This document shows, piece by piece, positions 1 through 44,432 of a DNA stretch of 44,432 nt. The DNA is from Ktedonobacteria bacterium (lineage in GTDB: Bacteria > Chloroflexota > Ktedonobacteria > Ktedonobacterales > JACDGC01), in contig DAIDHM010000245.1 of the NCBI GenBank assembly GCA_027459705.1, positions 1 through 44,432 of the forward strand, read 5' to 3'. The position numbers and the translations under genes were made by a program. The notes below the pieces were generated by a model. That model made no database searches. It was not told where the DNA came from and saw nothing but the letters and a program-made list of their open reading frames with translations. Numbering within the stretch: the stretch's first letter is position 1; every line of letters begins with the position of its first letter.

Positions 1-1363
1 CAGGTGACCGGATGGTCCCGCGCCGCAGGCTCACCAGGGGGTGCGAGGTGCTCGGGACAACACCGGGAGCGCCGGGTTGCCTGACTTCACCATGCGCCCG
101 CGGCTGAATGCGCGCCGCGGCAGCGAGCAGGCAGGTCGCGAGAAACAGCACAGCCGCCAGCGTAAGCCAGGCGGCGCGATATCCACCAGAAAACTCGACG
201 ATGAAGCCAAAGATCGGCGCCGAGACGACCGCGCCGAAGAGGATGAAACTGGTGGACAACCCCATCGCCGCGGCCGCGTGGTGGACTGAAACCCGTTCGC
301 CGACCCAGGTGAGAATCAGTGCGTTCCAACCAACCATGGCGAATCCCATGATGCCCCATAAGAGAAAGATGGCAATGCCGGGAGCAACGGCATTGGCGCC
401 GGGCCACGCGGCAGAGCCACCGCTCAGCGGAATCAGTGCCACCAGGATCGCCAGGCACGTCGCCAGGGCAGCGGAGCCAGTCAATACGAGCGCCCGTCGA
501 CCACCCAATCGATCGGAGATTCCACCCAGCACCACGCGCGCCACCGCGCCACCAACCTGTGCCAGAGCCAATGCTATCCCCGCCAGCGCGATGGGCATAT
601 GCCCTTGCCCGTGCAACATTGGAATGGTGTAGGTGAGCAGGACATATTGGCCCCAGGCCAGCAAGAAGCCACAGATGCCAGGCAGTACCACATGCCGCAA
701 TTCGCGCAACAGCGATGGCGTGGCGCCGGACCCTCCGGAGGACTCGGGAGCGGATGGCAACGGATGTACCACGTTCTGCATGCCGCTGCGCGGCACCACT
801 GCCGCAAATGCCATCCCAAAGAGCAACAGTAGCACCGCGAAGACCAGAAAGATGCCGTGTAAGCCCCACACCACTGCCAGGGTGGGCAAAATCAGCGCCG
901 CCAGCATCGACCCTACTGGAACTCCCATCTGCCGAACTCCCATCGGCAAGCCACGTTCTCCGCGATCCCACGCCAGCATTACTGCCTTCGTTCCGGCCAA
1001 TGGCACCGCACTGATCGCCATACCAATCAGCAGCAACAGGACGCAGGTGATGATGAGATTGGGGCCCAGCGCGATCAGGATGGTCATCGACACGAGTATT
1101 GCCGTTGCCGCCACCACAATCGGCCGCGGTCCATAGCGATCCTCCAGCATGCCAGTAAAGAGGCCTGCGAACATCCAACCGAGCGAGACAAAGGAAACAA
1201 CTATCCCCATTTGCGACAGTGTCAGGTGGTAGGCCACCAGAAAGAAGACCCCCAATGCGACGATGCCCTGTTGGGTGAAGGAATTCGCAATCTGTGCCAG
1301 GGTTGCGAGTGCCAACAGCATCCCGCGCTGCCCTTGAAAGATGCGGAACCTCAATGTCTCCAC
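1..1363 (-). CDS. MFS transporter, C-terminus cut by window edge
   Basis: Twelve-helix major facilitator superfamily permease of the CynX/NimT-like type, inner membrane. The GTG start at 1363 follows AAGGGGG by nine bases and begins VETLRFRIFQGQRGMLLALA. Visible landmarks are the loop 2-3 motif GLFTGMLEDRYGPRP after the second helix, a central loop with SAPESSGGSGATPSL, and the loop 8-9 motif GGISDRLGGRRAL. No in-frame stop is present down to base 1, so the cytoplasmic tail (IQPRAHGEVRQPGAPG and beyond) continues outside the window. It lies 32 bases downstream of two FCD-GntR genes on the same strand, so it is probably their target and may move the acid handled by the CoA-transferase island; the substrate is not readable from sequence. 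A longer overlapping frame on the same strand (87-1415) is a shadow. Confidence 0.85.
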   Translation of the reverse strand, partial: METLRFRIFQGQRGMLLALATLAQIANSFTQQGIVALGVFFLVAYHLTLSQMGIVVSFVSLGWMFAGLFTGMLEDRYGPRPIVVAATAILVSMTILIALGPNLIITCVLLLLIGMAISAVPLAGTKAVMLAWDRGERGLPMGVRQMGVPVGSMLAALILPTLAVVWGLHGIFLVFAVLLLLFGMAFAAVVPRSGMQNVVHPLPSAPESSGGSGATPSLLRELRHVVLPGICGFLLAWGQYVLLTYTIPMLHGQGHMPIALAGIALALAQVGGAVARVVLGGISDRLGGRRALVLTGSAALATCLAILVALIPLSGGSAAWPGANAVAPGIAIFLLWGIMGFAMVGWNALILTWVGERVSVHHAAAAMGLSTSFILFGAVVSAPIFGFIVEFSGGYRAAWLTLAAVLFLATCLLAAAARIQPRAHGEVRQPGAPGVVPSTSHPLVSLRRGTIRSP

Positions 1364-1395
1364 AGCGGTGATCCCCCTTGATACCGACAATATCG

Positions 1396-2214
1396 TTATG
1401 TGGCAGATGCAGCATCTGTTGGAAGGTTCTCGATCTCCCCGTCTTCTCGGTGACCAGCTTCCTTTGGCCTCCCTACCTCAGGTGACTGGCCAGGTATGGC
1501 ATCACCCTGTTCCCGTTCCCTGCCGTCGGCATGTCGCGCTCGCTGGCTCTGAGCGAACAGCACAGCGGAGCTTTCACCATGACGCAGATGGGCCGCCATC
1601 AACGCAACACTGCGTTCCTCGTCGCGATCCTGGAGGGCCTCCAGGATCGTGGCGTGTTGGGTGATCGAGACCGCGGAATGGGTAGGTAGGCTCCAGAGCG
1701 CTTCCCAGAGAAATTTTTTCCACAGATTCTGGATGGACTCGACCAGGATGGGATTATCACAGGCCTGGTAAATCCCCAGGTGCCACTCCGCATTCAGGCG
1801 ATGGATGCCTGGCCAATCCTTGGCGGCATAGGCGATCCGCATGCGTTCCAGCGTCGCTGCGGCTTGCGCGAATTGCGCGTCAGACATCCGCGTGGCGGCC
1901 AGGCGCGTTGCGAGTCCTTCCAGCAAGACGCGCAACTCGAAGACATCAATAATATCCTGTTCCGTGAAGGTGATCGGGGTGATGGTATGGTGTGGCGTCT
2001 GGCGTAACAACCCTTCAGCCTGCAAGATGCGGATCGCCTCGCGGACGGGCGTGGGGCTCATTCCCAACTGTTCCGCTAACTCACCCACGGTCCACTGGTG
2101 GTCGGGGTGCAGCGATCCCCGCAAGATCGCATCACGGATCGCTTGAATGGCGCGTTCCGTCTTGGTCTGGTAACCCGGTCCAACGAGCAGCGTATCAGCG
2201 CTATTGGCGTTCAT
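1396..2214 (-). CDS. GntR family transcriptional regulator, FCD subfamily (B)
   Basis: DNA-binding repressor/activator of 272 residues. The N-terminal winged helix (about residues 17-80) has the signature WTVGELAEQLGMSPTPVREA, followed by IRILQAEGLL. The FCD ligand-binding domain (about 90-220) keeps an N-x3-H arrangement (LNAEWH) and the later histidines in QHATILEAL and HLRHG that usually bind a metal next to an organic-acid ligand; the first acidic ligand is Asn here. The tail after about residue 225 is charged and extended (REREQGDAIPGQ). Its ATG overlaps the stop of the upstream paralogue by four bases (ATGA), indicating translational coupling. FCD members typically sense carboxylates, which fits the neighbouring CoA-transferase and lyase genes; the actual effector is unknown. 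Confidence 0.9.
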   Translation of the reverse strand: MNANSADTLLVGPGYQTKTERAIQAIRDAILRGSLHPDHQWTVGELAEQLGMSPTPVREAIRILQAEGLLRQTPHHTITPITFTEQDIIDVFELRVLLEGLATRLAATRMSDAQFAQAAATLERMRIAYAAKDWPGIHRLNAEWHLGIYQACDNPILVESIQNLWKKFLWEALWSLPTHSAVSITQHATILEALQDRDEERSVALMAAHLRHGESSAVLFAQSQRARHADGREREQGDAIPGQSPEVGRPKEAGHREDGEIENLPTDAASAT

Positions 2215-2975
2215 GCGGGTTCACCTCCAGCGGCGGTCTGGCTGGCAAAGAACGCCAGTGTGTTCTGCTCCCGCAGGAGGATATGTTCACGCATCAGCCG
2301 CGCGGCGGTGTCACCGTCCCCGGCACGTAAAGCCTGAGTGATGGCTGTATGGTGTTCGTGCGAATGCCCGGCATGCGATGGCATGAACCAGGTCGTCGGC
2401 CATAAGAAGCGTTGCCAGAGCGATTCAATCGTTTCGATCATTGCGCGATTGTGGGTGTGGGCATAGAGGGTGAAATGCCAGGACCGATTCAGCGCGTAGC
2501 GATCTTCGATCTGTCCATGGTCAAGCGCGTCACGCATCGCGTCATTGATCTCCGCCAGACGATCGAAATCGACGCTCGTCATCCGCGCCATCGCCAGCCG
2601 GGTCGCGAGCGGCTCGACCTCCAGCCGAATGACAAAGATATCCTGCGCGACTTTGGGAGTCAAGGCACGTACGGTCAGCGCATGGTGGGGAGTGAATTGG
2701 ATCAGCCCCTCGCCTTGTAAAATGCGGATAGCTTCGCGGATTGGCGTCGAGCTCATGCCAAGCTGGGCCGCCAGCTCGCCGACCGTTAACTGCTGTCCCT
2801 GATGAATTGTCCCGTTGAGCAGGGCATGGCGTAAGGTCCGCACGGCGAGGGCGGTCTTCGTCTGTGGTTTGTCCTCCCTGACAGAAAGAGGACGGTGGGA
2901 AGTGGAAGGTGGAGCATCCATGCTCGACCCGTTCCTGCTCTCGTCGAAACTAGACCCGCCCTGTAATTGCCGCAT
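2211..2975 (-). CDS. GntR family transcriptional regulator, FCD subfamily (A)
   Basis: Second FCD-GntR regulator, 254 residues from the ATG at 2975 (AAAGGGTAAGGAT precedes it). The frame is open 37 codons further upstream, but that extension is low-complexity and lacks a ribosome site. The winged helix contains LTVGELAAQLGMSSTPIREA and IRILQGEGLI. The FCD part keeps LNRSWH, HHTAITQAL and REHIL as likely metal and ligand residues. It is a clear paralogue of the next gene: both share the QTKT start of the helix-turn-helix, PHH at the domain boundary and LATRLA in the linker, yet are far from identical, so the duplication is old. The four-base overlap suggests equimolar synthesis and possible heterodimers. 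Likely autoregulated through the 600-base region in front of it. Confidence 0.9.
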   Translation of the reverse strand: MRQLQGGSSFDESRNGSSMDAPPSTSHRPLSVREDKPQTKTALAVRTLRHALLNGTIHQGQQLTVGELAAQLGMSSTPIREAIRILQGEGLIQFTPHHALTVRALTPKVAQDIFVIRLEVEPLATRLAMARMTSVDFDRLAEINDAMRDALDHGQIEDRYALNRSWHFTLYAHTHNRAMIETIESLWQRFLWPTTWFMPSHAGHSHEHHTAITQALRAGDGDTAARLMREHILLREQNTLAFFASQTAAGGEPA

Positions 2976-3170
2976 ATCCTTACCCTTTCCGGAGGCGAAC
3001 GTCGGGAACGGATGCGCCGCGGCACCAGGCCGCCCGGAAGCTCCGCCACCAATCGCCACCCGTTCCCACCTGCAACCGCTGCCCAACGCAACCAGGTAGG
3101 GAAAGCAGGTCCCCGCTCTTGACGGAGAAAGAATTCTATCTCTAAATGAGTATCAAGTCCGTTCAAGCTA

Positions 3171-3224
3171 CCGGGTGGCCCGGTGCCGCCGGGTGGCTCG
3201 GTGCCGCCAGGTGGCCCGGTGCCG
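3171..3224. repeat. 18-bp GC-rich tandem repeat, three units
   Basis: Exactly three head-to-tail 18-base units of consensus CCGGGTGGCCCGGTGCCG; unit 2 differs by C to T at position 10 (CTCGG) and unit 3 by G to A at position 3 (CCAGG). Each unit contains overlapping dyads (CCGGG/CCCGG and CGGTGCCG), so it can fold on either strand. The same unit recurs at 3482-3516, 4973-4990, 8435-8470 and, in part, 9962-9979. Confidence 0.9.
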
Positions 3225-3443
3225 AGCCCGCAAACGGTGGTCCACAGGCAAGAGCGAAAGGCCAGTTGCGGTCTACGTTGCTGGTAAACGCCATCCACTC
3301 GTGAAGTCGACGCGTTGACCGCGCGGACGAATTGGCGCCACTGCCCCAGTGCGATCGACTGCGCAATCCCGCCGAGTGATCGGTGTGCCACGAAAGCCGC
3401 GTGTGCGAATTGGGAAAACGCGAGAGACCTTCCTCGTCGCAAG

Positions 3444-3467
3444 ATAAATATTCTATACACTATTTTT
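3444..3467 (+). promoter_or_regulatory. Putative operator shared with kinase and CoA-transferase promoters
   Basis: AT-rich block beginning ATAAATATTCTATACAC. Its first 17 bases match the minus strand at 8340-8324 upstream of the sensor kinase at 15 positions, and the full 24 bases match 8503-8526 upstream of the first CoA-transferase at 19 positions. The core ATTCTATACACTAT resembles the ATTGTATACAAT-type palindrome known for some FCD-GntR regulators, so the adjacent GntR pair is the natural candidate to bind it. Binding is inference. Confidence 0.5.
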
Positions 3468-3481
3468 GAGAGATCTGTCAA

Positions 3482-3516
3482 CCGGGTGGCCGGTGCCGCC
3501 GGGTGGCCCGGTGCCA
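3482..3516. repeat. 18-bp GC-rich tandem repeat, two units
   Basis: Two units of the CCGGGTGGCCCGGTGCCG family; the first lacks one C (17 bases, 3482-3498), the second (3499-3516) ends in A as the last unit at 8470 does. It lies 15 bases downstream of the shared AT-rich motif and ends just before the extended -10 candidate of the lipoprotein gene. Confidence 0.88.
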
Positions 3517-3574
3517 CGATGCTATCATGCAGAATATGTGGTGCTCATCCGCCAGAGAAAGCAGGTTAATCTCT

Positions 3575-4624
3575 ATGCGCCGCTCTCAACGTTGGTCCAG
3601 CGCCCTACTCCTGCTCTTCGTCCTGACGACTACCGCCTGCGGGAGCAGTACGAACGCGCTTGATACCAAAACCCATCTCTTATTGATGGTCGGTGGTCTG
3701 AACAAGATCATTTATCTCCCCAATATCCTGACCAAACAGCTCGGATTCTTCGATCAAGAAGGGCTGGATGTCACCTTGATTGACGAGGCGTCCGGCCAGT
3801 CTGCGGAAGATCTGGTGCTCGCCCGCCAGGTCGATGCGGGATCGGGATCGTATAACCATGCCATTGAACTTCAGGCAGCGGGCCACTCCATGGAATGCGT
3901 CGTGCAACTCGATATTGCGCCTGGCGAGGCTGAGATGGTCGCCACGCGCGAAGTCGGGAAAATTCATTCCATGGCCGATCTCGCGGGTAAAAATCTCGGT
4001 GTCACGGAGATTGGCGCGGGAACACAGACGCTGACCGTCGCGCTCTTGCACCGCGCGGGGATCGCGCCTTCACAGGTCCATTTCACCTCCGTCGGTGCTG
4101 ATGACACCTTCATCGCCGCGTTGCAACAGGGACAGATCGATGCTGGAATGACCTCTGAGCCGACCATCTCGCGCGTCATTTCCAGTGGCGCGGGGCAGAT
4201 TCTGGTCGATTTGCGGACTCCGGCGCTCACGCAACAAGCATTGGGTGGCCCATTTCCGTTCATCTGCGTCTTCATGCGCAATGATTATGTTGCCGCTCAC
4301 CAGGCTGTCGTCCGCCAACTCGTCACCGCCTATGTCAAAACACTGCGTTGGATGCAAGCGCACACCGCCGAGCAGATCGCGGAGCACGTCCCTCCCAGTT
4401 ATCTTGCCAATGCGAGTGGTTCTGCTACCGATCGGGCGTTGTACATTACCGCGCTCCGCAACCAGTTCTCGATGTTTAGTCCCGATGGACTGATGCCCGT
4501 TGGGGGTCCCGAATCAGTTCTAGCAATCGAACAGCAAACGGGACAAATATCCCCCAACATTCCCATCAACCTGAGCGCCACGTTCACCAACACGTTCGCG
4601 GCACAAGTCAATGGCGCTCCCTGA
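3575..4624 (+). CDS. ABC-type substrate-binding lipoprotein, NMT1/THI5 (SsuA/TauA)-like, orphan
   Basis: Extracytoplasmic solute-binding protein of 349 residues from the ATG at 3575. The N-terminus MRRSQRWSSALLLLFVL followed by TTTACGSS is a lipoprotein signal with the lipid-bearing cysteine at about residue 24. The mature protein shows NMT1/THI5-family features: YLPNILTKQLGFFDQEGLDVTL, then a first lobe with SAEDLVLARQVDAGSGSY, and GKNLGVTEIGAGTQTLTVALLHRAG. Family members bind nitrate, sulfonates, taurine, thiamine precursors or aromatic acids; the ligand is not readable. No permease or ATPase of this transporter type lies nearby, so it is an orphan. It converges on the response regulator and shares an upstream motif with the sensor kinase, which makes a role in presenting ligand to that kinase plausible. 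Confidence 0.88.
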   Translation: MRRSQRWSSALLLLFVLTTTACGSSTNALDTKTHLLLMVGGLNKIIYLPNILTKQLGFFDQEGLDVTLIDEASGQSAEDLVLARQVDAGSGSYNHAIELQAAGHSMECVVQLDIAPGEAEMVATREVGKIHSMADLAGKNLGVTEIGAGTQTLTVALLHRAGIAPSQVHFTSVGADDTFIAALQQGQIDAGMTSEPTISRVISSGAGQILVDLRTPALTQQALGGPFPFICVFMRNDYVAAHQAVVRQLVTAYVKTLRWMQAHTAEQIAEHVPPSYLANASGSATDRALYITALRNQFSMFSPDGLMPVGGPESVLAIEQQTGQISPNIPINLSATFTNTFAAQVNGAP

Positions 4625-4661
4625 ACTGGCTCGGGGTCGGTAGCCGCGCCGCCAATCCCCC

Positions 4662-5375
4662 TCAGGGGGCTACGAAGCGATACCCAACCCCCGGTTCCGT
4701 GATAAAATAGCGCGGCACCGCGGGGTCGGGCTCCAACTTATGGCGCAGGCGGTTGATATAGACCCGCAGGTATTCCGCTTCGCCGCCATACTCTGGCCCC
4801 CAAACGCTCTTCAGCAGCGCGCTATGGGTCATCACCTTACCGACATTGGAGACCAACTGTTGGAGGAGCGCGAATTCTGTCGGCGAGAGGCGCACTTCTG
4901 CATCGTCGCGCGTGACGACATGTGCCGCGAAGTCAATCTTGATCGCTCCAAAACGTTTGGTGCCGGTCTCCGCCGGGTGGCCCGATGCCGCAGGTGACGC
5001 GTCGGGTTGGGCGCGCCGTAAGACCGCGCGCACCCGTGCCAGGAGTTCCTCCACACCGAATGGCTTCGTGAGATAGTCGTCCGCGCCCAGATCCAGCGCC
5101 GTCACTTTGTCGCTTTCCGCGTCGAGCGCCGTCAACACAATGATCGGCACCGCGGACTGCTCGCGCACCCGGCGACATACCTCCAATCCGTCCATGCGCG
5201 GCATCATGATATCCAGGATCAACAGATGCGGCGTCTCGCGTTCCCAGACGGCCAGTGCTTCCAATCCATTGCTCGCTTCCGCAACCTCGAAACCCCGAGC
5301 GCGAAGATTGCGGCTGATGAAATCCCGCAAGGCCCCCTCGTCGTCCGCGACGAGGATTCGTTTTGGCTGCATCAT
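4662..5375 (-). CDS. OmpR/KdpE-type response regulator
   Basis: DNA-binding output protein of 237 residues for the upstream kinase. Receiver domain (about 5-120): acidic pocket D11-D12, phospho-acceptor D55 in LLILDIMMP, switch K104 in LTKPF. The winged-helix domain (about 142-235) has LSPTEFALLQQLVSNVGKVM, the recognition region YLRVYINRLRHKLEPD and the closing ITEPGVGYRF typical of KdpE relatives. Oddly, the linker segment SPAASGHPAETG at about residues 127-138 is encoded by a copy of the 18-bp GC-rich repeat found in nearby intergenic DNA. The start (ATGATG) follows GAGGG by six bases. A 188-base gap separates it from the kinase, so it may have its own promoter. Confidence 0.93.
   Translation of the reverse strand: MMQPKRILVADDEGALRDFISRNLRARGFEVAEASNGLEALAVWERETPHLLILDIMMPRMDGLEVCRRVREQSAVPIIVLTALDAESDKVTALDLGADDYLTKPFGVEELLARVRAVLRRAQPDASPAASGHPAETGTKRFGAIKIDFAAHVVTRDDAEVRLSPTEFALLQQLVSNVGKVMTHSALLKSVWGPEYGGEAEYLRVYINRLRHKLEPDPAVPRYFITEPGVGYRFVAP
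4973..4990. repeat. 18-bp GC-rich repeat unit inside a coding sequence
   Basis: CCGGGTGGCCCGATGCCG, one mismatch from the family consensus, lying in frame in the response-regulator linker (read on the minus strand as part of AASGHPAE). It is the only single unit and the only one in a gene. Confidence 0.85.
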
Positions 5376-5404
5376 CCTGTTCCCTCTTTCAGTGAAAACG
5401 CTGG

Positions 5405-5458
5405 TGATCCAATGACCAGTGGATCAGGCGATGGAGCGCCGCCTACGAATGCATTCGT
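5405..5458. promoter_or_regulatory. Dyad symmetries between kinase and regulator genes
   Basis: Two inverted repeats lie in the 188-base gap. TGATCCA (5405-5411) and TGGATCA (5420-5426) are separated by eight bases, and ACGAATGCATTCGT (5445-5458) is a perfect 14-base palindrome. They are 30-83 bases upstream of the regulator start and could be operators or an RNA structure between the two genes. Confidence 0.4.
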
Positions 5459-5563
5459 GGGCTCATGACACAAAATCGATGAAAACCGATTGTGGCTCCC
5501 CCTCGCCAGCCAGGCAAGTCCCATCAACCGAGCAATTTCCGTGGTCCGCCTGGATACACGCGA

Positions 5564-8254
5564 TCATGTCTCCTCCACGAAGCGTTCAGCGGCGAGTAAC
5601 GGCAACGTGAAGGACATCGTCGTCCCCTGACTGGCGCTCGTTGCCCAGATGGCGCCACCATGCGCTTCGATGAATGCCTTGCAGATCGACAGCCCCAAAC
5701 CCGTACCACCCGCGTGTTGCAGTCGACCGTGGTGAGTGCGGTAGAAACGCTCGAACACATAGGGTAGCTCCTCTGGCGCGATTCCTGGGCCATCATCGGT
5801 GATGCCGACCACCACTGCGTCCGGTTGCGCCTCCGCGGTGATAACGACAGAACCAGATCCATAGATCAGGGCGTTGCGCATGAGATTCTGCAGGACGATT
5901 TCGATGCGCGGCGCATCCACCTCGACCAGAGGCAGCGCCTCAGCGATCACTACCTGCATGTGCGCGTCGGGCGCGTTAATCCGCGCGATCGATTGCGCGA
6001 TCAACGTCTCCACGCGTGCTGGCGCGCGCTGCAACAGGAGCAACCCTGTTTCTTGGCGTGAAAGATCGAGCAGATTACTGACGATCTGTGCCAGCCGATC
6101 AGCTTCACTGCTGATGGTCTCCAGGAAATGACGCTGATCTGCTGACGACCACGTCACATCGGGCTGGAGCAATGTCGAGGCATGTCCGATGATCGCCGCC
6201 AGCGGCGTGCGCAATTCATGGCCAACGGCCGCCAGCAAGGCTGTCTTAAAGGCGTCCAGTTCGCGTTCGCGCGTCACATCGCGCAGCAACAGGCCCCGGC
6301 CAATCGGCAACCCCGCATCATCCTCCACCGCGAAGATCCGCATATGCAGCGCGCGTCGCTGCATGGTCGTACCAATTTCGACGACAGCCGCGCTGGTTTT
6401 GCCACTTTCTAGCTCATCGATGACCTGGTTTGCGCCCGGGATTGCACGCGCCGCGCGACGGAGCGCCGCATAGAGCACGCTGATCGGTTGTTGTTCCAAC
6501 TCGTGCGTCGCCAACCCGCTCAGGCTGCTTGCGCCGATGTTCGCATATAAGATCATGCCCGCCGGACTGGTCAAGAGCAACCCATCACTCATGCTGCCCA
6601 TGATGGCGGCAAGTTTATGCTTCTCATCCGTCGCTGCCTGGTACAGACGCGAATTTTCCTGCGCCACCTCGCGTAACCGTTCATCGCTGCGTTCATAAAG
6701 AACCGCGTGTTCCCAGGCGAGCGTCGCATAATTAGCGAAGGTCAAGAGCAGATCGATAGCATTGGCATCGAAGCGGCGGGCCTCACTGCGATGGACCGTC
6801 AGCACGACGCTGCCGGCATGCCGACTGATAATCGGAATCGCCAGCACCGAACGGAAGCCCTCCGCATAGGCGAGTGAGGAAGCGGCACTATCAATCAATC
6901 GCTGTACTGGCTGGCGATCGTGGAGCGCCTGGACAGCGGTCGAAGCGAGATTTTCTGGCGAGAGTGAAAGAGCAGAATTAAAGCGCTCCGAGTGGCCATC
7001 GCTCACCAACACGCGTAAGACACCATCCTTATCGGGCACGAGGACCGCGGCGGCCTGCACATCTACCAGGCGTCGCGCCTCGCGGATAATCGTTCCAACC
7101 ACGGCGTAAGGGTCTAATGAACCGACCACCGCATTAGAAGTCTCCAGCAGGGTGCGCAACTCGCTCAATTTGCGCAACCCATCGCGTTCGAGGCGTTCCA
7201 GGGATCGCGAGAGTCCCCCAACTTCGTCGGCACGGTTGCGCAATTGAGTCGTCCGCTGCGAGATAGCCTGTTCTGTGTTCGGCAGTGCCTGATGTTGCGA
7301 GGCAAGCAAATGTAGAGGTTGAATGACACGTAGGACGAGCAATGACCAGAAGAGCAATCCACCGACGGCGAAAAGCAATGCGGTCGTCGAGAGCCAATTA
7401 TCGAAGACCTGCACGACCGCGAGGGCACGGCTGGCCCGTTCCTGCACCACCACTGCCCAGCCAGTTTCGGGCACGGGCACCGCGCTGAAGAGCCAACTTT
7501 GCCCGTCCGTACCCGTTCCAAGAAGCGAGACAATCTGTCCGTGCAGGGCAAGCCCGGCGCCAGGCAATTCGTCCAGCACCGTCTGGAGAAGGCGGGCATG
7601 CTGCGGCGAAGCAATCAACTCGCCTTGATTATCAATGATGCTGATCGACAACGTCCGGCCTTGCTGTGTCTGCGCCTGTACCACTGTGGCCAGCGGTTCA
7701 CTGAGTTCCACCAATGAGAGACTGGCTGCGACGATCCCCACCAGCCGACCCTGTGAATCATGCACCGCGGTCGCCATGATGACGCCCGCGTTGAACGTAC
7801 TCTCCACTGCGATGCCCACGTCGAAGACCGGTCCCGACGCGCTGAGTGCGCGCTGTACCACATCGGGTGGCGAGAATTCATCACCGGCGATGACCTGGCC
7901 GGAATTTGGCCAGACGACGCGCAGTTCGCCGACGGGATCCAGCCAATAGACATAATCGACATCTACACGCGCGGACTGGTAATTCTGGAAGATGCCGAGG
8001 ACATCCGCGGGTGTTGGCGCTGCCGCGACCAATTTACCCAGGTTGACCAGCGAAGTCTCGTCGTCATTGAGTTGCAGACTGGTGTTGAGCGCAATCTCCT
8101 GCGCCAACGCCTGGTCGGAAGTCTGCACATTGGCGCGCAAGCGATGGGCAACCTGGATGCTGAAACCTGCACCCACACCCAGCACGATACCCACAAAGAG
8201 CAGATAGACGCTCAAGAGTTGCAGCAATAATGAGCTACGGACCATCGCGCGCAT
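5564..8254 (-). CDS. Membrane sensor histidine kinase (dCache-HAMP-GAF-PAS-HisKA-HATPase)
   Basis: Large hybrid-input kinase of 896 residues. A first membrane helix at about 7-30 and a second at about 290-312 enclose an extracytoplasmic domain of some 255 residues with dCache style (VDYVYWLDPVGELRVVWPN, then SLSISIIDNQGELIAS-like second lobe). Next come a HAMP-like segment, a GAF domain (about 365-530), a coiled linker, a PAS domain (about 565-675, MGSMSDGLLLTSPAGMILYA), HisKA with phospho-acceptor H679 in AVGHELRTPLAAIIGH, and HATPase with N-box NLMRNALIYG, G1 DDGPGIAPEE and G2 GTGLGLSICK. dCache domains usually bind small ligands such as organic or amino acids directly or through a binding protein. 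The start follows AGGGGG by eight bases. It is upstream of its partner regulator and divergent from the CoA-transferase operon. Confidence 0.93.
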   Translation of the reverse strand: MRAMVRSSLLLQLLSVYLLFVGIVLGVGAGFSIQVAHRLRANVQTSDQALAQEIALNTSLQLNDDETSLVNLGKLVAAAPTPADVLGIFQNYQSARVDVDYVYWLDPVGELRVVWPNSGQVIAGDEFSPPDVVQRALSASGPVFDVGIAVESTFNAGVIMATAVHDSQGRLVGIVAASLSLVELSEPLATVVQAQTQQGRTLSISIIDNQGELIASPQHARLLQTVLDELPGAGLALHGQIVSLLGTGTDGQSWLFSAVPVPETGWAVVVQERASRALAVVQVFDNWLSTTALLFAVGGLLFWSLLVLRVIQPLHLLASQHQALPNTEQAISQRTTQLRNRADEVGGLSRSLERLERDGLRKLSELRTLLETSNAVVGSLDPYAVVGTIIREARRLVDVQAAAVLVPDKDGVLRVLVSDGHSERFNSALSLSPENLASTAVQALHDRQPVQRLIDSAASSLAYAEGFRSVLAIPIISRHAGSVVLTVHRSEARRFDANAIDLLLTFANYATLAWEHAVLYERSDERLREVAQENSRLYQAATDEKHKLAAIMGSMSDGLLLTSPAGMILYANIGASSLSGLATHELEQQPISVLYAALRRAARAIPGANQVIDELESGKTSAAVVEIGTTMQRRALHMRIFAVEDDAGLPIGRGLLLRDVTRERELDAFKTALLAAVGHELRTPLAAIIGHASTLLQPDVTWSSADQRHFLETISSEADRLAQIVSNLLDLSRQETGLLLLQRAPARVETLIAQSIARINAPDAHMQVVIAEALPLVEVDAPRIEIVLQNLMRNALIYGSGSVVITAEAQPDAVVVGITDDGPGIAPEELPYVFERFYRTHHGRLQHAGGTGLGLSICKAFIEAHGGAIWATSASQGTTMSFTLPLLAAERFVEET

Positions 8255-8320
8255 TTGGCATTCCCCCTTGCATCCGATCTTTTCGCCATATCATACTCCT
8301 CGTCCAATGATCTCGTTGAA

Positions 8321-8340
8321 GGTGTTTATACAATATTTAT
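8321..8340 (-). promoter_or_regulatory. Putative operator/-10 region of the sensor kinase gene
   Basis: Read on the minus strand, ATAAATATTGTATAAACACC. Its first 17 bases equal those at 3444-3460 except for two positions. TATAAA inside it could be the -10 box, with no good -35, so a bound activator or repressor is plausible. Confidence 0.5.
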
Positions 8341-8434
8341 GCGCACCAAGCTGATGTTTACATGTCTTTTATGCCCTATCGGGCATACTGATGATGCGGG
8401 CAACTTCCAGCGCGCGGACTTTCTGAGAAATCGA

Positions 8435-8470
8435 CCGGGTGGCCCGGTGCCGCCGGGTGGCCCGGTGCCA
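8435..8470. repeat. 18-bp GC-rich tandem repeat, two units
   Basis: Two complete units of CCGGGTGGCCCGGTGCCG in tandem, the last base of the second being A. The array ends ten bases before the -35 hexamer of the CoA-transferase operon promoter. Confidence 0.9.
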
Positions 8471-8480
8471 CAGAGGGGAC

Positions 8481-8509
8481 TTGACATTCTCTTCTGTATC
8501 AGGTATATA
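8481..8509 (+). promoter_or_regulatory. Sigma-70-type promoter of the CoA-transferase/liv operon
   Basis: TTGACA (8481-8486), a 17-base spacer and TATATA (8504-8509). This is one of the best promoters in the window. The AT-rich motif at 8503-8526 covers the -10 box and expected start point, the geometry of a repressor site. Confidence 0.75.
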
Positions 8510-8526
8510 GTCTATATTCTATTTTT
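8503..8526 (+). promoter_or_regulatory. Putative operator overlapping the operon promoter
   Basis: AT-rich block with core TCTATATTCTATTTTT. Nineteen of 24 positions match 3444-3467 upstream of the binding-lipoprotein gene. It overlaps the -10 hexamer of the operon promoter. A GntR regulator from the adjacent pair is the inferred ligand. Confidence 0.5.
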
Positions 8527-8699
8527 AGGGAAGATAGGACATAGGCTATACGCTATCGGAACAATGTACCAGGCGCGCTTTTCAGGTATGAGGGATCCGG
8601 TGGTCATGGAGGACGACCCACCACGTTGACCAGCCATCGCAGTGTAAAGTATCCCGCTCAGCAAGAGCAACGCACAGGTTTGCCAAAGGAGACGAACCC

Positions 8700-9932
8700 A
8701 TGCCGGAATGGACACCGACCGAGTCCGCCAGATTGTCCGGTGCCGTCCGGCCATTAGACGGAATCCGCGTCCTGGATATCGCAACTATGGCAGCAGCGCC
8801 ATGGGCGGCCGCTTATCTCGCCGAGTTTGGCGCAGATGTGATCAAAGTGGAATATCCCCATACTGGGGATCACCAGCGCAGTTGGGGAACACCGAAAGAT
8901 GGCCAGGGACTCTTCTGGAAATCCATGGGACGCAACAAGCGCTCCATCACGCTCAATCTGGGGAAACCCGCAGGTGGCGAAATCTTCAAACGTCTGGTTG
9001 CCGAAGCGGATGTCGTCATCGAAAATTTCCGGCCCGGTACCCTGGAACGGTGGAATATCGGACCCGATGTGTTGCTCGCTATCAATCCTGGTCTCATCCT
9101 CTTGCGAGTTACTGGCTTCGGTCAATCCGGCCCCTATGCCGAGCGTCCGGGATTTGGCACGCTGGCGGAATCATTGACAGGGTTCGCGTATCTCAACGGA
9201 CAGCCCGATGGGCCACCAACTCTGCCGAATATGCCGCTGGCGGACGGTTTGGCTGGGGTCACCGGCGCTTATGCCGTTATGCTCGCGCTATATCATCGTG
9301 ACGCGCACGCTGGCCAGGGGCAGGTCATTGACCTCTCCCTCTGCGAACCCCTCCTGCGCCTCCTCGAACCAACCCTCATGGATTACGACCAATTTGGCAT
9401 TGCCCGTCAACGCATTGGCAATCGCAGCGATCATGTTGCCCCGCGCAACACCTATGTGTGTAGCGATGGGCGCTGGGTGGCGCTCTCGGCGAGCGCTGCG
9501 CCGATCTTCACGCGGCTCGCGCAAGCGATTGGGCAACCAGAACTCATCACTGATCCTCGGTTCAAGAGCAATGGGGATCGCTTGGCGCACCATGAGGAAT
9601 TGGACGAAATCATTGGCGCCTGGTTCAAAGCCCACACGCGCGATGAAGTGCTGATCGCGATGGCGTCCGCGGAGGTCGCGGTCGCGCCAATCCTGGATGT
9701 ACCAGAGATCTTCGCCGACCCCCATTTTGCCGCTCGTGGCAGCATGACGACTGTGGAAGATCCCGCCTTTGGCCCAATGCGTCTGGTCGATGTCGTGCCG
9801 CGCCTCTCAGCCACTCCTGGGCGGGTCACCAGCACCGGTCCCACGTTGGGTCAGCACAATGCCGAGATCTATGGGGATCTCGGTCTCAGCGCCGACGAAT
9901 TGCGTGCCCTCACGGACGAAGGCATCATCTGA
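8700..9932 (+). CDS. Class III (CaiB/BaiF family) CoA-transferase 1
   Basis: Transfers CoA between acyl-CoA and a free carboxylate; 410 residues, full family length, cytoplasmic. Landmarks are GIRVLDIATMAAAPWAA at the N-terminus, LAEFGADVIKVEYP, the SMGRNKRSITLNL segment, DVVIENFRPGTLERW, VTGFGQSGPYAERPGFG, and the aspartate D182 in PLADGLAGV that corresponds to the catalytic Asp169 of formyl-CoA transferase. The ATG follows AAGGAG by eight bases. It is the first gene of the operon, followed by a CitE-type lyase, so the substrate is probably a hydroxy-dicarboxylic or related acid (malate- or citramalate-like) cleaved after activation. Sequence alone cannot name the acid or the CoA donor. Confidence 0.9.
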   Translation: MPEWTPTESARLSGAVRPLDGIRVLDIATMAAAPWAAAYLAEFGADVIKVEYPHTGDHQRSWGTPKDGQGLFWKSMGRNKRSITLNLGKPAGGEIFKRLVAEADVVIENFRPGTLERWNIGPDVLLAINPGLILLRVTGFGQSGPYAERPGFGTLAESLTGFAYLNGQPDGPPTLPNMPLADGLAGVTGAYAVMLALYHRDAHAGQGQVIDLSLCEPLLRLLEPTLMDYDQFGIARQRIGNRSDHVAPRNTYVCSDGRWVALSASAAPIFTRLAQAIGQPELITDPRFKSNGDRLAHHEELDEIIGAWFKAHTRDEVLIAMASAEVAVAPILDVPEIFADPHFAARGSMTTVEDPAFGPMRLVDVVPRLSATPGRVTSTGPTLGQHNAEIYGDLGLSADELRALTDEGII

Positions 9933-9961
9933 CGATGACGGATTGCTCAAGCACGTCACGT

Positions 9962-9979
9962 TGCCGCCGGGTGGCCCGG
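9962..9979. repeat. Partial 18-bp GC-rich repeat between CoA-transferase and lyase
   Basis: TGCCGCCGGGTGGCCCGG, a unit-length copy in shifted phase, in the 107-base spacer between the two genes. It shows that the repeat also enters intra-operon spacers. Confidence 0.75.
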
Positions 9980-10039
9980 AATCAATCCGGGAGCCGCCGG
10001 TAGCGGACCTTCAGCCCGACCACAAAGAGGTGGAAGACA

Positions 10040-10948
10040 ATGCCGATGCCTTTGCGGAGCATGCTCTTCGCTCCGGCCAATCATGCGCGCCATGTCCACA
10101 AAGCGCTGGCGAGCGCCACCGCTGGCGGCACCACCGCGGACGCGGCGATCATCGATCTCGAAGATGCGGTCGCGGTCTCTGAAAAGCCAGCCGCGCGGCT
10201 CCTCGTGCGCGATCTCGTCGCGAATCGCGCGCCAGGCTATCCGCTCGCGTATGTACGCATCAACAATCTCGCGACGGACTTCGCCTATGCCGATCTGCAG
10301 GCGGCGATCTGGTCAGGGGTGACGGGGATTATGGTCCCCAAAGTCGAGACCGCTGAGGCGCTGGTGATTGCGGATTGGCTTATCACCCAGCTCGAACGTG
10401 AGCGCGACCTGCCGATGGGTGCTATCGAACTTCTCCCCATCATCGAGACGGCCGCCGGGCTGACCAATATGCCTGGCATCGCCAAAGCCTCGCCGCGCGT
10501 CCAGGCGCTGGCCTTTGGCGCTGGGGATTTCAGTCTGGATACCCGGATGACCTGGACCAACGGTCATCCGGGGTTGCAATGGGCGCGCATCCAGATGGTG
10601 ATCGCCTCGCGCGCGGCTGGCCTCGCCCCACCGCTTGATACAGTCTATGCGAATCTCGCGGACGATGCCGGATTGACCACGGAAACACTGGAGGCTCGAT
10701 CACTGGGTTTCGGGGGCAAAGCCTGCATCCATCCGCAACAGGTCGCGATCGTCAATGACATCTTTACCCCCTCACCGGAAGAAATCGCCACGGCACAGGC
10801 CATCGTCACCGCTTTCGCAGCCGCCGAAGCGCGCGGCATCGCCTCGATCCGCGTCGGCGAACTCTTCGTCGATTATCCCGTCGCCGCGCGTGCCCGGCAT
10901 ACTCTGGAACATGCCAATCATGTCCATCAACAAGGAGATCGCGCATGA
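10040..10948 (+). CDS. HpcH/HpaI aldolase / citrate lyase beta-like (CitE-like) acyl-CoA lyase
   Basis: Predicted metal-dependent lyase of 302 residues that cleaves a beta-hydroxyacyl-CoA into acetyl- or propionyl-CoA and an oxoacid. Family marks are RSMLFAPANHARH, AAIIDLEDAV, substrate-carboxylate arginine R73 in YVRINN, GIMVPKVET, metal ligand E136 in LLPIIETAAGL, D163 in LAFGAGDFSLD, and GFGGKACIHPQQV. Citrate lyase alpha or gamma genes are absent, so it is a stand-alone enzyme of the malyl-/citramalyl-CoA lyase type rather than a citrate lyase subunit. The start ATGCCGATG follows GAGGTGG; the second ATG (10046) is an alternative. The stop overlaps livH by four bases (ATGA), tying lyase and transporter synthesis together. 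Confidence 0.88.
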   Translation: MPMPLRSMLFAPANHARHVHKALASATAGGTTADAAIIDLEDAVAVSEKPAARLLVRDLVANRAPGYPLAYVRINNLATDFAYADLQAAIWSGVTGIMVPKVETAEALVIADWLITQLERERDLPMGAIELLPIIETAAGLTNMPGIAKASPRVQALAFGAGDFSLDTRMTWTNGHPGLQWARIQMVIASRAAGLAPPLDTVYANLADDAGLTTETLEARSLGFGGKACIHPQQVAIVNDIFTPSPEEIATAQAIVTAFAAAEARGIASIRVGELFVDYPVAARARHTLEHANHVHQQGDRA

Positions 10949-11847
10949 CCATGATGCACTTCAATCCCTTCAATCCCTTTATCTACCTCAATGCCGCCGG
11001 GTTCGGCCTCGTCACCGCCTCGATCCTCGCGCTCTGCGCCATCGGACTGACCTTGCAGTTTGGTGTAACAAACTACATCAATTTCGCTATCGGATCCTTC
11101 CTGACCATTGGCGCATATTTTGCCTGGATGGTAAATTCCCATGGTCTGAACATCTGGCTGGCCATGATCGTCGGGGGACTCGGTACCGCTGTTCTGGCGG
11201 TCATCTTGAACATGGGGATTATGCAACAATTCGTGCGCCGCAATTACCCCGTCCTTTTTATGCTGATCGTCATGTTTGGCCTGGCGCTCATTCTGCAAAA
11301 CGTCACACTGGCCATTTGGGGGAGTGATTTCAAGCGCTATACCATTGCCACACCGCATCAATTCAACCTCGGCATCTTCAAGCTCACCGACCAGCAATTG
11401 GTGATCATCGGAGTCGCCCTTGTCATCATGCTTGGTGTACATTTGCTCCTGACCTATACCAAGATTGGCAAGGCCATGCGCGCGATGTCGGACAACCCGA
11501 CGCTTGCCCGCAACTGTGGCATCGACACCAATTTAGTGACGAATATCACCTGGGCGCTGAGCGGATTTCTGGCGGGTCTCGCGGGGGTCGTCCTGGCCAT
11601 CAACATTACCACCATACAGCCTTCCTTTGGTGATGACTTTCAGTTCGTGATCTTCGCCGCCGTGATCGTCGGTGGTATCGGCCGACCATATGGCGCGATT
11701 GCTGGCGCAGCGCTGATCGGCATTGTCACCGAAGTCTCCGCGGCGCTCATCAATTCCTCATACAAGAACGACGTGGCCTTCGCCATCCTCGTTCTGGTGC
11801 TGTTGTTCCGCCCACAGGGCATCTTCGCCACTGAAGGAAAGGCATAA
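10945..11847 (+). CDS. livH: Branched-chain amino acid-type ABC transporter permease LivH
   Basis: Inner-membrane permease of 300 residues with about eight hydrophobic helices. Typical LivH features are ALCAIGLTLQFGVTNYINFAIGSFLTIGAY near the N-terminus, GKAMRAMSDNPTLARNCGID (the cytoplasmic loop that docks on the ATPase), ALSGFLAGLAGVVLAI and the C-terminal VLVLLFRPQGIF. Systems of this family carry leucine-type amino acids but also urea, amides, benzoates and dicarboxylates; with CoA-transferase and lyase genes in the same operon a carboxylate is more likely here. The ATG overlaps the lyase stop. Confidence 0.92.
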   Translation: MTMMHFNPFNPFIYLNAAGFGLVTASILALCAIGLTLQFGVTNYINFAIGSFLTIGAYFAWMVNSHGLNIWLAMIVGGLGTAVLAVILNMGIMQQFVRRNYPVLFMLIVMFGLALILQNVTLAIWGSDFKRYTIATPHQFNLGIFKLTDQQLVIIGVALVIMLGVHLLLTYTKIGKAMRAMSDNPTLARNCGIDTNLVTNITWALSGFLAGLAGVVLAINITTIQPSFGDDFQFVIFAAVIVGGIGRPYGAIAGAALIGIVTEVSAALINSSYKNDVAFAILVLVLLFRPQGIFATEGKA

Positions 11848-11852
11848 AGACG

Positions 11853-12860
11853 ATGGACAGAACCCTCCTGTACCTGATCTCGTTGGCGACAATCTTCTTC
11901 ATCTACAACATCCTCTCGTGGGGATTGAATATCCAGTTTGGCATGACGGGAATCCTGAACTTCGCCTACATTATCTTCATGGCGATTGGGGCGTACATCG
12001 CCGGTTCATTCGCTTTGCCCAAGGCGACGGAGATTGCCGGACAGACCTATGTGTTTGGTTTCTCATTGCCATTCCCGATCCCATTGATCATGGGGGGCAT
12101 CGTTGCGTCCGCGTTTGGGCTACTGGTTGGTTTCGTTGCGCTGAAACGGCTACGCAGCGATTACATGGCCATCGCCACGGTCTCGGTCGCCGCCATCACC
12201 TACGATTTCATCGGGAACTACACCCCACTCTTCAATGGGTGGGATGGCCTGGCCGGAGTTCCCGCGCCACTCCAGACAGCGCTGGGCTTGAGCTACAGTA
12301 ATTACCAGCTCTTCTTTCTGGCGGTCTGTTTCGCGTTCATGGTGTTCTTCTTCTTCCTGACCCAGCGTATCAACCATTCTCCATTTGGTCGGACGTTGCG
12401 CTCGATCCGCGAAGATATCGATGTCTCAGAAGCTTTCGGCAAAGATACCTTCCGGTATCGCATGATCGCTATGGCCATTGGCTGCTTCTACGCGGGCGTT
12501 GGCGGAGCGCTCCTCATCGAATACATCAGCGCTTTGAACCCTGGTGGTTGGACAACTGGCGAGACTTTCGTGCTCTTCGCCGCATTGATTATTGGCGGGA
12601 GCGGCAACAACTGGGGGGTCGCTTTCGGCACATTGCTCGTCCCGATCGTCTTCCAGGAGGCAACCCGCTACCTGCCCCAATTCCCAAATAGCGACTACAT
12701 CATTCCGGCGTTGCGCAATATCATTGTCGGCTCGCTGCTGATTATCACCTTGTGGTTCCGCCCTCAGGGCATCTTCCCAGAACGGAAGGCAGAGTTCCCG
12801 TCCGTGCCGTTGGCCGAACCAGAGAACAAACAGGAGGAAGCCGATGTCGCACTCGGTTGA
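11853..12860 (+). CDS. livM: Branched-chain amino acid-type ABC transporter permease LivM
   Basis: Second membrane subunit, 335 residues. It begins five bases after livH. Visible are NIQFGMTGILNFAYIIFMAIGAY, the long hydrophobic helices, the coupling loop GRTLRSIREDIDVSEAFGKD, LIIGGSGNNWGVAFGTLLVP and the closing WFRPQGIFPERKAEF. The final 17 bases overlap the livG start, so the two are translationally coupled. It should pair with LivH to form the translocation pore. Confidence 0.92.
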   Translation: MDRTLLYLISLATIFFIYNILSWGLNIQFGMTGILNFAYIIFMAIGAYIAGSFALPKATEIAGQTYVFGFSLPFPIPLIMGGIVASAFGLLVGFVALKRLRSDYMAIATVSVAAITYDFIGNYTPLFNGWDGLAGVPAPLQTALGLSYSNYQLFFLAVCFAFMVFFFFLTQRINHSPFGRTLRSIREDIDVSEAFGKDTFRYRMIAMAIGCFYAGVGGALLIEYISALNPGGWTTGETFVLFAALIIGGSGNNWGVAFGTLLVPIVFQEATRYLPQFPNSDYIIPALRNIIVGSLLIITLWFRPQGIFPERKAEFPSVPLAEPENKQEEADVALG

Positions 12861-13653
12861 AACCCCTACGTCGGCACCCCCCCACTCGGCGGTGGCAACC
12901 ATCTTGCGGGTCGATCATGTGACGCACGCCTTTGGTGGCTACGTCGCCATCAATGATTGCTCGCTTGATGTGCATACGGGCAAAATCACCGCGCTGATTG
13001 GTCCAAATGGCGCTGGCAAGAGCACGCTCATCAATCTCATCGCGGGATTCTACCCCATTCAGCAGGGGTCGATCACGTTCAATGGGCAGAGCATCGGCGG
13101 CTTGCCACCATACCGGATCGCGCAACAGGGGTTGATCCGTACCTTCCAGATTTCGCGAGACTATGGCGCGATGACCGTGTTAGAAAATCTCATGGTGCCG
13201 CCGCGCAACCAGCTTGGTGAGAACCTCGTCAATGTCATTTTCCAACCCAGGAAAGTGGCCCAACAGGAGAAAGAACTCGTCGGTAAAGCGCTGGAGATGC
13301 TCAATACGTTCGGCCTCTACGAAAAGCGTGAGGAATATGCTCGCAACCTGAGCGGCGGACAGAAGCGCTTGTTGGAGATGTCGCGCGCGCTGATGAGCGA
13401 TCCCACCCTGCTCTTGCTGGATGAACCCATGGCGGGGGTCAATCCCGCGCTCGCGCAACGACTGGCCCAACACATCCTGGATCTGCGCGGCAAGGGATTG
13501 ACCGTGCTCATGGTCGAGCATAACCTGGGCATCGTCGATCAGATCTGCGAAGAGGTGATCGTGATGGCCAATGGCACCACCCTGGCCCGCGGCACGATGG
13601 AAGAGATACGCGCGCATCCAGAAGTGATCACGGCGTATCTGGGAGGGGCATAA
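12844..13653 (+). CDS. livG: ABC transporter ATP-binding protein LivG
   Basis: Cytoplasmic ATPase subunit, 269 residues. Walker A GPNGAGKS at 53-60, Q-loop region RTFQISRDYGAMTVLENLMVP, signature LSGGQKRLLEMSRALM, Walker B LLLLDEPMAGVNP and the H-loop VEHNLGIV are all intact. The longer insert between Q-loop and signature (NVIFQPRKVAQQEKELVGK) is normal for LivG. The start follows AGGAGG by six bases inside livM. Confidence 0.93.
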   Translation: MSHSVETPTSAPPHSAVATILRVDHVTHAFGGYVAINDCSLDVHTGKITALIGPNGAGKSTLINLIAGFYPIQQGSITFNGQSIGGLPPYRIAQQGLIRTFQISRDYGAMTVLENLMVPPRNQLGENLVNVIFQPRKVAQQEKELVGKALEMLNTFGLYEKREEYARNLSGGQKRLLEMSRALMSDPTLLLLDEPMAGVNPALAQRLAQHILDLRGKGLTVLMVEHNLGIVDQICEEVIVMANGTTLARGTMEEIRAHPEVITAYLGGA

Positions 13654-13656
13654 GCG

Positions 13657-14403
13657 ATGGACATCCTGGTCGTAGAACACATGGTCGGTGGCTATGGCAA
13701 AATCCCCGTGGTGCAGGACGTCTCACTACGGGCGAAGCAAGGCCAGATTGTCACCATCGTTGGCCCCAACGGTGCGGGCAAATCGACCTTCATGAAACTC
13801 ATGGCCGGTGTGCTGCATCCCATGAGTGGCAACGTGCAACTCGCCAGTAAAAACGTCACGAATTTGCCAGCTAACCTGATGACGCGTGAGGGATTAGCCT
13901 ATGTCCCTCAAGAAAACAACGTCTTCCCTCGCATGACGATTAAAGAAAATTTGGAGATGGGCGGCTTCATCCTATCGGGTGATCTCAACGCGCGCATCGC
14001 CGAACTCTATACATTGTTTCCTGACCTGGAAGCGGCCGGTACCAAGAAAGCTGGCCAGCTCAGCGGCGGCCAGCGCAATATGCTCGCCATGGCGCGGGCC
14101 TTGATGCTCGACCCCAAAGTGCTGCTGCTGGACGAACCGACCGCCGGACTCTCCCCTTTGTACACGGACGTGGTTTGGCAAAAAGTGCATGAGATCGTCG
14201 CCAAGGGTACCACCGTCGTGGTGGTAGAACAGAACGTCGATCGCGCTGTCGCCAACTCGGACTGGGTATATGTGCTCGTCGCCGGGCGCAATCGGGTGGA
14301 TGGCACGCCCGAAGCCATGCGTGCTCTCGACCTGTCAGCGATATTCTTAGGGAAGAAAGGAGCGGATTCCACTCCAGCGGTCTCGCTTGAAGGACGTACA
14401 TAA
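13657..14403 (+). CDS. livF: ABC transporter ATP-binding protein LivF
   Basis: Second ATPase subunit, 248 residues, three bases after livG with GGGAGGGG in front. Walker A GPNGAGKS, GLAYVPQENNVFPRMTIKENLEMG (LivF-type Q-loop), signature LSGGQRNMLAMARAL, Walker B VLLLDEPTAGLSP and the H-loop VEQNVDRAV are complete. It would form a heterodimer with LivG below the LivHM pore. Confidence 0.93.
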   Translation: MDILVVEHMVGGYGKIPVVQDVSLRAKQGQIVTIVGPNGAGKSTFMKLMAGVLHPMSGNVQLASKNVTNLPANLMTREGLAYVPQENNVFPRMTIKENLEMGGFILSGDLNARIAELYTLFPDLEAAGTKKAGQLSGGQRNMLAMARALMLDPKVLLLDEPTAGLSPLYTDVVWQKVHEIVAKGTTVVVVEQNVDRAVANSDWVYVLVAGRNRVDGTPEAMRALDLSAIFLGKKGADSTPAVSLEGRT

Positions 14404-14435
14404 CGACGATCGAGTTGTCTTATTACTCCATCGGT

Positions 14436-14450
14436 ACCGGAACTTCCGGT
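14436..14450. promoter_or_regulatory. 15-base palindrome upstream of livK
   Basis: ACCGGAACTTCCGGT is a perfect dyad around one central base, in the 226-base spacer between livF and livK. It matches ACCGGATGGTCCGGT at 20195-20209, downstream of the peptidase promoter, at 12 of 15 positions, sharing the frame ACCGGA-N3-TCCGGT. An operator for a dimeric regulator is plausible. Confidence 0.45.
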
Positions 14451-14629
14451 CCCTGGCCATCCCGCCACAAACGATGGAAACTTCATCCTCTACGATCGCG
14501 TAGATTGCGGATCAGCAATGCGTTGATTCGCGCGTCAACAAGCGGGCGAATTCTTCTGCGACCTTGTGGATCGGTACCGCGTTGTACCGTACCAGAACGA
14601 ACACTGGAATCTTCCGGAGGAAAATGCAC

Positions 14630-15895
14630 ATGCGGACAAAGATGTCAATTGCCATGGGTTTCATCACAATCGCAGCTATGCTGCTCGGGGCGTGTGGATC
14701 ATCCAGTAGCGGCAGTGGCGGCACCGGCCCCATTGTCTTCGGCGAACTCTTCCCGATGACCGGTCGCGAGCCATTCGTCGGCCAGTGGTTTCTGCATGGG
14801 GCCAAAGTCGGCATTTATGAGATCAACCAGAATGGTGGCGTCATGGGCCACCAGGTGACCGCGCAACTCGCCGACACTGGTGGCGACCCGGTCGACGCGG
14901 TGACGGCGTTGAAACAGTTGGAGACCTATAATCCCACGCTGATCCTCGGGCCTTCCTCGCTGGAGATCGAGGGCGTCATCAACCAATTTGATCCGCTGAA
15001 GCTGCCCGATTTCGTTGAAGGCGGCACAACCCAGCTGGACCACATGACGAACCAGTACGTCTATCGCACGACGCCATCGGACTCCACCCTGGCAATCGGC
15101 ATGGCGTATTATGCCATCACGAACCTCAAGTGCACGACGGCAGGGTATTTCTTTGAGAATACCTCGAATGCCGCCGGCGTGGTCACCCCTCTGGTGACGG
15201 CCTATACCAACCACGGTGGCACCATTGCATCGGGAGCCAACCTGGAAGTGACGCCGCACCAATCCTCCTATCGGTCTGAGGTGCAGAAGCTCTTCGCGAA
15301 CAACCCACAGTGCATCTTCATCCAGACCGATCCACAGACGGCCAGCACGTTCTTCAGTGATGTGACCCAGCTCGGACATATGAACGTGCCATTCATCGCG
15401 ACCGACGCGGGCGCGGATGTCAACTATGCCAAGGCGATGGGCCTGGCCAACGCTCACCAGTGGCTGACGGGCATGAACGGTTCGCCACCACAGGGTCCCG
15501 CCTGGACGCATTTCACCCAGTTGTACAATACCGTCTGGGGCACCAACCAGCCGGTGGCGCTCTCCCAGAACACCTATGACTCAGCGATCATCGCCGCGCT
15601 GGCGATGACGGATGCGAATTCCACTGACCCAACCAAATGGGTTCCGGATATCAACGATGTCGTCGATGCTTCTGAGGCGCCCAACCATGTCAAGGTGAAT
15701 ACCTATGCCGATGGCGTGGCGCAACTGAAGGCGGGCCACAAGATCGACTTCGAAGGCGCGTCGGGCACTGATGACTACAATCAGTACCACAACGTCGCTG
15801 GCGCCTGGGATGTCGTCCAGTGGGACGCGACCGGGACGACTTTGACCACCGTCTCCACCGTCTCCGAACAGCAGATCGCTGCCTGGAACGTCTAG
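14630..15895 (+). CDS. livK: Branched-chain amino acid-type substrate-binding lipoprotein LivK
   Basis: Extracytoplasmic receptor of the Liv-type transporter, 421 residues from the ATG at 14630, which stands nine bases after GGAGG; the in-frame ATG at 14624 is only three bases from it. Signal MRTKMSIAMGFITIAAMLLG with lipobox LLGAC and a serine/glycine-rich tether follows. The type I periplasmic binding fold is evident: IVFGELFPMTGREPFVGQWFLHGAKVGIYEINQNGGV, VDAVTALKQLE, ILGPSSLEIEGVINQ, and IFIQTDPQTASTFFSD. The insertion of hydrophilic segments makes it somewhat longer than LivK of enterics. It is separated from livF by 226 bases and followed by a hairpin, arrangements that often allow a binding protein to be made in excess. 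Confidence 0.9.
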   Translation: MRTKMSIAMGFITIAAMLLGACGSSSSGSGGTGPIVFGELFPMTGREPFVGQWFLHGAKVGIYEINQNGGVMGHQVTAQLADTGGDPVDAVTALKQLETYNPTLILGPSSLEIEGVINQFDPLKLPDFVEGGTTQLDHMTNQYVYRTTPSDSTLAIGMAYYAITNLKCTTAGYFFENTSNAAGVVTPLVTAYTNHGGTIASGANLEVTPHQSSYRSEVQKLFANNPQCIFIQTDPQTASTFFSDVTQLGHMNVPFIATDAGADVNYAKAMGLANAHQWLTGMNGSPPQGPAWTHFTQLYNTVWGTNQPVALSQNTYDSAIIAALAMTDANSTDPTKWVPDINDVVDASEAPNHVKVNTYADGVAQLKAGHKIDFEGASGTDDYNQYHNVAGAWDVVQWDATGTTLTTVSTVSEQQIAAWNV

Positions 15896-15913
15896 TTCAC
15901 AGGCTGCCAAGCG

Positions 15914-15960
15914 GCCTCACTGTTCGCGCCATCCTCCGGGGTGTCCGCGAACAGTGAGGC
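15914..15960 (+). terminator. 15-bp hairpin between livK and CoA-transferase 2
   Basis: Arms GCCTCACTGTTCGCG (15914-15928) and CGCGAACAGTGAGGC (15946-15960) are perfectly complementary across a 17-base loop. No long U run follows (TATTCG). It lies 18 bases after the livK stop and 27 before the next start, so it may attenuate read-through or protect the livK message 3' end. Confidence 0.7.
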
Positions 15961-15987
15961 TATTCGTACAGGTGAAAGGTCAGAGAT

Positions 15988-17289
15988 ATGACGGAAGGCG
16001 GAGCTTCCGCTGCCGGTCCGCTGCCAACTGAGCCATCCAGCACCCCCCCATCGCCCACCCGGCAGCCCCCACCTATGCCCCTGCAAGGGGTCCGCGTCCT
16101 TGAATTAGGATCGTATATCGCCGGACCACAAACGACTCGCGCCCTGGCAGATTTTGGTGCCGATGTCATCAAGGTAGAGTCTCCCACTGGCGGTGATGAA
16201 CTGCGCACCTGGGGTGAGTTGATCCCAACCGCAGAAGGCCCATATGCGGCATGGTGGCTTTCGGCATCACGCAACAAACGCCTGGTCACGCTGGATTTGC
16301 GTCAGCCCGCTGGCCAGGAATTGGCACTCCGACTGGTGGAACAGTGCGATATCGTCGTGGAAAATTTTCGACCAGGACGGTTGGAAGCCTGGAATCTGGA
16401 CTTTGCTCGCATGCAGTCGGTTAATCCGCGTGTCGTCCTGGTTCGCATCTCAGGATTTGGCCAGACCGGCCCGTACCATGAGCGCGCGGGCTATGGGAAT
16501 GTCGGCGAATCGATGGGCGGCTTGCGCTATGTAACCGGTTTTCCAGATCGTCCACCTGTTCGGGTCGGGACAAGCCTGGGAGATGGCATCGCATCGTTGC
16601 AGGCGGTGATCGGCGCGTTGATGGCGCTCCGTGTGGCGGAATCGACCGGGCAGGGACAGATCGTGGATGTGGCGATCACCGAGGCGGTCTTTTCGATGAC
16701 CGAGGCGATGCTAACCGATTATGTACATCTTGGCGTAGTGCGCCAGCGCACGGGCAACACCCTGCTACGGGCGGCGCCATCGAATGTCTACCTGACAGCT
16801 GACTCCCATTGGATCGCGATTGGCGGCAATGGTGACAATGTCTTTCGCCGTTTCGCCCGCGTGATGGGCCAGCCGGAGTTGGCGGATGATCCGCGTTTCA
16901 ATAATAACCAGACCCGGGTGGCCAACGTCACGGAGCTGGATGGGATGATCACAGCCTGGGTTGGAGAGCGGTCGCTGGCGGAGGTCCAGGCGCTGCTCGA
17001 TGCCGCAGGGGTTCCAGCGGGTCCGGTGATGAGCATCGCCGATATCGCGGCGGATCCACACTTTCAAGCGCGCGAGATGATCTATCATGCGCCCGATGCG
17101 CGAATGCCCGAAGGCTACGCCGTGATGCCTGGAATCGTCCCCCGACTGACAGAGACCCCCGGCCAGATTCGCCATACTGGGGGTGCTTTAGGCGCCGATA
17201 ACCGCGCGGTTTTCTCCGAATTACTCGGCCTCACCGAAGCGGATCTCGCGCGATTGGTGGCAGAAGGGATTATCGCGGAAGCGCGATAA
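15988..17289 (+). CDS. Class III (CaiB/BaiF family) CoA-transferase 2
   Basis: Second CoA-transferase of the operon, 433 residues. A proline/serine-rich leader of about 28 residues (MTEGGASAAGPLPTEP) precedes the fold; M30 is an alternative start but has no ribosome site, whereas GAAAGG lies eight bases before the chosen ATG. Family marks: GVRVLELGSYIAGPQTTRALADFGADVIKVE, SASRNKRLVTLDLR, DIVVENFRPGRLEAW, ISGFGQTGPYHERAGYG, and catalytic aspartate D199 in SLGDGIASL. It is clearly different in sequence from CoA-transferase 1. Two distinct class III subunits with a CitE-type lyase recall SmtA/SmtB plus malyl-CoA lyase of Chloroflexus, but they could equally act on different acids. Confidence 0.9.
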   Translation: MTEGGASAAGPLPTEPSSTPPSPTRQPPPMPLQGVRVLELGSYIAGPQTTRALADFGADVIKVESPTGGDELRTWGELIPTAEGPYAAWWLSASRNKRLVTLDLRQPAGQELALRLVEQCDIVVENFRPGRLEAWNLDFARMQSVNPRVVLVRISGFGQTGPYHERAGYGNVGESMGGLRYVTGFPDRPPVRVGTSLGDGIASLQAVIGALMALRVAESTGQGQIVDVAITEAVFSMTEAMLTDYVHLGVVRQRTGNTLLRAAPSNVYLTADSHWIAIGGNGDNVFRRFARVMGQPELADDPRFNNNQTRVANVTELDGMITAWVGERSLAEVQALLDAAGVPAGPVMSIADIAADPHFQAREMIYHAPDARMPEGYAVMPGIVPRLTETPGQIRHTGGALGADNRAVFSELLGLTEADLARLVAEGIIAEAR

Positions 17290-17300
17290 TCCCTTCTGCC
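17259..17300. terminator. 19-bp perfect hairpin at the end of the operon
   Basis: Arms 17259-17277 and 17282-17300 (GGCAGAAGGGATTATCGCG and its complement) are perfect over 19 bp with a GAAG loop. The left arm encodes the last codons of CoA-transferase 2 and the stop codon is in the right arm. It lies between convergent genes, so it probably ends transcription from both sides; no U tract is visible. Confidence 0.8.
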
Positions 17301-17340
17301 CTGGAGTTGGAGCTGGCACGGGTGAATTGTGTGCACATAT

Positions 17341-17730
17341 TCAAAGGGTTGGCTCGGAGGGGAATGCTGGCTCAATGCTCGCAGCCAGGCGCTTAGGAGC
17401 GGCCAATCGATACGCATCGTGGAGAAACGCTGTCACTTCGTCCCAATCGACCGCGCCAACATCTAACCGCAACCCCATCCACCCCTGATGGGCGAGATAA
17501 GCAGGCAAATAGAATCTGGTGGGATCGGTCTCGGCAAGCATCTCATTGATGCCTCGCGCAGCTTTGCAAGCGATCCCAATACGACCATCCCCATGATGAT
17601 CGTTCAAAAAATAAGCAAATGCCTTCGCCCGGACCAGAAAACGCACATGGACCCCAAACGCCGCGTGGCTGACTTCGGGCAGTCCCAGACAGATCGCCAT
17701 GATCTGTGCCAGACGTGGATCTTCTGCCAT
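17341..17730 (-). CDS. MmcQ/YjbR family (DUF419) protein
   Basis: Small cytoplasmic protein of 129 residues. It has the CyaY-like YjbR layout: an opening helix MAEDPRLAQIMAICLGLPEVSH, the strand HVRFLVRAKAFAYF, GRIGIACKAARGINEMLAE, the conserved turn DPTRFYLPAYLAHQGWMGLRLD, and DWDEVTAFLHDAYRLAAPKRLA. Members have a double-wing fold with suspected DNA-binding ability and no firmly known function. The ATG follows AGGAGAG. It stands alone, convergent with the CoA-transferase operon. Confidence 0.85.
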   Translation of the reverse strand: MAEDPRLAQIMAICLGLPEVSHAAFGVHVRFLVRAKAFAYFLNDHHGDGRIGIACKAARGINEMLAETDPTRFYLPAYLAHQGWMGLRLDVGAVDWDEVTAFLHDAYRLAAPKRLAASIEPAFPSEPTL

Positions 17731-18126
17731 GCTCTACCGCTCTCCTACACCACCAGAATTTGCCCGTACCAGGTGGTTGTTTCCATCATAGCATCCACAA
17801 TAGTGGGATGGGCTTGCCAGGATGATGGATCATCGCTAGAATAGGGATCGGCAAGCACGGTGTCTGGTGCCTGCCCCATCCTCGTGACAACCGCATTGAT
17901 GCGAGTTTTCCACATGTATGCGCAATGGTGCAACTGACCCCGTAACGAATCGCGCCCCACATCGACTAACAATGGGGATTATTTCAAGTTTCAAGCAGTC
18001 GAGGGAGATTTTTTAAAACCATTCAAAACAATGCCCTCACTGGTGGACTGTTTGTCCCCCCTGGCCAGGGTGCTTCGCTCACCACTCATGCTCCGTTGCC
18101 GCTGCGGCACAGATAGGAATGGCACG
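17731..18126. other. Intergenic region before the second two-component pair
   Basis: About 400 bases. I see no convincing gene; the minus-strand frame at 17745-17972 starts with TTG, lacks a ribosome site and resembles no family. The AT-rich stretch near 17985-18030 (TTTTTTAAAACCATTC) may hold the promoter of the response regulator. Confidence 0.45.
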
Positions 18127-18573
18127 ATGCCGAAAATCCGCGTTCTCCTTATAGATGATAATCAAGATTTGATCGATGTCCTCGCCGAAGGTCTGACCAA
18201 CCAGGGAGAGTTTGATGTCTTTACTGCTCTGGATGGTTTTGCAGGCCTGATGGCGAGTGTGGAATCGCAACCAGATTGTATCGTCATCGATGTGAAGATG
18301 CCCCAATTAGATGGCTATCAGGTGGTACGCGCGCTCAGGGGCGATCCCGCGACTGCCAACATCCCCCTCTTGATCTTGACCGCGCTACCCCAGGATCGCG
18401 AACGCTTCACCGGCCTGGCTTCGGGGGTGGATACCTTCCTGCGCAAGCCATTGACGCCACTGGAATTGGCGCGCGAGGTACGCGCGACTGTACTGATTAC
18501 CCCAGAGGAGCGCTTGAGACGCCTGGTTTCGTTCGCACAACAGCAAGACCTTCCGAAAGGCGGCCGATCATGA
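18127..18573 (+). CDS. Single-domain response regulator
   Basis: Receiver-only protein of 148 residues from the ATG at 18127 (MPKIRVLLIDDNQD); the frame is open upstream but the extension is not receiver-like and has no ribosome site. Acidic pocket D10-D11, phospho-acceptor D55 in CIVIDVKMP, threonine in LLILTALP, and lysine in FLRKPL are present. A tail of about 25 residues follows the receiver (TPEERLRRLVSFAQQQDLP) and has no output domain. It overlaps the histidine kinase by four bases (ATGA), so the two are coupled; it likely acts by protein contact or relays phosphate onwards. Confidence 0.9.
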   Translation: MPKIRVLLIDDNQDLIDVLAEGLTNQGEFDVFTALDGFAGLMASVESQPDCIVIDVKMPQLDGYQVVRALRGDPATANIPLLILTALPQDRERFTGLASGVDTFLRKPLTPLELAREVRATVLITPEERLRRLVSFAQQQDLPKGGRS

Positions 18574-20066
18574 CGACTGGGAGCGGACCCTCCGTTGGCA
18601 GTGGACCTTCCGGGCCGAACGGCAATGGCGTGGAAACGCTTTTCGATGTCTATGATCGACAACGCCGTTTACGCTTGCTACAGGTGATCGCGCCACTTCT
18701 GGCCTCCCTGGTCGCGGTCTTCCTGTTTGGCTATGGCATCTTCTTTGTCCGACTACTCCTGGCGCATGCCATGCAAGCATCTTTCGTTCTGGTCTTCATC
18801 AATACATCCTTGATCGGCGTTGCCTATCTCATCAGCTTCATCGCGACGCGCCAGGCGCGCGTTGGCGTCGCATCGTGGAGCATCACCGGCGCGACGACTT
18901 TTGCCTTCGTGGAAGTAACGCTGGTGCAAGGGCATCTCCAGGGCATGGGTACTTTCGTTATATCGCAATTCGCTGGTTTCATCGTCACCACGTTGCTCGC
19001 GGGTATTCTCGGCAACCGCGTGCAAATGTGGGTCATCGCGGCAATCGGCGTCCTGGATACAATCGCGACGGTGCTCATAAGCCCCCTCCCGACGGGTTCA
19101 ACCGGCCTCACCGCGCAACAGAATGGCATTGCCATTGCCTTCTTATTGATCGCTGAGGTGGGTACGGCCGTCATCGTGCTGGCCGTACAACAAACCTCGC
19201 GCGCGACACTGGCTGATATGCAATCATTGCAAACGGCCTACAACTATTCTAAACAACTCGATGACCTGAAAAATCAGTTCATCAGCAGTGTCAACCACGA
19301 GATCCGCAATCCAGTTATGGCGATGATGGGCTATCTGGAGAACATCGCCGCCGCGCCCTCCACCGTGCCGCGCGAGCGCCTCACCCTCTATGCTCAACGT
19401 GCGTTACATGCGGCCGCTTCGCTGCGTCGGCTCATCGACAGCATATTGGATACGCGCCGCATGGACCAGGGCGCGCATGATTTCACACCCGAGCCAGTAC
19501 CGCTTCGCTTGACCTTTGATGCCGCGATCGAGCTGATCGATCCTCAAGAAGGTAAATTGACGGAACGCGACCTCTTGCTGCATATGTCCGATCAACTGGC
19601 CGTGATGGGCGAATCGGTCCGCCTCCAGCAGGTTTTCACAAATCTACTCTCCAACGCCGTCAAATACTCTCCGGCTGGCTCCCCCGTTGAAGTGACCGCA
19701 CGCCAGGTCACGACACAAACACCAGCCCAGCGTCGCAAATCGCCGGAACGGCGCGATTGGGTAGAGATCCGCATCCACGATCATGGGCTGGGTGTTCCGC
19801 CCGATCAGGCTCCTCTACTCTTCAACCGCTTCGTGCGCCTCCCACGCGATCTCGCCTCCAATGTGGTAGGCAATGGCATGGGCCTCTACCTTTGCAAAGT
19901 CCTGATCGAGGCGATGGGTGGACGTATCTGGGTGGAGAGTCCGGGAATCCCTGGGGAAGGCAGCACGTTCGTCATACAACTCGCGACCGCTGAGGCCCAG
20001 CCAGCGCATCTCTCAGCGTCACCTGATGTCAGCGGTCGACGGATTCCATCCGCCACCACTGCTTGA
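18570..20066 (+). CDS. Multi-pass membrane histidine kinase
   Basis: Kinase of 498 residues; the ATG at 18570 overlaps the regulator stop. A glycine/serine-rich leader is followed by about six membrane helices (roughly 37-61, 70-92, 102-120, 128-146, 153-170, 186-206) with almost no outside loops, so it likely senses within the membrane or through small lipophilic or physical cues. The cytoplasmic part has HisKA with H243 in SSVNHEIRNPVMAMMGY, N-box NLLSNAVKYSP, G1 HDHGLGVPPDQ, F-box LLFNRFVRL and G2 GNGMGLYLCK. The first G-box has H-D-H rather than D-D-G, a mild departure. Its cognate partner is the receiver encoded just before it. Confidence 0.9.
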   Translation: MTTGSGPSVGSGPSGPNGNGVETLFDVYDRQRRLRLLQVIAPLLASLVAVFLFGYGIFFVRLLLAHAMQASFVLVFINTSLIGVAYLISFIATRQARVGVASWSITGATTFAFVEVTLVQGHLQGMGTFVISQFAGFIVTTLLAGILGNRVQMWVIAAIGVLDTIATVLISPLPTGSTGLTAQQNGIAIAFLLIAEVGTAVIVLAVQQTSRATLADMQSLQTAYNYSKQLDDLKNQFISSVNHEIRNPVMAMMGYLENIAAAPSTVPRERLTLYAQRALHAAASLRRLIDSILDTRRMDQGAHDFTPEPVPLRLTFDAAIELIDPQEGKLTERDLLLHMSDQLAVMGESVRLQQVFTNLLSNAVKYSPAGSPVEVTARQVTTQTPAQRRKSPERRDWVEIRIHDHGLGVPPDQAPLLFNRFVRLPRDLASNVVGNGMGLYLCKVLIEAMGGRIWVESPGIPGEGSTFVIQLATAEAQPAHLSASPDVSGRRIPSATTA

Positions 20067-20146
20067 GATTGCCACGTGCGAGCCGCGTTTGCTCGTTGGC
20101 CATGGTGCAACACAAGCCGGTCATTGTCGGGCAAATGACCTGAATG

Positions 20147-20175
20147 TTGACTGTGCAATAGACCGTCGGTATAAT
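20147..20175 (+). promoter_or_regulatory. Consensus sigma-70-type promoter of the peptidase gene
   Basis: TTGACT (20147-20152), a 17-base spacer and a perfect TATAAT (20170-20175), followed by a leader of about 55 bases. It is the closest match to the vegetative consensus in the window. Confidence 0.8.
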
Positions 20176-20194
20176 ATAAGCAACGTAGCCGACT

Positions 20195-20209
20195 ACCGGA
20201 TGGTCCGGT
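20195..20209. promoter_or_regulatory. Operator-like palindrome downstream of the peptidase promoter
   Basis: ACCGGATGGTCCGGT, six-base arms around TGG, about 13-27 bases after the expected transcription start. The same ACCGGA-N3-TCCGGT frame lies upstream of livK at 14436-14450. Confidence 0.45.
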
Positions 20210-20236
20210 GACGATCGAAAGAGGAGTAATTGAACC

Positions 20237-21142
20237 GTGATGCCGACCTCTTTGCCTTCCCATGAAGGCTATCTGCCATTCCATGGCTATCGTACCTGGT
20301 ATCGCGTCTATGGCGAAGATACGGCGGATCACGCGCCGCTCCTGATGCTGCACGGCGGCCCCGGCGGGGCGCATAACTACCTGGAGAATTTGAGCGCGTT
20401 AGCTCAGGTTGGTCGACGGGTCATCTTCTATGATCAGCTCGGCTGTGGTCTCTCGGATCATCCGCATCGGCCGGAGATGTGGACGCCTGAATTATTCGTA
20501 GCCGAGATTGATGCGGTGCGCCAGGCGTTGGGACTGGATCGTGTCCATATTTTTGGAAATTCCTGGGGCGGCATGCTGGGCATGCAATATACCCTCACCC
20601 AGGCTCCCGGCCAGCTGAGCCTGATCAATAACAGTGGTCCGGCCGATGTACCGCGCTGGGTGGAGGAAGTAAACCGCCTGCGGGCTGCCCTCCCAGCGGA
20701 GGTGCAGTCGACGCTCACCCAGCACGAGGTCGCGGGTACAACCTCCTCGCCAGAATATGAAGCGGCGACGATGGTTTTCTATCGCCGCCATGTGCTAAAG
20801 ATGGCGGAGTACCCCGATTTCGTGATGCAGACCTTCGCCCAGATCGCGGCAGATCCTGAGGTCTATCATACGATGAATGGACCAAGTGAATTCCATGTCA
20901 TCGGTACCATTAAAACCTGGTCAGTGCTCGATCGTCTCGGCGAGATTCGTGTGCCGACGCTGATCCTATCGGGCGAAGATGATGAGGTGACGCCTGCGAC
21001 GATGCGCCTGGTCGCCGAAGGCATTCCTGGCGCGGAGTGGATTCTCTTTCCCAATGTCTCGCACATGGCGAATGTCGAGATACCTGAACAATGTATGGCC
21101 GCGATCAATCATTTCTTAGACAAGGTCGAAAATCGTTTGTAA
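20237..21142 (+). CDS. Proline iminopeptidase-family alpha/beta hydrolase (peptidase S33)
   Basis: Cytoplasmic serine hydrolase of 301 residues, expected to remove N-terminal proline or hydrolyse related amides/esters. The oxyanion motif LMLHGGPGGAHNYL, the DQLGCGLSD turn and the nucleophile elbow GNSWGGMLG are characteristic of Pip. The acid is probably D in SGEDDEVTP and the histidine is in NVSHMANVE. The start is GTG at 20237 (ten bases after GAGGAG) or the ATG immediately next to it. It is a single gene with its own strong promoter and an operator-like palindrome in its leader. The exact substrate cannot be assigned. Confidence 0.9.
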   Translation: MMPTSLPSHEGYLPFHGYRTWYRVYGEDTADHAPLLMLHGGPGGAHNYLENLSALAQVGRRVIFYDQLGCGLSDHPHRPEMWTPELFVAEIDAVRQALGLDRVHIFGNSWGGMLGMQYTLTQAPGQLSLINNSGPADVPRWVEEVNRLRAALPAEVQSTLTQHEVAGTTSSPEYEAATMVFYRRHVLKMAEYPDFVMQTFAQIAADPEVYHTMNGPSEFHVIGTIKTWSVLDRLGEIRVPTLILSGEDDEVTPATMRLVAEGIPGAEWILFPNVSHMANVEIPEQCMAAINHFLDKVENRL

Positions 21143-21260
21143 CAGAGGAATAGCAGCATAGGTTGGCCGTTCGGATGGGCCTGGTGGCACCAGTCCATCG
21201 CGCGATGGGCTGGTTCTCCAAAGGCCATAAGAGCATGCACATTTCCGCAACGGAATTATC

Positions 21261-21325
21261 ATCACCATCCGCCACGCTCTTCTGGAGTGCAGCGGATGGT
21301 GATTGTGCGCCGTGCATTTGCACGG
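21261..21325. terminator. Hairpins between convergent peptidase and FtsH-like genes
   Basis: ATCACCATCCGC (21261-21272) pairs perfectly with GCGGATGGTGAT (21292-21303), and a second hairpin CCGTGCA-TT-TGCACGG follows at 21310-21325. They lie in the 192-base gap between two converging genes and probably serve as a bidirectional terminator. Confidence 0.6.
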
Positions 21326-21334
21326 TAGTTCGGA

Positions 21335-23173
21335 TCACGAGAGCGGACCCGTACCATTGCTAGGAGACGGAAGGTCGGCGAGTTGGCCATCGATCAGCTT
21401 TTCGTGCTTATGCCCGTTGGTGGGTGGGGGAGGCGATGCATCGACCTGCGCCAGCGCGGACATCGCAATCTCGGCCAACGCGCTCGGCGGGAGCGGTGGC
21501 ACATCGGCGCGGGCGATCAAATCCAGCACCTCCTCGCCCTCCAGATCTTCGCGGAGGATCAGCGCTTCGGCTACCGAGACCACCGCCGCGCGATGGTGCT
21601 CGAGCAGGGCACGAACGCTGGTATAAGCGCGTCGCAGGACGGCCTCTGCCTCGCGACGGATCTCTGGATCAACGAAGAGGCGGTCATGGTCATTCATAGC
21701 GAGCACCGAGAAGAATGAGTCACCCATGCCGCAGACCGTCACATACTGCAGCGCTAACTGCGTTGCGCGCTGCAAATCGCCCGCGACGCCGTTCAGGCGC
21801 GTCTGCAGGAAGAGTTCTTCGGCGGCGCGGCTGGCGAGCAGCACCTGGATCTCGGCGAAGATCTCTTCGGCGGAATTCGTCACGATCTCTTCCATCTCGC
21901 GGTACGAGACATAGGCTTCAGCGCCACCCGCTCCCAGGCGCTTCGAAATGGTGGCATGGGTGACCCGATGCCGGGCCAGCAGTTTTGCCTGGGCGACGGC
22001 ATGCCCCGCCTCGTGATACGCCAGGCGGCGCTTTTCCAGCGGGGAGAGTTGGCGCGGCATACGCAGGCCATGCTCATGCGTTTCGCGCGCCTCGCAGATA
22101 TCCTGATATTGCATCGAGGTGCGTCCGGCGAAGTGCGCGATGACCACCGCTTCATTGATAACATATTTGATGGCGACGGGGGTATAACCCCGGAAGTCGC
22201 CTACAAGCTTAGACATCTCGATATGATCGTGCTTGACCTTGCTCAAATAATAGTCAATGACTTCAGCGCGGTGCGCGTCGGAAGGCGGCGCAACGACAAT
22301 TCGACGATCGAAGCGGCCGGGACGCAGTAGCGCGGCGTCCAGAGATTCGGGGATATTAGTAGCGCCAATCGTCAAGACTGGCTCGCGGATCGCTTTCCCA
22401 TGATAAAGACCGAGCATGCGCAGGAAGCGACGGACAAAGCTATTGTCGCTGGGTGGTGGATCCATCTGCATGAGCAACTCATTCAAACCGCCTGTCCCGC
22501 CACCAAACATGCCGAACCCGCCGCCCATGCCCATCTGATTGGACCCACCGCTACCACGCGAGAGGCCAATGGCATCAAACTCATCCATGAAGATGATGCA
22601 ACCACCATACTCGCGGGCCAATCGCCGGGCTTTGCGGTAGAGATTCTTGATCATCAGCACGTCCATGCCAATGAACATCGCGCGGAAACTGGCGGCACTG
22701 GCATAGGCAAATGGTACGCCGGCTTCCGTACTGATGCACTGCGCCAGATAGCTCTTCCCAGTACCGGGCGGCCCGACGAGTAAGACCCCGCGGCTCACCT
22801 CGCCGCCCATCTCCTTGAAGGTCTTGACACCGCGGAGCAATGTGACGATGCGTCGCGCGGCTTCCAGCACTTCGGGATTGCCCTTATAATCCGCAAAGCC
22901 GATTCCCGTCTCACCCGGCATCACCCAGTAAAGTCGGGGACGGCCAAGGAACCAGAAGATGGCGACGAACTGCAGAATGCCAAACATCACCGCGACGCCG
23001 AGTTGCAGGATAATACCAAGTCCGCTCACCTGGGTCTGTGTGGTCGTGTGGCTGAAGATGAACCAGATCACCAGCGCTACGACTACAATCCCCATACCCC
23101 AGCGGCGGAAGAATCGTCCAATATTGTCGAGCGACCGATCGATCGATCGGTCCAGTTCCGCATCATTGATCAT
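21335..23173 (-). CDS. FtsH-like AAA+ metalloprotease without periplasmic domain
   Basis: Membrane-bound ATP-dependent protease of 612 residues. Two helices (about 28-42 and 52-76) are joined by only about ten residues, so the roughly 80-residue periplasmic domain of canonical FtsH is missing. AAA module: Walker A GPPGTGKS (134-141), pore loop MFIGMD with F167-I-G, Walker B IIFMDEFD (193-200), arginine fingers in LLRPGRFDR (282-290). Between Walker B and sensor 1 there is an extra glycine/methionine-rich segment (SNQMGMGGGFGMFGGGTGG) and a further insert PPPSDNSFVRRFLRMLGLYHG. The protease has HEAGH (387-391) and third zinc ligand D466 in GVAGDLQRAT. The C-terminal tail is proline-rich. It is co-transcribed with the single-pass protein upstream (15-base gap), which could supply the missing external domain. 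Confidence 0.9.
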   Translation of the reverse strand: MINDAELDRSIDRSLDNIGRFFRRWGMGIVVVALVIWFIFSHTTTQTQVSGLGIILQLGVAVMFGILQFVAIFWFLGRPRLYWVMPGETGIGFADYKGNPEVLEAARRIVTLLRGVKTFKEMGGEVSRGVLLVGPPGTGKSYLAQCISTEAGVPFAYASAASFRAMFIGMDVLMIKNLYRKARRLAREYGGCIIFMDEFDAIGLSRGSGGSNQMGMGGGFGMFGGGTGGLNELLMQMDPPPSDNSFVRRFLRMLGLYHGKAIREPVLTIGATNIPESLDAALLRPGRFDRRIVVAPPSDAHRAEVIDYYLSKVKHDHIEMSKLVGDFRGYTPVAIKYVINEAVVIAHFAGRTSMQYQDICEARETHEHGLRMPRQLSPLEKRRLAYHEAGHAVAQAKLLARHRVTHATISKRLGAGGAEAYVSYREMEEIVTNSAEEIFAEIQVLLASRAAEELFLQTRLNGVAGDLQRATQLALQYVTVCGMGDSFFSVLAMNDHDRLFVDPEIRREAEAVLRRAYTSVRALLEHHRAAVVSVAEALILREDLEGEEVLDLIARADVPPLPPSALAEIAMSALAQVDASPPPPTNGHKHEKLIDGQLADLPSPSNGTGPLS

Positions 23174-23188
23174 GTGTTCTGCCTCCGC

Positions 23189-24052
23189 CTACTGGCCATT
23201 GAGATTGGAGGCCTGGATAACCTGACCCTGGCCATCGACTTCGAAGTAGAACGTCTCTGCCACATTGTTTCCGGCGCTGTCGGACTTGATGACCTCGACC
23301 GTGTACTTGGAGACACCCGTTCCGGGCACGATGAAGTATCCCGTGTAGATGAACTGCTGGTAGGCGATACCTGCGGTCTTCTCTTGCACGAAGTACGAAG
23401 CATAGGCCGACTGGGTGATATTGTTCTGCGTGAAGGTTTGTTGGAGGGTTGGACTGAGGGCTGACCAAAGCTCCTGAGCATTGTACGTTTTGAGGCCATG
23501 CAAGTAGTGCAACACATTGGTCGGCAAAGGCGCCAGGCCCTGGGTATAATCGGTGATGGTAAAAGGCGCATTGATATCCGGGTTGGGGGATGCCGTCGCG
23601 ATGGGCACGGAGCCCAGCGCGCGCGCCGGGCGCGCTGTGGGTGTGACCATGTTCACGATGACCCAGAGCGCCAGAACTAATACGGCCAGAACCGCCGCGA
23701 CGCCCAACGAACGGCGCGGATGCTGGCTGACACCGTTACCGGCATAATAGATGCCTTTGAGCAGTGTCTTGAAGGGCCAACGGACGATGCGCCAAAAAAG
23801 TGGTCGCTCTGTGCGCGGCAACGGTGGCAATGCTGGTGCGCGTGGAGTTGACATGAATGGCGAGAGCGCGGCAGGCGCTACCGCAAGCGCAGGAGGTGGA
23901 GGTGGCGCGCCAATCGATTGCGGGCCATAGGGCGGTTTTGCTGGTGGGAGGTCCGCTGCCGACGAACGATCCACTATCGGCGGCAACACAACCTGCGGCC
24001 CTCCATAAATTGGTTCGGCGTCCTGCGCCGGCGGCAATGGTGGTTGGCTCAT
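23189..24052 (-). CDS. Single-pass membrane protein with proline-rich cytoplasmic part
   Basis: Protein of 287 residues of no family I recognise. The first 85 residues are proline/alanine-rich (for example IGAPPPPPALAVAP); a basic amphipathic segment (LFWRIVRWPFKTLLKGIYYAG) precedes one membrane helix at about 118-136. The external C-terminal domain of about 150 residues (TITDYTQGLAPLPTNVLHYL to FEVDGQGQVIQASNL) alternates helix and strands and resembles NTF2/DUF4878-like accessory domains in outline. The start follows GGAGAAGG by ten bases. It lies 15 bases upstream of the FtsH-like protease on the same strand, so an adaptor, regulator or substrate-recruiting partner is the natural inference. 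Confidence 0.75.
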   Translation of the reverse strand: MSQPPLPPAQDAEPIYGGPQVVLPPIVDRSSAADLPPAKPPYGPQSIGAPPPPPALAVAPAALSPFMSTPRAPALPPLPRTERPLFWRIVRWPFKTLLKGIYYAGNGVSQHPRRSLGVAAVLAVLVLALWVIVNMVTPTARPARALGSVPIATASPNPDINAPFTITDYTQGLAPLPTNVLHYLHGLKTYNAQELWSALSPTLQQTFTQNNITQSAYASYFVQEKTAGIAYQQFIYTGYFIVPGTGVSKYTVEVIKSDSAGNNVAETFYFEVDGQGQVIQASNLNGQ

Positions 24053-24363
24053 CGAGCACCATCCTTCTCCAGCTGAATTTGTGCGGCAACGCAGAAGGAC
24101 CGCGACGTTGCGGCATCAGACTCGTTCACACAAGGGGAGACCTGTGTCGCCGTTGCTCTGGCGACCTTCCTGGGTGTGGATTGCCACACAATCGTCCAGG
24201 TAACCATCCAGTCATGATAGATTATGCATCATTGTAGATGTCTGAACAATTTCCGTCAAGCAATAGGAAACGCGCCTCTTTGTGTACGAAGCGGGTTCTC
24301 AGATTGTTCATAGATTGCCAACTCGCGGTCAGTTGCAAATCTCTGCAACATCCCCAATACGAT
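24053..24363. other. Intergenic region between FtsH-partner gene and carboxypeptidase
   Basis: About 310 bases holding the upstream region of the single-pass/FtsH operon and the downstream region of the carboxypeptidase gene. I see no gene, strong hairpin or consensus promoter. Confidence 0.4.
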
Positions 24364-26061
24364 TCATTCCACCAGTCGCAGGGTGGCTTGCACTGTTCCG
24401 CCGCGTTCGGCGGCGACCGTTAGCACCACAGCGCTACCGGCAGGCGCGCGAATCGTCCAGTCTAATCGCTGGCTACGCGCACCAGGATCATCCAGTGCCC
24501 AGAGGCGGCCCAGGCTGAGCGCGCGTCCTTCGAGTTGGCCAATCTCCATACGGTCTTTGCCCACCACGAGCGATGCGCCAGCGGGCAGCGTCAGCGTCGC
24601 ACTGATTGGTCGGACAATAGCGCGCTTCCGCGCCTGGCGGCTGGTGTCGGTTGGCAGGAAGCCCTGATTCTCGACCAGCGCGGTCACATGCCAGGTTTCG
24701 GGACCGAGCCGTTCGACCTGGGTGCGAGGTAGCGCCAGGCGCGGGGCGGAGAGCGCCAACGCGAGCGTGAAACGCGCATGCTTCTCGATGATTGGCTGCA
24801 GAAATTGCGGTGGTGGGTTCTGCTCGACGGTCTTATAAGGAAATCCGCCAATCTCGACGAGTCCAAGTTGGGGATGCTCAAATGCATGCCAGTTGACGAA
24901 ACCTTGCTCACCCAGATGCGCGTCATTCCATTGCATGATCGCCACATCATCCTCTTCTGGATGCCAGCGATCCCACTCGATCCATTTGCGATCTTTGATG
25001 CCTGCCTCGCCTGGCAGATCCCAGAGCTCCGCGGTGAAGCCAAACCAGCCAAACAGATCATAGGCGGTGTCATCCATGCAGCCATGGGTGATGCCCTTGG
25101 GATCGTAGCGAAAATCATGGTAGGTCGAAGCATGGCGATAGCCCGTCATCGCCTGGCCACGCTCGCCGAAGTGCTTAAAGATCGCCAGATCCTCCGTCGG
25201 CAGCGCATCATCACCCAGCGTACTGTATGGGCGGAGCAAGACACCACCAGCGGTGTGGTAGGTGTAGAAGCCATTGATATTTGGCCGCTGGCGCCAGCAC
25301 TCGACCTCGGCGCGCACTTCAGGCTCAGAGAGCGGATAGGCTCCGCCACCGCGCTCTTCGTCGCGCGCCCCCCATTGGTAAGGATAGTTGCGATTTAAGT
25401 CGATGCCATGTGGATCGGGTGCAACATCGAAGCGCCAGCCATCATATTCGTGGATATAGCCCTCATTGAGCAGTGTGTAATAGATGCCACCTGACTCGTC
25501 AAAGTCGCGCGGCCGCATGATGCGCGAATCCAACTGGCTCGCCTTCCAGGCGCCATTCGGATCGGGAAGGCGCATGAGCAAAATGCGCCCATCTCCGTCG
25601 ATATCGGCCTCTGTCAGTCCTGGCCGCGGTTCTGGATAAGGATACAAGCGCGTGCTGCTCCGGATATATGATGGATTCGTCAGATAAAATTCCGCACCGT
25701 CCGGGCAGAGGCGGGGCAAGATATACGTCGTCTGGTGATCGAGCAGATCGGTCGCGCGCGGATCCCTTCCATACGTATCTAACAACCACCAAATTGTATA
25801 CAGACAGGCAGTCGATCCAGTCACTTCGCCAGCATGGGTATTCCCATCAATCCAGAAGCCGGGTTTCGCCAGGGCTTCTCCAGTAGCCTGATTTGTCAAT
25901 GTCACCAACCAGAGGTCGCGGCCCTCGAGACTCTGGCCAATGGATTCGAGCGTTGCCAGATTGGGCCGAGCCGCCACCAATGCACGCAGGTGAGACACCA
26001 GGTCGTCGTAGCGATAATAGCGAGAGAAATCTATGGTTGGTAGTGGTGTCGCTTCAGTCAT
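24364..26061 (-). CDS. M14 family zinc carboxypeptidase
   Basis: Metallopeptidase of 565 residues from the ATG at 26061, six bases after GAGGAG; the frame stays open 63 codons upstream but without peptidase similarity. Zinc ligands are H76 and E79 in GNTHAGEVTG and a later histidine in FYTYHTAGG; the segment DLNRNYPYQWG carries the substrate-binding Asn-Arg, and ELWDLPGE holds the candidate catalytic glutamate. The last 150 residues (after about 410) form a beta-rich domain ending TVAAERGGTVQATLRLVE. No signal peptide is seen, so it acts in the cytoplasm or leaves by another route. A -10 box TACAAT (minus strand, 26124-26119) lies 58 bases before the start. Confidence 0.9.
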   Translation of the reverse strand: MTEATPLPTIDFSRYYRYDDLVSHLRALVAARPNLATLESIGQSLEGRDLWLVTLTNQATGEALAKPGFWIDGNTHAGEVTGSTACLYTIWWLLDTYGRDPRATDLLDHQTTYILPRLCPDGAEFYLTNPSYIRSSTRLYPYPEPRPGLTEADIDGDGRILLMRLPDPNGAWKASQLDSRIMRPRDFDESGGIYYTLLNEGYIHEYDGWRFDVAPDPHGIDLNRNYPYQWGARDEERGGGAYPLSEPEVRAEVECWRQRPNINGFYTYHTAGGVLLRPYSTLGDDALPTEDLAIFKHFGERGQAMTGYRHASTYHDFRYDPKGITHGCMDDTAYDLFGWFGFTAELWDLPGEAGIKDRKWIEWDRWHPEEDDVAIMQWNDAHLGEQGFVNWHAFEHPQLGLVEIGGFPYKTVEQNPPPQFLQPIIEKHARFTLALALSAPRLALPRTQVERLGPETWHVTALVENQGFLPTDTSRQARKRAIVRPISATLTLPAGASLVVGKDRMEIGQLEGRALSLGRLWALDDPGARSQRLDWTIRAPAGSAVVLTVAAERGGTVQATLRLVE

Positions 26062-26294
26062 GATCATCTCCTCAACTGCATCACCCATGGCACAGCGCCG
26101 CTGGCCGAAACATGCCTTATTGTATCGCAATATGCACAGAGGAAGGTAAACGCACAAATGTATGATGCGTTGCAACCTGGAGACGCGGATTTCCACGGAT
26201 CGCGGTGATATTTGGCGACTGCTCCATACTAGAGAAGGAGCTACACTCATTTCTGTCGCTCCACGCCAAGGATAGATTCGTTTGAGGTGATCTG

Positions 26295-27260
26295 ATGTCG
26301 ATTCCTCGCCGCCCTACGGTGGCAACCTCCGTCATCCCCACGCTGGAAGCGCTGCTGACTATGGTACGTGGTCTCCCGCTGGGGTCGCCACTCCCAGGCG
26401 CAATCGCGGTGCTCCTGGATCGACCACAGACGACCATCGCGGATATCGTCCAGGCATTGCAGCGCGATCCCGCATTGGCAATGCGCGTTTTGCGGGCCGT
26501 CAACTCGGCCTATTATGGTATGAAAGATCCCATCCGGACGGTGGCGCGTGCGGTGCAACTGATCGGATTCGAGACGATCCGCGAATATCTGGACCAACCC
26601 AGCCCGCTCTGTATCTTTACCTTACGACTACACGCCAACGCTGCGATCAATACGCGTTTGGACGGCCTCTGGCGCCATGCCCTGGCGACTGGTGCCGCGG
26701 CACGAGTGCTGGCGCGCGATGCCAACTTCCAGCGCCAGTTTCGCATTGATGACGCCACGCCGTTCGTTGCCGCATGCATCCTGCACGATGTGGGCAAAAG
26801 CATCTTCTCACTCCTCATCCCGACGGAATATGAGCGGTGTATCTGGGCCGCCGCCTCTGAAGGAATACCACTGATCCAGGCTGAACGGCGCCTCTTCCCC
26901 TTTGACCACGCGATGCTCGGTCGGCAAGTCTGCCAGGAATGGGGCTTGACAGAGGTCATCAGCAATGCGGTTGGTCGCCACCACACGCTGCGCGGCGGCG
27001 GTCTGGGTGGCGGCGCGGATATCGACGAACTTACCGCGATGGTCCACGTTGCGGACATTCTGGCGCGCACCTATGGTGTCGGTTGGTGGGGAGATCGCTC
27101 TCGACCGCAGATTGATGGTCGTGCAATCGACATTTTACGCTTGCGCTCCGTCGATATTACGGATCTCCTCAACCAGATCGACGAGGAATATCCACGGATG
27201 GAAGCGCAATTTGATATCGTCTTTCCGCCGCGACCGCTTGGGCCAGCCAACGCCGCGTAA
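26295..27260 (+). CDS. HDOD domain signalling protein
   Basis: Protein of 321 residues with an HDOD domain covering most of its length. Marks are LPLGSPLPGAIAVLLDRPQTTIADIVQALQRDPALAMRVLRAVNSAYYG, then VQLIGFETIREYL, and a retained HD pair in ACILHDVGKSIFSLL. H is also present in NAVGRHHTLRGG. HDOD proteins generally act in signalling or stress pathways without hydrolase activity, but the HDVGK pair leaves phosphodiesterase function open. It diverges from the carboxypeptidase gene and is not part of an operon. Confidence 0.88.
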   Translation: MSIPRRPTVATSVIPTLEALLTMVRGLPLGSPLPGAIAVLLDRPQTTIADIVQALQRDPALAMRVLRAVNSAYYGMKDPIRTVARAVQLIGFETIREYLDQPSPLCIFTLRLHANAAINTRLDGLWRHALATGAAARVLARDANFQRQFRIDDATPFVAACILHDVGKSIFSLLIPTEYERCIWAAASEGIPLIQAERRLFPFDHAMLGRQVCQEWGLTEVISNAVGRHHTLRGGGLGGGADIDELTAMVHVADILARTYGVGWWGDRSRPQIDGRAIDILRLRSVDITDLLNQIDEEYPRMEAQFDIVFPPRPLGPANAA

Positions 27261-27341
27261 AGTCCGATCTACCCAGGACATTGCCTGAATGATTGCCAGC
27301 AGTAAGTGGCGCAAAACTGAACATTCGTTCTCTCCATATGG

Positions 27342-27347
27342 TATACT
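27342..27347 (+). promoter_or_regulatory. Extended -10 promoter of the alpha/beta hydrolase gene
   Basis: TATACT preceded directly by TGG, forming an extended -10, without a recognisable -35. It lies 70 bases before the hydrolase start. The same pattern (TGN directly before the -10) occurs at 28347 and 40152. Confidence 0.5.
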
Positions 27348-27416
27348 GATGGCTGGTGAACCGTATACGAACCATAGAGATGCTTGAGGACAGAATTGCG
27401 AACGAGAGGAACGCTC

Positions 27417-28229
27417 ATGCGCACCACAGTTTCACAGGATGGCACCAGCATCGCATGTGATCAATCGGGCAACGGGCCAGCGATTATTCTTGTCGGAGGC
27501 GCACTGAGTACCCGTGCCGACGCGGGCCAACTCGCGGCATTGCTGGCGCCACACTTCACTGTCTATAGCTATGATCGGCGAGGACGCGGTGACAGCGGTG
27601 ATACTCCCCCCTATGCTATTGCCCGTGAGATCGAAGATATCGCCGCGCTGATTGCCGTAGCAGGGGGATCCGCCGCCATATATGGAATGTCCTCTGGCGC
27701 GATCCTGGTTTTGACTGCCGCATTGCAGCTTGCCAAAGGGATAACCAAATTGGTGGTGTATGAGCCACCCCTGGTCGTGAATGCGGCGCATCCACCCCTG
27801 CCGTCCGATTTTGTGGCACACCTGGATCACCTGATCGGTTCAGGACAGCGGGGCGCGGCCATCGAATATTTCATGACGCGGGCCGTGATGGCCGATATGC
27901 CTGCAGAGATGGTGGTAGATATCGTCGAACATATGCGGCAGTCCCCACAATGGCAGGATTTGGAGGCGTTAGCCCCGACGTTGCCGTATGACGGGCGCAT
28001 TGCGGAAGCGTTCATGACGGGGAGCCTTGAGCCACTCCGCCAATGGTCGCTGATTGAGATCCCCACCCTTGTGCTTGATGGCGGCGCCAGCCCAATGTGG
28101 ATGCATGCTGGCGCCGATGCTCTCGCCGCGAGTCTTCCACAGTCGCAGCGACAAACACTGGCTGACCAAACCCATTACGTCGATCCGGCGGTGCTGGCAC
28201 CCGCCTTAATCGCGTATTGCGCCCAGTAG
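27417..28229 (+). CDS. Alpha/beta hydrolase
   Basis: Cytoplasmic serine hydrolase of 270 residues from the ATG at 27417, six bases after GAGAGGA. The fold is shown by AIILVGGALSTRAD in the oxyanion position, YSYDRRGRGDSGDT, nucleophile elbow YGMSSGAIL, acid D in TLVLDGGASPMW and histidine in ADQTHYVDP. The usual HG-X-P oxyanion motif is replaced by GGALSTR, a trait of one widespread subgroup annotated only as hydrolases. The substrate is unknown and the neighbours do not suggest one. Confidence 0.87.
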   Translation: MRTTVSQDGTSIACDQSGNGPAIILVGGALSTRADAGQLAALLAPHFTVYSYDRRGRGDSGDTPPYAIAREIEDIAALIAVAGGSAAIYGMSSGAILVLTAALQLAKGITKLVVYEPPLVVNAAHPPLPSDFVAHLDHLIGSGQRGAAIEYFMTRAVMADMPAEMVVDIVEHMRQSPQWQDLEALAPTLPYDGRIAEAFMTGSLEPLRQWSLIEIPTLVLDGGASPMWMHAGADALAASLPQSQRQTLADQTHYVDPAVLAPALIAYCAQ

Positions 28230-28625
28230 ATGCCAGTCACGCCAAGCGTATCCTGGAGTTGCGAAAACCGAACACCACCAGGTGAGAACAACAGTTACGC
28301 GCGATTGTGCAATGGCACTGAGTCAAGCTCCTCCAAATGAACATGGTACAATACGCGTAACGCGCATAGAGAACCGATGGGCAAGCGATGACTGCACTGG
28401 TTGAGCTATTATCCTAAGACAAGCAGAGTATGTCTGCTGCCAACATTGGAGCCAAATTGACCGATGCGCCACACACTGCCGATCCTCATGTTACCTCGCA
28501 CGGCAGTGTTGCGGAGCAACGGCCGTGCGAAGCTGTGTGCACATGTGTGGTCCCACAACTGAGCGCGCAGGTTCTTTCCATTGCAACGTAAATAATCCAA
28601 GATCACGGATCATTTGGAGCAGGCA
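28230..28625. promoter_or_regulatory. Control region of the toxin-antitoxin pair
   Basis: About 400 bases. An extended -10 candidate TGGTACAAT has its hexamer at 28347-28352, followed by an ACGCGT/AACGCG-rich patch. A hairpin at 28497-28529 combines CGCACGGC/GCCGTGCG with an inner GTTGC/GCAAC pair around GGA. No gene is seen. The hairpin could be the terminator of a short transcript or an RNA control element for the antitoxin message. Confidence 0.45.
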
Positions 28626-28865
28626 ATGAGTATTGATTTCCAAAAGCTTGCCCAGGAAGTTCATATTCCTGAGACTCAACTGCAAGAGCAGGCATATTTA
28701 CTCCTCTTGCTTGATTTGTACGCACAGGGGATTGTCTCATCAGCAGCGGCGGCACGCTTTTTAGGAATATCACGAGGGGAATTTCAGACTATATTAGCAC
28801 ACCATCACATTTCCATTGATGATCCCGGCGGCGATCCTGTACAAGAAGCACAACTTCCGCTATGA
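28626..28865 (+). CDS. UPF0175 family antitoxin
   Basis: Protein of 79 residues from the ATG at 28626 (GGAG six bases upstream; the TTG at 28614 is less likely). Family pattern: helical dimer part LQEQAYLLLLLDLYAQGIVSSAAAARFLGISRGEFQTILAHHHIS, with the helix-turn-helix-like SAAAARFLGISRGEF. UPF0175 proteins are paired with DUF3368 PIN toxins in many genomes. It overlaps the toxin by four bases (ATGA). Base composition is visibly more AT-rich than the neighbouring genes, suggesting acquisition by transfer. Confidence 0.88.
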   Translation: MSIDFQKLAQEVHIPETQLQEQAYLLLLLDLYAQGIVSSAAAARFLGISRGEFQTILAHHHISIDDPGGDPVQEAQLPL

Positions 28866-29353
28866 CGCAGCCATCACGTGCGCGAGCCATTGTCGTAGCG
28901 GACACTACACCCCTTATCACGCTAGGCGGAGCAGGGGCGATTGGCCTGCTGCATTCGGTGTTTGGTAAGATTCATATTCCCGAGCAGGTCTGGGACGAAT
29001 ACGAAAAATTTCGGACACAAATGTCGCTCCCCGATCTCGCGCACTCAGTATGGCTTCATCGGCACCAAGTCACGATCACCCCACCATTCTCTCCTTTAGA
29101 TGAGGGTGAAGCAGCCGCACTGACCTTGGCCCAGATATTGGGAGCAAACGTTGTCCTTATCGATGAGAAAAAAGGTCGTAAGGCAGCCGCAACCGCCCAA
29201 TTGCCGATGATGGGCACTCTTGGGTTTCTTCTGCGTGCCAAGCAAGAAGGACAGGTCATTGCGATCAAACCCATCATTGATCAGTTTGGCCGCCTGAACC
29301 GCTATTACAGTCCTCACCTGATTGCCCAAACATTACAGGCGGCTGGTGAATGA
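28862..29353 (+). CDS. DUF3368 PIN-domain toxin
   Basis: Predicted Mg-dependent ribonuclease of 163 residues. PIN acidic residues are visible: D14 in VVADTTPLITLGGAGAIGLL, E in DEGEAAALTLAQ and D in VVLIDEKKGRKAAA. GTLGFLLRAKQEG follows the active site as in DUF3368 members. It is translationally coupled to the UPF0175 antitoxin, forming a type II toxin-antitoxin pair. All three conserved acids are kept, so it looks intact. Confidence 0.9.
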   Translation: MTQPSRARAIVVADTTPLITLGGAGAIGLLHSVFGKIHIPEQVWDEYEKFRTQMSLPDLAHSVWLHRHQVTITPPFSPLDEGEAAALTLAQILGANVVLIDEKKGRKAAATAQLPMMGTLGFLLRAKQEGQVIAIKPIIDQFGRLNRYYSPHLIAQTLQAAGE

Positions 29354-29449
29354 TGGTTGGTACATTAATAATACGCCACCGTCGTAGGTTGTAGATTGCC
29401 GCACTGGCGAGCCTAATCGCGATTGTGCGAGACACTGAACACGAATCCC

Positions 29450-30970
29450 CTAGCGCGTCGACATCACCGGCTCGCCGGGCGTCGTCGTAGCCGTAGCCGT
29501 ACGGGGCTGCGAGTGGCGGCGCGCGGCGCGCTCGCGTAAGCGGCGGTCGGCGCTCTCCACAGCACGCGTCTTGAGATTGAGCGTCAGCAGGATACCACCG
29601 ACAATCAACGCCAGCACGATCAGGTAAAATACATGGATCGCCTGGATCGTCGCCAACCGTTGCGCCGCGGTCAGCACGGTATGGGTCCCAGTCTCTGATG
29701 CAATCAATGCTCCACCAAACGGCAGAATCAGCGTCTGGCCGATGCTATTGCAGACCGTCAGGACCGAGAGACTGGCGGCACGGCGGTCGGGGGGGGCCTC
29801 ATTCACGACGATATAGCGCAGGGGTGTCCCAACGAACGTCGAAAGGCCAAAACCAATCAAAGCCAGGCTGATGACCAGGCCCACAGGCTGTGATCCGATG
29901 AGCAGCAACATGGTCAGCGCGATCGCCGTGACGATGCCACCGCAGAGCATGACGCTGCGTGAACCGATACGATCGATCAGGCGACCGGTCATTGGCGTCC
30001 CCAGCGTGAGCGTCACCGCCACCCAAACGAGGTAGAAACCACTATGGCCTGGCGTCGCCAACCGCAATTCAGCCTGGACGAGTTGGGGGATGTAGACGAT
30101 GCTGGAGGTGACAATGCCCGCGCAAATGCTCAGGCCCATCGCCAGGATCAACTGACGACGGCTGAAGACACGCGGCGCCACGATTGGATCGCGGACGCGG
30201 CCCTCATTGAGCCAGAAGGGAATGAAAAGTGCCAATCCGAACAGGATAAATGGCACTGCAGCGTCGCGGGCAAAATTAGCGCGGAGGCTTGTGAAGTCCA
30301 GTTGGGTTAGTCCGAAGACCAGACTGAAGAGCGCCAGTGCCAGCAGGGCGGCGCCATACCAATCAAAGTGGATGCGATCGGTGGGGTGGGCGGTGACGAG
30401 CGGGAGGTTCCGGGCAGCCAGGACGATGATGATCAACGACACCGGTACATTGACCAGGAAGATGGCCCGCCAGTCTGTGACCATCGCACCGATATGGACG
30501 CCGCCCGTCAGGATGCCACCGAGAATTGGCCCAAGAATAAAAGCTAACCCAAACACTGAACCGACGATGACCAACGCCGCTCCGCGCCGCGACTCGGGGA
30601 AGGTATCAGCGATCACCGCGCTGGCGACCGGGAGGACGCCACCCGCGCCCAAGGCCTGGATGCTTCGGCCCAGCATAAATGGACCGAAACTGGGGGCTAC
30701 CGCGCATAGGATCGAGCCAACGCCAAAGAGCACGACGCTTGCCACATAGATCCAGCGGCGTCCATAGAGATCCGAGAGTTTAGCGACCAACGGTTGCGTG
30801 ACCACCAGCACCAGTGTATAGGCCGTAAACGTCCAGGTAATCGTACGCGCGGAGACCTGCAACCCATGCTGAATGACACTCAGGGCAGGCGCGACAATGA
30901 AGATGTCAAGCGCGCCCATAAAGACACCCAGCAGCAGGGTGATGAGAATAGCAACCTGTTTTCGTGTCAT
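29450..30970 (-). CDS. DHA2-type MFS multidrug exporter (14 helices)
   Basis: Proton-driven exporter of 506 residues from the ATG at 30970; GGAG lies eight bases upstream, and the 74-codon upstream extension of the frame overlaps the promoter. Motif D1-like GALDIFIVAPALSVI in helix 1, motif A AKLSDLYGRRWIY, motif B region GRSIQALGAGGVLPVASAV, and motif C GLAFILGPILGG in helix 5 place it with EmrB/QacA relatives. The C-terminal tail is basic (DRRLRERAARRHSQPR) and ends in threonines and proline. No membrane-fusion partner or regulator lies beside it, although an operator-like dyad occupies its promoter spacer. Substrates cannot be named. Confidence 0.88.
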   Translation of the reverse strand: MTRKQVAILITLLLGVFMGALDIFIVAPALSVIQHGLQVSARTITWTFTAYTLVLVVTQPLVAKLSDLYGRRWIYVASVVLFGVGSILCAVAPSFGPFMLGRSIQALGAGGVLPVASAVIADTFPESRRGAALVIVGSVFGLAFILGPILGGILTGGVHIGAMVTDWRAIFLVNVPVSLIIIVLAARNLPLVTAHPTDRIHFDWYGAALLALALFSLVFGLTQLDFTSLRANFARDAAVPFILFGLALFIPFWLNEGRVRDPIVAPRVFSRRQLILAMGLSICAGIVTSSIVYIPQLVQAELRLATPGHSGFYLVWVAVTLTLGTPMTGRLIDRIGSRSVMLCGGIVTAIALTMLLLIGSQPVGLVISLALIGFGLSTFVGTPLRYIVVNEAPPDRRAASLSVLTVCNSIGQTLILPFGGALIASETGTHTVLTAAQRLATIQAIHVFYLIVLALIVGGILLTLNLKTRAVESADRRLRERAARRHSQPRTATATTTPGEPVMSTR

Positions 30971-31288
30971 TGCCAAAGCTCCATTGATCGTACCTCTAAG
31001 CAGAATATAGTCCACGCATCCGTGCGTCAAGCTGTATCGCCAAAATGCATAGGCTCCCCTGACAGGGCGTGTGGGGGATGTTCCGAGTTGCTTGTCTAGT
31101 TGGAGCGCCAAATCATCACAGGCGACCGCGCACGCGCTACGAAGAGATTTTTCGCTGGAGCATGACATACCGCTCGCAACGGGAACGGTCATGAGTCCTC
31201 GAGCAGCAGAGGGGGCACATGGAACTCTGGGCCAGGTTTTCCGTCTAACTGGAGAAATGAGATGACGCTCTACGATCTTGAGGCTCGC
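30971..31288. other. Intergenic region upstream of the DHA2 exporter
   Basis: About 320 bases between the exporter start and the PSP1 gene end. Apart from the exporter promoter at 31002-31030 I see no gene or strong RNA structure. Confidence 0.4.
31002..31030 (-). promoter_or_regulatory. Promoter of the DHA2 exporter with internal dyad
   Basis: On the minus strand TTGACG (31030-31025), a 17-base spacer and TATTCT (31007-31002), 32 bases before the start codon. ACGCA-CGGA-TGCGT, beginning in the -35 hexamer and continuing into the spacer, is an inverted repeat where a repressor would block RNA polymerase. Confidence 0.6.
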
Positions 31289-32170
31289 TCACACCTGATG
31301 GGGGCGTTTGGTCGAGCAGCCACCACCAGTGCCACAACCACAGCCACCACTATGGGAAGATACCGGCATTGCCGCGCCACGTGTCGCTTGCTCAACCGGG
31401 ACCGAGATCGTCGCACCGCTCTCCAACAGCACCTCGATACTGGTCCGTGGCACATTATAGCCAATAACTTTGCCCAACCCGCTGGGTGTCTGCACCTCGG
31501 CTCCCATGGCGGGCATCGCGGCTTTGGCTTCGGTATATTGGTCGTTTTCATAGGCCAGGCAACACATCAGTCGACCGCAGACACCGGAGATTTTATTGGG
31601 ATTGAGTGGGAGGGATTGCTCTTTGGCCATCTTGATCGAGACTGCGCCGAAGTCTGTCAGCCAGGATGAGCAGCAGAGTGTTTTGCCACATGGCCCCAGA
31701 CCACCCAGATGCTTGGCATGGTCACGCGCGCCAATCTGGCGTAGCTCGATGCGGGTATGAAACGCTGTCGCGAGATCGCGCACCAGGGCACGAAAATCGA
31801 CGCGTTCCTCCGCGGCGAAGTAGAAAGTCAGACGCGAGCCATCATAGGCGTATTCCGCTTCCACCAGTTTCATGGGCAACGTATGCTGTTGAATCTTCTG
31901 GTGACAGCGCTGAAGAGCTTCGCGTTCCTTCGCCTTCCATTGCAGCAACCGACGTAGGTCATCCTCCTCAGCGAGGCGTTCGATAGGCTTCTGTCCCTCG
32001 CCGATTTCGTTGACCTCGACCTGACGCGGTGCGATGACGATGCGCCCCGCTTCTTTGCCTCGCGGTGTCTCCACAATCACATATTGTCCCGTTTTGAGGT
32101 TGGGGAAACGGGTCGCATCGTAGAAGTAGATCCGTCCGGCGGGGCGAAATCGGACACCAGCGACAAGCAT
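31289..32170 (-). CDS. PSP1 domain protein (RicT/YaaT-like)
   Basis: Cytoplasmic protein of 293 residues; the ATG at 32170 follows GGGAGG. The PSP1 core holds the cysteine clusters LGPCGKTLCCSSWL and ISGVCGRLMCCLAYEND, which in Bacillus RicT help to hold iron-sulfur clusters in the RicAFT complex that affects RNase Y and RNA processing. The N-terminal half has VETPRGKEAGRIV and RLTFYFAAEERVDFRALVRDLA. A glycine/cysteine-rich tail (HSGGCGCGTGGGCSTK) is unusual and may bind additional metal. It follows the ANTAR regulator gene on the same strand with a 99-base gap. Partner genes ricA and ricF are not in the window. Confidence 0.92.
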   Translation of the reverse strand: MLVAGVRFRPAGRIYFYDATRFPNLKTGQYVIVETPRGKEAGRIVIAPRQVEVNEIGEGQKPIERLAEEDDLRRLLQWKAKEREALQRCHQKIQQHTLPMKLVEAEYAYDGSRLTFYFAAEERVDFRALVRDLATAFHTRIELRQIGARDHAKHLGGLGPCGKTLCCSSWLTDFGAVSIKMAKEQSLPLNPNKISGVCGRLMCCLAYENDQYTEAKAAMPAMGAEVQTPSGLGKVIGYNVPRTSIEVLLESGATISVPVEQATRGAAMPVSSHSGGCGCGTGGGCSTKRPHQV

Positions 32171-32269
32171 AGGAAACCTCCCTGGTGGATACGGACGAAT
32201 GCAGAGATGCCACATCCCAACCGGGTCATCGCGAGTGCTGGATGAAACCGAGCAACGTGACTGCGGTCC

Positions 32270-32845
32270 TTATGACATCTCGTCGGTGAGCAGAATGGCT
32301 TCAGCCACCTCACGCATTGATTTGCGCGCGTTCATACTGGCGCGTTGGATCTTGCGGAAAGCTTCTTGCTCCGTCAGACCCTGCTTCGCCATCAAGACGC
32401 CTTTGGCGCGCTCCACGACTTTGCGCGTCTCCAGCTGATCCTGTAATGTCGAGACTTTATCTTCCAACGCGCGGAACTCCGCGAACCGCGCCAGCGCGAC
32501 CTCAATGGCCGGTTTCAACGCGCTCTGGTTCCACGGCTTAACGAGATAGTGCAACACCCCGGCATTCTTGGCGCGCTCGATCAGTTCGGGTTTGTTGTAC
32601 GCGGTTAACAGCAACACTGGCGCGATCTTCTCGCGGGTCAGGATCTCGCTCGCTGTGATGCCATCCATCTCCGGCATATCGATATCCATGATCACCAGGT
32701 CGGGGCGTAGCTCCCGCGCGAGGTTCACGGCGCTCTCACCATCACCGACATCGCCGACTACCAGATAGCCTTGCCGCGTCAATTCTTCTTTTAAATCCAT
32801 GCGGATGATGGTCTCATCTTCCGCGAGGATGATTCTCGTTGGCAT
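32270..32845 (-). CDS. ANTAR-domain response regulator (NasT/AmiR-like)
   Basis: Protein of 191 residues. Receiver (about 3-120) with E9-D10, phospho-acceptor D54 in LVIMDIDMPEMDG and lysine in YLVKPW; then a coiled helix (ALEDKVSTLQDQLETRKVVE) and an ANTAR domain (about 135-190) with RAKGVLMAKQGLTEQEAFRKIQRASMNARKSMREVAEAIL. ANTAR proteins bind paired hexaloop hairpins in messenger RNA and prevent termination when phosphorylated. The ATG follows GAGAGGAG by nine bases. A consensus promoter lies 114 bases upstream and an 18-base perfect palindrome sits in the leader. No cognate kinase is adjacent. Confidence 0.93.
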   Translation of the reverse strand: MPTRIILAEDETIIRMDLKEELTRQGYLVVGDVGDGESAVNLARELRPDLVIMDIDMPEMDGITASEILTREKIAPVLLLTAYNKPELIERAKNAGVLHYLVKPWNQSALKPAIEVALARFAEFRALEDKVSTLQDQLETRKVVERAKGVLMAKQGLTEQEAFRKIQRASMNARKSMREVAEAILLTDEMS

Positions 32846-32873
32846 GCTTTGACGCTCCTCTCAACTCTTCGCG

Positions 32874-32891
32874 CCTCACGGCGCCGTGAGG
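32874..32891. promoter_or_regulatory. 18-base perfect palindrome in the ANTAR gene leader
   Basis: CCTCACGGCGCCGTGAGG, centred between 32882 and 32883, 29 bases before the start codon. As RNA it could form a nine-pair stem only with the loop opened; as DNA it is an ideal dimer site. Confidence 0.5.
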
Positions 32892-32958
32892 ATTGCCCGG
32901 CGTTGTGCCCATCCTCAGGCAGTACATGGCTCCGCCAGTGCCCATTGCTTCATGGCGT

Positions 32959-32987
32959 AGCGTATCATCCCGCTCCCTCAGTGTCAA
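32959..32987 (-). promoter_or_regulatory. Promoter of the ANTAR regulator gene
   Basis: On the minus strand TTGACA (32987-32982), a 17-base spacer ending in TGA, and TACGCT (32964-32959): a perfect -35 with an extended -10. It is divergent from the serine tRNA promoter. Confidence 0.65.
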
Positions 32988-33032
32988 GACGACTTTGTGT
33001 GGCACGGATATTTGTTTGTTTGCTTTGTGGAC

Positions 33033-33061
33033 TTGCGGTGCACCAACACATGTGCTATACT
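33033..33061 (+). promoter_or_regulatory. Promoter of the tandem serine tRNAs
   Basis: TTGCGG (33033-33038), a 17-base spacer and TATACT (33056-33061). Only seven bases (ACACGGC) separate the -10 box from the first base of the mature tRNA at 33069, so transcription probably begins at or within a base or two of the tRNA 5' end. Confidence 0.7.
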
Positions 33062-33068
33062 ACACGGC

Positions 33069-33155
33069 GGAGAGATGTCCGAGCGGTTTAAGGAGCTGCC
33101 CTCGAAATGCAGTGTACCTGAAAGGGTACCGTGGGTTCGAATCCCACTCTCTCCG
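33069..33155 (+). tRNA. tRNA-Ser (anticodon CGA)
   Basis: Type II tRNA of 87 bases. Acceptor GGAGAGA pairs with TCTCTCC, three-base D stem TCC/GGA, anticodon loop CTCGAAA giving CGA (reads UCG), long variable arm GTACC/GGTAC and T arm GTGGG-TTCGAAT-CCCAC. The discriminator is G and CCA is not encoded. The last pair of the anticodon stem (31-39) is C-T, a mismatch. Confidence 0.93.
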
Positions 33156-33163
33156 CCCGGAAA

Positions 33164-33191
33164 ACGGGGCGAGGCCGAGGTCTCGCCCCGT
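33164..33191 (+). terminator. Hairpin between the two serine tRNAs
   Basis: ACGGGGCGAG (33164-33173) pairs perfectly with CTCGCCCCGT (33182-33191) over ten bases. It may be a processing or partial termination signal between the genes; no U tract follows. Confidence 0.55.
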
Positions 33192-33201
33192 ATACGATCC
33201 C

Positions 33202-33285
33202 GGAGGAGTCCCATAGCGGCCTAGTGGGCACGACTGGAAATCGTGTGTGTGATGAGCACCGTGGGTTCGAATCCCACCTCCTCCG
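33202..33285 (+). tRNA. tRNA-Ser (anticodon GGA)
   Basis: Type II tRNA of 84 bases. Acceptor GGAGGAG/CTCCTCC, D stem CCA/TGG, anticodon stem CACGA/TCGTG with loop CTGGAAA giving GGA (reads UCC and UCU), long variable arm around GTG...CAC, and a T arm identical to that of the CGA tRNA. CCA is not encoded. It has no clear promoter of its own and is probably co-transcribed. Confidence 0.94.
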
Positions 33286-33296
33286 CCCTCCAACAC

Positions 33297-33341
33297 AGAC
33301 AGAGCGAACTCCCTCACTGCCGTGCGGAGTTCGCTCTGTCT
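33297..33341. terminator. 16-bp terminator after the serine tRNAs, shared with mntH
   Basis: AGACAGAGCGAACTCC (33297-33312) and its exact complement (33326-33341) flank a 13-base loop. It lies 11 bases after the second tRNA and 11 bases beyond the stop of the converging mntH gene, so it likely serves both directions. Confidence 0.8.
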
Positions 33342-33351
33342 CTATCGATAT

Positions 33352-34680
33352 TCACCTTGAGGCGCCTACAGTCGCGATAATTAACCAGGCATTGAGGACC
33401 AGAATCACTAAACCAATGGCGATGCCCAGCCCTAAGGTCCAGGCGCGATTGACCAATGGACCCATCAACTTGGGCTGTGAGGTGAAGTAGAGGAGCGCGG
33501 CAATCGGCCCCATCAGCGCGAAACTTAAGATCACCTGACTGAAGACGATCGCCTGGGTCGCGTCCACCCCCAAAGCGATGATGATCAAAGCAGGCACCAT
33601 CGTAATCAACCGCCGCACCCACTGTGGAATGGACCAGCCAACAAAGCCTTCCATAATGACCTGGCCAGCCATCGTCCCGACGGTCGAACTGGAGAGACCG
33701 GAGGCCAGCAGCGAGACCCCAAAGATGATGCTTGCCGCGCCGCCGAGCAAAGGGGTTAACGTCCGATAGGCCGTGCCCAGGTCCGCGATCTGGGTCAGGC
33801 CGTCACGATGAAAGATCGCCGCCGCCATAAACATCATCGCACCATTGATGACCCCTGCCAATGTCATCGCGATGGCGACATCCACAATCGAGAGTCGGAA
33901 GATGCGCTTGCGATCCGCATTGGAGCGGGCCGGGACGCGCCCATTCATCAGCGCGGAATGGAGGTAGATAACATGAGGCATGACTGTCGCACCCAGGATG
34001 CCGACCGCCAGCAAAATGCTGCCGGCCGGGAGATTGGGCACGATAGCGTGGTAAGTAATCTGCTGAAAATTGGGGCGGGCGAGGATGGTCTCGACGACAT
34101 ATGACAACGCGATAATGCTCACGAAGCCTGCGATCAATGCCTCTAACGGCCGGAATCCGTACCGTTGCAATCCAAGAATCAGGAACGTGACCAGACCAGT
34201 CAAGAGGGCGGAGAGCAGCAACGGAAAATGAAAGAGTAGGGTGAATCCAAGCGATGCGCCAACGAATTCCGCCAGGTCAGTTGCCATCGCTGCGATCTCG
34301 GCAATGGCCCAGAGTGTGTAATTGAGCTTGCTGGGCAGATACTTACGACACAGCATCGGCAAGCTGGCATCCGTGGCGATGCCCAATTTCGCGGAAAGCG
34401 CCTGCAAGAAAGCGGCAATCAGATTAGCTGCGGTGATGACCCAGAGGAGGGTGTAACCAAACTGCGCTCCACCCTGGATGTTCGTCGCAAAATTCCCCGG
34501 ATCGATATACGCGATCGATGCGATAAATGCCGGCCCCAGAAATGGAAGAATGCGCGCTAAGCCCGTCGCGCGTCCATCCAGGGATTTCTTGGCGGCACGC
34601 AACATCTTGCGATCTCCGCGCCGCCCAACAACTTCGCCCGCGATTGCCTCATCCAACCCATTGATATCTATCTCGGTCAT
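33352..34680 (-). CDS. mntH: NRAMP family manganese/iron transporter MntH
   Basis: Proton-coupled divalent-metal importer of 442 residues from the ATG at 34680, seven bases after GGAGG. The helix 1 metal site AYIDPGNFATNIQGGAQFGY and the helix 6 motif GATVMPHVIYLHSAL are intact (D, N and M ligands), which points to manganese selectivity. About eleven hydrophobic helices are visible. The N-terminal 30 residues are hydrophilic and charged. The gene is directly downstream of the MntR-type regulator (119-base gap) and probably controlled by it. Its end converges with the tRNA genes over a shared hairpin. Confidence 0.94.
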   Translation of the reverse strand: MTEIDINGLDEAIAGEVVGRRGDRKMLRAAKKSLDGRATGLARILPFLGPAFIASIAYIDPGNFATNIQGGAQFGYTLLWVITAANLIAAFLQALSAKLGIATDASLPMLCRKYLPSKLNYTLWAIAEIAAMATDLAEFVGASLGFTLLFHFPLLLSALLTGLVTFLILGLQRYGFRPLEALIAGFVSIIALSYVVETILARPNFQQITYHAIVPNLPAGSILLAVGILGATVMPHVIYLHSALMNGRVPARSNADRKRIFRLSIVDVAIAMTLAGVINGAMMFMAAAIFHRDGLTQIADLGTAYRTLTPLLGGAASIIFGVSLLASGLSSSTVGTMAGQVIMEGFVGWSIPQWVRRLITMVPALIIIALGVDATQAIVFSQVILSFALMGPIAALLYFTSQPKLMGPLVNRAWTLGLGIAIGLVILVLNAWLIIATVGASR

Positions 34681-34799
34681 GACCATTCCTCCACCCACCC
34701 GCGTGCCAAGCAACCCAGGTGCCCAATATCATACCCTTGAAAGGGATCCATCATCCACATGCACCGCACTACCATCTCCCGCACCGCATCACCTGCTTG

Positions 34800-35513
34800 T
34801 CAGTGGCCCGAATGCATGACCAACATGACACCGGCGATGAGCGGACTGATAAGGCATTCGGCGGTTTCTGTGGCTACGCGCAAATCGCCGCCGAAGGGCG
34901 CGCGCGCCATCAGTCGGATATGTGTGCCGGGAGTCAGTCGCAACTGATCCAGATAGCGCAAGAGCGTCGGATCCTGAGTCAGTACCCGCACGATCGTATA
35001 GATCCGGTCAGGATCCGGAATCATCGCCGCCAACGGGGCTAATTCCGGACCAGTGATCTGCCCTTCTTTCGTAGGGATAGGATCACCATGGGGATCGTAG
35101 GCGGGATTCCCTAACATCTCGTCGATGCGGTCCTCGAACTCCTCGGAGATGGCGTGCTCAAGCGCGTCAGCCTGATCATGGACCTCATCCCACCGGAACC
35201 CAACGACCCGTGTCAGATACAGTTCCAGCAACCGATGGTGTCGCACCAGTTCCAGGGCCAGGCGTTCGCCTACCTCGGTCAGGTTCACGCCGCGATAGGG
35301 CGCGTGGGTCACCAGCTCGAGATCCGCAAGTTTTTTGACCATACCCGTCACAGACCCAGGCGCCACCCCCAGCCGCGCCGCGAGCGCGTTGGTGGTTACC
35401 AGGTCGCTGTCGTGCGTGCGTCGCAACTCTTCTCGGAGTTGAAAGATGGCTTTCAGGTAATCCTCGCCGGATTCGCTGAGATTCAGTTGTGACCGCAATT
35501 GAGATTTTGGCAT
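34800..35513 (-). CDS. mntR: DtxR/MntR family metal-dependent regulator
   Basis: Metal-sensing repressor of 237 residues. N-terminal helix-turn-helix (about 10-75: SESGEDYLKAIFQLRE, LAARLGVAPGSVTGMVKKLADLELV), dimerisation and metal domain (about 76-150: LALELVRHHRLLELYL, GFRWDEVHDQADALEHAISEEFEDRIDEML with E and H ligands), and a FeoA/SH3-like C-terminal domain (about 175-235). The third domain puts it nearer DtxR/IdeR in layout than short MntR, but mntH as neighbour supports manganese. Its promoter places the start of transcription at the start codon (see separate entry). Confidence 0.92.
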   Translation of the reverse strand: MPKSQLRSQLNLSESGEDYLKAIFQLREELRRTHDSDLVTTNALAARLGVAPGSVTGMVKKLADLELVTHAPYRGVNLTEVGERLALELVRHHRLLELYLTRVVGFRWDEVHDQADALEHAISEEFEDRIDEMLGNPAYDPHGDPIPTKEGQITGPELAPLAAMIPDPDRIYTIVRVLTQDPTLLRYLDQLRLTPGTHIRLMARAPFGGDLRVATETAECLISPLIAGVMLVMHSGH

Positions 35514-35519
35514 ACCTCA

Positions 35520-35548
35520 ATTATAAATGTTAACCCGCCAAATTGCAA
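35520..35548 (-). promoter_or_regulatory. Consensus promoter of mntR, apparently leaderless
   Basis: On the minus strand TTGCAA (35548-35543), a 17-base spacer and perfect TATAAT (35525-35520). The ATG at 35513 begins seven bases after the -10 box, where RNA polymerase normally starts, so the message would begin at or next to AUG. The spacer includes GTTAAC, a possible part of an autoregulatory operator. Confidence 0.75.
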
Positions 35549-35803
35549 GGTCATTATGCTCGATAACTCACGGATCATCCCAGCATGCTGGTTTTACCGG
35601 TACTTTTTCTGGGTTGTAGTAGGTATTTTTTAAGCAGGTGGAGACAGGTATAAGCTATCGGGGAATTGAAATGAGCAGACTTCAACCGCGTCAGTGCCCT
35701 GGTTATGGTCGCAGTGGAGGTCCACAGGCTCTCTTGTCATCAGTTGGCGAGATCGCTACAATGTGGAGCGTGAACGAGTCTGAGGGACAGAAGGAGGGGA
35801 GCG

Positions 35804-36889
35804 ATGGCGCACCTGGTGATTCCCGCTCCTTCGCCTACCCTGCCACCTGCACCTACCGCCCGGCGGCGGCGCGGATGGTGGCGGCTCGGCATTATCGTCG
35901 TGGCGATCCTCATGCTCGTCTGTGAGGGAATTTGGTGGCGGGTGACGGCGACCCATACGCAGTTCGCCGGTCCAGCATTCAATCAGCACACGAATGCCAT
36001 CTGGATCGCCCACACCTGGGTCGGGGATAGTCACTCTCCTACCGACTATGACGCACTGGCCGACGAACTGCGCCAGGGGCAGATCACCTATGTCTATGCG
36101 CATGTCGGGCCGTTGAATGGCAATGGCACCATCCCCAGCGCGCGCTATCTCTATGCCGCGGATTTCGTTCAGGCTATGCATCAACGGCTGCCACAGTTGC
36201 GCGTCCTGGCCTGGATCGGCCAGATCTATCGCGCGGGCGCCGGGACAGCGAGTGATGTCGTCGATCTCACGGTATCGGCAACACGCCAGCAGATCGCCAC
36301 CACAAGTGCGCATTTCACGCGCGATCTCGGCTTCGATGGTATCCAGTATGACCTGGAACCCATCCCCAATAACGATAACCATTTTCTGGATCTCCTCCGC
36401 ACCACGCGCCAGTTGATCGGACCTCAGGCTATTCTGGCCGTCACCACGCCAAACTGGGTGCCAGTCGCGCGCGTGGCAGACGCGATGCGCGCAATCACCG
36501 GGCGCGAAGATACCTGGTGGACGACGTACTACTATGAGCGGGTGAGCCAGTTAGTCGACCAACTTGATGTGATGCTCTACAACACGGGCATGCCCACCGC
36601 GCCGCTTTATCAGGCATTCGCGCAGCAAGAGACTGAACACATCCTCCGGGCGGTGCAGAATGCGCCTTCCACGGCGACCGTCATCATTGGTCTGCCGACC
36701 TATCGCGATCCCCCATCACGCGCCTTTCACAGCGCGGCGGAAAATCTGACGACGGGGCTACGCGGCGTCATCGCCGGACTGAATACAGCGACGGACCACC
36801 CCGCCTTTGGTGGCGTGGCGATTTATCCAGAGTGGGTCATGACGCATGCTGACTGGCGCACCTACGAACAAATCTGGCTGGGGCAATGA
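35804..36889 (+). CDS. Membrane-anchored GH18-like glycosidase
   Basis: Protein of 361 residues with a strong ribosome site (AAGGAGGGG). A proline-rich, arginine-ended leader precedes one membrane helix at about 27-45; the rest is outside. The core has GH18 features: ITYVYAHVGPLNGNG, LRVLAWIGQIY, and FDGIQYDLEP where D178, D183 and E185 match the DxxDxDxE catalytic motif with E185 as proton donor; VMLYNTGM and GGVAIYPEWVM resemble later barrel strands. Chitin, peptidoglycan or other N-acetyl sugars are possible substrates, or it may be a non-catalytic relative. It converges on yfiH with an 18-base gap. Confidence 0.8.
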   Translation: MAHLVIPAPSPTLPPAPTARRRRGWWRLGIIVVAILMLVCEGIWWRVTATHTQFAGPAFNQHTNAIWIAHTWVGDSHSPTDYDALADELRQGQITYVYAHVGPLNGNGTIPSARYLYAADFVQAMHQRLPQLRVLAWIGQIYRAGAGTASDVVDLTVSATRQQIATTSAHFTRDLGFDGIQYDLEPIPNNDNHFLDLLRTTRQLIGPQAILAVTTPNWVPVARVADAMRAITGREDTWWTTYYYERVSQLVDQLDVMLYNTGMPTAPLYQAFAQQETEHILRAVQNAPSTATVIIGLPTYRDPPSRAFHSAAENLTTGLRGVIAGLNTATDHPAFGGVAIYPEWVMTHADWRTYEQIWLGQ

Positions 36890-36907
36890 GATCGCTGGAG
36901 CACGGCA

Positions 36908-37741
36908 TCAGCGAAGCGCAATAACGACAGCATGTCGCCCGGTCTGGCGGTGCTCTTTGCGAAATGAGAAAAAGAGATCGGTATGGCAGCCCGTACAGAG
37001 ATCACAGCGTTCGATCTGGTTGGAGGGAATGTCGAGAGCGCGGAGTTGTCGGTAATTCGATTCTAATACATCCAGCCGGAGAGACTGTTTACGGGTATCC
37101 GATTCGTCGGTGACCGTGATCGTAGAGAAGGCCGCGTGTTCAAGGGCAAAGGGATGGGCAGCGAACGCCTGGCTGACTGGCCCATCGACCTCATAACAGC
37201 ATGCTCCGATAGTCGGCCCCAGTCCAACGATCAACGCATTCGGTCGCGTGCCATAATGTGTCGTCATGGCGCTCATCGCCGCCGCAACGACCGCCTGGCT
37301 CGTACCACGCCAGCCAGCGTGCACCAACGCAATGGCGTCGTGTTCGCGATCGACCAGCAGAATCGGCGCACAGTCCGCATAGGCCCAGAAGAGTCCGATA
37401 CCACGCGCCCGCGTGATCATCGCGTCGGCGCGGCCCGGGATGAGGCGGGTGAGCGCGGGGCCTTCCTGCACAGCTTCGGGTAAGATCTCGATGACCTGGT
37501 TGCTATGCACGGGATGTACGGTGACCAACGTGGGATGTCCAGGGAGGGCGGCGACAATGCGGCGACGGTTCTCGGTGACAGCATCTTGGTCATCACCAAC
37601 GCCACTGCCAGCGTTCAATCCAAGAAATGGAGGCTGACTGACTCCCCCCTGTCGCGAGAAGACCCCATGCGTGATAGTTGGCTCAGCCGCCAGGAGATCG
37701 AATTGCAACCAGTAGAGGTCATCCGTGAAATGTTCGCGCAC
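36908..37741 (-). CDS. yfiH: YfiH/LACC1 family multicopper-oxidase-like purine nucleoside enzyme
   Basis: Cytoplasmic protein of 277 residues starting with GTG at 37741 (GAGGAG nine bases upstream). Zinc-site residues are in TVHPVHSNQV, YADCAPILLVD and ALVHAGWRGTSQAV; GLGPTIGACCYEVDG and CTGCHTDLFFSFRKE are family signatures. These proteins were long annotated as laccases or polyphenol oxidases; characterised members act on purine nucleosides or edit peptidoglycan precursors. It follows the cysteine desulfurase gene by 58 bases on the same strand. Confidence 0.92.
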   Translation of the reverse strand: MREHFTDDLYWLQFDLLAAEPTITHGVFSRQGGVSQPPFLGLNAGSGVGDDQDAVTENRRRIVAALPGHPTLVTVHPVHSNQVIEILPEAVQEGPALTRLIPGRADAMITRARGIGLFWAYADCAPILLVDREHDAIALVHAGWRGTSQAVVAAAMSAMTTHYGTRPNALIVGLGPTIGACCYEVDGPVSQAFAAHPFALEHAAFSTITVTDESDTRKQSLRLDVLESNYRQLRALDIPSNQIERCDLCTGCHTDLFFSFRKEHRQTGRHAVVIALR

Positions 37742-37799
37742 GCTGGAGATCTCCTCATCTGTCTTCGCAGGTCGTCACATCTGAACTGCGCAAGCATTG

Positions 37800-38975
37800 C
37801 TAGTGGGATGCGATGGGCGTTGAGCCGAGTTGACGTAAAGACTCCACCATCATCGGCAATTGAGCACTGACCGCTGTGACATCCTCAGCGGTGGTGTCGC
37901 GTCCCAGGGTCAGCCGTAAGTGCCCCCGATTCCAGTGGTCGTCCAATCCAATCGCCACCAGTACATGCGAGGGGTCGACGACGGCGCTGGTGCAGGCCGA
38001 TCCGCTGGAGGCAGCGATACCCGCCAGGTCGAGATGCAGCAAGAGCGCTTCGCCCTCGATGCCCTGAAACGCGAAACTGGCATTGTTGGCCAAGCGATCG
38101 GTCGGGTGTCCTGTCAGGCGCGCGGCGGGAATGCGCTCCACATTGGCAATGAGTTGGTCACGAAGTGCAGATAGTCGAACCACCTCGGTCACACGCTCAT
38201 TTTGAGCCAGCGTCAGCGCCGTGGAAGCCCCAACGATACCCGCCACATTCTCCGTCCCGGCGCGCCGGTTGCGCTCTTGCGAGCCGCCGTGTGTTTGGGG
38301 CGCGATGCGCGTTCCGGTGCGGAGGTAGAGTACCCCAACCCCACGCGGACCATAGAACTTATGCGCCGAGAGCGAAAGTGCGTCAACCTGAAGCTGTGTG
38401 ACATCCAAGGGGAGCAGTCCTCCGCCCTGCACCGCATCGGTATGAAACGGAATATGTCGCGCGCGACAGAGTGCGCCAATCTCCGCAATCGGCTGGATCG
38501 ACCCGATCTCGTTGTTGGCGAGCATGATAGTCACGAGGACTGTGGCGGGAGTGATGGCCGCCGCGACGTCGGCAACCGCGACACGCCCTTGCGCATCGAC
38601 CGGAAGGTATGTGACCTGGAAGCCCTGTTGTTCCAGTGCCTGACAGGTATGCAGTACCGCATGATGCTCAATCGAGCTGGTGATGATATGGTTGCCGCGC
38701 GCGCGATTGGCCTGGGCGATACCTTTGATAGCCAGGTTATCCGCTTCTGATCCGCCACTGGTGAAGATTATCTCAGTTGGCCGACAACGCAGAATGGCGG
38801 CGATCTCTTCGCGAGATTCGTCGACAGCGGCGGCCGCTCGCTGCCCCAGCCGATAGACTCCACCAGGATTGCCAAATTCGGTCGAAAAGTATGGTAGCAT
38901 CGCCGCCAGGACACGCGGGTCAACCGGAGTCGTCGCAGCATGGTCGAAATAGTGGGTGCCATCGGGCAGTGGCAT
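37800..38975 (-). CDS. Cysteine desulfurase (NifS/IscS family)
   Basis: Pyridoxal-phosphate enzyme of 391 residues that takes sulfur from cysteine for iron-sulfur clusters or thiolated tRNA. Cofactor and active-site residues are visible: IEHHAVL, HTDAVQ, the Schiff-base lysine in SAHKFYGPRG, GGSQERNRRAGTEN, and the catalytic cysteine in SSGSACTSA of the short-loop class I type. No iscU, iscR or mnmA gene is adjacent, so its acceptor is not shown by context. An extended -10 box TGCTATAGT lies on the minus strand at 39016-39008, between galT and this gene. Confidence 0.94.
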   Translation of the reverse strand: MPLPDGTHYFDHAATTPVDPRVLAAMLPYFSTEFGNPGGVYRLGQRAAAAVDESREEIAAILRCRPTEIIFTSGGSEADNLAIKGIAQANRARGNHIITSSIEHHAVLHTCQALEQQGFQVTYLPVDAQGRVAVADVAAAITPATVLVTIMLANNEIGSIQPIAEIGALCRARHIPFHTDAVQGGGLLPLDVTQLQVDALSLSAHKFYGPRGVGVLYLRTGTRIAPQTHGGSQERNRRAGTENVAGIVGASTALTLAQNERVTEVVRLSALRDQLIANVERIPAARLTGHPTDRLANNASFAFQGIEGEALLLHLDLAGIAASSGSACTSAVVDPSHVLVAIGLDDHWNRGHLRLTLGRDTTAEDVTAVSAQLPMMVESLRQLGSTPIASH

Positions 38976-39042
38976 GGATCGCGCTCCTCAAGGTATGTCT
39001 ATTCAATACTATAGCATGCCGGGACAGTGCGCGCACGCGTCC

Positions 39043-39957
39043 TCATGGCATGGCATCGCGAAGCTCCTGGGCCTTCACCTCGGGTAGCGCATCGTTGAGC
39101 CAGAGTCCAAAAGCTGTCTCGGCACTGGCCGCGTATTTCAATTTTCCGGGCGCACGACCTACGGGTAATAATTCCAGGTGCAGATGGTAACGAGGATCAG
39201 CCAACTGATGGAGTGCCAGAAAATATGGCATCGCGCCTTCCACCAGGGTATTCCAGCCCCTGACGATGCGCAAAAGGATCTCCGCCAATTCCCGCGCCGC
39301 CGCGCCACCGGGTTCGAGCGTGCTGATGTCGGAGATGTGCTGCCGAGCATAGATCTGCACTTCGTATGGATAACGCGCCCAGGCCGGGATGAAGCCTAAC
39401 CAATGCGGCGTATCAACCACAACGCGCGCGCCAGCGGCCTCCTCCGCCAGCGTGCGACAGAAGAGGCAAGCGCCGGTTGTCGTCAGATGCTGAGTAACAT
39501 GGGCCAATTCACGTTCGATGATCGGCGGCAAGAAGGCGATTCCATAGGTCTGGCCGTGGGGATGGTACTGGGTCTGGCCGATCGCCGTACCAGAGTTCTC
39601 GAAGGTCATGACGCAGGCATAGCGTTGGCTGAGATCCAGATAGACTTCCCGCCAGAGATCCACCACCGCGACCACCTGGTCAAGTGACATTGCCGCGAAA
39701 GGCAGATTATGTGCTCGGGCATAGAGCAAGACAAAGCATTCCCCCAGCGGAGGCTGTAGCGGGGGGAAATCGTTGGGACGCACCCACGTCTCGCGGTCCG
39801 AAGGCCAGGCACCAGCAGCGATATCAGCGCAAAATGGGCAATCCGTCACCCCTTCACGACGATTCATGCGACTTGGGGTCCGTACCACAGGTTCACCCAG
39901 GAAGGGATTCTCGACCAGTTGCTGATTGGTCGATTGGGGGTGAATGTCTTCAGGCAT
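39043..39957 (-). CDS. galT: Galactose-1-phosphate uridylyltransferase
   Basis: Enzyme of 304 residues from the ATG at 39957 (GGAG seven bases upstream). The catalytic motif is QYHPHGQTY (H132-P-H134), preceded by FENSGTAIGQ. Zinc-type cysteine pairs are CPFC (40-43) and CLFC further on. RYPYEVQIYARQHISDIS and YHLHLELLPVGR are family segments. It transfers UMP between glucose-1-P and galactose-1-P in the Leloir route, though relatives without galK/galE nearby may use other sugar phosphates; neither is in the window. It heads a gene row with the desulfurase and yfiH. Confidence 0.92.
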   Translation of the reverse strand: MPEDIHPQSTNQQLVENPFLGEPVVRTPSRMNRREGVTDCPFCADIAAGAWPSDRETWVRPNDFPPLQPPLGECFVLLYARAHNLPFAAMSLDQVVAVVDLWREVYLDLSQRYACVMTFENSGTAIGQTQYHPHGQTYGIAFLPPIIERELAHVTQHLTTTGACLFCRTLAEEAAGARVVVDTPHWLGFIPAWARYPYEVQIYARQHISDISTLEPGGAAARELAEILLRIVRGWNTLVEGAMPYFLALHQLADPRYHLHLELLPVGRAPGKLKYAASAETAFGLWLNDALPEVKAQELRDAMP

Positions 39958-40208
39958 GTTTGATCTCCACGTAAAATAGCCAGGACTCACTGCACCTCAA
40001 TGGGCGGGAGGTCGCGCACCTGAAAAAAGCCGCGCGATGACGTGGAGCAGCCGCACTGGCGCGATTGCCTATTCGATTGCCTACCGCGTTCCCAACCCAG
40101 TTTACCATATTTTGTGAAGTTTTGATCTGGACGCCACCCCGTCCTGTCTGCTACAATGCAAACACACCATGTGCATGACCCAAATGGTGGCAGACTGAGA
40201 GGCGAGAC
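39958..40208. promoter_or_regulatory. Divergent promoter region, galT versus repeat protein
   Basis: About 250 bases. On the plus strand an extended -10 TGCTACAAT (hexamer 40152-40157) precedes the repeat-protein gene by 51 bases. No clear galT promoter is seen. Confidence 0.45.
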
Positions 40209-41597
40209 ATGTGGCCATTTCATCGCCATAAACCCCTCCCCAAGAAACAAGACGTCCTCGCTACGCAGGTGCGTGTCAAAAGTATTACGCGCCCGCTCAC
40301 GAAACAAAGTAACCTGAATCCGCCACCGGGCGTGGCACAGCAGATATCGCCCGTCGAATCCGCACTCCAACAATTTCTACGGACAAGTAGTTGGCAAGAG
40401 ACCCGTCAGATCCTGGATCGCGCGGCGCCCCTACTGTTGAGTGAGGATGCGCAGACGATTCTGCGCCGCTATATTCAAGATGTCCGCTCCAGTCGTTTGC
40501 CGGAAGCGGTCAATATCGCGATGTACCTGGAAGCTCACCGGTTGTTGCTCGAACGGGCGCGCGCTATCGGTATCGGCCCTGCCTGGGATGAATTCCTGGC
40601 GATCCGCCCGGTGCCCGAGAAGACGGATGAGCAAGACCCCAATGCCACCGAGGCGCAGGCCACCATGGACGCGCTCCGCGAATTGTTGGGTACGGAAACA
40701 TGGTCCCAGACCCATGCGGTCTTGATCAGGCTGCGCGAACGCCTCTTGACCGAGTCAGCCGATCAGATGCTCTCCGCGTTGATCCAGCTGGCAATGCAGG
40801 AGAGCAGCAAAGAAGCGGTGGAGAGTATCCGCTACCTTGAACTGCACCGGAACCTGCTCCGCGATGCTCGCACACTGGATATCGATCGCGCCTGGGCAAA
40901 CTTCGAACGCGCTCGCCAGGAGGTGGAGCGGGGGCAAGCGACCACCCCACTCCCGACTGAAGGATCAAGCACGCGCACCACGCCCAATCCAGCGGCGGTG
41001 AGTGAAGCATTGCGCACCTTGCTGACTACCTCGGACTGGGACGAGACCCGTCGTGTCCTTGAAGCACAACAGGGATTGTTGCTGACAGATATCTGCGATA
41101 TTTTCATCAGCCAATTACTTGTCGCCGCCCAGAATGATCCTGATCCGCGCGCGCGCCGTGGCGAGGTCTATCTGGAATTGCACCGTAATTTGTTGCGCCA
41201 TGCCCGCCAGGACGGCATTCCCGCAGCCTGGGAAGTCTTTCTGGTAGACCTGCGGCGGGTGCGTCAACAGCTGGATGAGGAACCGAACAAACCACGCGTC
41301 GCCAACGGACAGACGGATCTCGCAGCTGTCCATCGCGCGGTCCGGGAACTCATCAGCGCTCCTAGCCGCCAGAGCGAGCGCATCGTGCTCAACGCCCGGC
41401 GCGGTGTCCTGCTGACTGACGACGCCGTGCATGTCATCACCGACGAAGCCGACCGCATGGAGCGCCGTGGGACCCAACGCGATGTCACAGCCGTCCGCCA
41501 GCTTCGCCACCAGGCGAAACTCCTGACCCGGGCCCGTGATATTGGCATCGAGCGCGCCTGGTCTGAATACGAAGCCGAAGCATCCGGCGACCCATAG
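40209..41597 (+). CDS. Stand-alone protein of four CHAT-associated-type helical repeats
   Basis: Protein of 462 residues made of four tandem repeats of about 85 residues (roughly 49-132, 152-233, 262-345, 372-456) joined by polar linkers. Each repeat runs AL-x2-LL, W-x-ET, a LLT/LLS step, a long helix, then YLELHRNLLR-like and a final GI-x3-AW-x3-F. Repeats 2 and 3 share YLELHRNLLR exactly. In other bacteria such repeats flank CHAT caspase-like proteases or TPR arrays; here no catalytic domain is attached. No signal peptide or membrane helix is seen. A strong GAGAGG ribosome site precedes the ATG. A scaffold or adaptor role is inferred; no partner gene is adjacent. Confidence 0.75.
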   Translation: MWPFHRHKPLPKKQDVLATQVRVKSITRPLTKQSNLNPPPGVAQQISPVESALQQFLRTSSWQETRQILDRAAPLLLSEDAQTILRRYIQDVRSSRLPEAVNIAMYLEAHRLLLERARAIGIGPAWDEFLAIRPVPEKTDEQDPNATEAQATMDALRELLGTETWSQTHAVLIRLRERLLTESADQMLSALIQLAMQESSKEAVESIRYLELHRNLLRDARTLDIDRAWANFERARQEVERGQATTPLPTEGSSTRTTPNPAAVSEALRTLLTTSDWDETRRVLEAQQGLLLTDICDIFISQLLVAAQNDPDPRARRGEVYLELHRNLLRHARQDGIPAAWEVFLVDLRRVRQQLDEEPNKPRVANGQTDLAAVHRAVRELISAPSRQSERIVLNARRGVLLTDDAVHVITDEADRMERRGTQRDVTAVRQLRHQAKLLTRARDIGIERAWSEYEAEASGDP

Positions 41598-41726
41598 CGT
41601 GAGCTCGCGTCGAGAGGTCCTTTGGCCGCCAACAAAACTCGCCGTCGCGGGTTGGATTCTCCTACTCATAGCCCGGTCGTCCTCCAACGTTGCGAGCTCT
41701 CCTTTGCTGTCCCTAAATCAGAAGAA

Positions 41727-41762
41727 GGCAATCCCAGTCCTTTGAAACGGACTGGGATTGCC
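41727..41762. terminator. 14-bp hairpin between repeat protein and lipoprotein gene
   Basis: GGCAATCCCAGTCC (41727-41740) pairs perfectly with GGACTGGGATTGCC (41749-41762) around an eight-base loop. On the minus strand it is followed by CTTCTTCTGATTT, a pyrimidine-rich tail, so it fits best as terminator of the lipoprotein gene, perhaps used in both directions. Confidence 0.75.
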
Positions 41763-41832
41763 CATAGGCGCTTTGCCTGGGACTCATCATCCAAGATGGC
41801 GAAAGCAACGCCCCTGCGGCACGTTCACAATC

Positions 41833-42441
41833 TCAGCCGACTGTGAACGTGCCGGATGTGACCATGGCTATGGCTGCTGCTGGGGATATATCCGTACCAA
41901 TAAAATACTGAAAGACCAGCCGATATGTACCCGCAGTCTGGATCCCGGCCAACTGTACAGCCATGGATCCCAAAGCGTTCAATGGCAAGATCTGGGTTGG
42001 GGTCATCTCTTTGCAGGGCAGGACCGTCGACCAGCCAGTGCTGGTTTGCAACTGGAGTTGCACCACACTGCAATCCGATTGATGATTCATCGTAGAGATC
42101 GACGTTGCCAGGCCATTATGCACAGAGGCCGCAATCACAGTGCCCAAACTGACATGATTCTGATTGACCGTCAGGGTTACCACATCCGGCGTCGTCGTAC
42201 CGGTCACGGTTGGGGGTGGTTGCAGGGTCCCCGGTGCCGGAGTTGATGCCGTCACTGCGGTGCTGGTGCTATAGGGTGTGTTCGACAGCACAGGTTCGGT
42301 GGATCCCTGAGTTGTGGTCGAGGTCGCAGCAGGGCTGGTGGTGCTTGCGGTGCCGTTACCATACGTGGTGGTAGTGATCCCGCAGGCCGTAAATGCAGCG
42401 AGAACCAGGATAAGCAATATATGCGGAAATCGTGGATGCAT
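41833..42441 (-). CDS. Exported lipoprotein, threonine/serine-rich stalk and beta domain
   Basis: Protein of 202 residues with signal MHPRFPHILLILVLAAF and lipobox FTACG. A low-complexity Thr/Ser/Pro stalk of about 70 residues (for example TSPAATSTTTQGSTEP) leads to a domain of about 110 residues with alternating hydrophobic strands (VVTLTVNQNHVSLGTVIAASV, YRLVFQYFIG) and two cysteines (SDCSV and LPCKE) that could form a disulfide. The strands suggest an immunoglobulin-like fold. The family is not recognised. It has GGAGG nine bases before the ATG and is a single gene. Confidence 0.75.
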   Translation of the reverse strand: MHPRFPHILLILVLAAFTACGITTTTYGNGTASTTSPAATSTTTQGSTEPVLSNTPYSTSTAVTASTPAPGTLQPPPTVTGTTTPDVVTLTVNQNHVSLGTVIAASVHNGLATSISTMNHQSDCSVVQLQLQTSTGWSTVLPCKEMTPTQILPLNALGSMAVQLAGIQTAGTYRLVFQYFIGTDISPAAAIAMVTSGTFTVG

Positions 42442-42508
42442 GCTCAGCTTCCTCCCTTCAATGAAGACGACCTATACCTGAAAAAAGTTCCAATTGCATA
42501 TGGCGAAA

Positions 42509-42534
42509 GGCAGACGCTGCATGCAGCGTCTGCC
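42509..42534. terminator. 26-base perfect palindrome after the large exported protein gene
   Basis: GGCAGACGCTGCA (42509-42521) directly followed by its complement (42522-42534). On the minus strand TTTCGCC follows, so it can terminate the gene ending at 42576. The absence of a loop makes cruciform or protein-binding roles also possible. Confidence 0.65.
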
Positions 42535-42575
42535 CCGTGAAAGCGTACCACCTGGCGTGGTCAGTTTACATACGC

Positions 42576-44432
42576 CTAGTTATCCGGGTTCACATGCAGG
42601 ACGAACGTGCCCCAGTTGGCATAAAGCGTGCGCGACGCGTTGGGAATGAATTCGCTGGCGGCCCAGATCGAGCCACCTTCGACCGCGACTGCGGCGGAAT
42701 AATCACCCCAGCGCGCGGGTGTGCCAGGACCGACGAATGGCGCATAGCCGGTGAACCCGTCATCCGGGCCAGTGCCTGCCGCGGCAATGTGGACGTTCCC
42801 AGTCGGTCCGTCACCATTGACAGCGATATAGGCGGAACTGGGATACATCGTGGGGCCAGCCACCGTAAAGGTCATGATGCCCTGACCATCAGAATTGACG
42901 GCAACCGATGGGAAGAAGGCGCTGTTGCCTGCAACCGAGACGTAGGAGCCGACCTGTGTTCGGGCATTCAATGTACCCTCATTCCAGGACGGTTTGACCT
43001 TGAAGAAGGCGATGCCTGTGTTGGATCCGTCGCCGATGATCGTGTTGACCGCGCCCCACAGCGAACCATCAGCGAAGACAACCTGATTCATGCGATCATC
43101 GTTCGTAGCGATCTGTTCTTCAGTATTGGAATAGCCGAGCGAAGTCAGGAAGTCCAGGAAGGGAGTCGGGCCTGGCTTCTGCGAGACGTTGTTAGGCTGA
43201 CCATAAGTCTGGGAGCCAATGACCTTCACTTGCAGTTGGGGGCTGGGAGTACTGGTGGCCAGCGAGGCCGTGTTGGTCATAGCCCAGACCGCGATACGGT
43301 TATCAAGCACCTGGTAGGGCGGGTTGCCGAACTGCAACGCGCTCATGAAGTACTCGAGACCGTGATGAGACTGCACTTCGCCTTCGTTGTCGCTGTTCCA
43401 ATCACCCGGTGGGGTCACCGCAGGCTGAATGGAGTACGACAGACCGCCATAGGGGGCGAGGAAGCCCGAGGCATCGATATGGTATACCGGCGGGATGGTG
43501 CCGTTATGCGAGGCGGCAAAGGCCAGCTGCCAGATGCCCATCGCGTAGACCTGGGCGCCATTGAAGCCCGCGCCGAATTCGTTGGTCGTGACATAGAAGG
43601 CATAGCGGTCTGCGCCGATCAAAGGTTGATCACCGAAGCATGGGCAACCCGCGTGTGAGGGGGTGCCATTGAGGCCATCGTCGGTCGTATCGAATTTGAA
43701 GACCGCCCACTGGCCGGTGGGATTTGCTGTCTGGCTGACGGCGACCAGGCTATAATTGCGGCCCGTCGCGCCAACATTGGAGCCGTTATCCATCATCAGT
43801 TCGGAGAAGAACCAGCGTTGTGTCGTCTGATCGAAGAGACATTTGGGGTCGCTAATGAACGGGCCACTGACTCCCGTCGTACGATTAATCTCGGGTACAA
43901 GATTCAGGAACTGGCTGTTGGCGGTAGGGCCAGCTTTCAAGTTCCCCTTTTGATCATAGACGGCGATCGCGTTGTTGACGCTCTCGACGACATAGCCCTG
44001 GCCAGCGCAGAGGCCCTGGTCGGGGGGCTCAAGGCTAAACTGCGTATTGGTATACGCACCCGTGCCAGCCAGCCGCTGGTCAGCATGTGTCAAACCATTG
44101 AAGCCCGAGAATCCGGGATTATTGGAGGTGACACCCTGGGGGGTGGGATTCGGGTTGGTCGTCGGCGGAGGCGGCAAACCATTGCTGGGATGCGAGCCCG
44201 CCACAGCCACCTGCGGACTGCGATCTTTCGGAAGGAGGGTCTTATCCTGATTACTGACCGTAAAATTGCCCAGGCCGCCCGGGCCAATTGCCGTATCACC
44301 GACAAATTGGAGGGCCGCGACGGAGGATGTGGGGGACCCACTGGCTTTCGCGCTCGACCGACTGGCCAGGAAGAATCCTGAGACAGCGAGGGCGGCGATA
44401 GCAACAGTCGTGATCCCGATGGTCAATGCGCG
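42576..44432 (-). CDS. Large exported protein, N-terminus cut by window edge
   Basis: At least 618 residues. The frame stays open to the right edge; the first codon that could start inside the window is a TTG at 44426, and the hydrophobic stretch just after it (ITTVAIAALAVSGFFLAS) looks like the middle of a signal peptide, so the real start probably lies outside. The mature part begins with a serine/proline/asparagine-rich region (PPPPTTNPNPTPQGVTS) and continues as a long beta-rich domain with sensor-like blocks such as GQGYVVESVNNAIAVYDQKGNL, CLFDQTTQRWFFSELMM and RYAFYVTTNEFG, reminiscent of beta-propeller proteins. Cysteines occur in GCPCFGD. I do not recognise an enzyme motif. A palindromic terminator follows it. 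Confidence 0.75.
   Translation of the reverse strand, partial: RALTIGITTVAIAALAVSGFFLASRSSAKASGSPTSSVAALQFVGDTAIGPGGLGNFTVSNQDKTLLPKDRSPQVAVAGSHPSNGLPPPPTTNPNPTPQGVTSNNPGFSGFNGLTHADQRLAGTGAYTNTQFSLEPPDQGLCAGQGYVVESVNNAIAVYDQKGNLKAGPTANSQFLNLVPEINRTTGVSGPFISDPKCLFDQTTQRWFFSELMMDNGSNVGATGRNYSLVAVSQTANPTGQWAVFKFDTTDDGLNGTPSHAGCPCFGDQPLIGADRYAFYVTTNEFGAGFNGAQVYAMGIWQLAFAASHNGTIPPVYHIDASGFLAPYGGLSYSIQPAVTPPGDWNSDNEGEVQSHHGLEYFMSALQFGNPPYQVLDNRIAVWAMTNTASLATSTPSPQLQVKVIGSQTYGQPNNVSQKPGPTPFLDFLTSLGYSNTEEQIATNDDRMNQVVFADGSLWGAVNTIIGDGSNTGIAFFKVKPSWNEGTLNARTQVGSYVSVAGNSAFFPSVAVNSDGQGIMTFTVAGPTMYPSSAYIAVNGDGPTGNVHIAAAGTGPDDGFTGYAPFVGPGTPARWGDYSAAVAVEGGSIWAASEFIPNASRTLYANWGTFVLHVNPDN

Follow-up and report, generated by a model that had tools for sequence, protein, structure and literature searches.

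A membrane protease of the FtsH family without an outer domain and its single-pass neighbour suggest a two-part protease in Chloroflexota

Introduction

FtsH is regarded as a nearly universal protease whose layout does not vary. The locus described here raises the question of what an FtsH-like protease does without an extracytoplasmic domain when the gene next to it encodes a single-pass membrane protein that has one. The initial annotation of the 44,432-nucleotide stretch of Ktedonobacteria DNA analysed here (the window) had proposed either a split version of FtsH or a protease with a dedicated adaptor. No description of the pair was found in the literature searched, where most subscription papers fall outside coverage. 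Our analysis suggests that the domainless protease and its small one-helix membrane partner are an undescribed two-part protease. If true, this would show how substrate selection at the membrane can be uncoupled from the protease itself, and it would offer a natural test of the purpose of the FtsH outer domain. The pair occurs in cultured and sequenced bacteria (e.g., Ktedonobacter, Thermogemmatispora and Thermomicrobium) and can therefore be tested.

Results

Organization of the gene pair

Both genes lie on the minus strand. The protease ORF (positions 21335-23173, 612 aa) encodes an FtsH-family AAA+/M41 membrane protease without an extracytoplasmic domain, and the partner ORF (23189-24052, 287 aa) encodes a putative N-in/C-out single-pass membrane protein. 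The spacing of 15 bases given in the initial annotation is exact: the intergenic gap (23174..23188, minus strand) carries a Shine-Dalgarno-like GGCGGAGG ahead of the protease ATG. A single, weak promoter-like site (TTGACG-N17-TACAAT; 24231..24259, minus strand) was located upstream of the pair, in a region where three such sites were found and 1.6 were expected. Elsewhere in the window, two tandem tRNA genes occupy positions 33069-33285 of the plus strand.

The protease keeps the catalytic core and lacks the outer domain

In the Pfam scan, the window protease matched AAA (5.8e-26) and Peptidase_M41 (2.7e-24). We read Walker A as GPPGTGKS, Walker B as IIFMDE, the pore loop as FIG, and the arginine fingers in RPGRFDRR. 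The zinc-binding motif HEAGH occupies residues 387-391 (22001..22015, minus strand), and the sequence and the clade alignment place the third zinc ligand, a distal Asp, at D466. The catalytic residues are thus all intact, as had been annotated, and across the clade alignment HEXXH and the third ligand show little or no variation. Judging by its residues, the protein should work as an FtsH-type protease. Its closest solved relatives are FtsHs (~27-28% identity), and its structural matches include solved FtsH, YME1/AFG3L2 and the Ycf2-FtsHi motor. As a membrane-anchored AAA+ module fused to M41, it belongs to the FtsH/M41 superfamily in the wide sense. However, it fails several defining features of canonical FtsH, and its score against the FtsH equivalog TIGR01241 was 263.7 bits, far below the curated cut-off of 600.

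FtsH_ext was not detected in the window protease by the Pfam scan, which did find it in the positive controls, one canonical FtsH of the same genome and E. coli FtsH. It was also absent among the 25 families listed for 32 clade members. A two-helix membrane hairpin (residues 4-76; 22946..23164, minus strand) replaces the TM1-FtsH_ext-TM2 segment. In the AlphaFold2 model of the protease (mean pLDDT 82), helices 4-42 and 45-76 form this hairpin. The hydropathy cores of the two helices are 18 residues apart, compared with 95-98 in the two canonical FtsHs that this genome also encodes and 80 in E. coli FtsH; in more than 100 domainless relatives the spacing was 5-32 residues, whereas in the canonical FtsHs of Chloroflexota it was 79-112. 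The missing external domain and the short link between the helices were thereby borne out. The initial annotation had named orthologues with a normal periplasmic domain as evidence against its proposal, and every orthologue checked was domainless. The clade has either lost the outer domain or never had it. We also checked whether a canonical ftsH exists elsewhere in the genome and found two copies, indicating that the domainless protease is an additional FtsH-type protein and not the only FtsH of the cell.

The domainless proteases form a deep clade

The domainless clade was present in about one third of the sampled Chloroflexota and in a few Bacillota. In a first tree, built by a quick method, 71 domainless rows clustered with an SH-aLRT of 98. 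This tree scored L099 as partner-bearing, although the downstream protein of L099 resembles the partner chiefly in its TM region and has a different outer part; it also took L182 as a canonical FtsH, which proved to be a divergent four-helix outlier. A second tree by a quick method (50 rows, deep members added and L182 left out) placed 30 domainless rows and 20 canonical FtsHs on the two sides of one long branch with an SH-aLRT of 100, the canonical rows of both trees coming from Chloroflexota and E. coli. The domainless proteases are a deep clade apart from canonical FtsH.

The FtsH-like outlier L182 (G071:C35) has diverged strongly; four membrane helices are predicted for it, and after Walker B it carries a Gly/Met-rich loop of its own. 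The nearest relative of the window, L090 (JAJPKG010000429.1), is labelled Proteobacteria; its protease groups with Ktedonobacterales, and the genome is probably a mislabelled MAG.

A Gly/Met-rich loop and an altered intersubunit-signalling site

The Gly/Met-rich insert after Walker B was confirmed and turned out to be a conserved feature of the clade. In the window protease it is a loop of 26 residues at the pore-loop-2 position (residues 204-229, LSRGSGGSNQMGMGGGFGMFGGGTGG; 22487..22564, minus strand) with 62% G+M, and the AlphaFold2 pLDDT is low at residues 210-222 within it. Across the clade the loop is 20-40 residues long (median ~25) with a median G+M of ~0.54, zero values in this survey being pattern misses of the script; canonical FtsH has ~17 residues at the same place after Walker B (RQRGAGLGGGHDEREQT).

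The second alteration lies at residues 238-265 (22379..22462, minus strand), where the intersubunit-signalling DGF of canonical FtsH, located behind the helix next after Walker B, is replaced by DPP and an insert of ~20 residues. DGF has been named as the intersubunit-signalling motif for YME1L (PMC12994072). In the core clade, the D and the first P of DPP are near-invariant and the second P is invariant; deep members differ at this site (e.g., MDSLG and MDGI). Given the Gly/Met loop and the replacement of DGF by DPP and an insert, communication around the ring and handling at the pore are probably altered in the clade.

In one clade member, L066 (G016:C505; protease ORF 4206-6260, minus strand), the Walker A (GPSGVGK), Walker B (VIYVDDLNALG) and zinc-binding (HAAGR) motifs have all degenerated. 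Its reading frame is open and its partner is retained, and it is a candidate bacterial pseudoprotease comparable to plant FtsHi.

The partner is a fast-diverging protein with a predicted NTF2-like domain

The partner comprises a proline-rich N-terminal tail, a basic juxtamembrane helix (residues 85-108), a transmembrane helix (residues 112-136 in the predicted structure; 23645..23719, minus strand) and a folded extracytoplasmic domain (~residues 165-285; 23198..23560, minus strand). The anatomy first described for it stood with respect to the single helix and the outer domain. The proline-rich tail is present here but is not conserved in the partner family: Ktedonobacteria have a long one, and other lineages have almost none (e.g., L055 and L063). 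In the window lineage this cytoplasmic tail is disordered (pLDDT ~50-60). Since positive charges precede the TM helix, we infer an N-in/C-out orientation.

The outer domain was modelled with a pLDDT of ~95. With this predicted model as the query, the best PDB matches in Foldseek were DUF3887, the OCP C-terminal domain and ketosteroid-isomerase-like proteins, at an E-value of 1.5e-4 at best and TM-scores by target length of ~0.5-0.58. These matches point to a predicted NTF2-like alpha+beta fold. The Pfam scan gave no family assignment for the partner, with weak single-member matches to DUF3887/MecA_N (E ~0.1). Band_7 was not matched either, and an SPFH/HflK/C protein was rejected on this ground; Band_7 proteins are encoded elsewhere in this genome, unlinked to the pair.

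The partner diverges fast, and its alignment contained no invariant residue, which speaks for a binding role rather than an enzyme. An enzymatic partner was rejected for this reason. We compared conservation along the protein in three groups. The juxtamembrane segment was the most conserved in two of them and the outer domain in the third; the TM helix, a possible mark of an interface, was the most conserved in none.

The pair is conserved across Chloroflexota

A single-pass protein of the partner family was encoded directly upstream in 33 of 41 orthologue loci. Among 101 relatives, the core protease was present in 49, the partner in 44 and both in 42. When 301 genomes across the phylum were surveyed, 103 had the core protease; the partner was found in 59 of these versus 5 of the 198 without the protease (Fisher p ~3e-28, not corrected for phylogeny). 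By coordinates, 56 of the 64 genomes with a partner have its gene immediately upstream of the protease gene and on the same strand. In the other eight, the partner gene adjoined a protease fragment at a contig end or a protease with a broken reading frame (G032, G238, G147 and G252), occurred as tandem copies (G299), or was unlinked (G154, G047 and G196). The outer neighbours vary between lineages while the pair stays. In most lineages the partner adjoins the protease, so the loss of adjacency that the initial annotation had named as counterevidence was not observed, and conservation in many genera excludes a chance neighbour.

The arrangement extends to deep branches (f22, f33 and f45), whose proteases are 40-46% identical. 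Here, ~140-residue one-TM proteins, often two in tandem, are encoded directly upstream of the protease ORF or overlapping it. Profile comparison by hhalign identifies the first type as a homologue of the partner (95.8%, 8e-9), and the second is a weak match (26-50%). At L213-L215 and L235-L238, the deep-branch protease ORF is immediately preceded or overlapped by genes for single-pass NTF2-like proteins, either one or two in tandem, and tandem partner copies lie beside the protease in L143 and L220.

No partner was detected in 44 of the 103 genomes with the core protease, a count that is an upper bound because few candidates per genome were scored. Beside the domainless protease, the partner went undetected in f13, f23, f26, part of f15/Roseiflexaceae and the Bacillota members. 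The existence of partnerless lineages excludes a strictly obligatory partner, and unlinked paralogues exclude a partner exclusive to the protease.

Discussion

By analogy with LapB and HflK/C, the most likely role of the partner is that of a dedicated single-pass membrane adaptor or regulatory subunit that works with the domainless protease in most lineages, to which we assign a probability of about one half. LapB of E. coli uses its TM helix to bind FtsH, and it recruits LpxC (PMC9356133). Both LapB and the partner are single-pass membrane proteins, and TM-mediated binding, known for LapB, is here a supposition. However, the working domain of LapB is cytoplasmic, whereas the folded domain of the partner lies outside, its gene is linked to that of the protease, and this protease lacks an outer domain. 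FtsH is also controlled by HflK/C (SPFH), which are partner proteins in the membrane (PMC9020784). They would resemble the partner in this role and differ from it in fold and gene family.

Physical contact between the protease and the partner is something that we infer only. In the adaptor reading, six protease subunits would assemble into the usual AAA+/M41 ring, topped by a bundle of their twelve membrane helices with short connecting loops. Through its TM helix and the basic helix beside it, the partner would enter this bundle, and on the outer side its NTF2-like domain would capture or sense substrates or a signal. Such capture or sensing could then direct or gate degradation on the cytoplasmic side. 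A more specific and clearly more tentative form of this proposal is a two-part protease that leaves recognition outside the membrane to a single-pass subunit, which is separate and exchangeable. This subunit would in most cases be NTF2-like, present twice in some lineages, and replaced in others by a non-homologous single-pass protein, as in f52 and, with a downstream gene, in L099 and L224.

We considered whether the protease instead degrades or regulates the partner: the partner would then be a sensor or anchor acting outside the membrane, and the protease transcribed with it would set its level. The operon-like layout and the co-occurrence would look identical, the disordered cytoplasmic tail in the window lineage could be a degron, and the unlinked paralogues indicate that the partner family has uses without the protease. 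However, several lineages (e.g., L055 and L063) have kept the pair with hardly any tail, and the partner persists beside the L066 protease, which is without catalytic motifs. This relationship is unlikely. Quite unlikely, too, is that the two proteins are conserved neighbours in one process without contact, such as products of an envelope-stress operon. Adjacency and co-inheritance are no proof of contact, and separate losses and unlinked copies do occur; yet the pair is kept despite changing outer neighbours, the upstream slot is deeply conserved, and other single-pass membrane proteins occupy or lie near the slot in some partnerless lineages.

The plant FtsHi subunits act mainly as an unfoldase or motor. 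A similar function for the domainless protease, with proteolysis secondary, would fit DPP and the insert at the signalling motif, the long Gly/Met loop at pore loop 2, the degenerate Walker A, Walker B and HEXXH of L066, and the structural match to the Ycf2-FtsHi motor. The near-invariance of HEXXH and the third ligand in the clade alignment makes it improbable. The split FtsH of the initial annotation, taken literally, was not supported by the analysis. The topologies are complementary, as expected if an ancestral periplasmic domain had become detached and were now the outer domain of the partner. However, hhalign gave a probability of 0.3-0.4% between the partner and the FtsH periplasmic domain (FtsH_ext), while deep partner homologues were recognised at 95.8%; the predicted fold of the partner is NTF2-like, and domainless proteases without a partner exist. 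We therefore regard descent by splitting as very improbable.

The adaptor reading concerns a protease that shares with canonical FtsH (TIGR01241; PF06480+PF00004+PF01434) the AAA and M41 domains, the catalytic residues, two N-terminal helices and the structural match. It differs in having no FtsH_ext, in its separate deep clade, in the Gly/Met loop and in DPP plus an insert for DGF, and it occurs alongside canonical FtsH in the genome. For mitochondrial YME1/AFG3L2, we know of no NTF2-like partner. YME1 (i-AAA) and AFG3L2 (m-AAA) share with the protease the AAA+M41 core, at ~27-29% identity in structural alignment. YME1L has DGF at the intersubunit-signalling site (PMC12994072), whereas the protease has DPP, and their membrane parts differ. 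The NTF2-like extracytoplasmic domains of DUF3887 and MecA_N share the predicted fold of the partner's outer domain; unlike them, the partner lies outside any Pfam family, has no recognisable active site and is linked to a protease.

Several loci with other arrangements were noted. Unlinked partner homologues lie next to DNA ligase and uppS genes in L191 (G047:C24) and L192 (G069:C470), and further ones were found at L223, L225 and L227-L229. In f52 (L202, L203, L204 and L231), a different single-pass protein is encoded directly upstream of the domainless protease, with the conserved outer motif GVtYDanGVAVMGIDADPxGVYNVPxGRQxRIGG. L099 and L224 encode a single-pass protein downstream of the protease (L224:5378-5984); its TM region resembles that of the partner, and its outer part looks, by eye, DUF151/bifunctional-nuclease-like. 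At L146-L151 and L053, partnerless proteases are accompanied by a conserved polytopic protein of ~970 residues encoded downstream.
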